Shown here piece after piece: positions 1-64,000 of a DNA stretch of 64,000 nucleotides (within the stretch, counting starts at the first letter, position 1; each line of letters starts with the position of its first letter). The stretch is from NCBI GenBank assembly GCA_036388415.1, contig DASVRW010000002.1, positions 789,396 through 853,395 on the forward strand, written 5' to 3'. This stretch comes from Candidatus Saccharimonadales bacterium. Its GTDB lineage: Bacteria; Patescibacteriota; Saccharimonadia; Saccharimonadales; UBA4665. A program made the position numbers and the translations under genes. Below the pieces are notes generated by a model. The model was not told the DNA's origin. It did not search any database and worked only from the letters and a program-made list of their open reading frames with translations.

Positions 1-1
1 T

Positions 2-868
2 AAAAAGGTAACTGATTGGAATGATATAGACTCATTCATGTCATCCCACCATTTCCCGGTCATGCTCAAACCGACCAACCTTATGAAAAGCCTTTTTATC
101 ACCAAAAACAATTCTCTCGACGAATTACAGCGTAACTATAATGAAATGGTCAGGCAATTGGCCGGTTTACACGACAAATTATATACTATGACTCCTCCTG
201 AGATAATCATCGAGGAATGCCTGATAGGCAGCATGCACACGGTTGCAGGTTACGCCGATGCCGATGGTAACCCACATTTATTCGAACAAGTAGTGGACTG
301 TGTCACGGGACAGGACGTCGGATTCCATGAAAATTATATTTATAGCCGCCAGCTGCCAAGCATACTCAGCCAGCAGCAAATTTCCGAAATTCTTGAGGTT
401 TCCAGGCAAGGCATGTTGGCGCTCGGCCTGACGAGCACAATGGTGCATATCGAGTTGATGCTGACGTCAGACGGTCCAAAACTGATAGAAATCGGTGCTC
501 GCATCGGTGGCTATCGTACGCGAATGTATGAGTATTCAAGTCACATTGACTTGAATAAGATCATGATCGATCTCGCGCTCGGCGAACAGCCCAATCCTAC
601 TTTGGGCAGCCGTACCGATCCGATTGCTGTAATAGAGCTGTTTCCCGAAGCCGAAGGCATGTTCGATCACATTATTAACGAACAGAGCTTAAATCAGCTG
701 CCGAGCTTACGTCACTTCAGCATCAAAGCAGAATCCGGCAAGGCCGTCGGGCGTACTAGTCACGGTTACAAAGCGACTGCAGTCGTTATTATCGGCAACT
801 CAGACAGATCCACGTTTGAAGCAGACTTCGCCTACATCAAACAGCATGTTCGAGTCGCAATTAGGTAG
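2..868 (+). CDS. ATP-grasp domain enzyme, 5' end cut by window
   Basis: The reading frame is open to the left edge, so this is the C-terminal part of a longer ATP-grasp protein; the first in-window ATG (38) is internal. Near the edge FPVMLKPTNL resembles the ATP-binding lysine strand of ATP-grasp enzymes. Downstream EECLIGS and the segment HIELMLTSDGPKLIEIGARIGG carry the acidic metal ligands and the E-x-N/G-x-R-x-GG type ending of the fold. Such enzymes join a carboxylate to an amine or thiol through an acyl-phosphate; substrate cannot be told. The stop overlaps the convergent gene on the other strand by 8 bases. Confidence 0.8.
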   Translation, partial: KKVTDWNDIDSFMSSHHFPVMLKPTNLMKSLFITKNNSLDELQRNYNEMVRQLAGLHDKLYTMTPPEIIIEECLIGSMHTVAGYADADGNPHLFEQVVDCVTGQDVGFHENYIYSRQLPSILSQQQISEILEVSRQGMLALGLTSTMVHIELMLTSDGPKLIEIGARIGGYRTRMYEYSSHIDLNKIMIDLALGEQPNPTLGSRTDPIAVIELFPEAEGMFDHIINEQSLNQLPSLRHFSIKAESGKAVGRTSHGYKATAVVIIGNSDRSTFEADFAYIKQHVRVAIR

Positions 869-2327
869 TTTTGCTATCCATAAGTTTTTGAATATATTGA
901 TCTTGTCCTGGCTGCAAGGGATTGTACTTTGCAGCAAATAAGCGCAAAAAATGCTTTTCTGGAAGCGGTTGACCATTGTTTTGTAAGTATTCAATGACTT
1001 CGGTGTTATCGTATACTCGGTCTTTGGGAAATACACAGCCAGGAACATCGGTTGGCATACCGCGCCATATCCGTACCAGATTTGAATATGCAGACGTTTG
1101 AGCCGATTCAACTTGCATATCATACGATTTATCCTGTGTATATTGATTGACAGCGCTAAGCCGCCAGAGTATTTCGTAACAATCTCTAAAGTCGCGTTCA
1201 GGATGTGCGTCGTATCCGGCGGCTAAAGCTATGGCGATCGTAAACGGCTCTCCGGCTGATTTTGGCTTACCATGATACATTGAGGCTACCGTTGCGGCAA
1301 ATGGCTCTTCAAACGATCCATAATGCAAAAGCCCAAATTCTGCTAGGCCAGCGCCGAGTTTTTTGCCTTTGGCCTGTCTGCCGGCGTGCACTTCTGCTTC
1401 GTGGATCTCAGATTCAATAACTTTGTTTTGCTTTCTCATACCCGCAGTCCGCTTCTCGCCGATTTCGATGACAGTATCGGTCATTTTGGCAGCACACGAC
1501 GATCGATTTGGTACCAGGATAGCCTTCCAGCCATCTTCAGCATATCCCTGTATCTGCAAATAGCGATTAAACACGTCTGCGCTTTCAGTCGTTTCGAGAA
1601 TATCTTTGCCATTTACTTCTTCAAGTGAATATTCAATCGCTTTTTGGCACATGGTCCGAATAAGGGTTCTATAATGGCTTACCATTTCCTCGCTCATTGT
1701 AGCCTCAGATGTAGCGAATTCGGGTAGCGTTATGGATGCAATCAATTGCTCAGCTATATCGTGCATAGGATGCGACTCATCAGCCACAATGTTTCTGGCT
1801 TTTTGCAGCCTGCGATCGATCAAAGTCAGGGCACGGTTAATGTCCGGCATGCCGTATATTTCCCTGGCGGTTGATTTGAGTGCTTCTGCTTGTCCGGCGC
1901 GCCGTTCAGGTGACAGTATATTTGCCGCAATCGTTGCAGCTGTCTCAACAAAATCAAGTTCTCGGACGCGCGAAGCTATCATACTGTCAAGCAATCCGTC
2001 TTCAGCAGACGCAACAACGCCCTCATCTCGACGTTGTTCTTGTACGAACTTCAGACTTGTTGCAACGCGCCGCATTTCACGGCGATTAGACCGCTGTAGT
2101 TCAAAATTCGGACAGTTGTTGAGGACTGGATTACGAACAGTACCTTGCAAAAACGCACTTTTCTGACTATCTCGAAATTCGCTTGCATCACGCATCCCAG
2201 GCATGTCTCCAGATACATCAAAGCTCTCAAAAGCCTGCAATACACCGGCATTGTTGTAACCATGAATGACATGTTCGGTTGTGGGAGGTAACGTTTCGGC
2301 AACTATAAGGCCATGTCGTTCATACAT
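861..2327 (-). CDS. DUF1704/MATCAP-like zinc metallopeptidase candidate
   Basis: 488 aa with no signal peptide or membrane segment. The segment IHEAEVHAGRQAKGKK followed about 20 residues later by GSFEEPFAA resembles the HExxxH...(T/F)EE active-site layout of the DUF1704 (MATCAP-type) metallopeptidases, which would give two zinc histidines and a downstream glutamate. The N-terminal half is helical and charged and I do not recognise it. The ATG lies 8 bases after a TATAAT on the minus strand (2336-2341), so the mRNA is probably leaderless. It could instead be a hypothetical protein with a chance HExxxH; alignment to the family would decide. Confidence 0.55.
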   Translation of the reverse strand: MYERHGLIVAETLPPTTEHVIHGYNNAGVLQAFESFDVSGDMPGMRDASEFRDSQKSAFLQGTVRNPVLNNCPNFELQRSNRREMRRVATSLKFVQEQRRDEGVVASAEDGLLDSMIASRVRELDFVETAATIAANILSPERRAGQAEALKSTAREIYGMPDINRALTLIDRRLQKARNIVADESHPMHDIAEQLIASITLPEFATSEATMSEEMVSHYRTLIRTMCQKAIEYSLEEVNGKDILETTESADVFNRYLQIQGYAEDGWKAILVPNRSSCAAKMTDTVIEIGEKRTAGMRKQNKVIESEIHEAEVHAGRQAKGKKLGAGLAEFGLLHYGSFEEPFAATVASMYHGKPKSAGEPFTIAIALAAGYDAHPERDFRDCYEILWRLSAVNQYTQDKSYDMQVESAQTSAYSNLVRIWRGMPTDVPGCVFPKDRVYDNTEVIEYLQNNGQPLPEKHFLRLFAAKYNPLQPGQDQYIQKLMDSKTT

Positions 2328-2369
2328 AAATATACATTATACACTATTTTTTATTATTTTCAACTAGGA

Positions 2370-2483
2370 TCATGCGCCGGTAGCTACGCGAGAATATACC
2401 AAAAATATGAGAAACGCCGTTACGGCGAGTATACAAAGCATCATCGGAATGAAGCCGCGCTGGTTAGACGAAAGCTTTTTCAT
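2370..2483 (-). CDS. 37-aa single-span membrane peptide
   Basis: A 37-codon frame starting MKKLSSNQRGFIPMMLCI has a basic N-terminus, a GFIP motif and one hydrophobic helix, ending SRVATGA. Short peptides of this MKK..QxGFIP type plus one helix look typical of Saccharibacteria (from memory, not searched). A CATAAT box ends 7 bases before the ATG, so it fits the leaderless pattern used by its neighbours. It fills the otherwise empty 2328-2570 gap. Function unknown; the N-terminus is faintly prepilin-like but there is no clear type IV leader cleavage context. Confidence 0.5.
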   Translation of the reverse strand: MKKLSSNQRGFIPMMLCILAVTAFLIFLVYSRVATGA

Positions 2484-2558
2484 TACATTAATTATGCCAG
2501 TTGGCCGTAGTATTGTACAGACAAGCATGAGCATGATTGCATTTTATGTTTTTTCGTG

Positions 2559-2564
2559 TATAAT
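2559..2564 (+). promoter_or_regulatory. -10 box of leaderless GGDEF gene
   Basis: TATAAT is followed by 6 bases and then the ATG at 2571. Transcription starting about 7 bases after the -10 box would begin at the start codon itself. A GTG at 2556 in the same frame overlaps the -10 box and is therefore unlikely to be used. Confidence 0.6.
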
Positions 2565-2570
2565 AGCGTT

Positions 2571-3269
2571 ATGACTACACCAGAATATCCTCGACAACCT
2601 CGTGACCGTGACGAACAACGCCATCCTGGGAGCCGTCAGGTACCGCGTGAAGGATTCGATATGAATCAGAGATTAGCGCAAGGCATTGGAGAACGCCTAG
2701 ATTCCAAAAGAGAATTAGCTGCTGCTAAGGCCGAGATGGAAAAATGGAAGCACACTGCAACGCATCATGAAATTTCGGGTCTACCAAATGCTTTAGGTTT
2801 TGAGCTTGGCGTAAATGAAATGCGTAAACAAAACCCGTATACCCCGCTTGGTATCATTGCTATGGATCTGTCAGGATTCAAAGCTTTAAATGATACACTC
2901 GGTCATGCCAAGGGTGATGAGACCCTTAAAATATTTGGCAGCCAATTACGGGCTACCGATTTAGAAGCAATCATCGATACTACCTCCATACCAGGTCATC
3001 CTCACGGTGATGAGTATCTGCTTGCTTCACTGCTTGAAGGTAGGCGTGACCCTGATTTGACACCCGAGCAACGCCTAGGTGCTATTGTCGGTAGAGCGCG
3101 AAATATCGGTCGTATTCTACGGGAGCAAGATTCTGACCTGTTAAAGGTTAATTTTGATCTATCCGTCGGTGCAGTGGTCATGGGGCCTGACATGCCGTTA
3201 GAGGATGCGCTACGTGCTGCAGATGAAGCAATGTATACAGACAAACAATCAGGCAATCGCGGTCGTTAG
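2571..3269 (+). CDS. GGDEF-domain protein with degenerate active site
   Basis: 232 aa. The first 65 residues are charged and proline-rich, then a short coiled segment (KRELAAAKAEMEKWKH) leads into a diguanylate-cyclase fold. DLSGFKALNDTLGHAKGDE matches the metal/nucleotide-binding strand and helix (D-x-x-x-FK-x-x-ND-x-x-GH-x-x-GD). The signature loop reads HGDEY in place of GG(D/E)EF, so the first glycine and the phenylalanine are changed and catalysis may be weak or lost. No membrane or sensor domain is present. It may make or merely bind a nucleotide. Start chosen as the ATG six bases after TATAAT. It converges on dnaJ with a 6-base gap. Confidence 0.75.
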   Translation: MTTPEYPRQPRDRDEQRHPGSRQVPREGFDMNQRLAQGIGERLDSKRELAAAKAEMEKWKHTATHHEISGLPNALGFELGVNEMRKQNPYTPLGIIAMDLSGFKALNDTLGHAKGDETLKIFGSQLRATDLEAIIDTTSIPGHPHGDEYLLASLLEGRRDPDLTPEQRLGAIVGRARNIGRILREQDSDLLKVNFDLSVGAVVMGPDMPLEDALRAADEAMYTDKQSGNRGR

Positions 3270-3275
3270 ATTGCG

Positions 3276-4397
3276 CTAGTTCCAGAATTTCCGCTTTGGC
3301 GTACTCTCGGTTCTGAATGATTGCAGTAGTTCCTGCTGACGCTTCGATAGCTTCGTTGGTATGTCGACGACGATGGTGACGATGTGGGCACCACGTGACT
3401 GGTCGGCTACCGGCCGGCCGCCGCGCAGGCGTGGAACGCCGTGTCCGGATAGCTTGAAGTCGCTGCCGCTTTGTGTGCCAGCCGGTACTTTCATACGAAT
3501 TGGACCGTCAACTGTCTCAACTTCGATCTCAGTACCGAGTGCCGCCTCGACCATATCGATGTGCTCATCGCTCAGTATCAGCTCGCCTTCGCGTGTGAAG
3601 CGTTTGTGAGGCTTAACGCGGATATTGACGTACAAATCGCCTTTTGGCCCGTTAGCAATCGCTTCGCCGTGTTCGCGCAGGCGCACCGTTGCACCATCGT
3701 CGATTCCAGCTGGAATCTTCATTTTGACAACTTGCTTTTTGGCCTGCGTACCCTTGCCCCGGCACACGGTACAGACCTTTTCAGGGACTTTGCCGCGCCC
3801 GCTACACTTTGGACAGATACTTGCCTGCTGGATATTACCGAAAATAGTGCGTGTCATATTGACAATCTGACCGGAGCCACCACATTGGTCGCACGTTTTC
3901 AGATCATGACCCGGCTCGACCGTTGTTCCCTTGCAATGCTCGCAGGTATCTTCGAGATTTAGATTTAGCTCAACTTCAGTGCCGAACACGGCCTGTTCAA
4001 AGCCGATGTCAACCTGTGTTTCAACGTCGCGGCCGCGCGCTGACTGACGACGGCCGGACTGGCCGCTACCGCCAAAGAAACTGCTAAAGATATCGCCGAG
4101 ACCGAGATCTCCGAAGTCAAAGTTTGCACCTTGGCCGGCCTGGCCGCCAAAGCCGCCATAAGGATTACCGCCACCATTGCCGCCGACGCCAGCATGGCCG
4201 AACTGGTCATAACGCTGACGCTTAGACGGTTCTTTAAGAATTTCATAAGCTTCACTAATTTCTTTGAACTTGGCTTCGTCACCACCACGATCGGGGTGGT
4301 GTTCAATTGCAGCCCGGCGGAAGGCTTTTTTTATTTCGTCGGCACTCGCATCCTTACTGACGCCCAATATTTCGTAATAATCTCGTTTGGTTGCCAT
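3276..4397 (-). CDS. dnaJ: Chaperone DnaJ (Hsp40)
   Basis: 373 aa with the full type I layout: J domain (residues 1-70) with the HPD loop in HHPDRGG; Gly/Phe-rich linker (about 75-120); zinc-binding region with four CxxCxGxG-type repeats (CEHCKG, CDQCGGSG, CPKCSGRG, CTVCRGKG); and C-terminal peptide-binding domains. It stimulates DnaK's ATPase and delivers unfolded clients. A ribosome site AGGAA precedes the ATG by 8 bases. It follows the NYN RNase gene by 3 bases, so both are one transcript, while dnaK lies upstream across the stem-loop at 5171-5239. Confidence 0.96.
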   Translation of the reverse strand: MATKRDYYEILGVSKDASADEIKKAFRRAAIEHHPDRGGDEAKFKEISEAYEILKEPSKRQRYDQFGHAGVGGNGGGNPYGGFGGQAGQGANFDFGDLGLGDIFSSFFGGSGQSGRRQSARGRDVETQVDIGFEQAVFGTEVELNLNLEDTCEHCKGTTVEPGHDLKTCDQCGGSGQIVNMTRTIFGNIQQASICPKCSGRGKVPEKVCTVCRGKGTQAKKQVVKMKIPAGIDDGATVRLREHGEAIANGPKGDLYVNIRVKPHKRFTREGELILSDEHIDMVEAALGTEIEVETVDGPIRMKVPAGTQSGSDFKLSGHGVPRLRGGRPVADQSRGAHIVTIVVDIPTKLSKRQQELLQSFRTESTPKRKFWN

Positions 4398-4400
4398 TGC

Positions 4401-5108
4401 TTATTCCTGTCCTACTTCTTTATCATCACTGACATCTTCCGGATCCTGCCATTTTTTGTCACTCGGCGCATGCAGTTTTGGAAACATAGTCTGGTGCGAC
4501 TTGGCGCTACCAGGGTGAAAGGCATTGATAATTTGCTGCCGGGTATATGTCAGTGTACGGTCTGTTACTTTAATGAGCGCATCATTTTGCTCTTCCTCAA
4601 AACACACATACGTAATATGAGCGCCGCCGCGCCGGGCGATGTTCAACGCTGGAATCATATCAGCATCACTGCTGAGAACAACGATATCCTGAATGTTATC
4701 GTGCACGGCTGCCATGACGATTTCCGAGGCTAGCCGGACGTCGACGCCCTTTTCCTGTAGCACCATGGTACGGCGGCCGCAGTGGTAGCAGGCGTTGCTT
4801 TCTTTGACTTTCAAATTGCCTGCCTTGATAACGGCAACACCTTGATTGGTCAGCATAGCTATCCAGCGGCGATGTGATTCCTGAATCGAAGTAATTTTTC
4901 GTTCCAACATTTCAGGGATAGTGAATTTTGGCTGTTTGATGCGGGTTGTGTAGTAAGTAATACTCTCCGGGACTTCGCCGAGTGCATTTTGGACAAGCTG
5001 TCGGATATCGACACTAAATAAATCATCGCGGTCGCCAATGAGGTGTTCCTGATGCAGCACAGAGACCAGCCTATGCCGCAAGTTTTCGCCGTCGATGAAA
5101 AGTTTCAT
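4401..5108 (-). CDS. NYN-domain (PIN-like) RNase with CxxC insert
   Basis: 235 aa. It begins MKLFIDGENLR, the first acidic strand of NYN domains, and continues with KGVDVRLASEIV and VVLSSDADMIPAL, which supply the other conserved aspartates of the LabA/DUF88 type. These folds bind Mg2+ and cleave RNA. An inserted CYHCGRR offers one CxxC pair that could help bind zinc, though only two cysteines are visible. The C-terminal 40 residues are acidic and disordered. It is placed directly before dnaJ, coupling a probable RNA nuclease to the heat-shock block. RNA target unknown. Confidence 0.82.
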   Translation of the reverse strand: MKLFIDGENLRHRLVSVLHQEHLIGDRDDLFSVDIRQLVQNALGEVPESITYYTTRIKQPKFTIPEMLERKITSIQESHRRWIAMLTNQGVAVIKAGNLKVKESNACYHCGRRTMVLQEKGVDVRLASEIVMAAVHDNIQDIVVLSSDADMIPALNIARRGGAHITYVCFEEEQNDALIKVTDRTLTYTRQQIINAFHPGSAKSHQTMFPKLHAPSDKKWQDPEDVSDDKEVGQE

Positions 5109-5170
5109 TTAGTATCTCGTTTCGTCTGTTAGTATGGCCGCAGTTACTATTGTATCAACATTCTGTATTA

Positions 5171-5239
5171 AAAAGCCCCGCTGAGGTCCAAGGACCAACA
5201 CGGGGTGTATTTCGTATGGTACGATGTACACCCCGTGTT
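5171..5239 (-). terminator. Terminator with overlapping anti-terminator hairpin
   Basis: Read on the minus strand between dnaK and the NYN-dnaJ pair. A perfect 13-bp stem (5227-5239 with 5197-5209) overlaps a second stem in which CCCCG (5201-5205) pairs with CGGGG (5176-5180) around a nested GGTCC/GGACC pair and is followed by CTTTTT. The second is a canonical intrinsic terminator. Because the CCCCG block is shared, the two folds exclude each other, the layout of an attenuator. It may simply end dnaK transcription, or let part of it read into NYN-dnaJ. Confidence 0.75.
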
Positions 5240-5312
5240 GTCAAGGTTTCGAATGGTGCGGCTTTCATGCTCCTAATCGCTGCCGACTATATTTTCTGAC
5301 TTATGAAGTATG

Positions 5313-7265
5313 CTACTTCTTTTCGTCGACAACTTCGCCTTCGACTGGTCCATCGGCATCATCAGTTTTGGTGTCGGTGCGCTTGGCGGTTGACTCGCTA
5401 TCGGTTGAGCCGTCCGTGTCAGACCCCTCAGCGTCGGCTGGAGCGTCTTTGGCAGCCTGCTCGTACATCTTTGCACCAATCGGCATCAGTTTGTCACTGA
5501 GCTCTTTGGCGGCCTTTTCCAGGTCTTCCTTAGTTGCCTTGTCGTCTTTTACCGTTTTTTGGGCCGTTTCGACGGCTTCATCGAGCGATTTCTTGTCGTC
5601 GTCACTCAGTTTGTCACCGTTGTCGTTCTTTAGCTTCTCAGCTTGGTAAATGGCACTGTCGAGCAGGTTGCGGGCTTCGACAGCGTCTTTGCGCTGTTTG
5701 TCCTCTTCGGCGTGTGCTTCGGCTTCTTTGGCCATTTTTTCGACTTCAGTCTTGTCGAGATTGCCTGAACCCTGAATGGTAATGCTCTGTTCTTTGCCGC
5801 TGCCCTTGTCTTTGGCGGCGACGTGGAGAATGCCATTGGCATCAATATTGAAGGTGACTTCGATCTGCGGCACGCCGCGTGGAGCTGGTGGAATGCCATG
5901 GAGTACAAAGCGGCCAAGACTCTTATTGCCGTCAATCATATCGCGTTCACCCTGACCGACATGGATTTCGACTTGCGGCTGGCTGTCGGCAGCGGTACTG
6001 AATACTTCCGACTTGGATGTCGGGATAGTAGTGTTGCGCTCGATGAGCTTCGTCATGACGCCGCCCATGGTCTCAATACCTAAGGAAAGCGGGGTGACGT
6101 CGAGCAACAAAACGTCTTTGACGTCACCTTGCAGGACGCCGCCCTGGATAGCGGCACCGACAGCGACGACCTCATCGGGGTTAACACCCTTCATCGGGTC
6201 TTTGCCAAAGATTTTCTTGACTTGTTCCTGAACGGCCGGCATACGGGTCATACCACCGACAAGTACAACGGCTTCGATGTCAGAGGCTTTGAGACCGGCA
6301 TCTTTGAGAGCTTTGGTGCATGGGTCGGCAGTTTTGCTAATAAGATCTGCGACCAAACTCTCAAGCTTGGCACGGGTAAGATTGTGCTCAAAGTGCTTTG
6401 GACCATCCGCATCGGCAGTTAGGAACGGCAGGTTGATGTTGACTTCCTGAGAACTAGAGAGCTCAATTTTGGCTTTTTCGGCTTCATCACGAAGACGCTG
6501 CATAGCCGCTTTGTCGTTACTGATATCGAGGCCATGTTCTTTCTTGAACTCATCGACGAAGTAATTGACGATCGTGCGGTCGAAATCGGCACCACCAAGG
6601 TGAGTATCACCATTAGTCGATTTAACTTCGAAGACGCCGTCACCAAGCTCCAGGATCGAGACGTCAAATGTACCGCCACCGAGGTCGTAAACGGCAATTT
6701 TTTCGTCCTTTTTGTCCGCTTTATCGAGACCATAAGCCAGCGCTGCAGCGGTCGGTTCGTTGATAATGCGCTTTACCTCAAGACCGGCAATCTTACCAGC
6801 GTCTTTGGTCGCCTGCCGCTGGGAATCATCGAAGTAAGCCGGTACGGTGATGACGGCTTCTGTAACTGGGGCACCGAGAAAGCTCTCGGCATCAGCTTTC
6901 AACTTGCCAAGGATCATGGCGCTGACTTCTTCCGGGCTATATTCTTTGTCGGCCATTTTGACTTTGACGCCGTTGCCGCTTTTGATAATTTCGTAACCCA
7001 TCAGTTTTAGGTCGCGCTGGACTTCTTTGTCGTTAAAATTGCGGCCAATCAGACGCTTAACTTCATAAATGGTGTTTTTGCTGTTAGTAACCTGCTGGCG
7101 TCGAGCCACTTGGCCAACCAGACGTTCGCCGTTTTTATTGACGGCAACGACAGATGGTGTAGTGCGGGCACCTTCGCTGTTCGCAATGATTTCTGGCTTA
7201 CCTGACTGCATGACGGCCATTGCTGAGTTAGTTGTACCGAGATCGATTCCGATAATTTTACCCAT
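5313..7265 (-). CDS. dnaK: Chaperone DnaK (Hsp70)
   Basis: 650 aa, full family length. The ATPase domain starts [17 protein letters not shown] and carries the phosphate-2 loop [11 protein letters not shown]; the substrate domain and helical lid follow, ending in a disordered acidic tail with [10 protein letters not shown], the usual EEVD-like end. It refolds proteins with DnaJ and GrpE. A ribosome site (AAGGAAAAG) precedes the ATG. A small membrane protein gene lies just upstream and both are driven by the CIRCE-controlled promoter near 7556. Confidence 0.98.
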
Positions 7266-7267
7266 AA

Positions 7268-7495
7268 TTACTTTTCCTTCTTATTATTCTTAACTGTTGA
7301 AATAGCCCAGCTCGTGATCCATACTAACGCCATAATAACTGCAGTTTTTACGAGAGCCTCGGTCCAGCTGCTAGGAAATATGAATCGATCAAACAATACC
7401 AGTAAAGCATAGACAAGCACGAGGACTTTCCATTCTGTCTTGTAGAGTGGTTGTGCCGACTTTGACGCAGATACCTTAGAATTATTTGATGACAT
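7268..7495 (-). CDS. Small two-helix membrane protein in dnaK operon
   Basis: 75 aa: a polar Ser/Lys-rich N-terminus, two hydrophobic helices (about 23-41 and 47-66) and a KNNKKEK tail. It has a good ribosome site (GGAAGGA) and ends 2 bases before dnaK, so it is the first gene of the CIRCE-controlled dnaK transcript. No family recognised. Its place suggests a heat-induced membrane role, but this is inference only. Confidence 0.75.
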
Positions 7496-7508
7496 TATTG
7501 TCCTTCCA

Positions 7509-7535
7509 TTAGCATGTAGTATGTTAGAGTGCTAA
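7509..7535 (-). promoter_or_regulatory. Degenerate second CIRCE operator
   Basis: TTAGCATGT-N9-GAGTGCTAA: one half is a perfect CIRCE arm and the other matches 6 of 9 positions, with the canonical 9-base spacer. It lies 20 bases from the perfect CIRCE, in the 5' UTR of the membrane protein-dnaK transcript, suggesting two HrcA dimers can bind. Confidence 0.55.
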
Positions 7536-7555
7536 AACTATTTTATCATAAAAAA

Positions 7556-7582
7556 TTAGCACTCAAGTGTCAAGAGTGCTAA
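7556..7582 (-). promoter_or_regulatory. CIRCE operator overlapping dnaK promoter
   Basis: A perfect TTAGCACTC-N9-GAGTGCTAA inverted repeat, the HrcA operator. On the minus strand its spacer contains TTGACA, followed after 17 bases by TATGAT, so HrcA binding would directly cover the -35 region of the dnaK operon promoter. The operator also overlaps the end of the small gene downstream of grpE. Confidence 0.95.
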
Positions 7583-7791
7583 TTAGTATCAGCTTCCAGG
7601 TCAATAGCTCGCAAATTGGTGCGAAGTGGAACGTCCTCGGGAGAACTGCCCCATACAACGCCTAGAACCTTGCCATCTTCACTCCAAACTTCCATTGGCT
7701 TCCATCCCATTTGTCTCATTTCCTCAGCAGATAAGTCTTCCCAGTCGCCCGGAATGTCACGAAACGGAAACTCCGCTCCGTTGCTACTCAT
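7579..7791 (-). CDS. 70-aa hypothetical protein after grpE
   Basis: Its ATG overlaps the grpE stop (ATGA), so it is translationally coupled to the hrcA-grpE transcript. The 70-residue product is acidic and soluble with motifs FRDIPGDWEDLS and MGWKPMEVW; no family recognised. Its final codons lie inside the CIRCE operator of the next operon. A heat-induced role is plausible only from position. Confidence 0.65.
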   Translation of the reverse strand: MSSNGAEFPFRDIPGDWEDLSAEEMRQMGWKPMEVWSEDGKVLGVVWGSSPEDVPLRTNLRAIDLEADTN

Positions 7792-8327
7792 GACTGCATT
7801 TGCACTTTAACCATGGCATGACGAATAATTTCGCTGCCAATCTTGTACCCCGCTTGGAGTTCGTCGCTCACGATTTCGTGGGTGCCGTCGCCTTCTTCCA
7901 TAGAGACGGCTTCGTGATACATCGGATCAAATGGCTCACCGACCGTTTTGATACGCTCAACCCCAATTTTGGTCAAGGTCGTTTCAAATTGTTTAACTAC
8001 ACCCTGGACGCCTTTGATGTAATCATTTTCTGCGAGATCGGCAGGTACATGTTTGAGTGCCCGCTCAAAGTTATCGATGACGGGCAGCAAGTCGCGGATC
8101 ACGTTGGCTTTAGTATGAGAGCGCATACCAGCAATCTGCTCATCATGACGGCGACGGATATTAGTGGCATCGGCACGCTCCCGCTGCAATGCCTCGGTTA
8201 GCTGATCGATTTGAGCCTGCATGGCAAGCATAGTATCTTCGGCGGCTATATCGGCCGGTTGACTGTCCTGCGGTATGTCCGGCGTATTCAGCTGACTATC
8301 CTGATTGTTTTTGTCGTCTTTAGGCAT
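7788..8327 (-). CDS. grpE: Nucleotide exchange factor GrpE
   Basis: 179 aa from the ATG at 8327, chosen because a strong ribosome site (GGAGGTGG) sits just upstream inside hrcA; a longer frame begins at 8366 but lacks a site. An acidic disordered N-terminus is followed by a long coiled coil (ALQRERADATNIRRRHDEQ) and the beta-wing domain with PVIDNFERALKH and EPFDPMYHEAV, both GrpE signatures. It releases ADP from DnaK. Start overlaps the hrcA stop by 8 bases. Confidence 0.96.
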   Translation of the reverse strand: MPKDDKNNQDSQLNTPDIPQDSQPADIAAEDTMLAMQAQIDQLTEALQRERADATNIRRRHDEQIAGMRSHTKANVIRDLLPVIDNFERALKHVPADLAENDYIKGVQGVVKQFETTLTKIGVERIKTVGEPFDPMYHEAVSMEEGDGTHEIVSDELQAGYKIGSEIIRHAMVKVQMQS

Positions 8328-9030
8328 ATAGCGCCACCTCCAATTCCTCGCCGGCGTGCCGGACAAGGTTCATTACTTCTTTATAACTCTGCCTGGTCGG
8401 TCCGAGCGTTCCGATATAACTGCGGTCGCTAAATGGACTGCGGAAGCGGCTGATTACCAAACTACAGCCAGCGGTACGGCCAATCGGGTTCTCGCGGCCG
8501 ATGTAGACGCTCAGCGGCTGATTGGGTGCAGCCTCACGCAGCCATGGTTCAAGATTGTCCAGCAGACTGGCGACGGCTTGGACCTGTCCGGCCTGGATAA
8601 ACTCCGGCTGTCCGAACAGGTTCGACAGTCCGCTCATATACAGCTGATTGCCGATGGTTGCAATGCCGAGATTGTGCGTTAGCTCTACGAGCGTATCGAC
8701 AGCACTGCGAATGGTTTGTTCGGGCATACCGCCAGACTGTACGCGAACGCTTAAGGCTCGCTCGCCGCGGTGCGGTGTATGCACAGGGTTGACGGGAGTG
8801 TCATTTAGCCGGTTAACGTACAGCCGGTAGCCTTTGTCGGTTGGCACGCGGCCAGCGCTAGTATGCGGCTGTGCAATATAACCGGCTCGCTCTAGTTCGG
8901 CCATTTCAGCCCGGATTGTTGCTGAAGACACATGAAATGCTTTGGCAAGCAGATTACTGCCAACTGGGCTAGCGACTTCAGCGTATTGTTCTATGATGGC
9001 GGCTAATAATAATTCTTGTCGTTCGGTCAT
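8320..9030 (-). CDS. hrcA: Heat-shock repressor HrcA, short form
   Basis: 236 aa against about 340 in Bacillus. The N-terminal winged helix is intact: PVGSNLLAKAFHVSSATIRAEMAELERAGYI...HTSAGRVPTDKGYR is the HrcA signature. The GAF-like domain is shortened, but the C-terminal part with YIGTLGPTRQSYKEVM is present. It represses the operons preceded by CIRCE (7556 and 9066) and is itself autoregulated. It leads the hrcA-grpE-70 aa operon. Confidence 0.95.
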   Translation of the reverse strand: MTERQELLLAAIIEQYAEVASPVGSNLLAKAFHVSSATIRAEMAELERAGYIAQPHTSAGRVPTDKGYRLYVNRLNDTPVNPVHTPHRGERALSVRVQSGGMPEQTIRSAVDTLVELTHNLGIATIGNQLYMSGLSNLFGQPEFIQAGQVQAVASLLDNLEPWLREAAPNQPLSVYIGRENPIGRTAGCSLVISRFRSPFSDRSYIGTLGPTRQSYKEVMNLVRHAGEELEVALYA

Positions 9031-9065
9031 AGTATATGTCCAATCTTAAGAAGATTATAACCGCA

Positions 9066-9092
9066 TTGGCACTCAATCGTCAAGAGTGCCAA
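9066..9092 (-). promoter_or_regulatory. CIRCE operator of hrcA-grpE
   Basis: TTGGCACTC-N9-GAGTGCCAA, a CIRCE with one compensated change in each arm. On the minus strand the spacer contains TTGACG and an 18-base gap leads to TATAAT, so operator and promoter overlap exactly as at dnaK. This predicts autoregulation by HrcA. Confidence 0.92.
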
Positions 9093-9107
9093 TGGTGTCG
9101 CCTCGTA

Positions 9108-10724
9108 TTACCAGGTCCACTTGCTGAGTAGGATTGCCATGTCAGCTGAGCCAACCGTGCCATCGTTATTGAAGTCAGCTGGTGGATAGTTTTGTCCATC
9201 GCGGGAGATGAGCATTGACAGGTCGATCGCGTTGATGCGGCTATCACCGTTGACATCACCAGGCAGGTTTGTCGAAGCACTTGTTACAGTGACACTAACA
9301 GCTGTTGATGTTTTGGTATTGCCTGCAGCATCATAGGCCTTGGCAGTGATTGCATGAGCGCCAGTGGCGACTCCTGTGGTAGCCCAGCCATAAGCATATG
9401 GTGCAGTCGTATCGGTGTTTTTGAGAACATTATCGACGTAGTACTCAACTTTTGTTACACCCACGTTATCGGTAGCGGTAGCAGCCACGTTAACTGTTGC
9501 ACCGGCAACAACGCTGGTTCCGGATGCTGGTGCGGTGATCGATACTGATGGTGCGGTCGTATCGGCTGGCTGTCCGACAGTTAGCGGAATGCTCAGTGTA
9601 TTGTTCGTTTCATTTGATTCTGGGAATCGGTTAATGTCATCGACCATGGCCAGGATAGTGTGTGCACCAGAGGTAGCGGTCCAATAGTTAACTCCTGCTG
9701 GACCATTATTTGCAGTTAAAGTGACACTCGCTCCCGGTGCTAATGATGATGTGTAGGTCGAACTATAGGACACTACGGTACCATCGACTTTGAAGTTTAC
9801 GCCTATGGTTGTTCCGGCCGGCGTTGCAGCAGTACCTTGGTTTTTTACAACTGCACTATACACTACTTGGTTTCCAACGATCGGTGCTGCTGGATTCGCG
9901 GTCACCGAAGTTATGATGACGTCTGGTTGCGAGACAACGTTATTGACGGTAACTGAGACGCTGGCACTGGTAGTCGTATTGCCGGCAGAGTCAGTAGCAC
10001 GAGTTTGTATAGTGTGTGCACCGTTTGCAACGGTTGTCGTATCCCAAGCATAGCTATATGCGGACGTCGTGTCTGTGCCCTTTACAGCTCCGTCAACCAG
10101 GAAGTCAACTTTGCTAATGCCTGAAGCATCTGCTGCTGATGCAGTTATCGTCGTTGTTCCGCTAACCGTTGCTCCTGCGGCAGGCGCTGTTACAGCTGTC
10201 GTCGGTGGCGTAGCATCATTGACGGCACAGTTGTCACCGGTTCCAGTCGGAACACAAGCCGTGTCACTCAGTAGTAGTACTCGGTCAAGCTGCACATCAG
10301 CTTCTTTACCAGTGTACGTCAGAGTATGAGCGCCAGCCGTCAGCGTTACGCTGATAGTCGATGCTGCTGCGCCATCCTGATAATTAACCCACGTCCAGGC
10401 GTTGGCAGGTATGTTGGTCGCATCACCGACATTGTACGAACATCCAGTATCAACTTGGAAATAGTAGGAATTTGCCGTGGTATTTGGTGCCTTAATACGG
10501 CTCCATACCCGGTAAGTTCCGGCAGTGGCAACATTAACCGTCTGTTTGACCTGACCGTATGTCGTGGGTGGTGCAGTTGTGATACAGGCTGCCGAGGCAT
10601 CACCTACCAGCGGATTGACTTTTGCCGGCAATGCCAAGGCAGCGGCATTCATCATGAACACTGCAAACAGCAAAAAAGGGATTTTGTTTATTTTTGACGA
10701 CAATTGGCCGATGTATATTTTCAT
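9108..10724 (-). CDS. Secreted multidomain Ig/CARDB protein with C-terminal dockerin
   Basis: 538 aa. An N-terminal signal segment (KIPFLLFAVFMMNAAALA) precedes a carbohydrate-binding-like beta domain (about 35-165; TYRVWSRIKAPNT, TLTYTGKEADVQLDRV), a Big-type Ig domain (about 173-262), a CARDB domain (about 267-385; VIITSVTANPAAPIVGNQV), a second Ig domain (about 390-480) and a type I dockerin: GDVNGDSRINAIDLSML and ADFNNDGTVGSADMAILLSKW are the two calcium-binding repeats. It should be exported and may bind a cohesin on the cell or host. No sorting signal or membrane anchor is visible. A dockerin is unusual for this kind of organism. Confidence 0.85.
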   Translation of the reverse strand: MKIYIGQLSSKINKIPFLLFAVFMMNAAALALPAKVNPLVGDASAACITTAPPTTYGQVKQTVNVATAGTYRVWSRIKAPNTTANSYYFQVDTGCSYNVGDATNIPANAWTWVNYQDGAAASTISVTLTAGAHTLTYTGKEADVQLDRVLLLSDTACVPTGTGDNCAVNDATPPTTAVTAPAAGATVSGTTTITASAADASGISKVDFLVDGAVKGTDTTSAYSYAWDTTTVANGAHTIQTRATDSAGNTTTSASVSVTVNNVVSQPDVIITSVTANPAAPIVGNQVVYSAVVKNQGTAATPAGTTIGVNFKVDGTVVSYSSTYTSSLAPGASVTLTANNGPAGVNYWTATSGAHTILAMVDDINRFPESNETNNTLSIPLTVGQPADTTAPSVSITAPASGTSVVAGATVNVAATATDNVGVTKVEYYVDNVLKNTDTTAPYAYGWATTGVATGAHAITAKAYDAAGNTKTSTAVSVTVTSASTNLPGDVNGDSRINAIDLSMLISRDGQNYPPADFNNDGTVGSADMAILLSKWTW

Positions 10725-10815
10725 ATTTTTTGTTACTTATAGCTTATGTTTAATTTATATACCTCTAAGTATCGTATATTTCAATAATAATGCAAGCAAA
10801 TAATAATTTTTATGC

Positions 10816-11559
10816 TTATTTATGCTGCAGACTGGCTTGTACTCTCGCGAGCATGTCGTTTGCAACACTCTTAGCAAACTGTTGACGCTCGTCATGAATC
10901 TGATTAAACTCGACAATGTCACGAATATCGCTGGCGCATTGTGGAATTGTGTTGTTTATCACTAATTTGTAGTATGGCTCGGCCAACATGTTCTGAAGCA
11001 CCGTCTGGGCAGTCGTCAAACGATTGATAAATTCATCAGGGTGCATATCTTCACGTGCCTGCAGGCGTCGCATCCATTCGTCATAGCTTGGTGGCAGCAA
11101 GCCAATGATGTGGACATCAGGTTTTGCCATTGCTATATAGTGGGCGCCGCCAAATTCAGTTTCGTGGATTGTTATCTTGCCTTTTTGATTGGCCAGCTCA
11201 AGCTCTCGAATGCTCGTACCCGAAACTTGTTGGTTATGGATAATTTCGGCTTCAACGAATTCACCCATTTGAATATCACGCAGCATGTCCGTCTCGACGC
11301 GAAAGTGATAATTGACACCATTTTGCTCCATAACGCCGTCACGCAGTTTTGGCGGCCGCGTCGTATCCGAAATTAGAAAATTGTAATCATGTTCCTTTAC
11401 CAGGTAGTTGATGACGGTGTTGCGCCCACCACCGGCGAGTCCGGACAGGAGTGCGAGACGCGATGCAGCTAGTACCTTCTGGGCATGAGCAGACATTTTG
11501 TAGTCATGCAGCGCCGCGCGGAAAGCTTCGATGTTATCAAGATGTACTGGGTGTGCCAT
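10816..11559 (-). CDS. Guanylate-kinase-like protein with altered P-loop
   Basis: 247 aa. LALLSGLAGGGRNTVINYL is placed where guanylate kinases have their P-loop, but the invariant lysine is arginine (R46). TTRPPKLRDGVMEQNGVNYHF matches the GMP-binding segment (TTRxPRxGE..G..Y.F), and FVEAEIIHNQQVSGTS and the lid region are also recognisable. An extra N-terminal (about 30 aa) and C-terminal helix are present. It may be a weak kinase or a scaffold like MAGUK domains. A separate true gmk would have to exist elsewhere for the second option. Confidence 0.75.
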   Translation of the reverse strand: MAHPVHLDNIEAFRAALHDYKMSAHAQKVLAASRLALLSGLAGGGRNTVINYLVKEHDYNFLISDTTRPPKLRDGVMEQNGVNYHFRVETDMLRDIQMGEFVEAEIIHNQQVSGTSIRELELANQKGKITIHETEFGGAHYIAMAKPDVHIIGLLPPSYDEWMRRLQAREDMHPDEFINRLTTAQTVLQNMLAEPYYKLVINNTIPQCASDIRDIVEFNQIHDERQQFAKSVANDMLARVQASLQHK

Positions 11560-11611
11560 TAAGCTATAAATATATCAAATTAGCGCTGGCTACACCAGTA
11601 TCGACGATGAG

Positions 11612-13390
11612 CTAGTCGCGTTTCAACATAACCGTAAATGCTTCAGCCGGGATATCAACTTTTCCAAAACGTTTCATACGCTTTTTGCCTTTGGCTTGTT
11701 TGGCGAGGACCTTTTTCTTGCGCGAGACGTCACCGCCGTACAATCCGGTCGTGACGTCCTTGCGGTAGGCGCTGATATCTTCGCGGGCAATGAATCGGCC
11801 GCCGATGGCCGCCTGCAGCGATACCTGAAAGTTTTGACGTGGAATGACGTCTTTGAGCTTGGCGACTGTTTCACGGCCAAGTGACTGCGCTTCGCTCCGG
11901 TGCACCATAATACTGAGCGCACTGACGATATCGCCGGCTATATAGAAATCCAGCCGTACCAAATCCTCTGCCCGGTAATCATCGAGCTCGTAATTGAATG
12001 ATCCATAGCCGCTGGTAATACTTTTGAGTTGGTCATAAAAATCAGTCAACAGGTTGGCCAGCGGCGCTTCGAAGCTGACGAGCGCCCGCGATTCGACGTA
12101 ACTGAGGTTTTTGTGGATGCCGCGTTTGGTAGCAATCAGCTGGATAACGGGGCCGACATAATCCTGTGGTACTACGATTTCTCCCTTAATCCACGGTTCG
12201 CGGATTTCGGCAATTTGCGCTGGATCCGGCAGATCAGCGGCACTTTTGATGTCGATTTCAGAGCCGTTGTTCATTGATACCTCGTAATCAGTCGAGGGAT
12301 TCGTAACGACGAGCTCAAGGTTGTACTCACGCTCCAGCCGTTCACGGACGATATCCATGTGCAGCAAGCCAAGAAACCCAATACGGACACCGAAGCCGAG
12401 AACAGGAGAGTTTTCCGGGGCAAACTGCAGTGCGGAATCACTCAGGCTCAGCCGCTCGATGGCGTCTTTCAGGACCTGATAGTTTTCGTTGCTGTCAGGA
12501 AAAAAGCCGGCGTACACGAAGGGCTGGACATTGCGGTAGCCCGGTAGTGGGTTGGTAGCCGCCATGCTGGCAAGCGTCACTGTATCACCGACTTTCGCCT
12601 CGCGAGTACTGCGCAGGTTGGTGACAATATAACCAATCTCGCCATTTTCCAGGGCTGTATTGGCTGTCATTTCCGGGCGCAGTGCACCGACTTCGAGTGC
12701 AATACCAGTAGCACCGGTCGCTATCATCTTGATATGAGAATTTTTCTTTATCTCGCCGTCAAAAATACGGACATAGAGAATGACACCGCGGTAATCGTCA
12801 TAATAACTGTCGAATATTAACGCCCGTGTTGTTGTTTCGGTTGAAGGCTTGGGTAATGGTATGTCTGCGACAATGCGCTCGAGCACTTGATCAACACCCT
12901 GCCCTGTCTTGGCGGAAATCATCAATATATCTTTGGGTGTGCAGCCAAGCAGGCTGATGACTTCGGAGCTGACACGCTCGACGTCTGCCGCCGGCAAATC
13001 GATCTTATTAAGGACAGGGATAATAGTAAGTTCAGCTGCCATTGCCAGATAGACGTTGGCGAGAGTCTGGGCCTGTATTCCCTGCGTTGCATCGACAATG
13101 AGCAAAGCTCCCTCACAGGCTTCCAGGCTGCGCGAAACTTCATAGCTAAAGTCGACATGTCCGGGTGTATCAATCAGGTTCAGCTGATGACCCTTGTATT
13201 CCATCCGCACCGGGGCCAGCTTGATAGTAATTCCCTTTTCACGCTCCAGATCCATCCGGTCAAGCAACTGCGCCTTCATATTGCGTTTTTCGACGGTACC
13301 GGTCATTTCCATAAGCCGGTCCGCCAGCGTCGATTTGCCATGATCAATATGCGCGATAATACAGAAGTTTCGAATACGAGATTGTTCCAT
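11612..13390 (-). CDS. lepA: Elongation factor 4 (LepA)
   Basis: 592 aa from the ATG at 13390. AHIDHGKSTLADR, DTPGHVDFSYEV and NKIDLPAAD are the G1, G3 and G4 motifs; the LepA-specific C-terminal domain with FGKVDIPAEAFTVMLK is present. The ribosomal GTPase back-translocates stalled ribosomes. A longer frame to 13537 exists, but TATAAT ending 7 bases before 13390 shows the natural leaderless start. Confidence 0.97.
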   Translation of the reverse strand: MEQSRIRNFCIIAHIDHGKSTLADRLMEMTGTVEKRNMKAQLLDRMDLEREKGITIKLAPVRMEYKGHQLNLIDTPGHVDFSYEVSRSLEACEGALLIVDATQGIQAQTLANVYLAMAAELTIIPVLNKIDLPAADVERVSSEVISLLGCTPKDILMISAKTGQGVDQVLERIVADIPLPKPSTETTTRALIFDSYYDDYRGVILYVRIFDGEIKKNSHIKMIATGATGIALEVGALRPEMTANTALENGEIGYIVTNLRSTREAKVGDTVTLASMAATNPLPGYRNVQPFVYAGFFPDSNENYQVLKDAIERLSLSDSALQFAPENSPVLGFGVRIGFLGLLHMDIVRERLEREYNLELVVTNPSTDYEVSMNNGSEIDIKSAADLPDPAQIAEIREPWIKGEIVVPQDYVGPVIQLIATKRGIHKNLSYVESRALVSFEAPLANLLTDFYDQLKSITSGYGSFNYELDDYRAEDLVRLDFYIAGDIVSALSIMVHRSEAQSLGRETVAKLKDVIPRQNFQVSLQAAIGGRFIAREDISAYRKDVTTGLYGGDVSRKKKVLAKQAKGKKRMKRFGKVDIPAEAFTVMLKRD

Positions 13391-13442
13391 TGAGTACATT
13401 ATAACAGAGGCAGTAGTAATCGCTGATCGGCGCTTAGACAGT

Positions 13443-15050
13443 TTAGTACGGCTGCCCGATAGATTTATAGACGAACTGTCTGACACGTTTGAAAATTGGT
13501 CGGACTTCTTCGAGATCAAAAACTGCCGATATGCCAATATGGACAGCGAACGTCACCAGCGTCAAAAATGCTAATTTAGTGCCAAGCGTCAAAAAGCCGC
13601 GGTCATCAATACCCAGCGGATACAGTGTAACCGTCGAGAAGGCAGCCACAATACTAAAGCCCGTCACCGAAACAATTTTGACCATGCCCCGCCAAAATGA
13701 AGCATCGATAAGTTTGTGATCGCGCATTACCATAATTGTAAACAGCACCAGGACTTCAATAGTCGCGACGATCGACTGTGCCATCGCAAGACCCTCTACG
13801 CCGTATGCTCCCGGCCGGGACAGCATATACGCCAGAATGATATTCAGAATAATGATGAATACCGAGACGACTAACGGAGTTATTGTATCCTTCTGTGAAT
13901 AAAACCAGCGGGAGACCAGCGCATAAATAGTCCTGAAAAAAATGGCCACGACCAAGAAGCCGAAGACGGCAGCAATCTGTGGTGCATTTTGGCTGAAAAT
14001 CAAACGCGCCAAATAGCCGCGAGCGAAAAACGAAATAACGACGACCGGTGTCGTCAGCCAAATAATAACCCGAAGCGTCCGCAGGAAATCTCGTCGGAAC
14101 AAATCAGGCCGACCCATAGATAGCCGTTCGTTGAGCCGCGGAAACGCCGCTGTTGAAATGGCCGTACCGAGCAGCAAAATCGGTGCCGTGTGCAATATGT
14201 AGGCATTATTGTAATTACTAATAGCCGTTGCCCCGCCAATCGTAGACGCAAACCTGGTGTCAACCACGCTTTGCACTTGATCAATTCCCTGATCGAGAGA
14301 CCGTGGTGGCAACTGTCGAAGCATTTCTTTGAAATCTTTGTTGTGCCACATGATTTTGGGACGCCAGTGAAAATCAGTCCCGATTAAGCCCAGTGTGACG
14401 ACAATAAGCTGTAAGATGCCACCGACCAAGGCACCGATGCCTAGCCCGACGATACCAACATCAGTGCCTTTGAATATATAAATGCTGGCGATAATGCTGA
14501 CGTTATAAAACAACGGTGCGATGGCATAAAAGAAGAACCGCCCAATCGTCTGCTGCGCGCTGGTTATGATGCCGGAAACAGTAAACAAAAATGGATTGAG
14601 AGATAAAAAGCGCATGAGCGTCGCGGCATTATTTTGCTGCTCAGGATTGAGCCCGGGTGCTACAAGATCAATCAACGGGTGGGCAAATACGAAAATTATA
14701 ATTCCCACCACGAGCATAATCAGCGCCAGAAGATTCATCAAACTGGCCGATAAATCCCACATACCGCGCCGGTCGCCTTTGTGAAGCCGGTCGGCCAGAT
14801 ATGGCATAAAGGCCACACCCAAAGCTCCGGCAGCAATCGTGTAGAAAAACAAATCTGGTATGTTAAAGGCTGCAAAATAGACACCGGCCCGTTCGCCAAG
14901 CGGCGTTTGCGGGTTGTCGAAGTTGGCATTAATCAACTTGGTACGTAAGAATCCAAGCACTTGTCCGATCAGCGCCGTACCGATCAACAGCAGCGCGACA
15001 CTGCTCATAGAAATTCGTTTAGCTGGTTTTGGTAATTTTACTGCTGGCAT
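13443..15050 (-). CDS. murJ: Lipid II flippase MurJ (MviN)
   Basis: 535 aa from the ATG at 15050, four bases after the upstream stop. The product has about 14 hydrophobic helices of the MATE/MVF fold, with early motif GFLRTKLINANF and FNIPDLFFYTIAAGALGVAFMP typical of MurJ. It moves lipid-linked peptidoglycan precursor across the membrane. Two earlier in-frame ATGs overlap the upstream gene. Cotranscription with the large ATPase gene is likely. Confidence 0.93.
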   Translation of the reverse strand: MPAVKLPKPAKRISMSSVALLLIGTALIGQVLGFLRTKLINANFDNPQTPLGERAGVYFAAFNIPDLFFYTIAAGALGVAFMPYLADRLHKGDRRGMWDLSASLMNLLALIMLVVGIIIFVFAHPLIDLVAPGLNPEQQNNAATLMRFLSLNPFLFTVSGIITSAQQTIGRFFFYAIAPLFYNVSIIASIYIFKGTDVGIVGLGIGALVGGILQLIVVTLGLIGTDFHWRPKIMWHNKDFKEMLRQLPPRSLDQGIDQVQSVVDTRFASTIGGATAISNYNNAYILHTAPILLLGTAISTAAFPRLNERLSMGRPDLFRRDFLRTLRVIIWLTTPVVVISFFARGYLARLIFSQNAPQIAAVFGFLVVAIFFRTIYALVSRWFYSQKDTITPLVVSVFIIILNIILAYMLSRPGAYGVEGLAMAQSIVATIEVLVLFTIMVMRDHKLIDASFWRGMVKIVSVTGFSIVAAFSTVTLYPLGIDDRGFLTLGTKLAFLTLVTFAVHIGISAVFDLEEVRPIFKRVRQFVYKSIGQPY

Positions 15051-15054
15051 ATTG

Positions 15055-17820
15055 TTACTGCTTTGAAATTGGTTTTTGCTGGACATGCGTATCATGCGGT
15101 TGATCAGTCATTGAAATAGGCGACGGACGACCAGACTGTGTATTGCTTTCTTCGGCTGGCGCTGCTTTTCGTTTACGGTGGCGGATACGTTTTCGTTTTG
15201 GCTTTGCGTCATCAGGCAGCGCTGCCGGGTTCGTGTTGGCCGCAGCGCCAGCTTGCCCAGCCTGAGGACTGCGACCTGTTCGTGCTGAATGCTGAAGTCC
15301 GGAGGCTCTCAAAGCTTGATCAAGTTGGTCAGTTTGAGTAGACTTTGGGACACCAGAAGTATGAGAGTCCGGTGAACTAGGCGTCGATAACGGCGCTGGT
15401 TTATTCGCCCTGACAGCATTGATCAGCGACTTCGGCAAACTAATTGCTTTCCGTTCAGAGCGTCGGTCATCCGGACGGGCTGCACGTGAGGCGGGCGCTG
15501 GATTCGAAACCGAGCCCGGAATATGAAAGTCATCAAACTGATAACGCTCGTTGACGTAGCGTTCGACGTATTGCCTGGAGGAAGCGTAGGCAGCCCGGCT
15601 ATACTCGACAATGCTGGCACTATAATCGGCTTGCTGCGGCGGCAAATTGAGACTGATCGCTGAAAAGGCTGGTGTTTTCTCGCCCTCAATCGTCATGCTG
15701 ATAACAAAGTGACGGTTATGCATATGAACCAGGTCATATTCTTCGAATTTCGGTTCGAAATAACGCAGCATCGACCGGGCATCGTCCGCTCCCATACGGA
15801 ACGCGATGACTGAGCCGACATTACCAAATACAGCGTCTTTTACCTCGATGGACATCTGAGCCGTATATTGATTGGCGACGGTCAGGTTGAGGCCATACTT
15901 GCGAGCTTCCGACAGTATCGTTGCGAACGAGTCGGTTGCGAAGTTTTGAAACTCATCGACATAGAGATAAAACGGCGTCCGCTGTTCGGCAGGAATATCA
16001 GCCCGGCTCATCGCCCCAAGTTGTATCTTGGTTACCAGCAATGAACCAAGCAGCGCGGCATTGTCTTCGCCGAGTAGCCCTCTCGAGAGATTAACCAGCA
16101 AAATTTTGCGTTCATCCATGATCTGGCGCACATTAAAGCTGCTTTTGGGCTGGCCGATAATGTTGCGGACCAGCGGATTTGCAACAAATGCCCCGACCTT
16201 GTTCAAAACCGGTGCGACTGCTTCGGCGGCAAACTTATCATTCCAGCTGGCAAATTCAACAGTCCAAAAATTGCGGACGACTGGATCTTGGACATACTTC
16301 AGTACTTCATTACGAAATTTCTTTTCAGTCAGAATACGTGTAATGTCGAGCATGGTAGCATTTGGATAGTCGAGCAACGCAAGCAGACTGTAACGCAGGA
16401 TATATTCCAGCCGCGGCCCCCAACTTTCGAACATTCGCTTCAGGACACCGATGAGTTCCGAGGCGGTATGTGTTTTGAGCTTCGGGTCACTGACTTCCAT
16501 CGGATTGAACGCCATTGGGAATTCGGTGTCTGCCGGATTGAAATAAATGACGTCTTTGACTCGTTCCGGCGGTATTCGCCGCAGTACGTTGATGGCATAA
16601 TCCCCATGTGGATCAATGACAGCGAATCCATATGGGCTATAGATATCCGATATAGATAGTAGCTCAAGCAAGCCGGATTTACCGACACCGGTCTGCCCGA
16701 TAATGTATAAGTGCCGGCTGCGGTCGATGCGCGGCATGCCGAACATCGTGTTGTGGCCCCGGAAGTTTGTAGTGGCAATCGGACTCAAATCTTGACGAAA
16801 TTCACTGGTTACAATCGGTAAATTAGCTGGCGGCTCGGCAGTCTGCGATGATGCCCATAATATATACGGGGTTTCGACGTTGGTATGTGGCAAATGGCAC
16901 AAGGTAGCGACTTCTTCGATGTTGAGTATATAGCCGCGGCGATTGAAAGCGCGGGTCCGATATAATCCAAGCACGTGTGGATCGGCCATGATCCGTTTGT
17001 GCTCGAATCCGTTGAGATAGGTGGTGTTGAATTGTTTGTAACTAGCAATGATGGACTGCAGCCGGAGTCGCGCCTGATGCAGGTCGCCAGAACCACGGTA
17101 AACAATCCGGAGCTGACTCTCAAACGCCAGCTTTTGGCTTTTGTCCTCAGCGGCCTTTGCCCTGACTGATTCGTACTCTGTTGGCTTGTTCGAGTCTGTT
17201 TTCGGTGTTGGCGGCGTCCATAGCGCACTGACCAGGCCGACCATGTTTGTTTTGCTGCCGCCTTTGATTTTGGCAATATAGCGTTCGCTTTTGCGGTGCC
17301 AATGCTGTGCCGCCGGTCGGATTGTCAGCTGCACCCAAGCCTCCTCGTCGGCTTCAAATTTCGCAAATGTCGCGGTTATAGCCGCCAGCGGGTCGACTTC
17401 AAAACTTTGAAAAGTCTTTATAGGTAATACTTCTAGGCCAGTCAGCTTCAGTTCGGTCACAAGTATCGACTGAAAGCCTTCATCTGGAGTCATAGTGTAA
17501 TCAGGCACTTCAGATATCTGCACCGAGGGATATTGGGCATACATCTGCTCTTCAACATAGCTTTTTAGATATGTCGGCACCCACACATAAAATCCGATGC
17601 GCCGCTTAACAACCGCAATTTCGAAACTGATACGTTCACGAATTGTCGTCTGGAACAACCCATGTGCTGGTATAGTAAGTAACCCAAATAGACTAGCGAA
17701 CATTTGCTCAGCTGCCAGCTCCTTCTTGTCATTGGTGCGCGGCACTTGCAGCAACAATACAACCCCTGTGTCTTGGGGCGCTATCGTAGTAGACGGGGAA
17801 TCTGATTTGTGATTTGCCAT
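15055..17820 (-). CDS. TraG/HerA-type conjugation ATPase-like protein
   Basis: 921 aa. An N-terminal domain of about 370 residues precedes a motor domain: Walker A IIGQTGVGKSGLL and AVIDPHGDY (about 390-420), Walker B YLYVDEFQNFATDSFATILSEARKYGLNLTVANQY (about 610-640), typical of VirD4/TraG-DUF87 ATPases with a TraM-like recognition segment. The last 130 residues are Pro/Arg/Lys-rich and disordered. No membrane anchor is clear. Such proteins are common in CPR genomes and may pump DNA or protein through type IV-like machinery. It is followed immediately by murJ. Confidence 0.8.
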   Translation of the reverse strand: MANHKSDSPSTTIAPQDTGVVLLLQVPRTNDKKELAAEQMFASLFGLLTIPAHGLFQTTIRERISFEIAVVKRRIGFYVWVPTYLKSYVEEQMYAQYPSVQISEVPDYTMTPDEGFQSILVTELKLTGLEVLPIKTFQSFEVDPLAAITATFAKFEADEEAWVQLTIRPAAQHWHRKSERYIAKIKGGSKTNMVGLVSALWTPPTPKTDSNKPTEYESVRAKAAEDKSQKLAFESQLRIVYRGSGDLHQARLRLQSIIASYKQFNTTYLNGFEHKRIMADPHVLGLYRTRAFNRRGYILNIEEVATLCHLPHTNVETPYILWASSQTAEPPANLPIVTSEFRQDLSPIATTNFRGHNTMFGMPRIDRSRHLYIIGQTGVGKSGLLELLSISDIYSPYGFAVIDPHGDYAINVLRRIPPERVKDVIYFNPADTEFPMAFNPMEVSDPKLKTHTASELIGVLKRMFESWGPRLEYILRYSLLALLDYPNATMLDITRILTEKKFRNEVLKYVQDPVVRNFWTVEFASWNDKFAAEAVAPVLNKVGAFVANPLVRNIIGQPKSSFNVRQIMDERKILLVNLSRGLLGEDNAALLGSLLVTKIQLGAMSRADIPAEQRTPFYLYVDEFQNFATDSFATILSEARKYGLNLTVANQYTAQMSIEVKDAVFGNVGSVIAFRMGADDARSMLRYFEPKFEEYDLVHMHNRHFVISMTIEGEKTPAFSAISLNLPPQQADYSASIVEYSRAAYASSRQYVERYVNERYQFDDFHIPGSVSNPAPASRAARPDDRRSERKAISLPKSLINAVRANKPAPLSTPSSPDSHTSGVPKSTQTDQLDQALRASGLQHSARTGRSPQAGQAGAAANTNPAALPDDAKPKRKRIRHRKRKAAPAEESNTQSGRPSPISMTDQPHDTHVQQKPISKQ

Positions 17821-17929
17821 ATGTAATCAGCGAGGCTCTCTATGGGCCAAACTATGTACATATTGTCGCATCTTTATAAGCTTAAATACAGCGCAATAAC
17901 ATAACTATAACGACTGCAGTAGATGCGGC

Positions 17930-19801
17930 CTAGTACAAAGCTGCGGCTTTTGGCAGCGAGGCACCAGCAAAGACTTCAATAACTTCTTCGGCTTCAACGG
18001 TTTCTTTGTCGAGCAAACGATCCTTGAGTGCTTCCAGCTTGTCGACATTCGCCTTGATGATGATACGAGCCCGATCGGCTGCCTCGGTGATGAGCGCTTC
18101 AACTTCCTGGTCAATAACCTTTTTGGTATCCTCAGACTGGTTGCTTTCATGGACTAAACGGTCCATCATCATGCCTTCATCGACTTGGAATACCTGGTCG
18201 CGAAGTTTGTCACCCATGCCCTGATTCATGATCATATCGCGTGCCAGTTCGGCGGCCTTCTGCAGATCGTTGCTTGCACCCGTTGTGATACGATCAGCAC
18301 CAAACATAACTTCTTCAGCGATACGACCGCCAAGGCCTCGAGCTAAAATATCTTTATATTGAATCAGGGAAACGTAGTAACGATCCTCTGGCGGAATGAA
18401 CCAGGTCACGCCACCGGTACCACCGCGGGGAATAATCGTCACCTTGTGGACAGGGTCACTATCTGGCAGTACATGTCCGACAAGGGCATGGCCAGCTTCG
18501 TGGAAAGCCGTCAGAACTTTGTCAGCTTCGGTCATAACCTTGCTCTTTCGTTCTGGTCCGATTGCGACACGCTCGAAGGCTTCGGTCACGTCGTGCTGTG
18601 TTATCTCAGTGCGGTTGTGTCGGGCGGCGATTATAGCAGCTTCGTTGGCAATATTGGCTAGATCAGCGCCCGAAGAACCGGCCGACTTACCAGCTAAGGC
18701 ACCGAGGTCTACATTCTTGGCAAGTGGCTTTTTGGCAAAGTGTATCGTCAATATGGCTTCGCGGTCCTGACGGTCAGGCAGGCCTATGTTGACACGACGG
18801 TCAAAGCGGCCGGGACGTAACAATGCCGGATCAAGCACATCAGCTCGGTTGGTAGCCGCAAGGACGATTACGTTTTGCCCCTGTTCGAATCCATCCATTT
18901 CAACCAGAATCTGGTTAAGCGTCTGTTCACGCTCATCATGGCCGCCACCCATACCCGAGCCACGGCGCCGTCCCACGGCGTCGATTTCATCAACAAAAAT
19001 AATACATGGCGCATTCTTCTTAGCTTTGGCGAACAGATCGCGGACACGTGATGCACCGACACCGACGAACATTTCGACGAATTCAGATCCGGAAATACTG
19101 AAGAATGGCACGTTTGCTTCACCAGCCACGGCGCGGGCCAGCATTGTCTTACCGGTACCGGGAGGACCAACCAATAACACACCCTTTGGTATGCGCGCAC
19201 CAACGCTAGAAAATTTCTTTGGGAACTTCAAAAATTCAACGACTTCTTCGAGATCTTGTTTCGCCTCACCGCTACCGGCGATCTCTTTGAAGGTGACTTT
19301 GTCCTTTTCATTGCCGTAGAGACGGGCCCGGCTCTTGCCAAACGACATGGCTTGATTGCCTTGGCCCTGAGCGCTGCGCAACATGAAGTACAGCAAGCCG
19401 CCGATCAGTAAAATCGGCAAAATTGAAACCAGCAGCGCACTGCCGAGTCCACCGCCGTTAGAAGCCGGCTCATTGCTAACCTCGAACTTAGACGTGTTAT
19501 AACCTGACTCTTTGAGGCTGGCCTGCGGGTCGGTATAGGTTTTCAAGCTTGGCTTGTCTTCGCCGCGCTTGGTGATGGTGAGTTCGTTGCCGTCTTTGAC
19601 AACTTTGGCATACTCGCCGTTGTTAGCCTGGCTGATAGCCGTTGATTCAGGAATTGTCTTGAGACTGGCAGGTTGGCCATAGGCATTAAATATTATAAGT
19701 GACAGTAAAATGAGCAATGCAGCAAAGCCAGCATTTTTCCAGCCCTTATTTGGGCTTTTGGTATTCTTCGACTTGGTGCTACGAAACGGTTTTTTATCCA
19801 T
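17930..19801 (-). CDS. ftsH: ATP-dependent zinc metalloprotease FtsH
   Basis: 623 aa: N-terminal helix (about 25-42), extracytoplasmic domain, second helix (about 118-137), AAA module with [22 protein letters not shown] and SRH region ([21 protein letters not shown]), then the protease with HEAGH zinc motif. It extracts and degrades membrane and regulatory proteins. TATAAT lies 9 bases before the ATG, giving an almost leaderless transcript. It follows tilS as in Bacillus, but without hprT between. Confidence 0.98.
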
Positions 19802-19836
19802 ATGCCAACTATTATATACTGTCCAAAATAAATTAT

Positions 19837-20730
19837 CTAGCGCTCAATGCACTTGAGTGCCAAATAATCTTTATTGATAGTCATTTGCCAACTTTGCTTA
19901 ACATGCACATTCTTGATCGGTGCAAACGTCTTGGCGGCATGAATCAGCCGTTCAAGCATCTTTTTGTCGATATCTTTTACGCCGTTATTCTGCAACCACC
20001 GGGCCATGACTTCACGGGCAACTGTATGCGGCAGCAAAATAAATTGCCGGCGCTGCAAGGTTCCTTGAAAAGACATATCAGCCACGATCTGATCAAGCAG
20101 GTGATCGATTTCGCTGTTGGCACTCCGCATACCTACAATAATGTCGTGCATGTTTTGGCGATCGGCCGCAGAAAATCGGCTCATAATATTATGACGAACG
20201 TAATTACGCTTATAGCCAGTATCGACATTGGTACTGTCCTCGCGCCACAGCAGCTGATTGTCGCGGGCATAGCGCACGATGGCCGCTTTCGGAATATGTA
20301 ACAGCGGCCGCTTCACGATATCCGTTGATTTCAGGCTGGTCATGCCGCGGCGGCCTGTCCCGCGCACTATATTCATAACCGCTGTTTCCAGAACATCATC
20401 CTGGTGGTGGGCCGTAATTACAGCCGTTGCTGCAGCCGCCTCCCGGACGTGGTGCAAAAAACGATAGCGCGCTGCACGAGCTACAGCCTCGCTTGCTGAA
20501 GCGCCGAGATACGCCCGCTCGTACACATACGGCAGTCCATATTGCCGCGCCAGCTGGCGCACCTGTTTCTCATCTTCGCCAGAGTCAGACCGAATACCAT
20601 GATCGAAATGAGCTACCGTCAATCTATAATCTGGTTGTTGCCGCAAAATATGCAAAAGCGTCACCGAATCGACGCCGCCTGAAACTGCAACAATATACCT
20701 TCCAGGTTCAAGTTTGCCATCAATATCCAT
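19837..20730 (-). CDS. tilS: tRNA(Ile)-lysidine synthase TilS
   Basis: 297 aa. YIVAVSGGVDSVTLLHIL is the PP-loop; HFDHGIRSDSGEDEKQV and TAHHQDDVLET complete the TilS catalytic core. It adds lysine to C34 of tRNA-Ile2(CAU), turning its reading from AUG to AUA. The matching tRNA lies at 50587-50662. The C-terminal domains are short. The leaderless start is driven by a palindromic -10 shared with the divergent rdgB-like gene. Confidence 0.95.
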   Translation of the reverse strand: MDIDGKLEPGRYIVAVSGGVDSVTLLHILRQQPDYRLTVAHFDHGIRSDSGEDEKQVRQLARQYGLPYVYERAYLGASASEAVARAARYRFLHHVREAAAATAVITAHHQDDVLETAVMNIVRGTGRRGMTSLKSTDIVKRPLLHIPKAAIVRYARDNQLLWREDSTNVDTGYKRNYVRHNIMSRFSAADRQNMHDIIVGMRSANSEIDHLLDQIVADMSFQGTLQRRQFILLPHTVAREVMARWLQNNGVKDIDKKMLERLIHAAKTFAPIKNVHVKQSWQMTINKDYLALKCIER

Positions 20731-20733
20731 CTG

Positions 20734-20747
20734 TTTAGTATACTAAA
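20734..20747. promoter_or_regulatory. Palindromic bidirectional -10 element
   Basis: TTTAGTATACTAAA is a perfect 14-bp palindrome that contains TATACT on both strands. The start codons of tilS (20730, minus) and the ITPase gene (20751, plus) each lie exactly 6 bases beyond the -10 on their own strand, so one site can fire two leaderless transcripts. Confidence 0.7.
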
Positions 20748-20750
20748 TGA

Positions 20751-21311
20751 ATGCCCGATCTAACGTTTGTAACTGGTAATGCAGCTAAATTTCATATCGG
20801 CAATTCGATCTGCACTCAATATGGCATAAAGCTACGTCAAACTACATTGGATATACCTGAGCTACAAGCTGAAGACGGTATGGTAATTGCTCGAGATAAA
20901 GTACGGTTGGCGTACGAAAATCTTCTACATCCAGTGTTGGTTTCGGACGACAGCTGGCTAATACCGGGTCTCAATAATTTTCCCGGACCCTACATGAAAT
21001 CTATGAACACTTGGTTTACTCCTGAGGACTGGCTTCGATTAACTTGCAGTCTGCAAAACAGAAAAATCATACTACGAGTGATAGTAGCCTACCAAGACGC
21101 GCACGTTCAAAAACTTTTTTGCTCAGATATTAATGGGGTATTACTCAAAAATGCCGTAGGTACATCAAAGTTTACTCATACCACAATTACATCGTTCAAT
21201 AACGGGTCTTCGAGTCTGGCAGAAGACATTGCTGCAGGCAGAGCAAGCAGTGACGTCCCGGGTTCGGCATGGCATCAATTTGCCAAATGGCATACAGAGA
21301 TAACAGCATGA
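20751..21311 (+). CDS. RdgB/HAM1-like non-canonical purine NTP pyrophosphatase
   Basis: 186 aa. LTFVTGNAAKFHIG is the family's opening TxNxxK motif; IPELQAEDGMVIARDK and VLVSDDSWLIPGLNNFPGPYMK match the E-x-Q and D-x-G/L-x-x-x-x-L-x-G-x-P-G-x-Y segments. These enzymes hydrolyse ITP/XTP to the monophosphate and clean the nucleotide pool. The usual VxDDSGL is VSDDSWL, a small deviation. It overlaps the next gene by ATGA. Confidence 0.85.
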   Translation: MPDLTFVTGNAAKFHIGNSICTQYGIKLRQTTLDIPELQAEDGMVIARDKVRLAYENLLHPVLVSDDSWLIPGLNNFPGPYMKSMNTWFTPEDWLRLTCSLQNRKIILRVIVAYQDAHVQKLFCSDINGVLLKNAVGTSKFTHTTITSFNNGSSSLAEDIAAGRASSDVPGSAWHQFAKWHTEITA

Positions 21312-21820
21312 AACGCCTCTATTTTTGCCGGCATGGCCTGAGCGAACTCAATAAAGCCGGTATATGGTCCGGCAGTCTTGACACGCCACTCGCCCCCGAA
21401 GGCCGACAGCAGGCAGAAGCCGCCGCTGTCATTGCGAGCATTTTACGTATCGATTACATATACAGTTCATCGCTGTCACGGGCATACGATACTGCCGTGA
21501 TTATTGCCGAGGCAATTGGCTATCCAGTCGACAAAATCGAGCAAAGCGACCTTGCCATAGAACGGCACTTCGGCGTTATCGAAGGTACACCCTGGGGCAC
21601 TGATGTCGTTATGGACAGTGTTCCAGACGCCGAATCGTCACGCGGCGTCATTGCCCGCGCCCAGAGCGTCTACCAACACCTGCAAACTATCGATGCCAAC
21701 AACATATTAATTGTCAGCCATGGCACATTTGGCCGTGCCCTACGGCATGTGATCCATCCTGATATCCCGTTTGATGATTCAGGCAAGTTCACTAATGCCG
21801 AAATCGTTCAATTGCTATAG
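21308..21820 (+). CDS. Histidine phosphatase (phosphoglycerate mutase-like)
   Basis: 170 aa. YFCRHGLSELN is the RHG catalytic motif and IVSHGTFGRALRH provides the second histidine; SSSLSRAYDTA is also typical. Substrate unknown. Its start codon overlaps the preceding stop (ATGA), so the two phosphatases are coupled and may act together on nucleotides or sugar phosphates. Confidence 0.88.
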   Translation: MKRLYFCRHGLSELNKAGIWSGSLDTPLAPEGRQQAEAAAVIASILRIDYIYSSSLSRAYDTAVIIAEAIGYPVDKIEQSDLAIERHFGVIEGTPWGTDVVMDSVPDAESSRGVIARAQSVYQHLQTIDANNILIVSHGTFGRALRHVIHPDIPFDDSGKFTNAEIVQLL

Positions 21821-21912
21821 CAACCTTAATGGTATCCCGAGTTTTATCACCATTTATCGCAAGTCAAAATTTATAAATACTGGCATTTTTTGAATATGTA
21901 CCGCAATTTCAC

Positions 21913-22278
21913 TCACTCCGGTTGGTGTTCAGTTACGCGAAGTTGAAAAGTACCCAGATCATATACCCGAGGTGTCTTTTGCTCGGACGCTAATGCAGCG
22001 ATCCAAGGTTCGCATTCTCTATCGTTTTGTATTCTCCTCTCCACGTGCAATTTCGCCCTAGCAATTTGCATGTTTCGACGTAAAGCTACTACTCTATCTT
22101 TTATACTTATGGTTGCTTCGGGCAACACTTCATATGCTGCACCTCTTTTTTCCGCTCTATCAAGCAGCAACGACACAGCACCGATCCGTGACGATCTTAT
22201 GTCTGCCAGCAATTCTGGCTCTAAACCTAGCCTGCCGGCAAGATTATCAGAATTAAATATATTTCTTTCGACTGTCAC
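21913..22278 (-). CDS. 121-aa hypothetical protein
   Basis: GTG start with a ribosome site AAAGGAG 7 bases upstream. Product is soluble, charged and mostly helical (SIKDRVVALRRNMQIARAK) with a C-terminal beta stretch (YDLGTFQLRVTEHQPE). No family recognised. Single gene between two plus-strand units. Confidence 0.6.
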   Translation of the reverse strand: MTVERNIFNSDNLAGRLGLEPELLADIRSSRIGAVSLLLDRAEKRGAAYEVLPEATISIKDRVVALRRNMQIARAKLHVERRIQNDRECEPWIAALASEQKTPRVYDLGTFQLRVTEHQPE

Positions 22279-22379
22279 GTTACAGCTCCTTTGTGCGTAT
22301 ACTATGATTCAAATAAGTATAGTACACGATGCAATGAATATACTGGCTGATTACTGTAAGTTGTGCGAAAATAAAGGTC

Positions 22380-23129
22380 ATGCTTAGTATTGGACTGTTC
22401 GTCGCCTGCCTGATTGCCGGTATGGTAAATTCGGTGGCTGGCGGCGGTATTATGGTTGTGTTTCCAGCCCTGCTTGCCCTTGGCTTGCCACCGCTGACTG
22501 CCAACACCACCAGTAACCTCATCTCCTGGCCAGGCGCACTTAGTTCAGCCTACGGTTACCGGGCACATCTGCGCAAACTGCCGCCGAAATATCTGTTTCT
22601 GTTAGTTCCCTGTTTTGTAGGATCGATTATTGGATCAATCCTACTAGCCCGCACTGACAGCGCAGAATTTTCAAAGATCGTTCCCTATTTGGTATTGGCC
22701 GCCGTGCTACTGTTCCTCGTACAGCCGTTTCTTCATCGGCACCTGGCGCACAACCTGAAGGCGCACCGCAATGCCCCGATTATCATCATTGGGATTGCCC
22801 TGCTGCCCATGTCAATATACGGTGGCTACTTTGGTGCCGGCTTCGGATTCTTGATGTTGGCATTTCTAGGCTTTACCCGTATTACCAGTATGCATCAGAT
22901 TAATGGGCTCAAAAACCTGGCCAGCGCGACGATCACGCTAGTGTGTACCGTTTATTTTGGCTGGAAAGGCCTGATCGACTGGCAATATGCCCCCATTATG
23001 ATCACTGGCAGTTTGCTCGGTGGCTACTTCGGCGCTCGCTGGGCGCAGCGGGTCAACGTGGCAGTCGTGCATTATTTTGTCATTGTCCTCGGTCTCGCGC
23101 TGGCTGGCGTACTGTTTTACAAATCGTAA
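22380..23129 (+). CDS. TSUP (TauE/SafE) family permease
   Basis: 249 aa with about eight hydrophobic helices. AGMVNSVAGGGIMVVFPALLALGLPPLTAN and YGGYFGAGFGFLML are the duplicated glycine-rich signatures of the sulfite exporter TauE/SafE family. The transported anion is unknown. AAAGG lies 3 bases before the ATG. Confidence 0.9.
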   Translation: MLSIGLFVACLIAGMVNSVAGGGIMVVFPALLALGLPPLTANTTSNLISWPGALSSAYGYRAHLRKLPPKYLFLLVPCFVGSIIGSILLARTDSAEFSKIVPYLVLAAVLLFLVQPFLHRHLAHNLKAHRNAPIIIIGIALLPMSIYGGYFGAGFGFLMLAFLGFTRITSMHQINGLKNLASATITLVCTVYFGWKGLIDWQYAPIMITGSLLGGYFGARWAQRVNVAVVHYFVIVLGLALAGVLFYKS

Positions 23130-23203
23130 TTACCAGGCCCGATAGTTCTCGTGCTAGCCAACAGAGACAATTCATGCTATATTTACCCCTGTCCGAAAGA
23201 CAC

Positions 23204-23279
23204 GGCGACGTAGCTCAGTGGTTAGAGCACAGGACTCATAAGCCTGGGGTCGGTGGTTCAAATCCACCCGTCGCTACCA
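23204..23279 (+). tRNA. tRNA-Met(CAU), elongator
   Basis: A 76-base cloverleaf with encoded CCA. Acceptor GGCGACG/CGTCGCT, D stem GCTC/GAGC, anticodon loop CTCATAA and T arm GGTGG-TTCAAAT-CCACC. GTAGCTCAG and the GGGTC variable loop resemble elongator tRNA-Met. Two oddities: a G1-U72 end pair and an A31-G39 mismatch at the base of the anticodon loop. Confidence 0.93.
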
Positions 23280-23365
23280 TATTCAGATTTCTTCATAAAT
23301 TAGTATCGTCATATTTCTTATGCTTACATTTGACTTTATATCTTATGTATGTTATTATATAGTAC

Positions 23366-23899
23366 ATGGGATTCTTTTCGTTCGAGCGGCGCAAGCGCTT
23401 AAAACCTGATCAAGAAATCTTCGAATCAGCTCATGAAGAGACGTTGCTGGCTTTGGCTGGCATCGCGAAGGCAAAAGCTACGCAGGGGCATCACTTCAAA
23501 CCGACGGAGCTCTTTGACGAATCTGACGATAGTACGACATTTGATAACTCCAGTATTGTTTTAGATATCCCAAACGACGAAGGTAGAATTATTGTTAGTT
23601 ATTACGAGGGGGCGTATCGACCCGTCGAGAACGATAATCCACTGATTGCTGAAATCAGCGTCCTTCATATATCTGATGATTCTGCGAAGTACAGTGCGGC
23701 GAAATACAAAATGAGCGAAACTGCTGATGGCAATACGAACATCGAAAAGGTGGTACAAATGACAGATATGACATAGCCAGGCAATGCGCCAGACATAGCG
23801 ATGGAACGTGCAATGGGGTTAACCCTGGTTTCTGAAGCAGAAACGCAACGTCTCATCGGGCTCTTAACCATCAGCATACCGAGCGATAGGCCGGAGTAA
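23366..23899 (+). pseudogene. Hypothetical gene interrupted by in-frame TAG
   Basis: An ATG at 23366, 7 bases after TATTAT, opens a 136-codon frame starting MGFFSFERRKRLKPDQEIFE. A TAG at 23774-23776 interrupts it, yet the same frame stays open and protein-like for 40 more codons (DIAMERAMGLTLVSEAE, LIGLLTISIPSDRPE) to a TAA at 23897. No family recognised. Either a fresh nonsense mutation, a natural short product followed by a chance open frame, or readthrough. Standard code is supported elsewhere, so recoding is unlikely. Confidence 0.55.
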
Positions 23900-23995
23900 G
23901 CGCCGCCAAATTTACACCTTTAGAGTGTATACGCCATTGTGGCATTACCAGAGGGCCGGTCCGACAAACCGGGATCTTTTTGCTATGCTAAATCT

Positions 23996-24646
23996 ATGAA
24001 GATCGCATTACCTCAACTTCCAAAAGATCTTCCGGATGCAGCTGATCTCCAAAAACTCCTGAAAAGCGATGAGACTATAGCAAGCGTCAGCCTAAGTCAT
24101 GAAAACGTATCGAACGCCAACATCAGAGGCGTACAGGCGGAGGAAATCAGATTAGCGCATATTGATGCAACGCAGGCGGTTCTTGAGCGAATGGTCCTAA
24201 GTGACTGCGAAATACTGGCCTGCGACCTGATAGCAACTCAGATGGCTGAAGCGGCCTGGCGACGGGTGCTCGTACAGGGCTCGCGCTGCTGCGGTATACA
24301 ATTGCAATCCAGCAGCTTGAAAGACGTGACGTTCATTGATTGTAAGCTAAACCTCGCTAATTTCAGGTTTTGCAAGCTGACTAATGTGCGGTTTCAGAAC
24401 TGCGTGCTTGAGGAGGCTGATTTTTATGCGGCTGAGATGACAGATGTTGTCTTCGAGCACTGTAAGCTCGATAAAACAGCATTTAGCAGCGCCAAGCTCA
24501 AGCGAGTCGACTTCCGGACATCGGATATTACAGGCGTAAGGAACATTCAGGGCCTGGCCGGGGCAACCATAGATTCAACACAGTTAATGGCAATCGCGCC
24601 GCTTCTGGCAACAGAACTAAAGATAGTCGTCAAAGACGATATGTAA
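23996..24646 (+). CDS. Pentapeptide-repeat protein
   Basis: 216 aa from the ATG lying 6 bases after TATGCT (23984-23989), another leaderless gene. Residues from about 100 to 185 are tandem A(D/N)LxF-type pentapeptides, for example LANFRFCKLTNVRFQNCVL and EADFYAAEMTDVVF, forming a right-handed quadrilateral helix. Partner or function unknown; some relatives protect gyrase. Confidence 0.85.
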   Translation: MKIALPQLPKDLPDAADLQKLLKSDETIASVSLSHENVSNANIRGVQAEEIRLAHIDATQAVLERMVLSDCEILACDLIATQMAEAAWRRVLVQGSRCCGIQLQSSSLKDVTFIDCKLNLANFRFCKLTNVRFQNCVLEEADFYAAEMTDVVFEHCKLDKTAFSSAKLKRVDFRTSDITGVRNIQGLAGATIDSTQLMAIAPLLATELKIVVKDDM

Positions 24647-24713
24647 GCTGCAAAAGTTTCCGGCAGACCGTACTCGCATCTCAAATATGTAATTCTATTA
24701 TATGACTGTCAGC

Positions 24714-25427
24714 CTATAGCCGCTGCCGCCAGCGCTGCCACGGTGCCTGCGCCGGCCAGTGTATAGAGAGGCTGCGCAGGCCTTTCCTGTAGCGCGACGG
24801 TAGGTTCGAAACACGCAGTGAACGGGCTGAAATACCAACCGTTAGAGATGGCACGAAGAGTACGCGTGAGCTTGCTGACAGGTGCATCGACAGGTCAATG
24901 TCATCGTGGATATCGGCTCGCGTGCGGTGCACGTCATCCGCGATTTTTAGCCAAGCCGTACGGCGGATGGCGCAGTTCGACCCAAAGAGCGGCCACTGCG
25001 CGATTGCCGATCCAACGCTTATGAAATAGGCGTACATATACCATACTTGCGCCCACCAATTGACGAGCCAGTGCGTATCATAAAACGTGCCCGGCCCGGT
25101 AATAGCGACAGCTTCCGGGTGCGCCTGCAGCTGTTGTTCTATACGCTGCAGCCAGTCCACAGGGACAATGGAATCGGCGTCACAACGAGCTATTATATCG
25201 CCGGTACTATGCTGGTAGCCGGCATGTGCTGCCGGCATAATTCCCTGCTGCGGTTCAGTAATGACGCGTGCACCGCACTGCCGGGCGATATGCGCCGTGT
25301 CGTCTATGCTGTTGTTATCAACGAGAATAATCTCATCGGCTTGTCTAGTTTGTTGCCGTAAAGCCTGGAGGCAGGCTTCGATAGTTGCCGCTTCGTTATA
25401 GGCAGGAATGACGACTGATATTGTCAT
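24714..25427 (-). CDS. GT2 glycosyltransferase, probable carotenoid glycosylation
   Basis: 237 aa from the ATG overlapping the upstream stop (ATGA). SVVIPAYNEAATIEACLQAL, EIILVDNNSIDDT and RCDADSIVP (DxD) are GT2 A-fold motifs. It is the last gene of the carotenoid operon, so it may glycosylate the hydroxylated C50 carotenoid, as in decaprenoxanthin glucosides. It could instead be an unrelated polyprenyl or lipid glycosyltransferase. Confidence 0.8.
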   Translation of the reverse strand: MTISVVIPAYNEAATIEACLQALRQQTRQADEIILVDNNSIDDTAHIARQCGARVITEPQQGIMPAAHAGYQHSTGDIIARCDADSIVPVDWLQRIEQQLQAHPEAVAITGPGTFYDTHWLVNWWAQVWYMYAYFISVGSAIAQWPLFGSNCAIRRTAWLKIADDVHRTRADIHDDIDLSMHLSASSRVLFVPSLTVGISARSLRVSNLPSRYRKGLRSLSIHWPAQAPWQRWRQRL

Positions 25428-26284
25428 ACAGATAGTACGTGGATGTATATAATTAGCATCGTTGCCGCAAAGCCAGCAAAAAGATTGAGGTAAATAAATT
25501 GCCGCCAAGCTTTATTCGATCGGTGCGAGTCCGCATCAGACACTGCCCGGAACGGAAAAATATTAATAATATACAGCAGCCCGACAACAGCATACAGCGC
25601 AACTGACATGCCGTAAGTCAGCAAAAGCAAACTGCTGGCAGCGTATAATCCGAGTGAAAACCACACTGTTTTACTGGCTCCAAGAGCCGTGGCGATGGAA
25701 CGGATGCCTCCCTCGCGGTCGGGAACAATATCCTGCACTGCCCCAAAGGCGTGTGACGCCATGCCCCATAGGAAAAATGACGCGACAAGCGCATATGCAG
25801 AGCTGGTATGCCCCGCTAGCGTTAGCCCATAGATCAGCGGCCCGACGAAATGAATACTTGACGTAATCGAATCGACAAACGGCCGTTCCTTGAAGCGAAG
25901 TACCGGTACGCTGTACGCCAGCACAAAAAACATGACGACGGCGAGCACGAGATTAGCCGCCAAACTCCCGAGGACAAACAAACCAACCATGAACGGTATG
26001 CCAACGACGGCTGACGCAATCAGGATAGGACGGTGTAAACGCTTAGCAGATAGGGCCCCCTCCATCCCGCCTTTACGCGGGTTTCGAATATCCGATTCAT
26101 AATCATAGACGTCATTAACGCCGTACATGATCAAATTATACGGAATCAGGAAAAATAGCGTCGCAATGACGAAGCGTGTATCAACCGCTCGCTCCAACAC
26201 AAGGTAGGTGGCAGCAAATGGATATGCAGTATTGAGCCATGAAATTGGCCGCGACACTTTTAATAATTGGAGTATCAGGTTCAT
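25424..26284 (-). CDS. crtEb: UbiA-type prenyltransferase, probable lycopene elongase
   Basis: 286 aa with about eight membrane helices. NDVYDYESDIRNPRKGG is the first aspartate-rich motif (NDxxDxxxD) and DIVPDREGGIRSIATALG the second. Position right after heterodimeric cyclase genes, as in Corynebacterium and other C50 producers, points to CrtEb-type addition of two dimethylallyl groups to lycopene. Its start overlaps the crtYd stop (ATGA). A menaquinone or other UbiA role is less likely from context. Confidence 0.82.
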   Translation of the reverse strand: MNLILQLLKVSRPISWLNTAYPFAATYLVLERAVDTRFVIATLFFLIPYNLIMYGVNDVYDYESDIRNPRKGGMEGALSAKRLHRPILIASAVVGIPFMVGLFVLGSLAANLVLAVVMFFVLAYSVPVLRFKERPFVDSITSSIHFVGPLIYGLTLAGHTSSAYALVASFFLWGMASHAFGAVQDIVPDREGGIRSIATALGASKTVWFSLGLYAASSLLLLTYGMSVALYAVVGLLYIINIFPFRAVSDADSHRSNKAWRQFIYLNLFAGFAATMLIIYIHVLSV

Positions 26285-26571
26285 ATCTTGTCTTTCATCT
26301 TTTCCCAAATATACGGTACTAGCAGGCTGGCGCCAATCGCATAAGCAAAATCCTCAATCGGCGCCTTACCGATATATAGCCCGCTGATACGAGATACATC
26401 GTAGGCGACAATGCCGCTCGCAATGATGAGATTGTCAAAAACAACCGTCAATATGAGTAAGGCTGCGGTAGCTGCAAGTATCACTTTCCAGACTATACGC
26501 TGGCGCCCCGTATATACGGCTGCTAGTATCAGCCCGAGCATAACAACGTTTAGTATTAGGTACGTTGCCAT
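26281..26571 (-). CDS. crtYd: Heterodimeric carotenoid cyclase subunit (CrtYd/Yf type)
   Basis: 96 aa, three hydrophobic helices, ending with the conserved PIEDFAYAIGASLLVPYIWE segment of CrtYd/CrtYf subunits. With the next gene it should form a membrane cyclase acting on the psi-ends of lycopene or its C50 derivative. The 16-base overlap with crtYc shows tight coupling. Confidence 0.85.
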   Translation of the reverse strand: MATYLILNVVMLGLILAAVYTGRQRIVWKVILAATAALLILTVVFDNLIIASGIVAYDVSRISGLYIGKAPIEDFAYAIGASLLVPYIWEKMKDKI

Positions 26572-26876
26572 AGTTGCTCTCCGCCGCGGTATAATAGCAG
26601 CGCGCTGTAGGTGAGCAAAGTGAGGAAAAATAACTCTTCAATTGGGAATTCAGCACCGATGCGCAGCCCTGTCAGGTAGGTCGTTTCGCCAACCCGAAAA
26701 ATACGGTTTATAACGCCGAATACATCCCAGACTATAAACACGGCGACGCTTAGCCCGATAGTTGCCAGGGTGCGTTTGCGGTCATAAAACACCGCCAATC
26801 GAAAGCGGTGATCAAGCGTCAGTAGTCCCGATATAGATACCAAAAGCGCAGCAAGATAGGCATATTGTTCAAGCAT
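26556..26876 (-). CDS. crtYc: Heterodimeric carotenoid cyclase subunit (CrtYc/Ye type)
   Basis: 106 aa with three helices and the conserved PIEELFFLTLLTYSALLLY segment of CrtYc/CrtYe subunits. These small paired cyclases are typical of actinobacteria and differ from CrtY/CrtL. It overlaps crtI by 8 bases. Confidence 0.85.
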   Translation of the reverse strand: MLEQYAYLAALLVSISGLLTLDHRFRLAVFYDRKRTLATIGLSVAVFIVWDVFGVINRIFRVGETTYLTGLRIGAEFPIEELFFLTLLTYSALLLYRGGEQLWQRT

Positions 26877-28392
26877 CTGATGATCTCAGCAGTGACGTTA
26901 TCGGCGTCGAAGTCGTATCGCCAGTCAGACGTTTGTAGACGAGTTCGGCACCGATGAGACACATTGGCAAGCCAACTCCTGGCGTCGTGTTAGCACCGAC
27001 ATAGTACAGATTGTTGAGACGCTTGCTGTGGTTAGACGGCCGGAATAGAGCACTTTGATTGAGCCGGTGCGACAAGCCAAGCGCAGTCCCTTGCCAGGCA
27101 TTGTAGGTGTGTGCAAAATCATTCGGCCCGGCCAAACGCTTCACGACAATTCTGTCTTTTAGATCAGCTATGCCCGTCATAGCAACAATTTGATCTAAGT
27201 ACGTTTCTGACAGTGCTTCCAGCTGCTGCGGGGTAACGTCAGGATTGGCAGGCGCGGGTACCAGCACGAACATATTTTCGTGGCCTGCTGGCGCGACCGT
27301 CGCATCAGTCTGACTCGGTTTACAAATATAGATAGAGGCCGGCGTCGGCCAGGTCTTGGTTTTGAAAATAGCATCGAAGTTCGCCCGCCAATCCTCAGTA
27401 AATAGCAGATTGTGATGATCGAGCTCCGGCAGCGAGCCTTTGACGCCGAGATACATCAGAAGTGCTGACGGCCCGGCCTGCTTTTTCTTCCAATAGCCAG
27501 CGTCATAGGTCCGGTTAGCCGGAGCGAGTAGCTGGGTTTCGGTAAAATGCAGATCGGCATTGGAAATGATAATGTCAGCTTCATCGACGGTGCCGTTTTC
27601 CAGGCGGACGCCCGTAGCTATTCCTTGAATGCTCTCAATTTTTGATACTGCCGTGTTGTAGTGATAGGTAACGCCGCTGCGGGTGCCAATTGCGACCAGC
27701 GCCTCGATGATTGCATAGAGTCCGCGCCGTGGATAGAAGACGCCTTGATTAAAGTCCATATGGCTCATCAAACTATATATTGCCGGTGCTTCGTACGGTG
27801 ACGTACCCAAAAATACCATGGGATATTCCATGATCCGTCGCAACCGCGAATCTTGAAAGTAACGGCCGACGTAGCGGTCGATCGGCGTTAGCGCCGCGAC
27901 TGCCATCCTGGGTAATGTTTTGATTGTAGCCGGTCGCAGCATCGTCTGCGGCCGTTCGAAATTCGTGTACAAAAATTGCTCAATTGCAGCCGTATATATA
28001 TCTTCTGACCGTGCGAGGTAGCGTTCCAGGCGCGCACCCGATCCGGACTCAATCTGCTCAAATGTCTGCTTGTCAGCTTCCAGGTCGGCATGGATCGTCA
28101 CCGGCGCGGCCTCACCTTCAAAAAACACTTTGTAGGCCGGATCCAGCCGCTGCAGTTCCAGAAGCGTACTGACATCTTCGCCGAACAGCCGGAAGTATTG
28201 TTCGAAGACTTCCGGCATGAGGTACCACGACGGACCAGTGTCAAATGTGAAACCATCGATGTGCAATCGTCCGGCCCGGCCGCCCGGCTGATCATTCTGC
28301 TCATAGATTACAACTTCGTAACCGCTGGCTGCCAACAGATTAGCCGTAGCCAATCCTCCAATACCGGCTCCGATGATAATAACTTTTTTCAC
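26869..28392 (-). CDS. crtI: Phytoene desaturase CrtI
   Basis: 507 aa. GTG start overlapping the crtB stop (GTGA). KKVIIIGAGIGGLATANLLAASGYEV is the FAD-binding Rossmann motif and QPGGRAG follows; the C-terminal GVGLPMCLIGAELV matches the CrtI ending. It converts phytoene to lycopene in four desaturations. Full family length and no missing residues seen. Confidence 0.95.
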   Translation of the reverse strand: MKKVIIIGAGIGGLATANLLAASGYEVVIYEQNDQPGGRAGRLHIDGFTFDTGPSWYLMPEVFEQYFRLFGEDVSTLLELQRLDPAYKVFFEGEAAPVTIHADLEADKQTFEQIESGSGARLERYLARSEDIYTAAIEQFLYTNFERPQTMLRPATIKTLPRMAVAALTPIDRYVGRYFQDSRLRRIMEYPMVFLGTSPYEAPAIYSLMSHMDFNQGVFYPRRGLYAIIEALVAIGTRSGVTYHYNTAVSKIESIQGIATGVRLENGTVDEADIIISNADLHFTETQLLAPANRTYDAGYWKKKQAGPSALLMYLGVKGSLPELDHHNLLFTEDWRANFDAIFKTKTWPTPASIYICKPSQTDATVAPAGHENMFVLVPAPANPDVTPQQLEALSETYLDQIVAMTGIADLKDRIVVKRLAGPNDFAHTYNAWQGTALGLSHRLNQSALFRPSNHSKRLNNLYYVGANTTPGVGLPMCLIGAELVYKRLTGDTTSTPITSLLRSSDA

Positions 28393-29213
28393 CGCTTAAT
28401 CCTCAGGGCCTGCGGCGCAAGTAGCAGCGCTTTACGGTAAGCCGGAATACGGATACGAGCTTGCTTAATATGGTCGATATCAGCCCGCTCGAGCAGTTCA
28501 AGGAGTGCGTGATAGTAGCTGTAGCTTGTCATGACTGCTGGCCGTACTCCGGCTGGCAGGGCGCGTATATACGGCAGTGCGGCAGCGAAGTCTTGGCGTA
28601 TGTCAGCCGTTACCGTTTGTTTTGCGGCGCCGTCAAAGGTCGCATACGTGTAACCCGGGAAATAGAAGCGCCCGAGCTCCTGATAGTCGTCTTTGATGTC
28701 ACGCAGAAAATTTACCTTCTGGTAAGCTGCTCCCAGCCGCTGGGCGCCAGGCTGCAGTTGCCGATACTGCTCAGCGTTGCCGGCACAAAAGACATGCAGG
28801 CACATTAGTCCAACGACTTCAGCTGAGCCATAAATATACTTGTCATAATTCGCTTGGTCGTAGATTGTAGCCGTCAGGTCCATGCGCATACTGGCAAAAA
28901 ACGATGTGACTAACTGTTGGTCAATGCCCCAGCTTTGGTGTGTCTGAGCATAGGCGTGGATGATTGGATTGGCCGAAAATCCGCGCCGGATAGCCTGATA
29001 TGTTTCTTGCTCTAGTGCGTCAAGTAATTCGGCGCTATCGCTGCCGCGATAGGTGTCGACAATCTCGTCGGCGACACGGACAAGTCCGTAAATATTGTAT
29101 ATATGGCTCTGCATCGCTTGCGGAAACAGCCGGCTGGCTGCCGAAAATGACGTCGAATACTGACGCGTCAATAGCTTCGAAAGCCGTGATGCGGTGTCAG
29201 TATACAAGTCCAT
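28389..29213 (-). CDS. crtB: Phytoene synthase CrtB
   Basis: 274 aa from the ATG overlapping the upstream stop (TGATG). Both aspartate-rich motifs are seen: VRVADEIVDTY and NFLRDIKDDYQELGRFYFPG. It condenses two geranylgeranyl diphosphates to phytoene. A TTG one codon upstream is an alternative start. Confidence 0.95.
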   Translation of the reverse strand: MDLYTDTASRLSKLLTRQYSTSFSAASRLFPQAMQSHIYNIYGLVRVADEIVDTYRGSDSAELLDALEQETYQAIRRGFSANPIIHAYAQTHQSWGIDQQLVTSFFASMRMDLTATIYDQANYDKYIYGSAEVVGLMCLHVFCAGNAEQYRQLQPGAQRLGAAYQKVNFLRDIKDDYQELGRFYFPGYTYATFDGAAKQTVTADIRQDFAAALPYIRALPAGVRPAVMTSYSYYHALLELLERADIDHIKQARIRIPAYRKALLLAPQALRIKR

Positions 29214-30298
29214 CAAAATCTCCGCTTCGTCGCAACCAACAGCAGTTCGTGCAGGTCGGCTTTGTATTCGGACGTGACGTTCATGCCGTCAATGATATCA
29301 GTAGCCGTCCGAATATACTCGTCGATTTGCTGCTGACAGACTCGTTTCGCGCCACTGCGCTCGATAACAGCGCGCAGTGTCTGACATTCATTATCATTCA
29401 GGTCGGGCATGCCGATTAATTCGTCAAGAACCTGTCGATCCGACGAAGTGGCCATTGCATAGGCCTGCTGTAAAATGTAAGTTCGTTTACCTTCGCGTAA
29501 ATCACCACTGTTACTCTTGCCAGTTAGAGCTGGATCGCCGTATATTCCCAACATATCATCCACGAGTTGAAAGGCGCACCCGAGGGCGACGCCGAATTGT
29601 CGGATATCGTCCAAATCAGCTACCGATGCCCCGGCAATCGCCGCTCCCGCCGACATTGGTCCAACAAACGAATAGAGCGCAGTTTTGTAGGCCGCGACCG
29701 TTAACGGCTCAGCCGTTACGAACGTTTGTAGAGTTGATTCAGTATCAAGTAGCTCACCGCCCGCCACGGCGAAAATCGCATCAGCCAGGTAGCGTTGCGC
29801 GACTAATTTCTGTTCTGAGGTCAGCTCAGAACTATCGAGCACAATTTCATACGCCGACGACAAAGCCAAATCGCCAGCCAGCAGCGCCGCACTGGCCGCC
29901 AAATGCTGCCTCCGTTCTAGTGACGGTTCGTTATCATAGATATCCATATACGATCCGGCAATGTTTTTGACCCCATAGCGTATCAGGTCATTATCAATGA
30001 TGTCGTCATGGATCAGCATCGACAAGTGCAACAATTCCCAGGCAGCAGCCACAGAGATTATCTGATCGTGACGACTGCCACCAAATGCATGATAACCGAG
30101 CACGGCCATATATGGCCGCAGTCGTTTGCCGCCCGCTTGATTAAGTCTGGCCACGTCTTGCCATAACCGTTCATATGATCCTGCGATGTGAGCCGAGCGC
30201 CGTATACGCTCCTCAAAAAAAGTAGCCAGCGCAGCATTAACATCATTCAGCACCGAGGCACGCGTCGGTCGGGCCGTTGTAGTGGCCGTCTTAAGCAT
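29213..30298 (-). CDS. crtE: Geranylgeranyl diphosphate synthase
   Basis: 361 aa from the ATG overlapping the tetR stop. HDDIIDND is the first aspartate-rich motif and FQLVDDMLGIYGD the second; the DDxLG-x-x-GD form is common in actinobacterial IdsA/CrtE enzymes. It makes the C20 precursor for CrtB. No isoprenoid-precursor (MEP/mevalonate) genes are in the window, so IPP/DMAPP must come from genes elsewhere or from a host. Confidence 0.93.
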   Translation of the reverse strand: MLKTATTTARPTRASVLNDVNAALATFFEERIRRSAHIAGSYERLWQDVARLNQAGGKRLRPYMAVLGYHAFGGSRHDQIISVAAAWELLHLSMLIHDDIIDNDLIRYGVKNIAGSYMDIYDNEPSLERRQHLAASAALLAGDLALSSAYEIVLDSSELTSEQKLVAQRYLADAIFAVAGGELLDTESTLQTFVTAEPLTVAAYKTALYSFVGPMSAGAAIAGASVADLDDIRQFGVALGCAFQLVDDMLGIYGDPALTGKSNSGDLREGKRTYILQQAYAMATSSDRQVLDELIGMPDLNDNECQTLRAVIERSGAKRVCQQQIDEYIRTATDIIDGMNVTSEYKADLHELLLVATKRRF

Positions 30299-30884
30299 GG
30301 ACGGCCTCGCTGCGCGTGAGAGCACGTTCGATACAGACTGCCAGCTGCTCGACTAATACTTGTGTATCAGCCTGCGACAAATCCTGATCGAAATATTCCA
30401 TCAAAAAGCCGTTGACCATATGTGTTGTTGCTTTAGCCGAGAACATTTCTGAATCAGGGCCATATATACCTTGTTCAACACCGCGTCGGATAACGCGCAG
30501 CATGTGCTGATAGGCATGAACTGGTACATAGCCCCCGTCGGTACTGGGAAAATCCTGGCGCATTGCCATAAAATACTGCAGCAAGGCTACGATGTAGGTG
30601 CGGTTTCTGAGCTGAAAGGCAATTGTCAGCCGCAGCAGTGTCGATGCATCGGCCTTGTCCGGATACGTCTGATCTCTAGTCAGTTGGTCAATAATATACA
30701 TTCTTGTGGCGCGGAGCAATGACTCCTTGTCGGCAAAATGAGCATAAATATTTGATGGCTCTTTGCCAATAGTCGCGGCAATCTTCCGCATCGAAGTCCC
30801 GGCATAGCCCTCGCGGGCGAGAATCGGTATAGTCTGGATAATAATATCTTCTTTGGTATGCATACTGTGTGACGAGCCGCTCAT
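30291..30884 (-). CDS. TetR-family repressor of the carotenoid operon
   Basis: 197 aa. Residues 10-58 form the TetR helix-turn-helix: ILAREGYAGTSMRKIAATIG and SNIYAHFADKESLL. The ligand domain is not family-specific. As first gene of the operon, with a palindromic operator between its promoter and start, it probably represses itself and the pathway. The inducing ligand is unknown; a prenyl diphosphate would be a reasonable guess only by analogy with CrtR-type control. Confidence 0.88.
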   Translation of the reverse strand: MSGSSHSMHTKEDIIIQTIPILAREGYAGTSMRKIAATIGKEPSNIYAHFADKESLLRATRMYIIDQLTRDQTYPDKADASTLLRLTIAFQLRNRTYIVALLQYFMAMRQDFPSTDGGYVPVHAYQHMLRVIRRGVEQGIYGPDSEMFSAKATTHMVNGFLMEYFDQDLSQADTQVLVEQLAVCIERALTRSEAVHA

Positions 30885-30886
30885 TT

Positions 30887-30932
30887 ATCGTTGTTTAACG
30901 ATCGTTCGATAATGTTTATTATACATCATAAG
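30887..30932 (-). promoter_or_regulatory. TetR operon promoter and operator
   Basis: On the minus strand TATAAT (about 30921-30926) is followed by an operator with the perfect palindrome AACGATCGTT nested in an outer TTATCG...CGATAA inverted repeat, ending just before the tetR ATG. A repressor bound here would block the start of the whole carotenoid transcript. Confidence 0.65.
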
Positions 30933-30963
30933 CACCGTATCTACAAGACGAAAGCATGGGTGG

Positions 30964-32148
30964 CTACGCCGGTCGGTTCAGTAACACGCTTTGATGGTCA
31001 GCCGCTGGCGCGTGCTGCACACCTTGTTTGGCATCATACAGTTCTTTTTCCAGTCGCTTGAGCCGATCTGGTGTTGCTAGCGGCACAGTAAAAGCAAAGC
31101 ATGAGCCCTTGCCCGGCTTTGCGTCCAGCAGGCGAATCCGGCCACCCATGCCCTCGATCATCAATTTCGTAATATACAGCCCCAGGCCGGTACTCTTGGA
31201 ACTGTCACGAGTATACTTATTGTTAGCAGCCTGGAAGTATTTTTGGAACATATGCTCCCGGCTCTCCGCTGGGATACCGGGTCCGGTATCCTGCACGAGT
31301 ATATCTAGATCGGTTGCGCTATCTTTACCCAGGCGAACAGTAATGCCGCCCGTTTCAGTAAATTTTAAGGAGTTACCGATCAAGTTTGTCAGTACCTGCG
31401 CTACCCGGACGGGATCGCCAACCACTTGTATTTCAGAGCCTTCGTATTCATCAAATACCAATGATAGATTATGCTCTTTTGCTATAACGCCGAGGCCCCG
31501 AACCGTTTCTCGAATTACGCCAACAGCCTCAAATTGTTTCAAATCATAACTCACCCGGCCTTCCTCCAGCCGGCCCATATCAAGGAATTCGCTGACCATC
31601 GTCAGTAAATTTTCGCTACCGGATCCAATATCGCGGATCATCTCGCCCAGGCTTTCGTCTTTCATGGCTTCAGTATAATATTCCTGGATCAGCAGACTGT
31701 TGCCGTGAATTGCCGTCAGCGGCGTCCGCAGCTCATGTACCAGAAAGGACAAAAACTGGTCGCGGGCGTGCTCCTTGGCTACAGCATCAGTAACGTCTTC
31801 GAGCGTCAGCACATTACCCTCAAGATCATCGTTATGAAACACAGGGGACAGCGATACCCGAGCAATACGGTCACCAAGTGGAACTTCGCGAAAACTACAC
31901 GATTTATGTTCGATCGAGCAATACTTGACATGGTCAAGTAATTGTAGCTGCTCCGGTAACTTTTTGACTACTTGCTCAAGCTTCGCTATATCGTCACTCA
32001 CAACCAGCAATTGCCGGGCCGCGTAATTAATCCGTACAATTTCATGATTGTTATTAGTAACGATATAGCCGAACGGCAGATTTTCGATCGACGTCTCTTC
32101 TATGCTAGATAGCCTTCCGACAATCGCATTTGATGATAAATTAGGCAT
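30964..32148 (-). CDS. Soluble PAS-domain sensor histidine kinase
   Basis: 394 aa from the ATG lying 6 bases after TATACT. Residues 10-125 are PAS-like (NLPFGYIVTNNNHEIVRINY); FLVHELRTPLTAIHG is the H-box; NLIGNSLKFTE, DTGPGIP and STGLGLYITKLM are the N, G1 and G2 ATP-binding boxes. No membrane segment, so it senses an internal signal. No response regulator is adjacent, so it is an orphan here. Confidence 0.93.
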   Translation of the reverse strand: MPNLSSNAIVGRLSSIEETSIENLPFGYIVTNNNHEIVRINYAARQLLVVSDDIAKLEQVVKKLPEQLQLLDHVKYCSIEHKSCSFREVPLGDRIARVSLSPVFHNDDLEGNVLTLEDVTDAVAKEHARDQFLSFLVHELRTPLTAIHGNSLLIQEYYTEAMKDESLGEMIRDIGSGSENLLTMVSEFLDMGRLEEGRVSYDLKQFEAVGVIRETVRGLGVIAKEHNLSLVFDEYEGSEIQVVGDPVRVAQVLTNLIGNSLKFTETGGITVRLGKDSATDLDILVQDTGPGIPAESREHMFQKYFQAANNKYTRDSSKSTGLGLYITKLMIEGMGGRIRLLDAKPGKGSCFAFTVPLATPDRLKRLEKELYDAKQGVQHAPAADHQSVLLNRPA

Positions 32149-32257
32149 AAGCACAGTATAGCAGCTGGCATACTATAGCCTTTGCCGTTTTAGCATTTCC
32201 GTGAGTGCGCGCCTGGATTGCCTTGCCATTTTGAGGTAACTATTTCAAAATTAATTC

Positions 32258-32974
32258 ATGCACGAATCTGCCGCAGCCGCTGCTTGGGATGCTACATACC
32301 CGGCCTATTATCAGCTTGCTGATGTTCTAAAATCTGTCGCTGAATCACATTGCAATGTCCACATTGATAATCTGACATTGTTGAGGTGGCGTGAACTGAT
32401 GGGAATTATGCGCGAAATCGACACTCATGTAGACGACACGGCCGCTACTCCTTTGTCGACAATATCCGAAATCCAACGGTTTGATATTTTCCGTGACAGA
32501 TACCCCAATTTAACACCAGAGGCTCTGCAGCCAAACGTTCACAATAATTTACTATCGCGAACCAATACCATACTTCGAATCGGTCATTATCTGACGCGCG
32601 CCAATAGTGTTTACCGCTTTATACGACTCCGTGGAGCCGAAGCTGTACAGACAGCAGAATTATTTGCAGACAGTGCTACTGAAGAGGTTCGAAGTCAGCC
32701 CCAATTTTCGGATACGTTTATGCCAATTCTGCGTGAGCTTGGAATTGCAGCCTGTATGCTTGACTCGGCACACGATGCGCCCGATGATTATCGGCAGAAT
32801 AAAATAACCTTGCAACCGAAGGTTTCGTTTCGTATGCGCACAGCCATAGCTGCAGCCAAGCATACAATCCCACTGCTAGGCGTCAGCTTTCATAAGCCAG
32901 TACTTCATGAATTGTGGAAAGCCAGCCATATCCGCGCCGACCGCAAAAAATACGCACAAGAGTTCATTACTTAA
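32258..32974 (+). CDS. 238-aa all-helical hypothetical protein
   Basis: No family recognised. The product is alpha-helical with an aromatic-rich N-terminus (WDATYPAYYQLADVL), an acidic patch (REIDTHVDDTAATPL) and a basic C-terminus. The EIDTHVDD segment loosely resembles aspartate-rich helices of prenyl-type enzymes, but this is not enough for a call. It converges on the DUF1003 gene with an 8-base overlap. Confidence 0.65.
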   Translation: MHESAAAAAWDATYPAYYQLADVLKSVAESHCNVHIDNLTLLRWRELMGIMREIDTHVDDTAATPLSTISEIQRFDIFRDRYPNLTPEALQPNVHNNLLSRTNTILRIGHYLTRANSVYRFIRLRGAEAVQTAELFADSATEEVRSQPQFSDTFMPILRELGIAACMLDSAHDAPDDYRQNKITLQPKVSFRMRTAIAAAKHTIPLLGVSFHKPVLHELWKASHIRADRKKYAQEFIT

Positions 32975-33383
32975 GGCGTTTTTCGAGCAGTACTCTAAGC
33001 TCTGCAATATCTTTGAGCTGGCGTTCGTTCTGTTGCATCAGTACTTCGATTTCCTCTTTGGCGGCTATGTCAGTGGCTAGGTCACGGCGGGCCTGGGCAG
33101 CGCTAATGGCGTCCATTCTCTTGGCAGCGATCAGCAGGATAGCGCCTTGCAGGGCAGCCAACATCGATAAAAATAAATTGAGCAATATGAACGGGAATTT
33201 ATCCCAGTGCGCAACATTCGGATTAGTGTTTAGCAAGGCCCATAGACCGAGGAATGTCAGAAAGCCAAAAACAAACGACCAGCTGCCCATGGTGTTACGG
33301 AGAATATCTGCCGCCCGTTCACCGGTTGTCAGCGATTGTTTGTGTTGCTTGTGCCAGTTTGTGGGGTTGCGCATTGCTCTCAT
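32967..33383 (-). CDS. DUF1003 membrane protein
   Basis: 138 aa. Two hydrophobic helices (about 34-52 and 63-85) around WDKFPFILLNLFLSMLAALQGAILLIAAKRMD, the DUF1003 signature, followed by a C-terminal coiled coil (EEIEVLMQQNERQLKDIAEL). Function of the family is not established. Confidence 0.88.
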   Translation of the reverse strand: MRAMRNPTNWHKQHKQSLTTGERAADILRNTMGSWSFVFGFLTFLGLWALLNTNPNVAHWDKFPFILLNLFLSMLAALQGAILLIAAKRMDAISAAQARRDLATDIAAKEEIEVLMQQNERQLKDIAELRVLLEKRLK

Positions 33384-33420
33384 TATAAAGCATAAGCATA
33401 AAATCTATATTGCCACAAAA

Positions 33421-33454
33421 ATAACACAGCCCGAACGAATCCGGGCTGTGTTAT
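33421..33454 (-). terminator. Intrinsic terminator
   Basis: A perfect 13-bp stem (33421-33433 with 33442-33454) with an 8-base loop. On the minus strand it is followed by TTTTT, so it ends the transcript carrying the 32-codon frame at 33475-33573. Confidence 0.85.
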
Positions 33455-33474
33455 CAGATTGTGTACGGTGACCG

Positions 33475-33573
33475 TTAAATATTCTTGAGGAAACGATCGA
33501 ATCGAGACACTTGGGCGTCATTCGTTGAAGTGAATTCGAATGCTAAGCCGCTCTTGGTATTGTTAGTTTTCAT
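33475..33573 (-). CDS. 32-aa small protein candidate
   Basis: ATG at 33573 opens a 32-codon frame (MKTNNTKSGLAFEF ... SRFDRFLKNI) that ends 20 bases before a strong terminator; AAAGGG lies upstream. The product is soluble and polar with an amphipathic C-terminus. The isolated unit with its own terminator argues for a real transcript, either a small protein or an sRNA. No family recognised. Confidence 0.4.
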   Translation of the reverse strand: MKTNNTKSGLAFEFTSTNDAQVSRFDRFLKNI

Positions 33574-33636
33574 ATAATAATTTGCCCTTTGCTTACTAGT
33601 TACTTTTTGTATTTTTATTGTTTGGAACGTTTTTGT

Positions 33637-33648
33637 TTGTGATCACAA
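33637..33648. promoter_or_regulatory. Perfect 12-bp palindrome, candidate operator
   Basis: TTGTGATCACAA, which resembles a CRP/FNR-type half-site pair joined without spacer. It lies about 64 bases upstream of the 32-aa gene on the minus strand. The bases 33649-33868 around it are AT-rich and hold only the -10 box of the next gene. Confidence 0.35.
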
Positions 33649-33868
33649 CACTTATTATTATACATGAGTTTGCGTTTTTGTCAATGTATTTTATTTGATG
33701 TTATCTTTGGTGTGAGCTCATCATACCGGAATGCCTCTGTTGCAGCAATGATAATGTGTAGTATTTTTGTTCACGCATTTAGACGGCGCAAAAAGCCAAG
33801 AATTCTGTATAGCAGCGCTGCTGTCAACTATCTGGCAAAAGGGTAATGATTACACTATACTGATGGTA

Positions 33869-35326
33869 ATGGGGCAAACTGGGGGGAGTATATTAGACAC
33901 GCCAATGGTGTTCGTCGACATCGAGACGAATGGGTTGAGCCATATCCGTGGCCGGGTGATTGAAGTCGCCGCTATCCGCGTTGAAAACGGCCGGATCACC
34001 CGCGTCTTCAATCAATTGATTGATCCAGAAACCGAGCTGCCATTCTTTATAACAAAGCTGACGGGGATCAGGAGCGAGGATCTGCGCGGCGCTATGCCAT
34101 TTCGCCAAATTGCCGTGGAACTGCACGATATTCTGAGCGGGGCAATCTTTGTCGCTCACAATGTACGATTCGATTATTCATTTCTGAAGCAGGAATTCAA
34201 ACGCGTAAACAAAACTTTTCTGCCAAAACAGCTCTGTACCGTTAAATTATCTCGAACACTGTATCCAGAACACAAAAGCCACAAGTTAGAGAGCTTGATT
34301 GCCCGGCACGGCTTTAGCTTTGAGAAACGCCACCGGGCGTACGATGACGCCCATGTTCTTTGGCAGTTCCTGCAACTGGTGCACGCTGATTTCCCGGCTG
34401 AAATTATCCAAGCTGCTATCTCCCGCCAGCTTCGTCAGCCAGCGCTTCCAAAAGGACTGCAGGCTGATCTGATCAAAGAACTGCCGGAAACTCCCGGAGT
34501 CTATATATTCGAAGATGAACAAAATAAACCGCTCTACATCGGTAAAAGCATCAATATAAAAAAGCGCGTGCTTAGTCATTTCGGCCATGACCATGACGAC
34601 AGTAAAGAATTCAAGATTTCTCAGGCAATTAAGCATATTTCGACTCGGACAACTGGCGGCGAGCTGGAAGCATTGCTGCTAGAATCGCGCCTCGTCAAAG
34701 AAATGATGCCGCTGTACAACCGCAAATTACGCAAGACGCAAAAACTGCTGATCGCCCGCCAATCAGTTGACGCAGACGGTTATCATCACGTGAGCCTCGA
34801 GGAAGCCAGCCAGCTTGAACCAGATAATTTGTCGAGCGTCTTGGCTGTGTATGCTCGTCGTAATCAAGCCCGTACGTCGCTAGACGGTATGCAAAAACTA
34901 TACAATCTCTGTCCAAAATTACTGGGACTTGAGAAGTCAGCCAAAGCCTGCTTTTCATACCAGCTGCACAAATGCCGCGGCGCTTGTGCCGGAGCCGAAG
35001 CTCCTGAAGTATACAATCAACGCTTAGGCTTAGCATTTGAGCGCCAGCGGATTCGTGATTGGCCGTATCAGGGGCCAGTACTAGTGCAGGAACGATGTAC
35101 GGAATCGACAATGTCATCGGGTATTATTGTTGACCAATGGTGCGTACTGGCAGAAGTCAGTCAGGACGAATATTGCGATCCCGAGATAAAGTCACTGGCA
35201 AGCCAGACGGCCAAAACATTTGATCTCGATACCTACAAAATCCTGCAGGGATTCTTGGCGGCTAAGCTGCACAAACTCGTCATCCAGCCATTGTCTGCAC
35301 AGCAGTTGCAGCAATTTGGTATCTAG
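33869..35326 (+). CDS. DEDD exonuclease fused to GIY-YIG/UvrC-like nuclease
   Basis: 485 aa from the ATG 7 bases after TATACT (33856-33861). Residues 12-175 are a DnaQ-like exonuclease: VFVDIETNGL, VAHNVRFDYSFL and HRAYDDAHVL carry the DEDD residues. Residues about 205-285 are GIY-YIG: ETPGVYIFEDEQNKPLYIGKS, with GELEALLLESRLVKEMMPLYN as in UvrC. A cysteine cluster (CFSYQLHKCRGACAG) also matches UvrC/Cho. It probably nicks and trims damaged DNA. Similar fusions are known, notably in actinobacteria. Confidence 0.9.
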   Translation: MGQTGGSILDTPMVFVDIETNGLSHIRGRVIEVAAIRVENGRITRVFNQLIDPETELPFFITKLTGIRSEDLRGAMPFRQIAVELHDILSGAIFVAHNVRFDYSFLKQEFKRVNKTFLPKQLCTVKLSRTLYPEHKSHKLESLIARHGFSFEKRHRAYDDAHVLWQFLQLVHADFPAEIIQAAISRQLRQPALPKGLQADLIKELPETPGVYIFEDEQNKPLYIGKSINIKKRVLSHFGHDHDDSKEFKISQAIKHISTRTTGGELEALLLESRLVKEMMPLYNRKLRKTQKLLIARQSVDADGYHHVSLEEASQLEPDNLSSVLAVYARRNQARTSLDGMQKLYNLCPKLLGLEKSAKACFSYQLHKCRGACAGAEAPEVYNQRLGLAFERQRIRDWPYQGPVLVQERCTESTMSSGIIVDQWCVLAEVSQDEYCDPEIKSLASQTAKTFDLDTYKILQGFLAAKLHKLVIQPLSAQQLQQFGI

Positions 35327-35346
35327 GAGCGGTCAGGGGCCGTTAT

Positions 35347-36828
35347 CTAGACGCCAGGAACGACCGGGAAACCTTCTGCTTCGTGTTCCATTTCGTGGTC
35401 GAGCTCATCTTTGGTCAGTGTATGATTCTGCAGACCGATCAGGGCGATCACACTGGCAGCTATGGCCAGCAGCGAGGCGATCATGAAAGCACTGCGGAAT
35501 CCTTGGACGAGTGCACCATTCAGTGCAGCTGGATTACCTCCTGCGGCGGCCATAACACTGTTTGTTTTGGCAGTCGATATAGTGGTCAGCACAGCCAAGC
35601 CGATGGCACCGCCGATTTGCTGCGAAGTATTCAGCAGCCCAGAGACGAGGCCAGACTCTTTGGCTTCGACGCCGCTAGTTGCGGCCAGCGTCAGGGCGAC
35701 AAATGTGGCACCCATGCCAGACGCCATCATGGCGATACCAGGCAGGACATCTACTAAATAGTTGCCGCTAACAGGAATCCGGGCAAAATATGCCAGACCG
35801 GCGGCGGTCAATAATGGTGCGAAAATCAATATTTTCTTTGGTGATACCTGAGCAACCTTTTTGGAAGCAATAGTGGCAGTCAAGGCGATGAAGAAAGTGA
35901 ACGGCAGATTGTGCACACCAGTTTTAACGGGGGAGTATTCAAGAATCTGCTGCAAATAGAGCGACAAGTAGAAGAACACGCTGAACATTCCGGCTGTAAT
36001 AGGCAACTGCATCAGATTGCCGGCGGTAACATTGCGGTTCTTAAAAATCCGTAGCGGCATCAATGGATGCGCTACATGCAGCTCATTGATAATAAAACCG
36101 ACCAGCAGGGCTACGGCCAGAGCAATACCGCCAAGGGTTTCGATGCTTGCCCAGCCGTACTCTGTGGCTTTGACAAAAGAATACACCAGTACCATGAGAC
36201 CCGAGGTAACGAGTACCGCTCCTGGTAGATCAAGACTGCGGCTGCCGGCTGCCGGCGCGCTTTGTGGCAAGTTGCGCAAAGCCAGGAATACTAACACAGC
36301 TGCTACAGGTACATTGATAAAGAAAATCCAGCGCCAGTCGACAAACTGCGTCAGCACGCCGCCCAATAACAGACCAACGGCCCCACCACCGGCGGCAACT
36401 CCGCTCCAGACACCAAGCGCTTTGTTGCGTTCGGCGCCTTCAGCAAAAATGCTCAGCACCAGCGATAAGGCGGCTGGCGACAGGAGTGCTGCGCCCAGCC
36501 CCTGCAATCCACGGAAGGCAATAATTTGCGTTGGGTTTTGGGCAAAGCCTGCCAGCAATGATGCAATAGCGAATAAAATAATGCCGATCAGAAAGACCTT
36601 TCGGCGACCCATTAGATCCGACAAGCGTCCGCCGAGCAGCAAGAATCCGCCGAATAGTAATGTATAGGCCGTCACGATCCATTGCAGTTGTGCGGTACTG
36701 GTAAATACCAATGCCTTTTGTATGGATGGCAATGCAACATTCACGATAGTAGCATCCAGCACGACCATAAACTGGGCGCCAGCTAGGATGAGCAGGGCCA
36801 GTCCTTTGTTCTTTACGGTTTCAATCAT
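35347..36828 (-). CDS. MFS drug exporter, DHA2 (EmrB/QacA) family
   Basis: 493 aa with about 14 helices. VVLDATIVNVALPSIQ is motif D1 of DHA2 exporters; GGRLSDLMGRRKVFLIG is motif A; GLLLGGVLTQFVDWRWIFFINVPV is motif C. It likely exports toxic compounds by proton antiport. Divergent from a MarR regulator, with shared operator between. Confidence 0.93.
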   Translation of the reverse strand: MIETVKNKGLALLILAGAQFMVVLDATIVNVALPSIQKALVFTSTAQLQWIVTAYTLLFGGFLLLGGRLSDLMGRRKVFLIGIILFAIASLLAGFAQNPTQIIAFRGLQGLGAALLSPAALSLVLSIFAEGAERNKALGVWSGVAAGGGAVGLLLGGVLTQFVDWRWIFFINVPVAAVLVFLALRNLPQSAPAAGSRSLDLPGAVLVTSGLMVLVYSFVKATEYGWASIETLGGIALAVALLVGFIINELHVAHPLMPLRIFKNRNVTAGNLMQLPITAGMFSVFFYLSLYLQQILEYSPVKTGVHNLPFTFFIALTATIASKKVAQVSPKKILIFAPLLTAAGLAYFARIPVSGNYLVDVLPGIAMMASGMGATFVALTLAATSGVEAKESGLVSGLLNTSQQIGGAIGLAVLTTISTAKTNSVMAAAGGNPAALNGALVQGFRSAFMIASLLAIAASVIALIGLQNHTLTKDELDHEMEHEAEGFPVVPGV

Positions 36829-36871
36829 AATAGGTCCTTGTTTTAACGTATATTACTTTTTAGTATAAATA

Positions 36872-36910
36872 TATACTTGAACTTGTCAACTATTTAGTTC
36901 TTCAAGTATA
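36872..36910. promoter_or_regulatory. MarR operator in divergent promoter region
   Basis: A 10-bp inverted repeat, TATACTTGAA (36872-36881) and TTCAAGTATA (36901-36910), spans both promoters: TTGACA-16-TATACT for the exporter on minus, and TATAAT (36907-36912) for the leaderless marR on plus. The layout predicts co-repression of both genes. Confidence 0.65.
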
Positions 36911-36919
36911 ATGACGTAT

Positions 36920-37339
36920 ATGGATATATCAAATTCGCCCCGTGATCTTAAAATCTGTTTAGAAATATTACAGCTTTGGAAAATTATGAAGTCAAACATT
37001 GAGCACTTCGCTACAGTCCGCGACCTTACCTTGCAGCAGATAATGATGCTCTATCACCTGTACGGTGAAGATCAGATCCTTATGGGGACGCTTGCCAAGC
37101 AAATGCACTGCGACGCATCGAATGTGACTGGCCTTGCCGAACGGCTGCAATTGCTCGGCCTTATAAGCCGCCGTGAGATGCCCGAAGACCGCCGCGCCAA
37201 ACAACTTGCGATCACAAAAGCCGGCAGGGAACTGATCGAAACTCTCCTGCCCTGCCTACCGAATGGCATTGGGCTGGAGCGGCTGAGCACTGCAGAAAAT
37301 ACTGAATTGTCGCGGCTACTTGGAAAATTAGGTGCATAA
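36920..37339 (+). CDS. MarR-family transcriptional regulator
   Basis: 139 aa from the ATG 7 bases after TATAAT. Winged helix: LTLQQIMMLYHLYGE, LAKQMHCDASNVTGLAERLQLLGLISRREMPEDRRAKQLAITKAG. Expected to repress the divergent MFS exporter and itself until a ligand binds. The bases up to 37445 hold no recognisable gene. Confidence 0.92.
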   Translation: MDISNSPRDLKICLEILQLWKIMKSNIEHFATVRDLTLQQIMMLYHLYGEDQILMGTLAKQMHCDASNVTGLAERLQLLGLISRREMPEDRRAKQLAITKAGRELIETLLPCLPNGIGLERLSTAENTELSRLLGKLGA

Positions 37340-37445
37340 ACATACAAACGGCATTACATTTGCCCATCTTCAAACTTATAGCATTAGACCAAAGAGCGTA
37401 CTTAGCCGCCCTGAGGAAATCAACGGCGTATTAGCTAGGCTTGAT

Positions 37446-37952
37446 TCAAGTATTTGATTTTTGACTCGCATCAATGAGTGTATCCAACTGATTCCACGTG
37501 TCCTTGACACCCTCCAGCATGCCCATTTCGACTAATTTCTGGACTTCTTCGGCCGTCTGATAGGTACTGATTGAGCTCAGTGTCGTTTTGCCGTCAGTTT
37601 CGTCAAAGGTAAACGTGGCTTCGCCCTCGGGGAGCTTCGAGTCGACTGTTCCCTGCTCATCAGAAAACACGTCAACAAAACTTAGACTATTTGGCTCATC
37701 AATTGTCTTAAATGTAGCCTTTCCCCAGGCTTTGGTGTCGTCCGGACCGGTCATGTAGTAGTGCCAAACGCCGCCTTCGGTAAAGTCAAAAGCCGCGATC
37801 GTAGCCGGCCATTCCGCCGGCCCCCACCATTTTGCCAGCTGCTCAGGGTTTTTGAACATTGAAAATACCAACTCTTTGGGAGCGTCATACGTCCGTGACA
37901 GTGTTATTTTGTTATCAACAACTGCAACCTGCATAGGTGTTTGATCTGACAT
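37446..37952 (-). CDS. SRPBCC/AHSA1-like domain protein
   Basis: 168 aa from the ATG preceded by AAAGGAG; an earlier ATG at 38030 lacks a site. ITLSRTYDAPKELVFSMFKNPEQLAKWWGPAEWP is the typical opening of activator-of-Hsp90-like (AHSA1) START-fold proteins. It likely binds a hydrophobic ligand. Function unknown. Confidence 0.88.
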   Translation of the reverse strand: MSDQTPMQVAVVDNKITLSRTYDAPKELVFSMFKNPEQLAKWWGPAEWPATIAAFDFTEGGVWHYYMTGPDDTKAWGKATFKTIDEPNSLSFVDVFSDEQGTVDSKLPEGEATFTFDETDGKTTLSSISTYQTAEEVQKLVEMGMLEGVKDTWNQLDTLIDASQKSNT

Positions 37953-38095
37953 CGCTTTCTCCTTTGTTAATGGGGCGTCGTGGGCGTATAGGTATGGTAT
38001 AAAGTCCTGGCATTTTTGTCTATGCAGCAAGCATTCTTTCTGGCACTTAAAGCTGTCGACAACAAAGTGTTATAATATATCTATACCATAAATAC

Positions 38096-38124
38096 TTGAC
38101 TTAGCAATATATATATGATAATGT
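38096..38124 (+). promoter_or_regulatory. Promoter of secreted-protein gene
   Basis: TTGACT (38096-38101), 17-base spacer, TAATGT (38119-38124), about 35 bases ahead of the ATG at 38159. Unlike most neighbours this gene has a leader and ribosome site. Confidence 0.55.
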
Positions 38125-38158
38125 TTCTGTAAATTATCAAGTTTGTGTGGAGAACATT

Positions 38159-38938
38159 ATGAATAAGAATATTAAAAACGTCGCTGTAAGCGTCAGTATA
38201 CTAGCCGTTACAGTTGCCACGGGCGGGTTGCTGGTTGCCTATTCGTCAAACCAACCATCAAATGAGACTGTATCTCCTAAAACTAGCCCGGTAAGTACCT
38301 CTGATACATCGGTAAAAACGGATAAAATCACTGCTGACAACCTGACCAATACTACTTCGGCTCCTGCGGATAATTTTACAGGTAGTGTCCCCGCTGATGA
38401 GCGGGTTGCCGCTACTAAGAAGCGACCGGCCAATGTTGTGCAGGCAAACATTGCCGTAGCGACACCTACGGCTACCGGTGCACCGGTAGCTGAACAGACT
38501 ACCACCCCAGTACCATCACCTGCACCAACACCAATCGTCAGTGAACCAGTTGTACCCGCCAAGCCAGTTGAGCCAACGCCACGGCCAACATTTCAGGTGG
38601 TGTTACGTGAGCACGAAGCTTATGTTAATGACCTTCGCTATATAGACGCGAAGCAGCTGATCATTCCGTTTGATATCGTGACGGACGAAGGCTATGTCTA
38701 CCCAGCAAACGAATACGGAGGCATGGGATGCAGGATTATAGCTGCACCGACTATCGACCATGGCGTACTGTGCGACGCTCACCAAAAAGAATCCGGCTAT
38801 GGATCATTAGTAATTCAGTATGGCAGCAGTTCTATCGCTGGCACCTACAGTGCACAACTCGTTTACAATGACGGCGTGACTGAGCGTACCGCTATATTTG
38901 ATTTCGAAATTGCTGACTACAGCCCTGTTGAAATCTAG
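38159..38938 (+). CDS. Secreted Thr/Pro-rich protein
   Basis: 259 aa from ATG 38159 with GGAGA upstream; a GTG four codons earlier is less likely. A signal helix (VAVSVSILAVTVATGGLLVAY) precedes a Thr/Ser/Pro-rich stalk (about 30-145) and a compact beta domain of about 110 residues with two cysteines (GCRIIAAP, VLCDAHQ) that could form a disulfide. No sorting motif. Probably surface-exposed; function unknown. Confidence 0.75.
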   Translation: MNKNIKNVAVSVSILAVTVATGGLLVAYSSNQPSNETVSPKTSPVSTSDTSVKTDKITADNLTNTTSAPADNFTGSVPADERVAATKKRPANVVQANIAVATPTATGAPVAEQTTTPVPSPAPTPIVSEPVVPAKPVEPTPRPTFQVVLREHEAYVNDLRYIDAKQLIIPFDIVTDEGYVYPANEYGGMGCRIIAAPTIDHGVLCDAHQKESGYGSLVIQYGSSSIAGTYSAQLVYNDGVTERTAIFDFEIADYSPVEI

Positions 38939-39043
38939 CAGCTGACAAACAGCCACTATACACCTCGGCATGAACCGAACGGCGCATCGGCTCAAAATAA
39001 TAGAAATAAAATATAATTTTGATGACGGTTAGAGCTGATAGCT

Positions 39044-39505
39044 TTAATTAGTAAGGTTATTGAAGAGTTTGGTTGCTCCGGCAGCGACGTCAGAAGCCAA
39101 ATCTAACTTAGTCAGAAATGCCGGCAGAACGATATTGACAGACGGGTCTATAAAATCAATTTCAGCGATTTCGATGGCACCGTGAGTAGTCGATTCGAGA
39201 TTTATATGTTCGTAGTCATCACTGTTTGCGATGTGGAAGAAAAATTCAAGATGTTCCCAGTCATTATGCTGAAATTGTTGAACATAAAGCAGATTGCCAA
39301 CTGTGGGCCTTACACCTGTCTCTTCGATAAGTTCGCGCTCCAAAGCCGGAATAAGCGGTTCGCCGACATCAACTCCGCCGCCTGGTGTACACCAGTAATC
39401 TAGGCCGTCGTCAGTTGACCTGCCTTTATATTTTTTGAGCCTAACACCAAGCATCTTACCGTTTTTCAATATTAAACCTCGGACAGCGATTCGACGATTT
39501 TGCAT
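39044..39505 (-). CDS. Nudix hydrolase
   Basis: 153 aa. GGGVDVGEPLIPALERELIEETGV is the Nudix box (GX5EX7REUXEEXGU), which hydrolyses nucleoside diphosphate linkages. Start lies 7 bases after TACACT on the minus strand. Substrate unknown. Confidence 0.93.
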   Translation of the reverse strand: MQNRRIAVRGLILKNGKMLGVRLKKYKGRSTDDGLDYWCTPGGGVDVGEPLIPALERELIEETGVRPTVGNLLYVQQFQHNDWEHLEFFFHIANSDDYEHINLESTTHGAIEIAEIDFIDPSVNIVLPAFLTKLDLASDVAAGATKLFNNLTN

Positions 39506-39768
39506 GACTTGTAGTGTATCAGAACCAGCATACTATTTCTAGCGTGCTCTGGCGTCTGCACTTCATTCCAGCATAGGCTTAAGGCCGACGCCAAATCTCA
39601 TAGTGAAATTCCTGTTTATTACTATTACTTGTTAAAATATAGTTGTTTTAATTACATTAGTCTTTACATAAAGTACCACGTGTTGTACTATCAAAATGGG
39701 TAGTAAGAGATTCGGCTACTTCGTTTGTAATATGAATCAACGCCGGTCTCGCTTTTCTCCCGATTATG
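39506..39768. other. Intergenic region upstream of Y RNA
   Basis: No protein-coding frame is convincing here. It holds the divergent -10 of the Nudix gene, an AT-rich stretch around 39620-39660, and an imperfect palindrome AGTACCACGTGTTGTACT at 39672-39689 that could be an operator for the Ro60 operon. A promoter for the Y RNA must lie here, with TTATGT near 39764 as a weak -10 candidate. Confidence 0.4.
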
Positions 39769-39905
39769 TTCGTTCACAATAGTAGGACACAGTAATGCGA
39801 GAACTTCATCGTCTCTGGTTTACGGTGCCGGCTGACCCCGGCATACCTAGGTTCGAACCCTAGTTTTGTTCTCGCAAGTTTTCTTGTCTTACTATTGTCA
39901 ACGAA
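39769..39905 (+). ncRNA. yrlA: Bacterial Y RNA with tRNA-like module (YrlA type)
   Basis: The two ends pair in a long stem: 6 bp (39769-39774/39900-39905), one C-C mismatch, then 14 bp (39776-39789/39885-39898, one G-U). Inside is a tRNA-like fold: 8-bp acceptor-like stem GCGAGAAC/GTTCTCGC (39797-39804/39868-39875), D-like arm CGT/ACG with GG in the loop (39810-39824), a 6-bp anticodon-like arm TGCCGG/CCGGCA (39826-39843) and a perfect T arm CTAGG-TTCGAAC-CCTAG (39847-39863). It sits 45 bases before the Ro60 gene. Known Y RNAs bind Ro through the end stem and can tether a nuclease through the other module. The Ro-binding consensus itself cannot be confirmed by eye. Confidence 0.85.
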
Positions 39906-39950
39906 ATCAGGAACCTACCCGCTTACTAATTACTCACTCAGGAGGAGCAA

Positions 39951-41396
39951 ATGGCTCTTTTTAACACAACAAATAAACCTAGTACCGTCACAAATTTGGC
40001 GGGCGGAAATGCATACGAGCAATCCCCTGAAAACGCCTTAGTTTCTTTGCTGCTTACCAATTTTCTACGTAATCAAACTTATCGTTCAGGTAGCGATGCC
40101 TTAAGCTCGTTACAGGAGCTTATATCTAAAGTTGACCCGTTATTTGCGGCTAAGGCCGGCATCTACGCTCGTCATGAGTATGGCATGCGTTCTGTTAGTC
40201 ACGTACTCGCCGGTGAGCTTGCGCATAGCGTCAAGGGCGAAGCATGGACTAGACATTTTTATGAAAAGGTTGTTCGCCGTCCTGATGACATTACAGAAAT
40301 TGTAGCCTATTACCTTCAGGAATATGGCAAGCCTTTGCCGAACTCTCTCAAGCAAGGACTAGCTAAGTCATTTGACAAATTTGATACCTACCAGCTGGCT
40401 AAATATCGTAGCAAGACAAATAAAATATCACTTGTTGATGTCGTAAATCTGGTGCACCCACGTCCAAGCGAAAAAAATGGTGATGCGTTAAAAGCCCTGG
40501 TCAGTGGAGAGCTTCGATCAGAGAATACATGGGAAAGCCGTATTTCAGCAGCCGGACAGAGTACTGCTCAACGCGGCCTGGTCTGGAAAGATTTACTTGA
40601 AACGAACAAACTCGGTTACTTCGCTTTGCTCCGCAACTTACGCAACATCATGACAGATGCTCCCGGCTCAGTTGCACTCGCATGCGAGCAGCTTGTCGAC
40701 GAAAACAGGATCAAGAAGTCTTTGGTTCTACCATTCCGCTTCACGACAGCTTTGAAGGAAATTGGCCAGATTCCAGAATCTCGAGAAGTCGTCTCGGCGC
40801 TGTCAAAAGCTATTGATATTTCTGCGCAGAATTGTCCACAATTTGACGGTAGCACGCTAATCGCTGTCGATACCTCAGGCTCAATGAGTGGCCGTCCTTC
40901 CGAAATTGCTACTCTATTTGCTGCAATGCTCTACAAGAAAAACAGCGGGGCTGACTTGCTCCTATTTGATACGCAGGCGCATCCGATTACACCCAATCCA
41001 AATGATTCGATCATATCCATAGCACAATCTATGCCATTCCATGGCGGCGGTACTGACTTCAATATCATCTTCAATTATGCTCACAAAGCGTACGATCGAA
41101 TTATAATTCTATCTGATATGCAGGCGTGGTCGGATGAAGGTATGGATGGCTGGATGATATACAACGGCTCGCACGGACATAATGGCGACCCCAAAGCCGC
41201 ACTAGCTGACTATCGTAAGCGCACCGGCGCTAACCCAAAGCTATATTCGTTCGACCTTCAGGGATATGGCTCCATCGCTTTTCCAGAAAAGAACGTTTAC
41301 AGTCTGGCTGGTTTCTCTGACAAGGTACTCGACCTCATGGGTGCGCTCGAATCAGGCGAAAGTTTAGTCGATAGTATTAATAAGGTTGAACTATAG
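39951..41396 (+). CDS. rsr: Ro60-like RNA-binding protein (Rsr; TROVE plus vWA)
   Basis: 481 aa, ribosome site GGAGGAG 4 bases before the ATG. Residues 15-285 form the TROVE HEAT-like ring, including AGIYARHEYGMRSVSHVLAGELAH. From about 300 a vWA domain follows with an intact MIDAS: IAVDTSGSMSG, FHGGGTDFN and IILSDMQAW. In other bacteria the ring holds Y RNA on its rim and misfolded RNA in its hole, aiding RNA decay with PNPase. Directly upstream lies its Y RNA, downstream RtcB. Confidence 0.95.
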   Translation: MALFNTTNKPSTVTNLAGGNAYEQSPENALVSLLLTNFLRNQTYRSGSDALSSLQELISKVDPLFAAKAGIYARHEYGMRSVSHVLAGELAHSVKGEAWTRHFYEKVVRRPDDITEIVAYYLQEYGKPLPNSLKQGLAKSFDKFDTYQLAKYRSKTNKISLVDVVNLVHPRPSEKNGDALKALVSGELRSENTWESRISAAGQSTAQRGLVWKDLLETNKLGYFALLRNLRNIMTDAPGSVALACEQLVDENRIKKSLVLPFRFTTALKEIGQIPESREVVSALSKAIDISAQNCPQFDGSTLIAVDTSGSMSGRPSEIATLFAAMLYKKNSGADLLLFDTQAHPITPNPNDSIISIAQSMPFHGGGTDFNIIFNYAHKAYDRIIILSDMQAWSDEGMDGWMIYNGSHGHNGDPKAALADYRKRTGANPKLYSFDLQGYGSIAFPEKNVYSLAGFSDKVLDLMGALESGESLVDSINKVEL

Positions 41397-41412
41397 TCGG
41401 GCGTACCCAGCT

Positions 41413-41646
41413 ATGAAGCGTGTTACCTTCTATTTAGACGACGACGAATATCGTAGCCTCAAGATAGTACTGGCAATACACGGCATGAGTGCCAGCGAAT
41501 GGTTGCGCCACCAGATGGCCCAGTACGTAAAAGGCGCCATGCCAAACGTACCGCTGAATGAACTAAAGAATTATCCTCGGGCACCTAAGCGCGAAATACA
41601 ACATCCAAAACCAGATAACTTCAATGAAGATATCGATTTACAATAG
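41413..41646 (+). CDS. Ribbon-helix-helix protein between rsr and rtcB
   Basis: 77 aa from ATG 41413; an overlapping start at 41386 is possible. MKRVTFYLDDDEYRSLKIVLAIHGMSASEWLRHQM is a ribbon-helix-helix pattern (strand then two helices). A basic Pro-rich tail follows (NYPRAPKREIQHPKPDN). It could autoregulate the operon or bind RNA. Its place inside an Ro-RtcB operon is not something I know from other bacteria. Confidence 0.75.
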   Translation: MKRVTFYLDDDEYRSLKIVLAIHGMSASEWLRHQMAQYVKGAMPNVPLNELKNYPRAPKREIQHPKPDNFNEDIDLQ

Positions 41647-41665
41647 AATATAAGGACATTCCACT

Positions 41666-42838
41666 ATGCAGAAAATTACTAAAAAATTATACAATTGGGC
41701 ATCAATCTTAGACGACAATGCCAAAGAGCAGACTCTCCGGACATCGGCGATGCCCTTTGTTTTACCACATCTCGCTTTAATGCCTGATGCGCATATGGGA
41801 GCTGGCGCAACTGTTGGTTCAGTCATACCGACCGTCGGAGCTATTATGCCGGCAGCCGTTGGTGTGGATATCGGATGTGGCATGATAGCCGTAAAAACGC
41901 AGTTCAAAACCAGTGACCTTACAGATAAGGATCTGGGCGTCTTGAGGCACAGCATTGAGCGGTCAATACCGCTATCTGCCGGTAAGTTCAATCATAAATT
42001 GACTGATTCAGTGAAGCCACGGATTGCCGAACTTGAAAACATGGCTGGTGAGCGGAAATCGTTTTACGACAAATTAACTCGAACGAGCTGGGTATATCAA
42101 CTCGGTACGCTTGGTTCGGGTAATCACTTTATTGAAATCACTGTCGATCAAGACGAAACTATTTGGTTATTCCTGCACAGCGGCAGCCGCGGCATAGGTA
42201 ATTCCATAGCCATGCATCACATCAAGATTGCCCAGGAAAATATGAAAAAGTGGTACATCAAGCTTGAAGACGACGATTTAGCATACCTCGTAGAAAACAC
42301 ATCCGAGTTTGATCAGTATATTTTTGATCTCAATTGGGCACAGCATTTTGCTTTGCTGAACCGCGAAGAAATGATGGATAGAGTCATTAAAGATTTCGAG
42401 CATTTTATGGGCAATAAAGTCATAGAAAGTGAGCGCATCAACTGCCACCACAACTTCACTCAAAAAGAGAACCACATGGGTCGTAATGTCTGGCTTAGCC
42501 GCAAGGGCGCCATTCAGGCAGATAAAGGCCGCAAAGGCTTGATTCCCGGATCTATGGGTACAGCCAGCTACGTGGTCGAGGGCAAAGGCTATGCTCCATC
42601 CTATAACTCGGCTCCGCATGGTGCTGGTCGAGTATGGGCTCGCAAAGCAGCTTCCAGGCACTTCACGATCGACGACCTAGATAAAGCCATGGTCGGCATT
42701 GAATACAATCGTTCTGAAGCATTTTTGGACGAAATACCAGATGCCTACAAAGATATCGATGTCGTCATGCATGACGCCAATGATTTAGTTGAAATTAAAA
42801 ACACTTTTCATCAAATTGTAAACGTCAAAGGCGATTAG
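41666..42838 (+). CDS. rtcB: RNA ligase RtcB
   Basis: 390 aa. MPDAHMGAGATVGSVIPT, VGVDIGCGM (metal cysteine C71), LGTLGSGNHFIEI, HSGSRGIGN, INCHHNF and SAPHGAGRVWARK (guanylylated histidine) are all present. It joins RNA 2',3'-cyclic phosphate or 3'-phosphate ends to 5'-OH ends using GTP. With the Ro protein it suggests salvage of cleaved structured RNAs. No RtcA or archease seen in the window. Confidence 0.97.
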   Translation: MQKITKKLYNWASILDDNAKEQTLRTSAMPFVLPHLALMPDAHMGAGATVGSVIPTVGAIMPAAVGVDIGCGMIAVKTQFKTSDLTDKDLGVLRHSIERSIPLSAGKFNHKLTDSVKPRIAELENMAGERKSFYDKLTRTSWVYQLGTLGSGNHFIEITVDQDETIWLFLHSGSRGIGNSIAMHHIKIAQENMKKWYIKLEDDDLAYLVENTSEFDQYIFDLNWAQHFALLNREEMMDRVIKDFEHFMGNKVIESERINCHHNFTQKENHMGRNVWLSRKGAIQADKGRKGLIPGSMGTASYVVEGKGYAPSYNSAPHGAGRVWARKAASRHFTIDDLDKAMVGIEYNRSEAFLDEIPDAYKDIDVVMHDANDLVEIKNTFHQIVNVKGD

Positions 42839-42918
42839 AAAGTTATATCTAGTAAGGACCTCTTACGCCCCCGGCAGAATCACGGGCGCTGCAAATTGGC
42901 AACAAATTAATTCGATGG

Positions 42919-43575
42919 CTACAACTTATCCGCGAATACAACTAACCGTTCAGAATACTGATTCTCTGCTTCATCCCAATCGCCGACGCAGGTAATGAGA
43001 TTCAGATGTGAACCCTGCGCGCTATGGAACACTTCCTTCGGCTGGTCGTCCTTGCCATACCGCTTCGTATGTTGCACTTTAAATATTGCCGATAATCCAT
43101 TCGTGTCGACAGTCTCTATCGTATCTCCAGCCCGCAGTTCAGCTAATCTGGCAAAAACGCCCGGCTGGCCTTGCGGACCGTTCACATGTCCCGCCATAAC
43201 CGCACTACCCTTGTTGCCGGGCAATGGACCGAGTTTGTACCATCCCGTTTTAGCAATGTTCGATGGTGTAGCCATATTTCCGGTAGGCGTAACTCCGGAA
43301 TACTCAATCAGGCTATCCACATCGATACTCGGGACAATGAGGCGCGCAGGCAAACTAGGCACAGCGGGGGCAACCTGATCCTGATCGGGTTGCCCTACGG
43401 CCGCTTGCAGTACTAGTGGGGATGTAGGTTGGGGCGAGCTACGGATTTTACCCCACTGGATAAAAGCAAAGGCGCAACCTACAGTAAGCAAGAAGATGAG
43501 TCCACCGCTCAAGTAGAACCGGAGAACGTGCCGTTTACGCTGCCGGTTCTGTCTTTCTAGCTGCCTGCCGCTCAA
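42919..43575 (-). CDS. Sortase, probably class E/F
   Basis: 218 aa. A basic N-terminus and one membrane helix (about 22-40) precede a sortase barrel. SAVMAGHVNGP holds the catalytic histidine, NLITCVGDW the cysteine and QYSERLVV the arginine. It should cleave sorting signals and attach proteins at the cell surface. It lies 7 bases after the ice-binding protein gene, its likely substrate. Confidence 0.92.
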   Translation of the reverse strand: MSGRQLERQNRQRKRHVLRFYLSGGLIFLLTVGCAFAFIQWGKIRSSPQPTSPLVLQAAVGQPDQDQVAPAVPSLPARLIVPSIDVDSLIEYSGVTPTGNMATPSNIAKTGWYKLGPLPGNKGSAVMAGHVNGPQGQPGVFARLAELRAGDTIETVDTNGLSAIFKVQHTKRYGKDDQPKEVFHSAQGSHLNLITCVGDWDEAENQYSERLVVFADKL

Positions 43576-43582
43576 AGTTGTC

Positions 43583-44494
43583 TCAGATGCGCTTACGAAC
43601 GACCAGGCTTGCCGAAGATAAAAATGCGATTACAGCTACCGGCGCTGCCCAAAGAGGCAGGCTGGCGGCCGGTGCACCGCCACCACTATTTGGCAGTCCG
43701 GGCGTCTTGGAAGTCGTAGTTGCAGTTGCAGCGGCTGCATTCGTACCGGAAGCAGTAGTAGAAGCAGCTGGCGCTGAGGCAGCAGAACATACAGGCACGG
43801 TATTGATAGTGTCAGTCGTCGTAGCCACCGTACCGCCAAACGCTAATGCCCGGCCGGTCCAATTGACTGTCGAGCCAACAGTAATGCCTGCAGGATTTAT
43901 GATTGTACCTATAAAAGTTGAACTTGCTCCAAGCGTTGTGGCCGCACCTGGTGTCCAGAAAAGGTTGCAGGCCGAAGCCCCGCCCCCGCCTGTCGCTGTC
44001 ACGATCGAATTAGCGGAAGTACTAAGCGCTCCAGTTGATCGGAAAATATAGACACCCGCCCCATTCAACGTTATCGTACCGCCTCCACCTATCGAGACTG
44101 CCCCGTCAATACAATACACGCCCGGCGTATACTCTCCGACATTGCCGAACGGTGCTTCAATAGCAAGATCCTTGGCTCCAGCCGGAAAAGTAAACGTACA
44201 CGGCTGACTATTAAGCTCAGATAGAGCACTGGCTTGGTCGATTCCGGCTTGATTGTAGGCAGCATTAGCCACATGAGTATTACCAGAAACCGTCGGAGCA
44301 ACCGCTGGTGGTGTCGTATAGCCCAGATCACCATTGATAACGGTTCCAATTGCCGTATTGGTGTAGCTACCGGCTAATACGCTATACGTATTTGTGGTAC
44401 CTAGATTTGGCTGCGGAGCAGCATATAGGACGGGCGTTATAAGAAACACCCCTAAGAATACTGCGAGTATGCCTTTGTGTCTTAATGACTTCAT
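43583..44494 (-). CDS. Sortase-anchored DUF3494 ice-binding protein
   Basis: 303 aa: signal peptide (GILAVFLGVFLITPVLYA), a DUF3494 beta-solenoid (about 28-235; YSVLAGSYTNTAIGTVINGDLGY, ACNLFWTPGAATTLGASSTFIGTI), Ala/Thr-rich stalk, then LPNSGGG, a hydrophobic helix and RKRI. The last three form an LPxTG-like sorting signal. Family members bind ice; a surface-tethered form could hold cells to ice or act as an adhesin. Cys residues at about 98, 128, 176 and 232 could form disulfides. Confidence 0.88.
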   Translation of the reverse strand: MKSLRHKGILAVFLGVFLITPVLYAAPQPNLGTTNTYSVLAGSYTNTAIGTVINGDLGYTTPPAVAPTVSGNTHVANAAYNQAGIDQASALSELNSQPCTFTFPAGAKDLAIEAPFGNVGEYTPGVYCIDGAVSIGGGGTITLNGAGVYIFRSTGALSTSANSIVTATGGGGASACNLFWTPGAATTLGASSTFIGTIINPAGITVGSTVNWTGRALAFGGTVATTTDTINTVPVCSAASAPAASTTASGTNAAAATATTTSKTPGLPNSGGGAPAASLPLWAAPVAVIAFLSSASLVVRKRI

Positions 44495-44650
44495 TTTTGA
44501 GACCTCGTGTTAGTTTTAGTTTTCAATATCTGTACACAGGTTAGCATAAGCGTACCCATTAAACTATTTTTTACTGAGCGTTATTAAATCATGAGGAGAC
44601 CGGAATGATTTGTTGATTAATCTGTATCATTTAGCTCTAGACTATACACA

Positions 44651-44995
44651 TCATGGCTTAAGTACTATCTTTTTGTTGAATTGTAACCCAAAGAGTCTTT
44701 TTGACTTTATAAACAATTTCCCTTCTTTGATGGCTGCCAGATATTTCGTAATGTCTTCAATCGTATTTTTGTTGATCTCGTCATATTCAAAATCAAAATC
44801 ATCGAAATGCATGAAAGCTTTTGAAATTCCGTCACCGTACATGCCTATCCAGACTTTAGGTACAGGTGAATTCTCAATAAAAGATGTGTTTATAGTCAGC
44901 TCAACACTTTGTGGGCTATCAATATTAGTTTTCTCAACGTTATTTACTCCAAATAAATCACCGCAAATAGCTGATATGGCATCAAACTCTATCAT
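44651..44995 (-). CDS. Hypothetical, possible immunity protein
   Basis: 114 aa, acidic and soluble (MHFDDFDFEYDEINKNTIED). It lies in the tail of the truncated Rhs locus after a decayed immunity gene, where immunity proteins for displaced toxin tips usually sit. AT-rich like its neighbours. No family recognised. Confidence 0.55.
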   Translation of the reverse strand: MIEFDAISAICGDLFGVNNVEKTNIDSPQSVELTINTSFIENSPVPKVWIGMYGDGISKAFMHFDDFDFEYDEINKNTIEDITKYLAAIKEGKLFIKSKRLFGLQFNKKIVLKP

Positions 44996-45053
44996 AATTT
45001 CCTAAACTTTCCATACTTAAATACAGTTAGTTTTGCAAGGTCAATCCATAAGA

Positions 45054-45383
45054 CTAAGTTTGGTCATATGTTTTCAAATTTTTTAGTGCTTCAGATACTC
45101 TGTTGGCATCCTTTTCTCTGACTACTAAATTCGGCTTCCAGACCGTACCTTTGTCAGTATTGGGCACGGAGTAGATATTATCGGTAGTACCTAGATCCCG
45201 ATCTACTTACACGTCATATATATTCCCAGTTGGATACTCCCATACTTGGTAATTGCCTTCTTTGACGTCTTGGTATTCAAGATTGCTTAACTTCTCTTCA
45301 AGGTTTTCAATAATATGTTCTGCGAAATATTCACTTCCATGAAGATTTGCAAATATCTTAATTTGGGTATTTAATTCAATCAT
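45054..45383 (-). pseudogene. Probable immunity gene broken by in-frame TAA
   Basis: ATG at 45383 opens 58 codons (MIELNTQIKIFANLHGSEYF ... PTGNIYDV); a TAA at 45207-45209 interrupts, after which the same frame runs on for 50 codons (DNIYSVPNTDKGTVWKPNLV, EALKNLKTYDQT). It follows a decayed toxin tip, so it is likely the matching immunity gene, now broken. Confidence 0.6.
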
Positions 45384-45397
45384 TTTTTTATTGTAAC

Positions 45398-45569
45398 CTA
45401 TCTGAAGAATTTTCTAAATGTAGTCTGCCACGGCCTATGCCAGTCCTTACTAGTTCGTGCCTGATTATTTTTAGGTTGCGCAATTCAAACGAATACAGCG
45501 AGTCTTTTGGATGAGCATGTCTTTCGCAACAGCTCGATTATTACGTGGCTTAAACTCAATAACTTTGAC
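45398..45569 (-). pseudogene. Decayed spare toxin tip (REase type)
   Basis: Begins right after the immunity stop. The first frame reads VKVIEFKPRNNRAVAKDML, matching [17 protein letters not shown] of the intact toxin at 46100. It stops at 45471, and a second frame continues with KDWHRPWQTTFRKFFR, similar to the intact toxin's end. This is the remnant of an alternative Rhs C-terminus with a deletion and frameshift. Confidence 0.7.
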
Positions 45570-46100
45570 CTATCGCCGAGAATTTAACCAATGGCTTAAC
45601 TCTACCGAGCTCTTTAAAATCCATTCATTATCTGTGTCGGATTTAATCTGTAAGGAAATATCTTCATAACAAACTTTATTGCCTACCAGAAACTGAGATG
45701 CCTTCAAAGGATCACGTAGCGTATTGATAAGCGGTTTTATTATATACAAAACCTGTTTCTGGAATGTCGAACCAGACCATTGTTCGTCTTTCTGTATACT
45801 CAGAGGCCGCTCGTACTTTCTCTGTAGGGATTTAATAAGGTGAAATAAATCTACCCATTCAAATTCCACATTATCTTTGCGTAGTTTTATATTTGCATTC
45901 AGGTCGATTTCATTCTTTTCGGCATAATTGCTTGATATAAACTCAAAGATTAGTGTGACGTCACGATTATTAATATATAGACTACTGCTTTCAAGCCGAC
46001 ACTCAATTGGGGCGACATCATTCACTATCGACCGCAATACGTCCTTGCGTGTCCATAATTTACCATCCACTCGTTTTTTATAACCTTTGAAGACTTTCAT
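45570..46100 (-). CDS. Immunity protein for Rhs-REase toxin (predicted)
   Basis: 176 aa from ATG 46100, which overlaps the toxin stop (TAATG); a frame-internal start at 46121 would overlap more. Soluble alpha/beta protein, no family recognised (VDLFHLIKSLQRKYERPLS). Direct coupling to the toxin gene makes it the predicted neutralising partner. Confidence 0.7.
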   Translation of the reverse strand: MKVFKGYKKRVDGKLWTRKDVLRSIVNDVAPIECRLESSSLYINNRDVTLIFEFISSNYAEKNEIDLNANIKLRKDNVEFEWVDLFHLIKSLQRKYERPLSIQKDEQWSGSTFQKQVLYIIKPLINTLRDPLKASQFLVGNKVCYEDISLQIKSDTDNEWILKSSVELSHWLNSRR

Positions 46101-47821
46101 TACCGACACCCTCTTTGACATTTATACTTGAAACTACCATACCATGTCTTCTTATAGGTCCACAATGAGCCTTGACGTTTTTGTGCATCGTTTGCTACGT
46201 AGCGGTTGAGCTGTTTCATTCCTTGATCAATTGCACGCCTATTATGCGGTTTTAACTCGACAAGCTTACCCTTGATTACACCATCAGCACGGCCGGCGCC
46301 CTTAATTGTAGTCTCACTTGTCTTGTATTTAGCTTGAAACGCCCTATGAGCTTGACGCCCCATGACCATCGTACTCTTAAATTCTTTCCCTGCTTTGGCC
46401 GCCTGTGCAGCTTTTACTGCAGCTCCCGCCCCCACGGATGCCGCACCAATAGTCGCAACAGCAATCAATGCTTGTTTCCTGTCCCCAGCCGCCGCATAAG
46501 CCGCTGCAGATACCGCGGCACTTGCCATCCCAATCGGTCCAGGTATCACAGACCCGATACTAGCAATGGACGCTATCCCTTTCATACTCATTTGGCCCGT
46601 CAAATCGTAATCGTTCACCGGATCCGGCGGATACACATAGCTGTTTGGCGTACCACCTTCTACTTGGTCGACACTGGCAAATCTGCCGAGCGTCGGAAAG
46701 TAAACTCTAGCTCCCATTTGGATGGGGGCGAGAGCGAGGCTGGTTTCAGTAATCTTTTGGTGTTGACCGACCCAACCGTAGGATCCACTTGCATGGTTGT
46801 CTGGGTGGGTGCTGCCAGGCAGGATGTTGCCGAATGGATCGTAGGCGTAGGTTGCGGCTGGGCCGTTGCCGGTGGAAGTGTTGACTCCGCTGGCGTTAGC
46901 GGTAAGCATGGTATCGCCATGGATGTTTGGGAGAGAGTATTGTTTCTGAGCGTTGCCTGTTTCCTGCGGCTTGATCGTTACGTTGACGCCGCCCGGCAGC
47001 TGTAGGGTTTTTTCGACTATTTCCCAATTGCCATTCCGAACAAAATCAGGCGCATCACCACTTCCCGTATGCCCATACCAATACTGGTTAGTGACATTCC
47101 AGTTCCAGTTAGTAATTGCATCTTTTTCGCGGTAAATTATCCGGCCTTGGACGTCGCGACCGTAGTACATACCCGTACCATTGCCCGAACTGTCATAGCT
47201 GTCGAGGCAGCTGTTCCTATCGGAACTGTCGTAGCATAGACGGATTGGGGTAGCATTGGTACCCATATTTGTCATATTGCCGTGGCCGTCATACACAGCA
47301 GCGGTGCTTGCTGCATCTGTGCTAGTTATGAGCCGGTCAGCATGATCGTAACAGTATTTTGTTGTTACGTTATTAACAGTCATGCTTGTCCGGTTGCTAT
47401 TCTTACCGGCATTTGGATTCATATTGCCGGCATTGCCACAGAAATTTGCGTCCTGCTGGCCAAACCCGTAATCATACGAATGCGACCCAATGTCGGCATG
47501 CGTCAGTCGGCCTGCTTTGTCGTACATATATGAGTTCCACAGGTCCTGGCTGCCGGATGACACGATACTATGTTGTGTCTGTCCTGACTGCGATCGCACG
47601 ACGTTGTTAGTAACCGTTTGTGCCGAATTAGCTTCTTTCAGTTCGGCATCATCGAGCTGCAACCAACCGACCGCTCCTAGTGTATGGTACATGCTCAGTT
47701 TTTTAGCCGTCGCTGGTGTCGTAAAGCTATGGCTAGCCTGTGTCCAAGTGGGGCTGGCATTATTGCCACCGATCCATGTATATGTCACGCTATTATCCTG
47801 GTGCGTAACCTGTGCCAGCAC
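46100..47821 (-). CDS. 5'-truncated Rhs protein with restriction-endonuclease-fold toxin tip
   Basis: 573 aa from GTG 47821; the frame is open back to a TGA at 47879 and lacks signal peptide and most YD repeats, so the 5' part is lost. Rhs repeats ([16 protein letters not shown]) end in the core border [31 protein letters not shown]. After an Ala-rich helix region (about 425-480) comes [32 protein letters not shown], a PD-(D/E)xK-type nuclease core. It may survive as an orphan toxin module or as recombination stock. Confidence 0.8.
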
Positions 47822-47976
47822 CTCTGTCCGTACGTTTGATTTGTAGTAATCGCGGTAATTGTATTTGGTGTTTTCTAATCAATTCTTTCATATGAACATG
47901 GGTAGGCTTAGCGAAATACTAGAAAAACTTCTATGAGATTTTCATAACTTAACAGGGGTGACGGGCGTAGAAGCTT

Positions 47977-48008
47977 GGGAGATAGTGACACAAATGTCAT
48001 CATCTCCC
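47977..48008. repeat. Strong hairpin downstream of Doc gene
   Basis: GGGAGAT-ag-TGACA-caaa-TGTCA-tc-ATCTCCC, 12 paired bases with a small internal loop. It could end the doc transcript on minus, but no T run follows. The 47879-48073 gap holds no other feature apart from two AACAGGGGT copies (47951 and 48030 areas). Confidence 0.5.
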
Positions 48009-48073
48009 ATAATTAATCAAAGGCTTTAACAGGGGTAGTAATGCGAACGGAATTAAATGTGGTATTTGAATGC

Positions 48074-48544
48074 CTACATTCGTTCATCTTCTCGGCTTTG
48101 GTATTCTTCCATACCATTTAAAACAAGCAGCTGACTTTCTTCACTCATTTCACCTTCGCAGAGAATCTCCTCGATTATTTCATGAAGCTGATTCTTTGAA
48201 ATAATATTATCCGCGACACATAAAACTACATTTTCCATAGAAGGGATGAACACGCCCACCAATGCGCCAAGCCCGTTGACTATCATAAAGTAGGATCCGA
48301 TTGCAATCGATGAACGTTTGTTTCCATCGGCAAAGTAGTGACCAACTTTTGCGACTGAAAAGACTATATGCGTCAGCTTATCGGCAAAACTTTCGTAATA
48401 GGTATCGTCTTTGATAAACTCTAGCATGCTTTCAAGCTCTGCCTTCTTCTCCTTGGATATGCCAGAGAGACCACCCGTAAACAAGATGATGTAATCATGC
48501 TCTTTAATTGCCCAATCAACTCCAAAATATATGAAGCCTGGCAT
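48074..48544 (-). CDS. Doc/Fic-family protein, likely toxin
   Basis: 156 aa. HYFADGNKRSSIAIGSYF is the Fic/Doc active loop; the lysine in GNKR is Doc-like (kinase of EF-Tu) while DGN is Fic-like. An upstream acidic helix (KEKKAELESML) might be inhibitory. It follows the HTH gene by 2 bases, so the pair resembles a toxin-antitoxin or regulator-effector unit. Confidence 0.8.
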   Translation of the reverse strand: MPGFIYFGVDWAIKEHDYIILFTGGLSGISKEKKAELESMLEFIKDDTYYESFADKLTHIVFSVAKVGHYFADGNKRSSIAIGSYFMIVNGLGALVGVFIPSMENVVLCVADNIISKNQLHEIIEEILCEGEMSEESQLLVLNGMEEYQSREDERM

Positions 48545-48546
48545 GG

Positions 48547-49557
48547 TTATTTATCTTTTAGACGCTTAAATACTTCTTGGTACTGCTCTATTTGTTTCGC
48601 TAAATCTGCACTTTTCTCACCTAGAAATTTTTCAAATTCTTCAGTGTTCAGAGGACCTATATACTTAACTAACTCAGGATGAATAACTGAACGGAAGCCA
48701 TAATCACGGCTGGCCATACTGATTCGTGCCATCTCTAATTGTGGCACCCAAGTCGGATCTTCTTCGAAAGTTTTGAATATTTTATCAGCCTCGGCCGATG
48801 TGATTTTGCGCTTCAGTCGTATCGATTCAAGTTTGATTTTATTTCCTAGACCTGTCTCGTACATTGATATTGTAGTCAAAATTTCAGAGTACATGGTGTC
48901 TCGTACATTTTCTTTTTTTGTCAAAGACAAAATATTTCGGTATTCACGTGCTCTTTCATGAAAAATACTTTTATAGATTTTATTGGTATAGATTGAGTAC
49001 TTTGACTGTCCCATATCCAAATAATCCTTTAATGCATCGATAAACACTTTGCGATAACCTTGACCCATATAAGTTGCGATCAGGTACTTTTCGTCACGCT
49101 GGTTAATAAGTTTTATACTACCGCCACTCTTTGTACTCATAGTATCAAGAACTAGGTTAAGAATTATGCCTCTTAATATCCTGGCCTTTTCACTTTCAGC
49201 AAGTAGCATACCGATGTTTATTAACGCCCTAAAGTTTAGAACAGCAAGCCTACCTACATTCGCTAGATTCCCTTCCACAGATTCTTCCAATTGTCTTTTT
49301 GCGGCACTGAGTTTTTCGCCGGTAAGTATTTCATATCCGTTGCTTTTAAGCTCTTCTTCATAGCGAGCAATGTAACGGTTTATCGTACGGGGGTCTACTT
49401 CATAAAACTCTGCTACCTGTCTTATAGTGAATTTGTATTCATCTTCCACGGTGATGCCCTTAATGCCAATTTGCTCTTGAATTGCAGCAACTGCATAGGG
49501 ATTATTGAGGATATTCTGTCTATCAACCATCGATTTTGATAACTGCCTACGATCCAT
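48547..49557 (-). CDS. HTH DNA-binding partner of Doc
   Basis: 336 aa. YKFTIRQVAEFYEVDPRTINRYIARYEEELKSNGYEIL is a helix-turn-helix (about 41-78); the rest is helical with VGRLAVLNFRALINIGMLLAESEKARILR. Similar HTH proteins occur beside Doc/Fic or RhuM-type genes, so it probably regulates the operon and may neutralise Doc. Exact family not recognised. Confidence 0.7.
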   Translation of the reverse strand: MDRRQLSKSMVDRQNILNNPYAVAAIQEQIGIKGITVEDEYKFTIRQVAEFYEVDPRTINRYIARYEEELKSNGYEILTGEKLSAAKRQLEESVEGNLANVGRLAVLNFRALINIGMLLAESEKARILRGIILNLVLDTMSTKSGGSIKLINQRDEKYLIATYMGQGYRKVFIDALKDYLDMGQSKYSIYTNKIYKSIFHERAREYRNILSLTKKENVRDTMYSEILTTISMYETGLGNKIKLESIRLKRKITSAEADKIFKTFEEDPTWVPQLEMARISMASRDYGFRSVIHPELVKYIGPLNTEEFEKFLGEKSADLAKQIEQYQEVFKRLKDK

Positions 49558-49656
49558 TGTCCTATATTAACATTATTTTCGACTTTGACTATTAAATGCA
49601 ACCTCTGATTCTCAAACGCAACTACTTTTGAGCAAGCTTTATATAAATTAAATAAA

Positions 49657-49679
49657 ATCTCTGTCGACTTGACAGAGAT
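49657..49679 (-). terminator. Intrinsic terminator
   Basis: ATCTCTGTC/GACAGAGAT, 9-bp stem with a 5-base loop; on the minus strand it is followed by TTTATTT. It ends the transcript that passes through the tRNA-fMet fragment at 49690. The stretch 49558-49656 is AT-rich without a gene. Confidence 0.75.
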
Positions 49680-49689
49680 GATAGAGCTT

Positions 49690-49707
49690 ATGGTTGCGGG
49701 ACCAGGA
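49690..49707 (-). repeat. Duplicated 3' end of tRNA-fMet (att-like)
   Basis: TGGTTGCGGGACCAGGAC is identical to the first 18 plus-strand bases of the tRNA-fMet gene (49829-49846), that is, its 3' end. Such duplications mark integration at tRNA 3' ends. It is flanked by an inverted ATAGAGCT/AGCTCTAT pair (49681-49688 and about 49781-49788), so it might instead lie in a small structured RNA. Confidence 0.6.
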
Positions 49708-49790
49708 CAACGCACGTTAATCCAGCCGCCCGCTGGCGCTGGGGGCTGTGACTAACGACCGAACCTTTTGGATCGAGCACAGCTCTATAC

Positions 49791-49830
49791 CAAGAAAAAT
49801 GACCCATCCGAAGATGAGTCATTTTTCTTG
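49791..49830 (-). terminator. Terminator after tRNA-fMet
   Basis: A 13-bp stem (49791-49803 with 49818-49830) with an inner CATC/GATG extension and CGAA loop. The 3' arm on minus contains TTTTTCTT. It begins at the tRNA CCA end. Confidence 0.75.
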
Positions 49831-49903
49831 GTTGCGGGACCAGGACTCGAACCTGGGACCTCGTGGTTATGAGCCACGCGAGCTGCCGCTGCTCCATCCC
49901 GCG
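49829..49903 (-). tRNA. Initiator tRNA-fMet(CAU)
   Basis: 75 bases with encoded CCA. Acceptor CGCGGGA/TCCCGCA has the C1-A72 mismatch that marks initiators; anticodon loop CTCATAA; T arm CCAGG-TTCGAGT-CCTGG. The anticodon stem is CGTGG/CCACG, so position 29-41 is U-A where the usual three G-C pairs have G-C. Confidence 0.95.
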
Positions 49904-49961
49904 TTATCTGCTATGAAAAGCTTGAGTAACTATACCAAACAGGGGTGTATATGTCAATGAA

Positions 49962-50444
49962 CTAGCTTTCTGCCAGTCCGCGGTGCAGGAAGAAATTCAT
50001 CCATGCCTGGATATTACGCTGGTAGAACGGCTGCTTTTTGTCAGCGGCTTCCGAGCCAGGTTGCGTGGCTGCCGTACTGCTGGCGACCTGTACGCCGCTG
50101 ACGCGGGCCATGGCAACTTTCTTGGGTACGATAAGTTCTTTTTCGCCGGGTAGTGCCAGGCCAAAGTTTTGGCGGGCCGCCAGCTCCAGATACTGCGGCG
50201 TATTGTAGTATTGATTCTTCAACTTTTGATTACTGTTTTGCAGGCGTTGCAAGTCACTTTCCTGTTGCAAGCGGGCAATCTGTTGTTCAAGCTTATAATT
50301 TGACTGAATTGCTTTGACGCCGCTCCAACTCACCAGCAAAACTATGACCGTAAACACGATCAAGCCGAGCGACTGCACGTCCCGTAATTGCGATAGCAGC
50401 GCATGATTGGAATATTTTTTTGTATTTTTGAATATATCAAGCAT
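49962..50444 (-). CDS. FtsB/DivIC-like cell-division protein
   Basis: 160 aa. Short cytoplasmic N-terminus, one membrane helix (LGLIVFTVIVLLVSWSGV), a coiled coil (YKLEQQIARLQQESDLQRLQ) and YLELAARQNFGLALPGEKELIVP, the septum-initiator signature. It should link FtsQ/FtsL-type partners at the division site. The C-terminal 45 residues are an added tail. Confidence 0.85.
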   Translation of the reverse strand: MLDIFKNTKKYSNHALLSQLRDVQSLGLIVFTVIVLLVSWSGVKAIQSNYKLEQQIARLQQESDLQRLQNSNQKLKNQYYNTPQYLELAARQNFGLALPGEKELIVPKKVAMARVSGVQVASSTAATQPGSEAADKKQPFYQRNIQAWMNFFLHRGLAES

Positions 50445-50586
50445 AGTTTATACCGCTTATTATATAACTTCAGGGCATTATCTGCTATACTCTCATCTGT
50501 TAGCGCCGGTATTACCTACGCGAACAAGCAGGTAGTACTCGACATAATCAGTCAATGTCCAGTCGCAGTACAATTACCTAAACCCA

Positions 50587-50662
50587 GGGGGCGTAGCTCA
50601 GTGGTTAGAGCAGTCGGCTCATAACCGATTGGTCGCTGGTTCAAGTCCAGCCGCCCCCACCA
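50587..50662 (+). tRNA. tRNA-Ile2(CAU)
   Basis: 76 bases with encoded CCA; acceptor GGGGGCG/CGCCCCC, anticodon loop CTCATAA. The variable loop and T arm (TGGTC, GCTGG-TTCAAGT-CCAGC) match what I remember of E. coli ileX rather than tRNA-Met. TilS (19837-20730) would convert C34 to lysidine so that it reads AUA. Confidence 0.85.
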
Positions 50663-50737
50663 GAAGTTGGAAGCTCGAACAGTAAACCAAATGGATGCTA
50701 TCCGATCGCGTTCACTTGAAGCTGATACTATGAAACG

Positions 50738-51448
50738 ATGAATATTAAAAACGTGTCAATACCCTGCTCTGGCTATTCTTTAGTTGCAGATTGGTATGAG
50801 AACAAAACTTCCGATAAAGTTCTTCTCACATTCCTTGGCTACAGTTCCAGCAAAGCACGTAACCGTGACTTCCTAATGGCATTGAGCGACAAAACCGGTA
50901 TGAACGTACTGGCCGTTGACTTATCTGGCCACGGCGAGAGTCCGTTCGAGCTGGACAAAACTCGCCCAGGGCAACATCTTCTTGAAGCAATTGAAACATT
51001 TGACTGGCTAAGACATGAACGCCCCAATGCAAAAATCACTGTCTTAGGCACAAGTTACCGAGGCTTCTTAGCTGCCTACCTGACAAGATATCGTAACTTT
51101 GACAAATTAATACTGCGAACGCCTGCAATATATCTGCCGTCGGATCTATATTCGTTTCAGGATGGAATAGACAGAAATTATACGTCTAATGTTTTCCGAA
51201 AGGACAAGCATGCAGTGTCTAGCCATCCGCTATTCAAGCAAATCTCCGTTTTTAACGGTAGTACCTTGCTGATTATACATGAATTGGACGAAGACGTCCC
51301 TATACAAACAACTGACATTTACAAAGAATCATTTTCTGCTGATGTATATATAGCTTCGGGATTTAAACATTCAATGAAAGACATGTCAAATCCCGTTGAA
51401 GGTTTAGTTTATTATCAAGATACTATTGTAAACTGGTTATTGAAGTAA
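50738..51448 (+). CDS. Alpha/beta hydrolase
   Basis: 236 aa. LLTFLGYSSSKARNRD, VLAVDLSGHGES and ITVLGTSYRGFLAAYL outline the fold; the nucleophile elbow is GTSYR instead of GxSxG. HELDEDVPI and GFKHSM place the acid and histidine. Substrate unknown. A TACTAT box 6 bases upstream suggests a leaderless start. Confidence 0.82.
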   Translation: MNIKNVSIPCSGYSLVADWYENKTSDKVLLTFLGYSSSKARNRDFLMALSDKTGMNVLAVDLSGHGESPFELDKTRPGQHLLEAIETFDWLRHERPNAKITVLGTSYRGFLAAYLTRYRNFDKLILRTPAIYLPSDLYSFQDGIDRNYTSNVFRKDKHAVSSHPLFKQISVFNGSTLLIIHELDEDVPIQTTDIYKESFSADVYIASGFKHSMKDMSNPVEGLVYYQDTIVNWLLK

Positions 51449-51646
51449 CATTAACGCTGCCATCAGAAGTATCACCCCGATCACGAACATAACCGCCCGA
51501 TACATTATGCTTGATTTAGTAACTTCATTACTATTTTGACCAAATGAAGAAACATTGTCACTTTCAGAGTTCCGCAATAACAGATACACTACCGTTCCAA
51601 TAACAAACAAGGGTAATATAAGATATAGCAATTCGATCAATGTCAT
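51437..51646 (-). CDS. 69-aa two-helix membrane protein
   Basis: Two hydrophobic helices (about 3-23 and 49-68) around a polar loop (RNSESDNVSSFGQNSNE). It closes the Rhs tip array and resembles the other putative immunity proteins in size and AT content. No tip directly precedes it. Its end overlaps the hydrolase end on the other strand. Confidence 0.65.
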   Translation of the reverse strand: MTLIELLYLILPLFVIGTVVYLLLRNSESDNVSSFGQNSNEVTKSSIMYRAVMFVIGVILLMAALMLLQ

Positions 51647-51681
51647 TTAAAATCCTATTTTAGGAAATCGATAAACACATA

Positions 51682-51999
51682 TTATTTTTTGCTCTTAGAA
51701 TATGCCGAATATCCGATTATTGCGGCAACACCGATTGTAAGTAAAATCACTATGGCCGATGCCGTATAAGACTGCGGTTGGTCGAGCGATTGAAGAATTC
51801 CAATCGCAAATATAATTATAAGTATTACCGAGAAACAGATTGACAGTTGTGAAGTTGCTTTCCGTATTTTGGTAATTACAAATTTATCTGTTGAAAGGTT
51901 TTCATAGTAGGACAATTTAAATTTAAAATATATCTGTCCCAGTAAAATAAATATGAAAAATATTACTCCAACTATATTGAAAATTAACGAGCCATTCAT
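51682..51999 (-). CDS. 105-aa membrane protein, putative immunity to tip 5
   Basis: Three to four hydrophobic helices (MNGSLIFNIVGVIFFIFILL; LSICFSVILIIIFAIGIL; TASAIVILLTIGVAAIIGY). It starts 13 bases after the stop of the glycine-rich Rhs tip at 52012, so it is the predicted immunity partner. Membrane immunity suits a pore-forming toxin. Confidence 0.7.
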   Translation of the reverse strand: MNGSLIFNIVGVIFFIFILLGQIYFKFKLSYYENLSTDKFVITKIRKATSQLSICFSVILIIIFAIGILQSLDQPQSYTASAIVILLTIGVAAIIGYSAYSKSKK

Positions 52000-52011
52000 A
52001 AGTTATTCTGT

Positions 52012-52479
52012 TTACATTGCATATGGATTTTCTCCTGTAAATCCTCCGTAAATGAAGGTGGCGATTCCTAATACAATCGCACCCTGTAAGGCGCCCGCTT
52101 TCGACCCGACAATACATCTGGCATATGCACCCGGAGCAGCTCCTATGCCACCCGCTGCTGCTCCTGTAATACCGCCACCTATGGCACCGCCTACACAATC
52201 TGCAGCACCACCAACGATTGACCCCGTTTTCGCTCCATCTTTTGCCGCATCTAATCCGCTATAGATTGAGAAATACCCGCTCGAATCCACAAAGTTAACC
52301 GGATTCGCCCCTGCATACACATACCCGTACTCTGCACCGCTCGGATCGAGCTGTGTCCAACGAGCATCAGTAGAATTGTAGTACCGAGCTCCCATTTTGT
52401 ACAGTTGTGTTTGGTAGTCGTAGTAGCCATTGGAGTTATAGCTTATATTACCAATGTTTGATAGGAGCTGCTTTTAGGC
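52012..52479 (-). pseudogene. Spare Rhs C-terminal cassette (tip 5)
   Basis: The frame starts right after the previous immunity stop with LLSNIGNISYNSNGYYDYQT, continues through the Rhs border YKMGARYYNSTDARWTQLDP and YGYVYAGANPVN, then a tip with CVGGAIGGGITGAAAGGIGA. It lacks signal peptide and core, so alone it would not be exported; an internal ATG at 52395 could allow translation. The glycine-zipper tip with paired cysteines resembles small pore-forming bacteriocins. Confidence 0.75.
52343..52426 (-). repeat. 84-bp perfect repeat, copy in spare cassette
   Basis: Identical over 84 bp to 55190-55273 in the complete Rhs gene and lies at the core/tip border. Flanks also match imperfectly for about 30-50 bp. 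It provides homology for swapping the tip into the expressed gene. Confidence 0.9.
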
Positions 52480-52791
52480 TTAAGACTTGCGGTCCAAGAT
52501 TTTCTGTCCTATAACTACTACTCCAGCTACCAGAGAAAGCCTTAATACTAAGGAAAGTCTCTCGGCAACCGTGCCGTTTAAGATAATATCTCTATTAAGC
52601 ATAAACACAATAGTAAGTGCTAGTAAAACTACTATTATTGCTACTACTTTACCCCTAGCTGTTTTGACGGAAGAAAATTTATACTGAGCATCTCTAAATT
52701 CTTCATCGGAATTATATCTGTGCAAAAAGTATAGTGAACCAAATATTAAGCATAGCGCTAGGAAAGGATATATTACATTCTCATTAATCAT
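52480..52791 (-). CDS. 103-aa membrane protein, putative immunity
   Basis: Three hydrophobic helices (NVIYPFLALCLIFGSLYFL; VVAIIVVLLALTIVFML; LVLRLSLVAGVVVIG). It directly precedes spare tip 5 and follows a stretch with decayed reading frames, so its own toxin tip seems lost. No family recognised. Confidence 0.65.
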   Translation of the reverse strand: MINENVIYPFLALCLIFGSLYFLHRYNSDEEFRDAQYKFSSVKTARGKVVAIIVVLLALTIVFMLNRDIILNGTVAERLSLVLRLSLVAGVVVIGQKILDRKS

Positions 52792-52961
52792 CGCCTGCCT
52801 TACTTATTTCGTATAGAAATTTAATTCTTAAGAAATCGATATAATGCCCTTACACCTAGTAGAACTACAGAAGTACCGGCAACGACAATTATAATTACTG
52901 AAACTTTTCTTTGAAAAGGGTCAAAGCTCTTCTCATAACTGTTCCGACTGAAGTATTATAC

Positions 52962-53129
52962 TTATCTGTTTTTTAATATTCTGCTTAACTGATATACACC
53001 GTTCAGCAAGACAATTACCCAAAATATGGTAGCCAGCACGGATTGCATTATGACTACACTGTATACCGCACCAGATATAGCTAAGACAATGCCAAAACCT
53101 GCGATTGATTTTTTTAATCTATAAGACAT
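52962..53129 (-). CDS. 55-aa membrane peptide
   Basis: ATG with a GGAGG ribosome site; MSYRLKKSIAGFGIVLAISG then a second helix (SVLATIFWVIVLLNGVY). Lies in the tip array, so possibly an orphan immunity peptide. A further frame without good start downstream (52805-52950) encodes another single helix (VSVIIIVVAGTSVVLLG). Confidence 0.5.
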   Translation of the reverse strand: MSYRLKKSIAGFGIVLAISGAVYSVVIMQSVLATIFWVIVLLNGVYQLSRILKNR

Positions 53130-53133
53130 ATTC

Positions 53134-53423
53134 GCGTATACCTCCGTGTATTTTTGTTAATCGCAGAGTCCGGCGAACTGAGTTATTCTACCATAAGATT
53201 ATTTTTGTAATCCCTTATAACTATCACCCCAAGCAGATTTTCTAACGACACTTAGCTCCATAGATTATTTTTATCGCACATACGTGTTTAAACCTAAGTC
53301 AATTAAGTCCTCGGCTTGTTGGCCTATTATCGGAAAATTTAAATCTAATAAGTATATGCTTTTAGGCGTGCTAATCTTATGATCGTCGCTATAATTAATT
53401 ATAAAATATACGTCCTCGCTTTT
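53134..53423 (-). other. Decayed coding remnant in tip array
   Basis: Directly after the stop of the 99-aa gene the frame reads YFIINYSDDHKIST, IYLLDLNFPIIGQQAEDLID and stops at about 53282; no start codon or Rhs border is seen. The remaining bases up to 53134 hold no gene. Confidence 0.4.
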
Positions 53424-53723
53424 TTATTGAGTCCTTTTATTCACATAAAGCTGAAGTGCGTATGCTAGTAATAGAGTGAATATCAAGATTGCTATTACCT
53501 TTATCGGACGATCGAATCCAATTAATCTAGATAATATAAATATCATCGAGCTAATCAATAAAACTGGTAAAAGAAATAATGTGTAATTTTTTTTGTTTGT
53601 AGTAGCAGATTGAGGGTTGCGTGGGGGTATTAGATAAAAGACCTTATCTTTATCAGTTCCAGTTATGCTTAGACCATAGATTATCATTCCTATCGCAATC
53701 GCAATAATAAGTATTTCAATCAT
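53424..53723 (-). CDS. 99-aa membrane protein, putative immunity to tip 4
   Basis: Three hydrophobic helices (MIEILIIAIAIGMIIYGL; YTLFLLPVLLISSMIFIL; VIAILIFTLLLAYALQLY). It starts 9 bases after the stop of tip 4, with GGCGG just upstream. Same size and topology class as the other array partners. Confidence 0.7.
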   Translation of the reverse strand: MIEILIIAIAIGMIIYGLSITGTDKDKVFYLIPPRNPQSATTNKKNYTLFLLPVLLISSMIFILSRLIGFDRPIKVIAILIFTLLLAYALQLYVNKRTQ

Positions 53724-53731
53724 TATTCCGC

Positions 53732-54096
53732 CTATCTAAGTTTGTTAAAAAAGCTAATTATATCATAGAAAGCTCCCGCCTCAGGCCCTGCCTGGGTAGC
53801 AATCACCCCTCCAACTATACCAGAACCGCATCCTGTGATTATTGCGCCAGCTCCTATAGGTACACCTACTCCTGTAGAAGCGGCTACGGCAGCGGGAACT
53901 AACGCACCAAGAACACCATATGCGCACCCAGTTGAGGTGTTAAGTGCTAGTTGCTGATAATAGGGCAATTCGGGCGCATACCCACTCGGATCCACTAAAT
54001 TAACCGGATTCGCCCCCGCATACACATACCCGTACTCTGTACCGCTAGGATCTAACTGTGTCCATCGGGCATCAGTTGAATTGCGTAGTACCGGTA
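53732..54096 (-). pseudogene. Spare Rhs C-terminal cassette (tip 4)
   Basis: Begins with the Rhs border RYYxxNSTDARWTQLDPSG, broken by two extra bases at 54083-54084, then YGYVYAGANPVNLVDPSGYA and a glycine/alanine-rich tip (GCAYGVLGALVPAAVAASTG, GCGSGIVGGVIATQAG). It cannot be secreted alone and is a storage cassette. Frame open from about 54096; a GTG at 54025 is the first start-like codon. Confidence 0.75.
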
Positions 54097-54099
54097 ATG

Positions 54100-54201
54100 T
54101 TATTTTTTTCTATTCTTATTAAACTTTCGAGCTACTACACTTGCTATAATAGGAGACACAATAGCCGTAAAAAGTATAATAAATAAAGATTCTTTGTCCA
54201 C
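54100..54201 (-). CDS. 33-aa membrane peptide, putative immunity to tip 3
   Basis: GTG start with AAAGGA upstream; the product is one hydrophobic helix (LFIILFTAIVSPIIASVVA) and a basic tail (RKFNKNRKK). It starts 13 bases after the stop of tip 3. Confidence 0.5.
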   Translation of the reverse strand: MDKESLFIILFTAIVSPIIASVVARKFNKNRKK

Positions 54202-54213
54202 TAATTAATCCTT

Positions 54214-54381
54214 TCAAGAGCTGAAATACTTTAAGAAACCGCCCGCTGCTCCACCGATAGCTCCATCTAGTGCGGCATCACTAGCTTCATCGGAATTACC
54301 ACCACCAAGCAGAGATCCATAAAATCCGCCTACAACACCGGCGTAATGTTCATTAATCACACTACTCAACCTGCTCTCCAT
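54214..54381 (-). CDS. 55-aa glycine-rich peptide (tip 3)
   Basis: Frame MESRLSSVINEHYAGVVGGF ... GAIGGAAGGFLKYFSS, with GxxxG repeats like two-peptide bacteriocins. No Rhs border precedes it, and a stop lies four codons before the ATG. It may be a tip remnant or a free-standing peptide. Confidence 0.5.
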   Translation of the reverse strand: MESRLSSVINEHYAGVVGGFYGSLLGGGNSDEASDAALDGAIGGAAGGFLKYFSS

Positions 54382-54401
54382 ACACGTGGTTTATGTTGCG
54401 T

Positions 54402-54623
54402 TCAGCCAGATATTAATCGATATACTTCTCTGAGACCAAAAAATATCATTCCTATTCCTACTACAAAGACAAATACATGTGTAAGTTTGCGTTGATAATT
54501 TCCATATCGCGCTTCCAAAGTATTTTTCTGGAAATTTTCAATGTAATCCATGAAGTAATTTCTTCTTAGAAGGATCCAGGTACCTAAACTAAGACTTAGT
54601 AAAATGTAAATAATCTGATACAT
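54402..54623 (-). CDS. 73-aa membrane protein, putative immunity to tip 2
   Basis: Two hydrophobic helices (MYQIIYILLSLSLGTWILL; HVFVFVVGIGMIFFGL) around a basic loop. GAGGT lies just before the ATG. It follows the tip 2 fragment by 18 bases. Confidence 0.65.
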   Translation of the reverse strand: MYQIIYILLSLSLGTWILLRRNYFMDYIENFQKNTLEARYGNYQRKLTHVFVFVVGIGMIFFGLREVYRLISG

Positions 54624-54641
54624 TTGTTTACCTCACAAATT

Positions 54642-54796
54642 TTATTTATGCATTCCTTCGAATGACAAATTGAATCCTGCACCACCGCCTATCTCAAGGC
54701 TGCCGTCCGAACAAATTTTCCCACCTACTCCAGCGTATCCTGATAGGTCCCCGGTTAAGCACCCGTAGTCAATGCATAACCAATTATGAATATATA
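54642..54796 (-). pseudogene. Rhs tip fragment (tip 2)
   Basis: No start codon; the open frame reads NWLCIDYGCLTGDLSGYAGV, KICSDGSLEIGGGAGFNLSF and ends at a TAA (54642). Three cysteines and glycine runs resemble the active tip. It starts right after the 32-aa partner of the active gene. Confidence 0.55.
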
Positions 54797-54895
54797 CTAT
54801 TTCTTCTTGTGATCATTTTGCTTACGTTTTATCAGATATATAAGAACAAATAATGAGAAGAGTAATAAAAACTGTATTAATTTATCGTAATCCAT
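54797..54895 (-). CDS. 32-aa membrane peptide coupled to the active Rhs gene
   Basis: ATG overlaps the Rhs stop (TAATG). One hydrophobic helix (LIQFLLLFSLFVLIYLI) then RKQNDHKKK. Coupling to the toxin-bearing gene and membrane location make it the predicted immunity peptide of the active tip. Confidence 0.6.
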   Translation of the reverse strand: MDYDKLIQFLLLFSLFVLIYLIKRKQNDHKKK

Positions 54896-57800
54896 TATTT
54901 GCAAAATCCTCCTCCGTAAATTGAAAATGCTGAGTATCCTCCGCCAACAAATAATGACGCTAAGCTACTAATAGGTGACGCATATGTAATGAACGCTACA
55001 GATAAATCTGCTGCAAGTTTATCCGCATTAGAGCATGCGCCGCCGCTTTTGAATGAAAATCCGCTGCTCAATTCACTCGTCCCCAAACAGTCACTACGGG
55101 CCGTATAAGTACACGGTGCATATCCACTCGGGTCTATGAGATTCACCGGATTCGCCCCGGCATACACATACCCGTACTCTACTCCGCTAGGATCGAGCTG
55201 TGTCCAACGAGCATCAGTAGAATTGTAGTACCGAGCTCCCATTTTGTACAGTTGTGTTTGGTAGTCGTAGTAGGCTCCAGCGTAGCGCCAAGGATTCTGG
55301 ACTGAGCCAGTTGAGCTGAGTAGCGTACCGTATGGGTCGTAGTCGTAGGTATTTTGAACGGTGCCGTTTATGTCAGTAACTTTGACTATGGAGCCACGGA
55401 GATCAGTCAGGAAGTAGTAGGCTGCGCCGTTGACGACTTCGCCAACTACCGGACCATCGCCGTGCGTAGAGTGCGTGTAGTATCGGGTGTTCGTACCGGC
55501 TACGTCACTGTATAGGCCTAGGATACCGTTATGCTGCGCGTCGGCGCCGATCTGTGTACGGTCGGTTTGCCCGACGTCCGCGTAAGATGCGGTAATGGTC
55601 GGGTTGCCGGCTGGCGTAAACGCCGTTGTCTGGTTTTTGGCGTTATAGCCCATATTTACCCCGCGGCCGAGCCAGGTTTGGTTGCCGGCGGTGTCAAACG
55701 TACCCCAAGGATTGCCGGTTGCGGTCACGATATGGTTCGAGACATTGAAGCCGTACAGCGAGCTATAATTACCGTTTTTAGAATGTTGTGTCCGGTTGCC
55801 GTTGGCGTCATAGGCATAGGTATAGCTGTTCGCACCGGCACCGACGCCGTTTACAGCTGTCAGCCTATTAAGCCCGTCATATACGTAGTTACTCGTCCGA
55901 CCAAGGAGGTTGTTGGTTTCGGACTGAAGCAAGTCGGAATCTTTGTTGGCTGTAGTGGTATATGATCCGGTGAAGTGCGTTAGCACGGTTGCGCCCTTCA
56001 TAGCTTTTATTGACGTTTTTCGTCCGGCATTGTCGTATGTCATCGTCTGCGTGATACCGCCGGGCAACGTCATGGCTGTCATGCGCCCATCAGTAAAGGT
56101 AGCCGTCTGTGTCGCGCCGTTGCTAGATTGGTTAATACTTGCCAGCTGATTAGCATTGTCGTAAGTGTACGTAGTTGTTCCGGCAGGACCAACTTCGGTC
56201 AATAAGTTTCCGGCTGCATCATACGTATAGTTTAGGCCTGGTCTGTTCGGCTGCCCGAGGTAAACCACCCGATTAAAGACATCGTGAGTGTAAGTGGTCG
56301 TGCCTGACGCATCAATACGCTGTATCAAAGTCCCGTCGGCGTTATAGTCATAGTCAACGACCGAACCATCTTTGGCGTACGTAGCAACTGTGGGGCGATC
56401 GGCGTTATCGTAATCAATCGTGACTTTAGACCCCACGCCATCAGTGACAGTTTTCACGCGCGCTAGGTTGTCGTATGTATAGTCGGTTCGTCCCATTGGT
56501 CCGGGAGGTACGACCTGAATTAAGTTACCGTTAGTATCGTAAGAATACGTTGTCAAGTTGCCGCGCGGATCGGTCATAATGCAAAGCTGACCGTTCTTAC
56601 CATTACAAGTAATTATGCCTCCTGAGCCGTTCGAATCGCCTTGATACTTGTATGTAGTGGTCGCCATGTGAGCGCCACTAGCACTCGCTTTTACTTCGCT
56701 GGTCACACTCTTGTTGGTATTGTAGGTGTACGTGGTGGTATTTCCCGCTGAGTCTATAGCCTTTGATGGTAGGTGTGGATGAGTAGTATTGTTATATTCA
56801 TAGGTAGATTTAGAGCCGGCAACTCCACCGGTTGTCGTAGGATTCTGTCTGGCTGTAAGATTATTAAGCGTATCAAAAGTTGCTGTCTTAATTTGAGCAG
56901 ATGGGTCTTTGATGGCTGTCTGATTATTGTTAGCATCCCAGGTAGCACCTCGGCTTTCACCAACTGCATCTATGATATCTATCACCCGTCCTCCAGCGTC
57001 ATAGGAGTACGTCGTATTGTGGCTTAGCGGATCGCTCACAACTGTATTGTTCGTGTTATACGTGTAGTTATATTCCGCAACGGCAGTCGTATAGTCTGCA
57101 TATTTGATTTTGGTGACCCGGCTAGCCGCGTTATACACAATGGTTGTCGTCTTACCACTCGGCGTATCAATCTGGTTCAGTCCGTAATCGTTCGGGAAGT
57201 AGAACAGCTTCCACACACCACCCATAGTGTCAGTCAGACCAGTCAGCTTGCCACTAGTATACGTATAATTGACTGTCCGTCCTGCTGGATCGGTAATAGT
57301 ACCGATATTAGTACCTGAGTAATTCGTAAACGTCGTTATCTTCCCTTGCGCGTCGGTCGCCGACGCCAGCGTGCCATTAGTATTATAGGCATAGGTAAGC
57401 TCTAGTCCTGCAGCGTCAGTATGCTTGATTTGCTTGCCTGCCGCATTAAAGATGTAAAATTCGCCAGTTTTATTGAAGGTCAGTTTCCAGCCACCACCAG
57501 TAACTACACTTAACTTTGCCTCAGTATATGCGGCCGGGGTAGTGTATCCGCCGGCACCGTTGGAGAGAAATGTGACACGAAATCCAGATGGTCCTTGGTA
57601 CGTGGCTGACCCATTGGCATTCGCCGTAATAGTAATATCTCCACCGATACTTAAAGTGCCGTTCATGCCCACCTGTCCTGAGCCACTGCCAAGATTGTTA
57701 TAATAGCGGGTAATATTTAGGTCGGGACCAACGCTGGCTACTTTTAATTCCTCAGATTTCAGAATAAGGTTACCGTTAGCTACATTGACATCAATACCGA

Positions 57801-58032
57801 CGCGGTCAGTTAATGGCCGAGATTGTAGTGTTTGGTAGGGTAAATCGCCGAGAACTAACGGCCCTATTGCCTGTACTCCAGTCTGGCTCGTAGTTAAGAC
57901 TACTGCCGCTACAACAGTCAGTCCAAGGGTCATGAGAGATCCGATCGCGCGGTATGGATGCTTTACTATTGTTCTCGCCACACTGCCGTGCAATCGATAA
58001 ACTTTATGTTTAGCAAATATCGCTCGATGCAT
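54895..58032 (-). CDS. Secreted Rhs/YD-repeat (WapA-like) protein with active tip
   Basis: 1045 aa. Signal/anchor segment at about 30-52 (IGSLMTLGLTVVAAVVLTTS), a DUF6531-like start (GIDVNVANGNLILKSEELKV), then about 25 YD repeats such as TTYSYDAGGRVIDI, forming the hollow Rhs shell. The border YKMGARYYNSTDARWTQLDP and YGYVYAGANPVN leads to a 76-residue tip with five cysteines and a hydrophobic end (YASPISSLASLFVGGGYSAF). No PxxxxDPxGL autocleavage motif was noted. It probably delivers the tip to a contacted cell. Four spare tips follow downstream. Confidence 0.88.
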   Translation of the reverse strand: MHRAIFAKHKVYRLHGSVARTIVKHPYRAIGSLMTLGLTVVAAVVLTTSQTGVQAIGPLVLGDLPYQTLQSRPLTDRVGIDVNVANGNLILKSEELKVASVGPDLNITRYYNNLGSGSGQVGMNGTLSIGGDITITANANGSATYQGPSGFRVTFLSNGAGGYTTPAAYTEAKLSVVTGGGWKLTFNKTGEFYIFNAAGKQIKHTDAAGLELTYAYNTNGTLASATDAQGKITTFTNYSGTNIGTITDPAGRTVNYTYTSGKLTGLTDTMGGVWKLFYFPNDYGLNQIDTPSGKTTTIVYNAASRVTKIKYADYTTAVAEYNYTYNTNNTVVSDPLSHNTTYSYDAGGRVIDIIDAVGESRGATWDANNNQTAIKDPSAQIKTATFDTLNNLTARQNPTTTGGVAGSKSTYEYNNTTHPHLPSKAIDSAGNTTTYTYNTNKSVTSEVKASASGAHMATTTYKYQGDSNGSGGIITCNGKNGQLCIMTDPRGNLTTYSYDTNGNLIQVVPPGPMGRTDYTYDNLARVKTVTDGVGSKVTIDYDNADRPTVATYAKDGSVVDYDYNADGTLIQRIDASGTTTYTHDVFNRVVYLGQPNRPGLNYTYDAAGNLLTEVGPAGTTTYTYDNANQLASINQSSNGATQTATFTDGRMTAMTLPGGITQTMTYDNAGRKTSIKAMKGATVLTHFTGSYTTTANKDSDLLQSETNNLLGRTSNYVYDGLNRLTAVNGVGAGANSYTYAYDANGNRTQHSKNGNYSSLYGFNVSNHIVTATGNPWGTFDTAGNQTWLGRGVNMGYNAKNQTTAFTPAGNPTITASYADVGQTDRTQIGADAQHNGILGLYSDVAGTNTRYYTHSTHGDGPVVGEVVNGAAYYFLTDLRGSIVKVTDINGTVQNTYDYDPYGTLLSSTGSVQNPWRYAGAYYDYQTQLYKMGARYYNSTDARWTQLDPSGVEYGYVYAGANPVNLIDPSGYAPCTYTARSDCLGTSELSSGFSFKSGGACSNADKLAADLSVAFITYASPISSLASLFVGGGYSAFSIYGGGFCK
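55190..55273 (-). repeat. 84-bp perfect repeat, copy in active Rhs gene
   Basis: Identical to 52343-52426; encodes YYDYQTQLYKMGARYYNSTD ARWTQLDP at the core/tip border of the expressed gene. Tip 4 (53994-54090) carries a shorter, diverged version. Confidence 0.9.
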
Positions 58033-58074
58033 TTTCCCACCTAACTGTACTGTTTAAATTGCTTACCTAATTTC

Positions 58075-58103
58075 AATATATTCCTGGTTACGCTTTAACG
58101 CAA
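58075..58103 (-). promoter_or_regulatory. Promoter of active Rhs gene
   Basis: On the minus strand TTGCGT (58098-58103), 17-base spacer, TATATT (58075-58080), then a ribosome site GGTGGG before the ATG at 58032. Confidence 0.6.
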
Positions 58104-58357
58104 ACAGGCAATAAGTGACAGATATCACATTTGATTTTTTACGGTAATGAGTTAAAAAGTATTATCTAATAATGAACCAACATCTGCGCTTCCCGTATAT
58201 CGGATGAACTAGTAGTTATTAGCGGATCATCGAGTGTAAATCGCGTTATTATTACTGAATATCCATTATAATAATAGGATCTAATGGTTCAAGATTTCTT
58301 GCTTCTCTGATACTAAACCTAGACACCACCAATCAACCACTCATCAATGCTCAATCA
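58104..58357. other. Divergent intergenic region
   Basis: The gap between the Rhs gene and glpQ (58033-58431) holds the two promoters listed and otherwise AT-rich DNA with no coding frame or clear operator. Confidence 0.5.
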
Positions 58358-58386
58358 TTGACTTTTCATAGCGCTTGTGGTAACAT
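58358..58386 (+). promoter_or_regulatory. Promoter of glpQ
   Basis: TTGACT (58358-58363), 17-base spacer, TAACAT (58381-58386), about 45 bases before the glpQ ATG. Confidence 0.55.
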
Positions 58387-58431
58387 GCGCTTAGTTAACA
58401 CATAACACACTAAAAATTTAAAACCACAAAT

Positions 58432-59124
58432 ATGCACATCATTGCCCACCGCGGCGCAAGCGGTTATCAGCCCGAAAACACTTTGGCCGCTTTCCAGAAA
58501 GCAATCTCACTTGGTGCCGACATCGTAGAACTTGATGTGTTTGTTCTGCGCACAGGCGAAGTCGTTGTCATGCACGATGATACCGTCGATCGCACCACAA
58601 ACGGTAGGGGTAAAATCAGGGATTATAGCCTGGAAGCCGTGCGCAAACTCGACGCTGGGGCTGGCGAAAAAGTACCGCTACTAAGTGAAGTATTTGATCT
58701 TGTCCATAAAAGAGTCCGTATAAATATTGAGATGAAAGGCAGGGGCATAGCCCGGCCTGTCGCTGAGCTGATAGCCGTATACGTCGATGAAAAAGGCTGG
58801 AGCGACAGTCAGTTCATAGTATCGTCGTCTAATTATACTGAGCTGAGGCGCTTTGCACAGTTGCGCCCGACAGTGCGGATCGGGACGTTGTTCAGAGGCA
58901 GCCCTCCTTACAGACGCGTTTTGACGAACCGCGACTATGGTTTTTCTGCAAACCTAGCTTTGGCAAATGCAACGGCCCAAAGCATCCGAGAGGCTCACAA
59001 TCGTGGTCTCAAAGTGTACGTATATACCGTGAACAGCAAGCGAGATGCTCAGCGCTTGCGGTCGCTCAAAGTTGACGGCGTGTTTACCGATTATCCCGAT
59101 CGAATATTAGCCGCAGTCGCCTGA
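58432..59124 (+). CDS. glpQ: Glycerophosphodiester phosphodiesterase
   Basis: 230 aa, no signal peptide. IAHRGASGYQPENTLAAFQKA, ELDVFVLRTGEVVVMHDDTVDRTT and NIEMKG carry the catalytic histidines and metal-binding E/D residues of the GDPD TIM barrel. It releases glycerol-3-phosphate from deacylated phospholipids. The converging neighbour oxidises glycerol-3-phosphate; the two genes abut with no gap. Confidence 0.95.
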   Translation: MHIIAHRGASGYQPENTLAAFQKAISLGADIVELDVFVLRTGEVVVMHDDTVDRTTNGRGKIRDYSLEAVRKLDAGAGEKVPLLSEVFDLVHKRVRINIEMKGRGIARPVAELIAVYVDEKGWSDSQFIVSSSNYTELRRFAQLRPTVRIGTLFRGSPPYRRVLTNRDYGFSANLALANATAQSIREAHNRGLKVYVYTVNSKRDAQRLRSLKVDGVFTDYPDRILAAVA

Positions 59125-60285
59125 TTATCGAGGTACTGTCGCCTGCTCGCTACTTTTGCTATCAATGAGATTGACAACCGCTTCTGCCATCCGGCGGGAT
59201 AACGTCACTTTGCCGCCCACGATACTGACAAAATTATCGATGCCCTGTTCCGCATGGTCTAGTACATCATAAGAACGGCTAATAGACCGGGAGCTACGAT
59301 TATTTCTGGTATCGTGTTTGTCCATAAGCGGCCGGACACCGGCATAGGCAAACCGGATCATTGCGTTTTTTAGGGCTGGGATCATCGTCACGCCTTCTCG
59401 CACCAATAGACTGATTTCTTCGGGCGTCGGTTCGCAGTTGTCTGGGTTGGCAATCACGCGTGATGTGGTACCCATGATACTTTGGCCCGCATGCGGAGCA
59501 AGCAGGTCGCCGTCACTTTCCGGACGGCAACGGTTGAGAACCGCCTTGTTGTATTCGCGCTCAAACATGACCATCGTGCCCTTGTCGTATATCATCGGTA
59601 TCTCGAGACCGACCATCTCGGCTATCCGGTCTGCCCATACGCCGGCTGCGTTCACGACGTAGTCGCAGGCGACAAGCTCCTGAGTATCCGCCCCAATATC
59701 GCGCAGTATTACGGAGGAGATGCTGTTATGAGACTTTTTGAAGCCAGTCACAACATGGTTGGTCAGGAACGTAGCTGGCATATCCGCCTCTACTGCAGCT
59801 ATGCGGTTCAGGCGCAACAACTCTACGCCGTCGATAAAGCCATCGGGGACAGTAAAAGCAGCTTTGAGAGATTTCGACAGATGCGGCTCGGCATGCAATG
59901 CTTGCTCAAGAGTCAGGCTTTTGACCTCTATACCGCTCTGTGCACAGGCGTGCATGATGGCATGGCTATGAGCAACTTCCTCATCGGTAAGCGCCACGAA
60001 CATACCTCCTGTATCGGTGATAGCCGATGGTATCAGCCGCCGGAGCAACTGATTTTCCTGGAAACATTCCGCTGCCACTGCCGGGTCGCTGACCGCGTAG
60101 CGGGCTCCACTATGCAGGATCCCATGAAAATTGCCGCTCGTACCGCTTCCCAGCTCGCCGCCGTCTACCAGTACAACATCATAACCACGCGCGGCAGCAT
60201 CCCTGGCAATACCGGTCCCCGTGGCACCACCGCCGATAATGACTATTCGCGGTGTTATTTTGCCCTTTTTATCTGATGTGGCCAT
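59125..60285 (-). CDS. FAD-dependent glycerol-3-phosphate dehydrogenase
   Basis: 386 aa. RIVIIGGGATGTGIARDAAARGYDVVLVD is the FAD-binding motif; GTSGNFHGILHSGARYA and VVNAAGVWADRI match GlpA/GlpD. It is shorter than GlpD (about 500-550), lacking the C-terminal domain, as in GlpA-type subunits. It makes dihydroxyacetone phosphate and passes electrons to a quinone or other acceptor. Partner subunits GlpB/C are not adjacent. Confidence 0.92.
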   Translation of the reverse strand: MATSDKKGKITPRIVIIGGGATGTGIARDAAARGYDVVLVDGGELGSGTSGNFHGILHSGARYAVSDPAVAAECFQENQLLRRLIPSAITDTGGMFVALTDEEVAHSHAIMHACAQSGIEVKSLTLEQALHAEPHLSKSLKAAFTVPDGFIDGVELLRLNRIAAVEADMPATFLTNHVVTGFKKSHNSISSVILRDIGADTQELVACDYVVNAAGVWADRIAEMVGLEIPMIYDKGTMVMFEREYNKAVLNRCRPESDGDLLAPHAGQSIMGTTSRVIANPDNCEPTPEEISLLVREGVTMIPALKNAMIRFAYAGVRPLMDKHDTRNNRSSRSISRSYDVLDHAEQGIDNFVSIVGGKVTLSRRMAEAVVNLIDSKSSEQATVPR

Positions 60286-60415
60286 GTCTATCAGTTTACC
60301 ATTGCTCTGCAGCTTTCAGTTGGTTTAGACTCGACTAATACGCTTTATGGATTAACTTGTGAGCACACATAGCCCTTACCCTTCTAGAGTCATGCGCAAA
60401 TTTTGTTCTCTATTA

Positions 60416-60445
60416 TTTTGCAAATGTATACATATATTCGCAAAA
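60416..60445. promoter_or_regulatory. 30-bp imperfect palindrome, candidate operator
   Basis: TTTTGC at 60416-60421 and GCAAAA at 60440-60445 frame a region with 12 of 15 symmetric positions. It lies about 45 bases upstream of a TATAAT (60489-60494) that drives the small zinc-motif peptide operon. Confidence 0.4.
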
Positions 60446-60488
60446 TTTAGAAAACAGGACCAAAAATATACAGCGCAAGGCAGTTGCG

Positions 60489-60494
60489 TATAAT
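60489..60494 (+). promoter_or_regulatory. -10 box of leader/zinc-peptide unit
   Basis: TATAAT with a 41-base leader and AGGAAG ribosome site before the 12-codon leader at 60536. Confidence 0.45.
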
Positions 60495-60535
60495 GCAGCT
60501 GCAAAGTCTTTACTTATAATTACAAAAGGAAGATA

Positions 60536-60574
60536 ATGACAGCACCAATCGTTGTAATAAAACACTCAATATGA
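60536..60574 (+). CDS. 12-aa leader peptide candidate
   Basis: MTAPIVVIKHSI, with AGGAAG upstream. Its TGA overlaps the next ATG (ATGA), so translation of the leader would couple to the next frame. Too short to support by itself. Confidence 0.3.
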   Translation: MTAPIVVIKHSI

Positions 60575-60705
60575 ACACTATTTTGCAAATGCTCGGTCTT
60601 CGAACGCTATGTTGTAACACTAAAATGTTCGCGTGGCACCACGACAAGTTCTACTGTATTGGTTGCAAGCAGCCGATTCCACTGCGTCATCACCCATTAG
60701 CATAG
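60571..60705 (+). CDS. 44-aa peptide with four-cysteine zinc motif
   Basis: Frame MNTILQMLGLRTLCCNTKMF ... KFYCIGCKQPIPLRHH. CC and CIGC about 15 residues apart, plus flanking histidines, could bind one zinc. It is on plus, antisense to no gene, and shows coding-like cysteine spacing. No family recognised. Confidence 0.45.
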   Translation: MNTILQMLGLRTLCCNTKMFAWHHDKFYCIGCKQPIPLRHHPLA

Positions 60706-60722
60706 CATCCACATGGGCGGTG

Positions 60723-61184
60723 CTATGACTTGCGCGTGCCAGTATCGTTACTATGAGCTTCCGTGTTTTGTGCCTTGAAGATAACTTTGCTGTACCAGAG
60801 GTAATTCCAGACCAGGCTGATACCGGTTGCCAGTAATTTCGGCAATAGCGTGCTGACGATTTCACTGTATGAGCCAAGCAAAGCACTTTGACCAGACAGA
60901 ATGGGCTGTAATAGATGGTTGAAGCCGTATATTGCTAGAGTCTGCAGTACCCAGACACCGAACAACGTCACGACGATGAAGAGTGCGAAATTACGTACCG
61001 TCCACTGCCGCGTCTGAAATGTGTACCTGGAATTGAGTATGAAGCTAAAGACCAGCGCCGCACTCGTACCGAGTATGTTTGCAATGACTATCGACCCAGT
61101 AGCCTGGAAAACAGCATAGTATATACCGAAATCAACCAGCGTATTCAGTACGCCGATTACAGCAAACTTGGATTTTTGGTTCAC
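60723..61184 (-). CDS. GtrA-family membrane protein
   Basis: 153 aa with four hydrophobic helices; KFAVIGVLNTLVDFGIYYAVF is the GtrA opening. These proteins help move lipid-linked sugars or act with glycosyltransferases. Its GTG start overlaps the upstream stop (GTGA). Confidence 0.9.
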   Translation of the reverse strand: MNQKSKFAVIGVLNTLVDFGIYYAVFQATGSIVIANILGTSAALVFSFILNSRYTFQTRQWTVRNFALFIVVTLFGVWVLQTLAIYGFNHLLQPILSGQSALLGSYSEIVSTLLPKLLATGISLVWNYLWYSKVIFKAQNTEAHSNDTGTRKS

Positions 61185-62821
61185 AGTGCTTCCTGAGACT
61201 CCAGTGATCCAACGGCCGGAACGGTGTAGTAACCGACCTGGTAAACATAGAGCGTCAGGCCTGGCGAGTATGTCTTACGGCTGATCTGCTTAAAATTCGT
61301 GAGGTAATACTGATAGATCGTGTCTTCATAACCCTGATCCTGGCTGAGTAGCAGGTAGATGTAGCGGTGGTTTTTATTTAATTCCGCAACCTGACCCGGT
61401 AGCTTCGCCCTGTCGAATGCTGGTATTGAGCCGGCCTGCGAACGATTCCAGTTCGGAAGTGTCGCGATCTGTGCATCACCGCGGTAATAATACTCGAATG
61501 GATAAATGGTAAATGGTGCAGACAGGACGACCACATCCTGTGGCTGGATTGAACTATTAATATCCATGGCAGCTTGGCGATAATCTTCCTTGACCGGAGT
61601 ACCGGAGCTGGTCGCCTGGACCGCCGAACCGGCGATTGTTGTTACGAATAGCAGCGCAACAACAAAGGCGGCGTACTTTTGGCGGTAGCGACTAAACAGA
61701 TAAACGATCATGATGAGCACCGGCGGGACGATAGTCGCCATGTACCGGCTGAGGAACAGCGGTGTGATGACCAAACTAATGGTATACGCCAGTAGTACCG
61801 GAAGGATGCTGACTGTCGCTATAAATTTCAGTTCTGATGACAGACCACGACTGCGGCGCACCGCTACCAGGGCAATCAGCATGACAACTGGCCAGGCCGA
61901 TAGGATGAGCGTGTTGACTGTATTGCTTTGAAACCCGAAAATAATCTGTGAAAATACGTTGAAAAAATCAACAGTCGAAGGTCGCGGCAGTTGCGGCCTG
62001 GTGCCGCTGGCTGAACCGAGCGAATAGACGTACATGAGCCACGGCAGCAAAGACAGTACGACGGCGACGGCGACGGCAATAAACTTTTTGAATGAACCGG
62101 GCTTAAATTGTTTACGATTGTAGAGGTAATAGAGGGCTTCGGCAGCCAGATTGAACATAAAAAAGTAGTGCGAATATGCGCCGATGATTGCCGTTAGTCC
62201 ATACCAGAACCAGCCCTTGCCGGTTTTAAGAATCCGTAGATAGAACAATTGGTTGAGGGCTGTCACGAAAAGCAGCAGTGTATACATGCGGGCTTCACTG
62301 CCATACCAGCTGAGGAACGGTGAAAAACTGAAAAGCAACACGACGATTAGCGACCAATTCCGAGAGAGCACGTGTCGGCTGAGCAAATATATGACTGGCA
62401 CGGTTGCCATGAAAAAGCCGAGTGACAGCAAACGTGCGGTTGTGACATCGCCACCGAATATCGTGATGACAAAATGCAGTATCAGGTGATACAGCGGCAC
62501 GTGAACGTCACGGGCAACGACGTTCAGTACCCCGCCTAGCGAATGGCTACTCTGCCACAAGCTCTGTGACTCATCGAGCCGCAGGCTGAGATGCATGAAA
62601 AAGTAATAAGCAATGGCGGCAATCCCGGCCATGCAGCCAACGATGACAGCTGGCGTGAGCATAGTATCAAGCGCCCGGCGCCAGCGGCTAGTACTCGCGC
62701 TCGCATCGGTAGCTGTCGTTATGGCGGCCCGGTTCGGAGCATCAGTCTGTGTGCGCAACGGAGACTTCAGAATATTGGACTGCGTTTTTGATCGTTTTGT
62801 AGCTACATTTGTTTTTGACAT
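61181..62821 (-). CDS. GT39/ArnT-like membrane glycosyltransferase
   Basis: 546 aa with about 11 helices after a 45-residue polar N-terminus. LRLDESQSLWQSSHSLGGVL and DVHVPLYHLILHFVITIFGG match the first-loop acidic motif of GT-C enzymes, which use polyprenyl-phosphate sugars. The C-terminal 120 residues face outside. ATG overlaps the GT2 stop (TAATG), so three genes form one unit. Confidence 0.88.
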   Translation of the reverse strand: MSKTNVATKRSKTQSNILKSPLRTQTDAPNRAAITTATDASASTSRWRRALDTMLTPAVIVGCMAGIAAIAYYFFMHLSLRLDESQSLWQSSHSLGGVLNVVARDVHVPLYHLILHFVITIFGGDVTTARLLSLGFFMATVPVIYLLSRHVLSRNWSLIVVLLFSFSPFLSWYGSEARMYTLLLFVTALNQLFYLRILKTGKGWFWYGLTAIIGAYSHYFFMFNLAAEALYYLYNRKQFKPGSFKKFIAVAVAVVLSLLPWLMYVYSLGSASGTRPQLPRPSTVDFFNVFSQIIFGFQSNTVNTLILSAWPVVMLIALVAVRRSRGLSSELKFIATVSILPVLLAYTISLVITPLFLSRYMATIVPPVLIMIVYLFSRYRQKYAAFVVALLFVTTIAGSAVQATSSGTPVKEDYRQAAMDINSSIQPQDVVVLSAPFTIYPFEYYYRGDAQIATLPNWNRSQAGSIPAFDRAKLPGQVAELNKNHRYIYLLLSQDQGYEDTIYQYYLTNFKQISRKTYSPGLTLYVYQVGYYTVPAVGSLESQEAL

Positions 62822-64000
62822 TACGATTTTATCTTTCCAGCAGAAAGTGGCTTGTTAGTTTTCGTGAGTGATAGTCCGAAGAAATTCCGAACAAAATTCT
62901 GTGGTAAAGAAGCTGCAATAAACGGCAGAAACACAATGATTGTCACGACTGCCCACGATAAGTTGGCAATCAGCGAAGCGTCAAAACCTTCGCGTCGAAT
63001 ACCGACGATTATACCGACTATGGTCAGTGCAATGTAGATAAAGTGCGGAATAACCAGGTAGCTGAAATTACCTTGCTGCTGGCTTTTGGGAGTTACCGCA
63101 AAGGCTGTTTTCTGATTCAGCAGGACACCGACGATGGCCCGCAGCTGCAGATAGAACGAACTCAGTGAAAAGGCGATCGCCGCATAGGTGTACGTGAAGT
63201 TACTGCTCTTTTGCAAAGTGTACAGATTCAGGAATATGTATGGCAGGAATATCATCGCCACCGCCATCGTCTCAGTATTGATAGCCGTGATCCCGGTATA
63301 CAAGAAAATGAGCGGAATCATCATATCAATGAGGACAATGACACCCGACAGATAGTAGCTCGCGGAGACAAGGTACTGGATACGCTGTGGGAACGTTAGT
63401 CCACGCATAAACAGCGGATTGTACTTGAAGATCACTTCGAGGCTACCGCGCGTCCAGCGGAACTGCTGCTTGTAGTAGCTTAGGAAATCTTCTGGTGCTA
63501 GGCCCTCGGCTAGGACCTTTGGTACGTATCGGCTGTGCCAGCCCTTAGCATGGATGAATAATGAAGTCAGGAAATCTTCGGCAATGTTGAATTCGCACAT
63601 ACCGCCCGCTTCCAGGATGGCCTCACGGCTGACGACCATATTAGTGCCACACATGAATGCTGAACCAGTGCGGTTTTTGCCTTTCATAATTGGACCGAAG
63701 AACAGCGTTTGCTGGTCCCAAGCGGTTTGGGTGACAAAGTTTACTTTCTGGTTGTGGTAGTACTGCGGCGTCTGGACGAAGCCCATGCGCTTGTCCTTGA
63801 AGTACCCCATGGTTTCCCGCAAGAATGATAGGTATGGTACATGGTCAGCATCGAAAACGACGAAGTACGGGCTCTTGGTTTCGCGCAGGCCATTGTTGAT
63901 GTTACCGGCCTTGGCGCCGCCAGGAGTCCGGCGTGTAATGCTAGTGATGCCGAGCTCGTCAGCTAAGGCGTCGATTTCCTTCCAATTATCCTTCTTTGCG
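62821..64000 (-). CDS. Membrane GT2 glycosyltransferase (cellulose-synthase-like), 5' end cut
   Basis: The frame is open past 63822 to the window edge, adding a conserved GGAKAGNINNGL and FVVFDADHV (DxD). Further on come CGTNMVVSREA, NIAEDF (TED-like acid) and QQFRWTRGS, the QxxRW motif of processive GT2 enzymes, then about six C-terminal helices. It likely makes or extrudes a surface polysaccharide from nucleotide sugars. The true start lies outside. Confidence 0.9.
   Translation of the reverse strand, partial: AKKDNWKEIDALADELGITSITRRTPGGAKAGNINNGLRETKSPYFVVFDADHVPYLSFLRETMGYFKDKRMGFVQTPQYYHNQKVNFVTQTAWDQQTLFFGPIMKGKNRTGSAFMCGTNMVVSREAILEAGGMCEFNIAEDFLTSLFIHAKGWHSRYVPKVLAEGLAPEDFLSYYKQQFRWTRGSLEVIFKYNPLFMRGLTFPQRIQYLVSASYYLSGVIVLIDMMIPLIFLYTGITAINTETMAVAMIFLPYIFLNLYTLQKSSNFTYTYAAIAFSLSSFYLQLRAIVGVLLNQKTAFAVTPKSQQQGNFSYLVIPHFIYIALTIVGIIVGIRREGFDASLIANLSWAVVTIIVFLPFIAASLPQNFVRNFFGLSLTKTNKPLSAGKIKS

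Follow-up and report, generated by a model that had tools for sequence, protein, structure and literature searches.

A complete operon, likely for a cyclic and probably glycosylated C50 carotenoid, in a Saccharimonadales bacterium that appears to lack its own C5 units

Operons for cyclic C50 carotenoids are best known from Actinobacteria, where the compared Micrococcales clusters have the gene order crtE-B-I-Y-Y-Eb and a glycosyltransferase gene is sometimes found nearby. The cluster of Corynebacterium glutamicum, crtE-cg0722-crtBIYeYfEb, has the same order apart from the inserted cg0722 (PMC3598387). Bacteria with an elongase, a cyclase and CrtX make glycosylated cyclic C50 carotenoids (PMC5401885). 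Among CPR bacteria, C50 carotenoid genes of the bacterioruberin type (lyeJ, crtD and cruF) are known in Lake Baikal Patescibacteria, one Saccharibacterial genome included (PMC9948471). Other Saccharibacteria have a rhodopsin but no retinal synthesis, likewise a membrane isoprenoid trait, which is thought to rely on isoprenoids supplied by the host (PMC9296517). We found no earlier account of a cyclic-C50 operon in Patescibacteria in the literature searched.

The window, by which we mean the whole stretch of 64,000 nucleotides that was analysed, is part of a 1.10 Mb contig in a genome of 1.14 Mb (two contigs, 99% complete, 0.8% contamination). The genome belongs to the Saccharibacteria (Saccharimonadales), as the first-pass annotation had surmised. 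Saccharibacteria count as reduced bacteria: they are presumed to live on other bacterial cells and to miss many biosynthetic routes; their known hosts are Actinobacteria. Eight genes follow one another on the minus strand in the order tetR-crtE-crtB-crtI-crtYc-crtYd-crtEb-GT2 (Table 1). All seven junctions overlap, by 8, 1, 4, 8, 16, 4 and 4 bases from tetR to GT2, and none of the eight reading frames, taken from their best-placed starts, has an internal stop. This bears out the gene content, order and coordinates given in the first-pass annotation, as well as the overlaps of 1-16 bases and the C50-type layout of paired small cyclases (TIGR03462) plus a UbiA-type elongase (NF009608). The enzymes and their order are those of the actinobacterial operons, and a glycosyltransferase gene is again present. 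In contrast to C. glutamicum, the first gene encodes a TetR-family protein instead of a divergent MarR-type CrtR, and there is no cg0722-like gene.

Table 1. Coordinates in the window of the carotenoid operon and of a candidate operator.
Feature	Position	Strand	Evidence
TetR-family regulator, operon gene 1	30291..30884	-	PF00440 1.7e-9
crtE, geranylgeranyl diphosphate synthase	29213..30298	-	PF00348 8.5e-46; motifs DDIID, DDMLG
crtB, phytoene synthase	28389..29213	-	PF00494 3.5e-46; motifs DEIVD, DIKDD
crtI, phytoene desaturase (to lycopene), GTG start	26869..28392	-	TIGR02734 541 bits, cut-off 238
crtYc-type half of heterodimeric carotenoid cyclase	26556..26876	-	TIGR03462 55.5 bits, cut-off 39.4; PIEE
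crtYd-type half of heterodimeric carotenoid cyclase	26281..26571	-	TIGR03462 50.6 bits, cut-off 39.4; PIED
crtEb, UbiA-type lycopene C5 elongase	25424..26284	-	NF009608 402.6 bits, cut-off 217
GT2 glycosyltransferase, last operon gene	24714..25427	-	PF00535 1.7e-29
Perfect 10-bp palindrome AACGATCGTT, candidate TetR operator	30897..30906		inverted-repeat listing

Catalytic motifs are intact across the operon enzymes, including GAGIGG in CrtI, and NDVYDYESD and QDIVPD in CrtEb, which are of the NDxxDxxxD and DxxxD types. The model that identifies the elongase also finds C. glutamicum among the control genomes. The cyclase halves are adjacent small proteins of 96-106 amino acids; with PF18916 (cut-off 27 bits), CrtYd passes at 42.8 bits and CrtYc stays below at 22.8. 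A CrtEb-type elongase, a small heterodimeric cyclase pair and crtE, crtB and crtI are therefore found together in one operon. The elongase is not of the LyeJ type of the bacterioruberin pathway: it scores below the cut-offs of PRK12875 (148.6 against 205) and PRK13595 (157.2 against 248), and the former cut-off is exceeded (263.6) in a Saccharimonadales genome that has the other type of elongase. The Lake Baikal genes thus share with the window a C50 trait in CPR bacteria, but they are for acyclic bacterioruberin and, in that study, do not lie in one operon (PMC9948471). Because the family scores exceed their cut-offs and the gene order recurs in other genomes, we consider the operon to be more than a chance arrangement.

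We conclude with good confidence that the operon is complete and serves to make a cyclic C50 carotenoid, probably in glycosylated form; the Saccharimonadales bacterium that carries it is probably an epibiont and seems unable to make its own C5 units. The genome has a single PF00348 match, CrtE, and no further trans-polyprenyl synthase was found in it. In the predicted pathway, CrtE would form geranylgeranyl diphosphate from IPP and either DMAPP or a longer prenyl diphosphate, all of them scavenged. CrtB would convert this to phytoene, and CrtI would desaturate phytoene to lycopene. CrtEb would then add one C5 unit to each end of lycopene, giving a flavuxanthin-type intermediate, and CrtYc and CrtYd would close the rings. 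The GT2 enzyme, whose gene neighbourhood suggests the role of CrtX, probably glycosylates the C50 end product by attaching sugar to the terminal hydroxyls. The expected product class, whose rings may be of the epsilon, gamma or beta type, is that of decaprenoxanthin, sarcinaxanthin and C.p.450, and C40 or C45 carotenoids are conceivable products instead. We hypothesize that the cell respires and carries the pigment in its membrane. There the pigment may act as an antioxidant and membrane stiffener, and it would represent a membrane adaptation other than rhodopsin.

The source of the C5 units probably sets this cell apart from actinobacterial producers. Our search covered GHMP kinases (PF00288), IspH (PF02401) and type-2 IPP isomerase and found none of the three in the genome; the check for MEP genes that the first-pass annotation had proposed was therefore negative. 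Hence the IPP and DMAPP supply of known producers was not found here, which is a feature of the cell and not of the operon. UppS and a heme o synthase adjoining CyoC are encoded, and both consume prenyl diphosphates. CrtE does so as well; with the three markers absent, the cell probably scavenges its C5 units from the host or the surroundings. This is probably a general trait of the order, in which IspH scores above the cut-off in only 2 of 295 genomes. A soil Saccharibacterium has likewise been inferred to scavenge isopentenyl-PP (PMC6031116), and freshwater CPR classes other than Gracilibacteria seem capable of the C10-C20 steps only (PMC9166423). A pathway in a cell with neither IspH nor GHMP kinases predicts that the pigment is made from isoprenoid units of the host or the environment. 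If it is built from acquired units, the pigment would make the flow of isoprenoids between the partners visible.

The six-gene core crtE-B-I-Yc-Yd-Eb is not confined to this genome: it recurs, with its order kept, in some two dozen of the sampled Saccharimonadales, which belong to several families and differ in the genomic surroundings of the operon, and in dozens of Actinobacteria. Most operon proteins of the other Saccharimonadales are 40-60% identical to those of the window. A CrtEb-type elongase was found in 31 of the 295 genomes of the order (27 above the cut-off), so that a pigment pathway of ten C5 units, operating without IspH or GHMP kinases, may be present in about one in ten sampled genomes. 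Phytoene synthase is present in all 31 genomes with a CrtEb-type or bacterioruberin-type elongase, and polyprenyl synthase in 31/31 elongase genomes against 13/32 genomes without one. None of the four sampled congeners carries a CrtEb-type elongase or the other crt genes, and the trait is therefore dispensable. A single megaplasmid of Arthrobacter and five haloarchaeal records hold the only CrtEb relatives found on plasmids. Carriage of the operon by phage is unsupported, as no CrtEb relative was found in the viral contigs of IMG/VR.

The actinobacterial kinship of the operon genes that the first-pass annotation proposed is supported, with Micrococcales as the relatives, and it appears to be old; the sequences point to a deep common origin, with transfer in either direction. 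In all trees the sampled Actinobacteria group together as a single clade, with support of 100/100 for CrtI, 100/100 for the concatenated operon and 90/94 for CrtEb, and the window falls outside it, which distinguishes its sequences from the actinobacterial C50 operons. AU tests (LG+G4, 22 rows, with the tested groups picked after the trees were seen) are compatible with the window and the Actinobacteria as one clade (p-AU 0.33) and with the Saccharibacterial core as one clade (p-AU 0.138), but reject a single clade of the operons of the window's own family (p-AU 5e-5). The operon was thus probably exchanged between Saccharibacteria and Actinobacteria in the distant past, in either direction, and then repeatedly transferred and lost within the Saccharimonadales, as its patchy presence and differing flanks also suggest. 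Against this reading stands the actinobacterial sample, which consists of the 80 best matches and is without Mycobacteriales. Ancient exchange concerns only the origin of the operon and is compatible with its explanation as a C50 operon. A pathway best known from Actinobacteria, known hosts included, would then be common to them and the Saccharibacteria as a result of ancient gene exchange. When the CrtI tree is rooted with an outgroup, all sampled Actinobacteria fall on a single branch amid several Saccharibacterial lineages, and further Saccharimonadales lie outside. Because of this topology we speculate, as an unlikely variant, that Micrococcales derived their cyclic C50 operon from Saccharibacteria; common yellow actinobacteria would in that case owe their pigment to an epibiont that passed it on to its hosts.

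A transfer of the whole operon from an actinobacterial host, favoured in the first-pass annotation, is very improbable as a recent event, and for the sampled groups, Micrococcales and Nocardioidaceae, it is largely refuted. Nesting of the window inside the actinobacterial clade, sampled without Mycobacteriales and with trees that include no Corynebacterium, Dietzia or Micrococcus luteus, was rejected (p-AU 8e-6). The shared gene order and CrtEb, which is 59% identical to both actinobacterial and other Saccharibacterial homologs, would suit such a transfer, but CrtI, CrtB and CrtE are clearly nearer to other Saccharibacteria. The DDxLG form is present in CrtE, but does not serve as the actinobacterial signature it was taken for, as it is common in other Saccharibacterial CrtE proteins. 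The GC content of the operon (0.52) resembles the rest of the window, in contrast to 0.66-0.74 in four actinobacterial loci. Alone among the operon genes, the terminal GT2 gene has its close relatives exclusively next to actinobacterial crt clusters (collinear homologs, mostly 41-46% identical), which does fit a recent transfer.

A role of the carotenoid in serving a rhodopsin was also suggested in the first-pass annotation; such a role, for instance with beta-carotene (C40) as retinal precursor, is still less probable. The beta-carotene pathways of rhodopsin-bearing Actinobacteria also use small heterodimeric cyclases (PMC7734400), and rhodopsin-bearing Saccharibacteria without retinal synthesis are known (PMC9296517). 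However, in contrast to these Saccharibacteria, the genome of the window has no rhodopsin, the operon includes an elongase gene, and the 9 genomes with rhodopsin and the 39 with phytoene synthase do not overlap in our sample, although this is not significant (p 0.27). That the locus is mis-binned DNA or a contaminating contig is scarcely credible despite the lack of crt genes in the congeners, given its large contig in a nearly complete genome with little contamination, a composition matching its surroundings and related operons in other Saccharimonadales, single-contig genomes among them.

The palindrome upstream of tetR lies within a wider inverted repeat (30885-30912), between the start of tetR and a TATAAT (~30918-30923) that a consensus promoter scan of the same strand did not flag. 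Its position makes it a possible TetR operator, through which the tetR product would likely repress the operon. No tetR homolog was found beside the other crt clusters by tblastn (loci L063-L183). In one class-level relative (L093), the elongase is fused to a GT2-like domain.

All eight genes of the operon could be assigned to protein families by profile searches against Pfam and NCBIfam, and all eight frames are open when the best starts are chosen, with overlaps of 8, 1, 4, 8, 16, 4 and 4 bases at the seven junctions. On NF009608, which picked up Corynebacterium glutamicum among the control genomes as well, the elongase CrtEb reaches 402.6 bits against a cut-off of 217, and TIGR03462 is passed by the CrtYc and CrtYd cyclase halves alike. 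Inspection of the sequences showed intact active-site motifs in the enzymes. These observations confirm the eight-gene C50-type operon proposed in the first-pass annotation. By sequence it is a cyclic C50 carotenoid operon of the kind described in Actinobacteria, and it is predicted to work alike; it is a known system in an unexpected host. Patescibacterial C50 carotenoid genes have been reported before for bacterioruberin (PMC9948471), and the literature searched, with most subscription journals outside its coverage, contained no earlier report of a cyclic-C50 operon in Saccharibacteria.

Features of the window and their coordinates
Feature	Position	Strand	Remarks
tetR, crtE, crtB, crtI, crtYc, crtYd, crtEb, GT2 glycosyltransferase (8 genes)	24714-30884	-	Pfam + NCBIfam
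tRNA-Met (cat)	23204-23279		
TROVE-domain protein (Ro60-like), then RtcB RNA ligase	39951-42838	+	as in RNA repair/processing operons
Protein with ice-binding-like domain	43583-44494	-	PF11999, 1.2e-20
Tox-REase-9 protein	46100-47821	-	573 aa, domain at its end
tRNA-Met (cat)	49829-49903		
tRNA-Met (cat)	50587-50662		
RHS-repeat protein	54895-58032	-	1045 aa

By analogy with the C. glutamicum pathway (PMC3598387), GGPP would be converted via phytoene and lycopene to a C50 flavuxanthin-type intermediate, followed by cyclisation and glycosylation. The first gene of the operon is tetR, and the palindrome AACGATCGTT, a putative operator located between a TATAAT and the tetR start, fits autoregulation by TetR.

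Trees were built for CrtI, CrtEb, CrtI with outgroups, and the six concatenated operon proteins, with Actinobacteria represented by Micrococcales and one Nocardioidaceae. The sampled Actinobacteria form a single clade in all trees (support 100/100 for CrtI and the concatenation, 90/94 for CrtEb), and the window always lies outside it. Forcing the window into this clade above its earliest branch was rejected (p-AU 8e-6). Transfer from an actinobacterial host had been considered likely; a recent one is thus not supported, although the absence of Corynebacterium and Dietzia from the trees limits every statement on direction. Neither a clade of the window with all Actinobacteria (p 0.33) nor one of the Saccharibacterial core minus loci L086 and L087 (p 0.138) was rejected, and the two tests leave the deep branching order of the operons ambiguous. 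Best-match identities to Saccharibacteria and Actinobacteria are 60% and 48% for CrtI, 54% and 46% for CrtB, and 47% and 39% for CrtE; CrtEb is 59% identical to both. A single clade of the operons from the window's own family was rejected (p 5e-5), which points to transfer between, or uneven loss from, Saccharibacterial lineages. Unlike the rest of the operon, the GT2 gene may have its own actinobacterial link: its homologs, mostly 41-46% identical, adjoin crt clusters of Arthrobacter, Pseudarthrobacter, Georgenia, Citricoccus, Actinotalea and Aeromicrobium, whereas no similarly strong match was found beside the other Saccharibacterial crt clusters compared.

Profile search found a CrtEb-type elongase in 31 of the 295 Saccharimonadales genomes sampled, with scores that pass the cut-off in 27 of them; the four congeners had none. 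About two dozen of the 31 keep the core order crtE-B-I-Yc-Yd-Eb, with flanking genes that are mostly unlike between genomes. Rearranged C50-type clusters occur at L087 (genome G067; Yc-Yd-Eb-I-E-B) and L088 (G447; crtI divergent from a cyclase and elongase), both deep branches in the trees, and three genomes of one genus (L089-L091) have a CrtI plus LyeJ-type elongase arrangement instead, LyeJ being the type of elongase used in bacterioruberin pathways. Phytoene synthase is present in 39 of the 295 genomes, including all 31 with the elongase; the eight in which a family member was found without a CrtEb-type elongase (G504, G529, G560, G438, G445, G450, G451, G469) perhaps make C40 carotenoids or squalene. 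Across the phylum, 47 of 380 genomes encode lycopene-cyclase domains. In a class-level relative (L093, G319:C9) a CrtEb-type elongase and a GT2-like glycosyltransferase are fused in one 684-aa frame. The crt genes of L158, a record titled Chloroflexi bacterium isolate PMG_070, group firmly within Saccharibacteria, so that this contig is probably mis-binned or mislabelled.

The search for MEP genes proposed in the first-pass annotation was negative: profile searches of the window's genome found no IspH, no type-2 IPP isomerase and no GHMP kinase, a family that covers IspE and the mevalonate kinases. IspH is absent from all 31 elongase genomes, and GHMP kinases from 29 of them. CrtE is the sole trans-polyprenyl synthase found in the window's genome, which also encodes UppS and heme o synthase. 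Published genome analyses show a similar gap: most freshwater CPR classes seem capable of C10-C20 steps only (PMC9166423), and a Saccharibacterium from soil was proposed to scavenge isopentenyl-PP (PMC6031116). On the simplest interpretation, prenyl diphosphates of C5 or longer would be supplied by the host or the environment; dependence of the operon on scavenged isoprenoids is a testable prediction. IspH scored above cut-off in only two of the 295 Saccharimonadales (G411 and G414), where the MEP pathway would be incomplete, since neither has a GHMP kinase.

We infer an antioxidant and membrane-stiffening role for the pigment. The rhodopsin role listed earlier is unsupported: the window's own genome encodes no rhodopsin, and the 9 rhodopsin genomes and 39 phytoene-synthase genomes do not overlap, although this is not significant (p 0.27). 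The window also encodes an ice-binding-like protein, which makes a cold habitat possible; such a habitat would fit a membrane-stiffening pigment.

The window lies on a contig of 1,100,649 bases in a 1.14 Mb genome (98.98% complete, 0.78% contaminated). Cytochrome o oxidase subunit III is encoded together with heme o synthase, and the organism is therefore probably able to respire oxygen. The three tRNA-Met (cat) genes lie inside 28 kb, and no other tRNA genes were found in the 64-kb window. The RHS-repeat and Tox-REase-9 proteins, possible contact-dependent effectors, flank on opposite sides a lower-GC stretch at 44-55 kb (GC mostly about 0.38-0.45).

Follow-up and report, generated by a model that had tools for sequence, protein, structure and literature searches.

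A probable Ro-associated Y RNA with a tRNA-like T arm in a Saccharimonadales bacterium

Introduction

Bacterial Y RNAs serve as a model for RNA mimicry, and the Ro protein they accompany is a relative of a human lupus autoantigen. Studies have concentrated on YrlA, whose tRNA head is permuted, and variants that carry a T arm only, or the arms in another order, separate the needs of Ro binding from those of the partner. Such variants make it a testable question which part of the tRNA is imitated, and for whom. YrlA is described as a substrate of DusA and TruB in PMC8394870, where the structure of Salmonella YrlA (PDB 6CU1) is cited, and in D. radiodurans a Y RNA is described as tethering Rsr to PNPase (PMC7790460).

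The locus at 39769-39905 of the window (the whole stretch of 64,000 nt analyzed here) raises this question in a Saccharimonadales genome: what is an RNA that carries a perfect T arm and departs from tRNA elsewhere? It is probably the second of two tandem Y RNAs serving the downstream Ro (termed Y RNA 2), with a lower stem for Ro binding and an upper effector head bearing the T arm. A sequence-only reading had named the locus a Y RNA imitating tRNA for modification enzymes; the identity agrees with the Ro-stem anatomy of relatives and the adjoining Ro gene, and the observation behind it was sound, while the interpretation was right in part.

Results and discussion

Gene context and fold of Y RNA 2

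The order of elements was Y RNA 1, Y RNA 2, Ro, a 77-aa protein, and RtcB, all on the forward strand (Table 1), with 52 nt between the end of Y RNA 2 and the start of the co-directional Ro gene. The 77-aa protein had no Pfam match. The fold of 39770-39905 had an energy of -53.5 kcal/mol compared to -29.8 +/- 3.7 kcal/mol for 200 dinucleotide shuffles (z -6.4), none of which was as good. From base to head, the rod consisted of 6 bp, a C-C mismatch, 14 bp, a bulged C, AG:CU, an internal loop, and 9 bp; the head consisted of the hairpin at 39825-39844 and the perfect T arm at 39847-39863, which was joined to the 9-bp helix by UUUU. The segment 39776-39898 was a long stem capped by the T arm and had no CCA end.

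Table 1. Features of the Ro locus in the window, with their evidence.
Feature	Position	Strand	Evidence and remarks
Sigma-70-like promoter match TTTACA-17-TACTAT	39663-39691	+	Just 5' of Y RNA 1; 9/12 consensus; 1 found vs. 0.7 expected: weak
Y RNA 1, short-insert Ro Y RNA	39694-39765	+	Exact UACUUCG box; internal-loop strand GCUUUUCU; without T arm; R1 model 51.2 bits
Y RNA 2 (probable)	39769-39905	+	Includes distal 6-bp helix UUCGUU/AACGAA; fold z -6.4; R1 model 22.3 bits
Outer helix, 5' strand	39776-39789	+	14 bp with 39885-39898; pairing probability 0.96-1.0
Ro box CAGUAA	39790-39795	+	Bulged C 39790; AG pairs with CU 39883-39884; internal loop UAA; box in relatives, covariation of flanking helices
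Inner helix, 5' strand UGCGAGAAC	39796-39804	+	9 bp with 39868-39876; pairing probability 0.85-1.0; homologous helix covaries in 33 relatives
UUCAUCG, positional counterpart of the UACUUCG box (5/7)	39805-39811	+	Directly after inner helix, as in relatives
Weak D-like hairpin	39808-39826	+	CGU/ACG at 39810-39812/39822-39824; GG in loop; pairing probability ~0.3
7-bp hairpin GUGCCGG-CUGACC-CCGGCAU ("anticodon-like")	39825-39844	+	6-nt loop CUGACC; fold; pairing probability 0.76-1.0
Perfect T arm CUAGG-UUCGAAC-CCUAG	39847-39863	+	5 bp; chance 0.1 per 64 kb; pairing probability 0.75-0.81
UUUU linker, T arm to inner helix	39864-39867	+	Sequence and fold
Inner helix, 3' strand GUUCUCGCA	39868-39876	+	Fold, pairing probabilities
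Internal loop, 3' strand AGUUUUCU	39877-39884	+	Relatives' consensus RN(U)UUUCU
Outer helix, 3' strand	39885-39898	+	Pairing probabilities; C39899 is the 3' partner in the C-C mismatch
Ro (TROVE + vWA) protein, 481 aa	39951-41396	+	Pfam TROVE E 8.8e-23; 49-52% full-length identity to huge-phage Ro
Small protein, 77 aa	41413-41646	+	Relative directly after Ro in viral contigs L058/L059, 46% over 39 aa (tblastn over loci)
RtcB RNA ligase, 390 aa	41666-42838	+	Pfam RtcB E 8.6e-115

The Ro stem and its relatives

The stem was compared with 140 Ro loci (L004-L143), mostly from phage contigs together with Bacteroidota and Clostridia, many of the viral contigs being near-duplicates. The string [AU]ACUUC[GA] following an AG[UC][AG] box was found 254 times on the sense strand upstream of Ro (140 loci) compared to 12 times on the opposite strand (143 loci), and 26 of the 140 loci were without a box plus UACUUC-type string. 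A strict parser requiring outer helix, box, inner helix, and 3' strand identified 190 complete units in 97 of the 140 loci, compared to one on the reverse strand. A reworked parser yielded 168 units in 94 loci, including 123 distinct units in 64 loci with inserts of up to 135 nt, and cut some units wrongly (e.g., L094 at -376 and L090 at -1157).

All 44 units with a 6-nt box and an 8-nt 3' strand carried the first five positions of the box [CU]AG[UC][GA]A and, with few exceptions, their 3' internal-loop strand ended in UUUUCU. Across the 18 pairs of 33 short-insert units, 90.8% of pairings were standard, with 153 double-change cells vs. 47 in shuffles and 27-54 with slid structures and a covariation score of 0.666 vs. 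0.192. The same 33 units had an always-unpaired C or U beside the outer helix followed by AG:CU, a bulged pyrimidine that is the counterpart of C39790. Judged by its sequence and pairing, the stem of Y RNA 2 is that of a Ro Y RNA: outer helix, bulged pyrimidine, AG:CU, internal loop, 9-bp inner helix, and a UACUUCG-like box. Relative to UACUUCG, the UUCAUCG of Y RNA 2 looks as if the A and U of positions 2 and 4 had been swapped, and the corresponding string in L046 is UACAUCG.

A covariance model built from the 33 relatives with the window excluded (R1) reported Y RNA 1 with default filters (E 5.5e-10) as its sole match up to E 10 in the 64 kb and up to E 1 in the organism's own genome; this second Y RNA had been absent from the sequence-only reading. 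An insert of 63 nt and a box matching UACUUCG at only five of seven positions explain why Y RNA 2 was not reported with these filters in either the window or the genome. With the filters off on a 461-nt stretch it was recovered at E 3.5e-5, with the outer helix, box CAGUAA, inner helix, and AGUUUUCU aligned and the insert costing score. A mechanical Ro-stem scan over both strands of the whole window ranked Y RNA 2 best (21.0, the next being 18.5). No Rfam Y RNA family reached threshold in the window, and the YrlA model RF02553 had no match to Y RNA 2 up to E 5 in the 461 nt.

The stem that had been read as acceptor-like is instead the Ro-proximal inner helix, common to Y RNAs with and without a tRNA part. 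Its 9 bp continue as the 14-bp helix, which bears out the claim that the end runs into a further helix rather than CCA, and both "acceptor" ends enter the Ro stem, so that Y RNA 2 cannot be charged. The UUUU, present as described, is not a modified tRNA acceptor junction because the "acceptor" is this common inner helix. What sets the RNA apart from tRNA is accounted for by its being a Y RNA, with the inner Ro helix mistaken for an acceptor stem. A C-C mismatch had also been proposed as part of the Ro-binding signal. The mismatch exists but at 39775/39899, beyond the 14-bp helix and outside the 39797-39875 core to which it was ascribed, and was shared by none of the 123 relatives; their first outer-helix mismatch was C-C in five units, none with at least three pairs beyond it. 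A better candidate for the Ro signal is the bulged C 39790 with its internal loop, since a bulged C/U beside AG:CU and a UUUUCU-type internal loop are conserved in the relatives. In vertebrate Y RNAs, a bulged C in the helix beside an internal loop is the Ro60 site. These RNAs have no T arm, and their likeness to Y RNA 2 lies in this bulged C by an internal loop.

Likeness to tRNA

Perfect T arms with the G53-C61 closing pair occurred at four places across both strands of the 64 kb, in the three tRNAs and in Y RNA 2, compared to a mean of 0.1 in 20 mononucleotide shuffles. With T arms of this quality otherwise confined to the tRNAs of the window, and with the strength of the fold, every structural statement of the sequence-only reading was confirmed, the exception being a weak D arm (probability ~0.3) on which that reading had laid no stress. 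The loop of Y RNA 2 fits UUCRANY, and the 5-bp arm carries G53-C61, U54 and U55 at 39852-39853, C56, and A58. These are the substrate determinants of TruB and TrmA, and a T arm alone could suffice for T-loop enzymes.

Beyond this arm, Y RNA 2 was not called a tRNA by ARAGORN and had no match to the Rfam tRNA model (RF00005) up to E 5 on 461 nt. It has neither a 7-bp acceptor on the T stem, nor a 7-nt anticodon loop, nor a CCA/discriminator end; the likeness to tRNA is convincing for the T arm only. The hairpin described as anticodon-like does have a 6-nt loop, but the equivalent hairpins in relatives of the same layout have loops of 7, 3, and 3 nt, which argues against an altered anticodon loop and led to its rejection as an anticodon mimic. 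A GG after the box was likewise rejected as evidence for a D loop, being found in 29 of 63 T-arm units, 19 of 41 short units without a T arm, and 10 of 19 long ones.

Layouts of tRNA parts on the Ro stem

In the RF02553 alignment, YrlA runs from stem to T arm, closed acceptor hairpin, and D arm, a permuted tRNA in which the Ro stem replaces the anticodon arm. YrlA, including that of Salmonella, shares with Y RNA 2 a Ro/Rsr-linked gene, a long end-to-end stem, a canonical T loop, the lack of a chargeable end, and a nearby rtcB. In contrast, Y RNA 2 has the order D-like/hairpin, T arm, UUUU, and stem, without the acceptor hairpin and without a stable D arm. Among Y RNAs from the other loci, RF02553 matched that of the clostridial L113 and, of seven more loci tested, those of L010, L019, L046, L055, and L094 (five loci, at E 0.0013 or better); none of these matches reached the gathering score of 69 bits, and L054 and L090 gave no match at E 0.01.

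Classification of 265 box hits gave 88 permuted, 4 in ordinary order (one of these calls, L137, was false), 20 others with a T arm, and 153 without a T arm in reach. A T arm was present in 64 of the 123 distinct units, followed by at least 30 nt in 56 and by less in 8. Of these eight, L046 and L054 had a hairpin and then the T arm as in Y RNA 2, as probably did L094, whose inner helix was only partly paired after re-cutting by hand; L012, L103, L104, and L117 kept a hairpin after the T arm, and the L090 entry was a mis-cut unit. The viral contig L054 (3193-3302, IMG/VR) resembled Y RNA 2 in its Ro stem, box hairpin, second hairpin, and final T arm with a 3-nt linker to the inner helix, while it differed in a 7-nt loop of the second hairpin, a T loop UCCGAAU that is without U55, and an exact UACUUC. 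This layout was clear in only two relatives (L046, L054) and probable in one (L094). That scarcity, the missing U55 of L054, the weak D-like hairpin, the resemblance of the T arm plus UUUU to a weak terminator, and the failure of R1 to report Y RNA 2 with default filters speak against the preferred reading. No ordinary-order or T-arm-only Y RNA was found in the literature searched, although the main YrlA papers fell outside that search and the result is hence no proof of absence.

The strongest alternative, though less probable than the preferred reading, is a degenerate YrlA, in which the T arm of a permuted mimic survived while the acceptor hairpin and D arm were lost. The permuted layout was by far the commonest among T-arm Y RNAs in both the box hits and the distinct units, L012 and L091 have a T arm and acceptor hairpin with no D arm seen, and L046, L054, and L094 carry permuted-order Y RNAs beside the short ones. 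However, the 7-bp hairpin preceding the T arm in Y RNA 2 is not a leftover of the permuted layout usually seen, and a graded set of intermediates was not found for this lineage.

Complete D-anticodon-T modules in ordinary order inside a Ro stem were identified in L088, L090 (two), L060 (with L061 near-identical), and L007 (two). In minimum free energy folds, all three arms were clear in L060, L088, and the tRNA-Tyr of L007 and unclear in L090 and the tRNA-Lys of L007. Like Y RNA 2, the csAssE-Sib phage (L007) and the Saprospiraceae/Chitinophagales MAGs (L088, L090) have the T arm last and the Ro stem at the acceptor end, whereas they possess full D and anticodon arms. In L007 (OR575929.1), the GenBank tRNA-Tyr and tRNA-Lys at 2666-2738 and 2811-2884 carry a UACUUCG box inside Ro-type stems and are probably Y RNAs with ordinary-order tRNA modules and not tRNAs. 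Dense tRNA arrays lie ~1.2 kb upstream of Ro in the L088 and L090 contigs and include tRNA-like units that bear the box; the tRNA model gave the two such modules of L090 45.7 and 46.3 bits.

These loci bear on a second alternative, an unlikely one, in which Y RNA 2 is a tRNA mimic proper: an L-shaped cloverleaf whose four arms follow the ordinary order, whose D and T loops make contact, and whose acceptor end carries the grafted Ro stem. It would account for the tRNA-like order of D-like arm, hairpin, and T arm, for the GG in the D-like loop, and for the four loci with full modules. Yet the D-like stem had a probability of ~0.3, GG was not enriched in T-arm Y RNAs, the equivalent hairpin loops varied from 3 to 7 nt, and the tRNA model and ARAGORN missed Y RNA 2 although the same model accepted the L090 modules.

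That the segment is a leader or attenuator of the Ro mRNA, with the T arm and UUUU as a terminator or with Ro controlling its own synthesis by binding its 5' UTR, is very improbable. Its co-directional place just before the start codon and a weak terminator-like match at 39847-39863 in a consensus scan (1 found vs. 0.3 expected) point that way. Against it, the stem of 5 bp has only three GC pairs and is weak, Y RNAs have this same outer helix and internal loop, and the occurrence of tandem copies before Ro in many loci is consistent with separate RNAs.

Proposed function

If Y RNA 2 is a Ro Y RNA, Ro would be held by the lower stem (outer helix, bulged C, AG:CU, asymmetric internal loop, and inner helix), leaving a head made of one hairpin and of a true T arm that adjoins this stem directly. 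By analogy with YrlA and the RYPER complex (Ro-Y RNA-PNPase), this head would most likely recruit or position an RNA-processing partner such as PNPase, and the cassette might act with RtcB in the handling of damaged RNA. The T arm is predicted to fold as in tRNA and would probably be pseudouridylated and/or methylated by the cell's T-loop enzymes. The organism's genome had matches to TruB (TruB_N), the TrmA family (tRNA_U5-meth_tr), Dus, and PNPase. The TrmA-type match belongs to PF05958, a family that also includes rRNA methylases, and with these genes present TruB/TrmA-type modification of Y RNA 2 is plausible.

The head of Y RNA 2, laid out unlike that of YrlA, hints at two opposite grafts of tRNA parts on the Ro stem: one in permuted order, with this stem replacing the anticodon arm, and one in ordinary order, with the stem replacing the acceptor end. 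The latter topology, if true, would be complete in the modules of a gut phage, of viral contigs, and of Bacteroidota and be reduced to a hairpin and T arm in Y RNA 2. Both topologies retain only the T arm in common, and therefore its recognition would be the shared function. We offer tentatively, at slightly under even confidence, the wider proposal that Ro Y RNAs imitate tRNA in these two ways with T arm recognition in common and that some phage tRNAs annotated beside Ro are really Y RNAs.

Distribution of the Ro cassette

The genome measures 1.14 Mb and those of its relatives 0.4-1.5 Mb. Within the family, one of 93 genomes carried Ro and two of 93 carried RtcB, and in a sample of 379 genomes from the phylum TROVE occurred in one; the cassette is therefore sporadic in this group. 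The Ro proteins most similar to that of the window were from a 634,780-bp uncultured phage (49.3% identity over 100% of the length) and from IMG/VR contigs (one search giving 52%, another 51% and below), and relatives in a few MAG contigs reached up to 52%. Searching a collection of genome contigs with the Ro sequence of the window alone gave no match, and searching this collection with the Ro alignment gave 58. A quick tree placed this Ro inside a mostly viral clade, its exact place not being fixed. The cassette may have been acquired from, or exchanged with, large phages, and a Ro-Y RNA-RtcB set closest to those of huge phages is now placed in a reduced genome whose relatives lack it.

A further class of Y RNAs was observed in huge phages, with a conserved insert of ~150-250 nt between the inner-helix strands, in 13 loci of which 11 were distinct (L004, L016, L020, L023, L025, L027, L028, L038, L056, and others). 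The insert of L020 had no credible Rfam match up to E 5. These RNAs lie from ~370 to 140 nt upstream of Ro, and GGUGAAAAAGUCC and AGAAUUCUUUGUAACGCUUAGGCU are conserved between their inner-helix strands.
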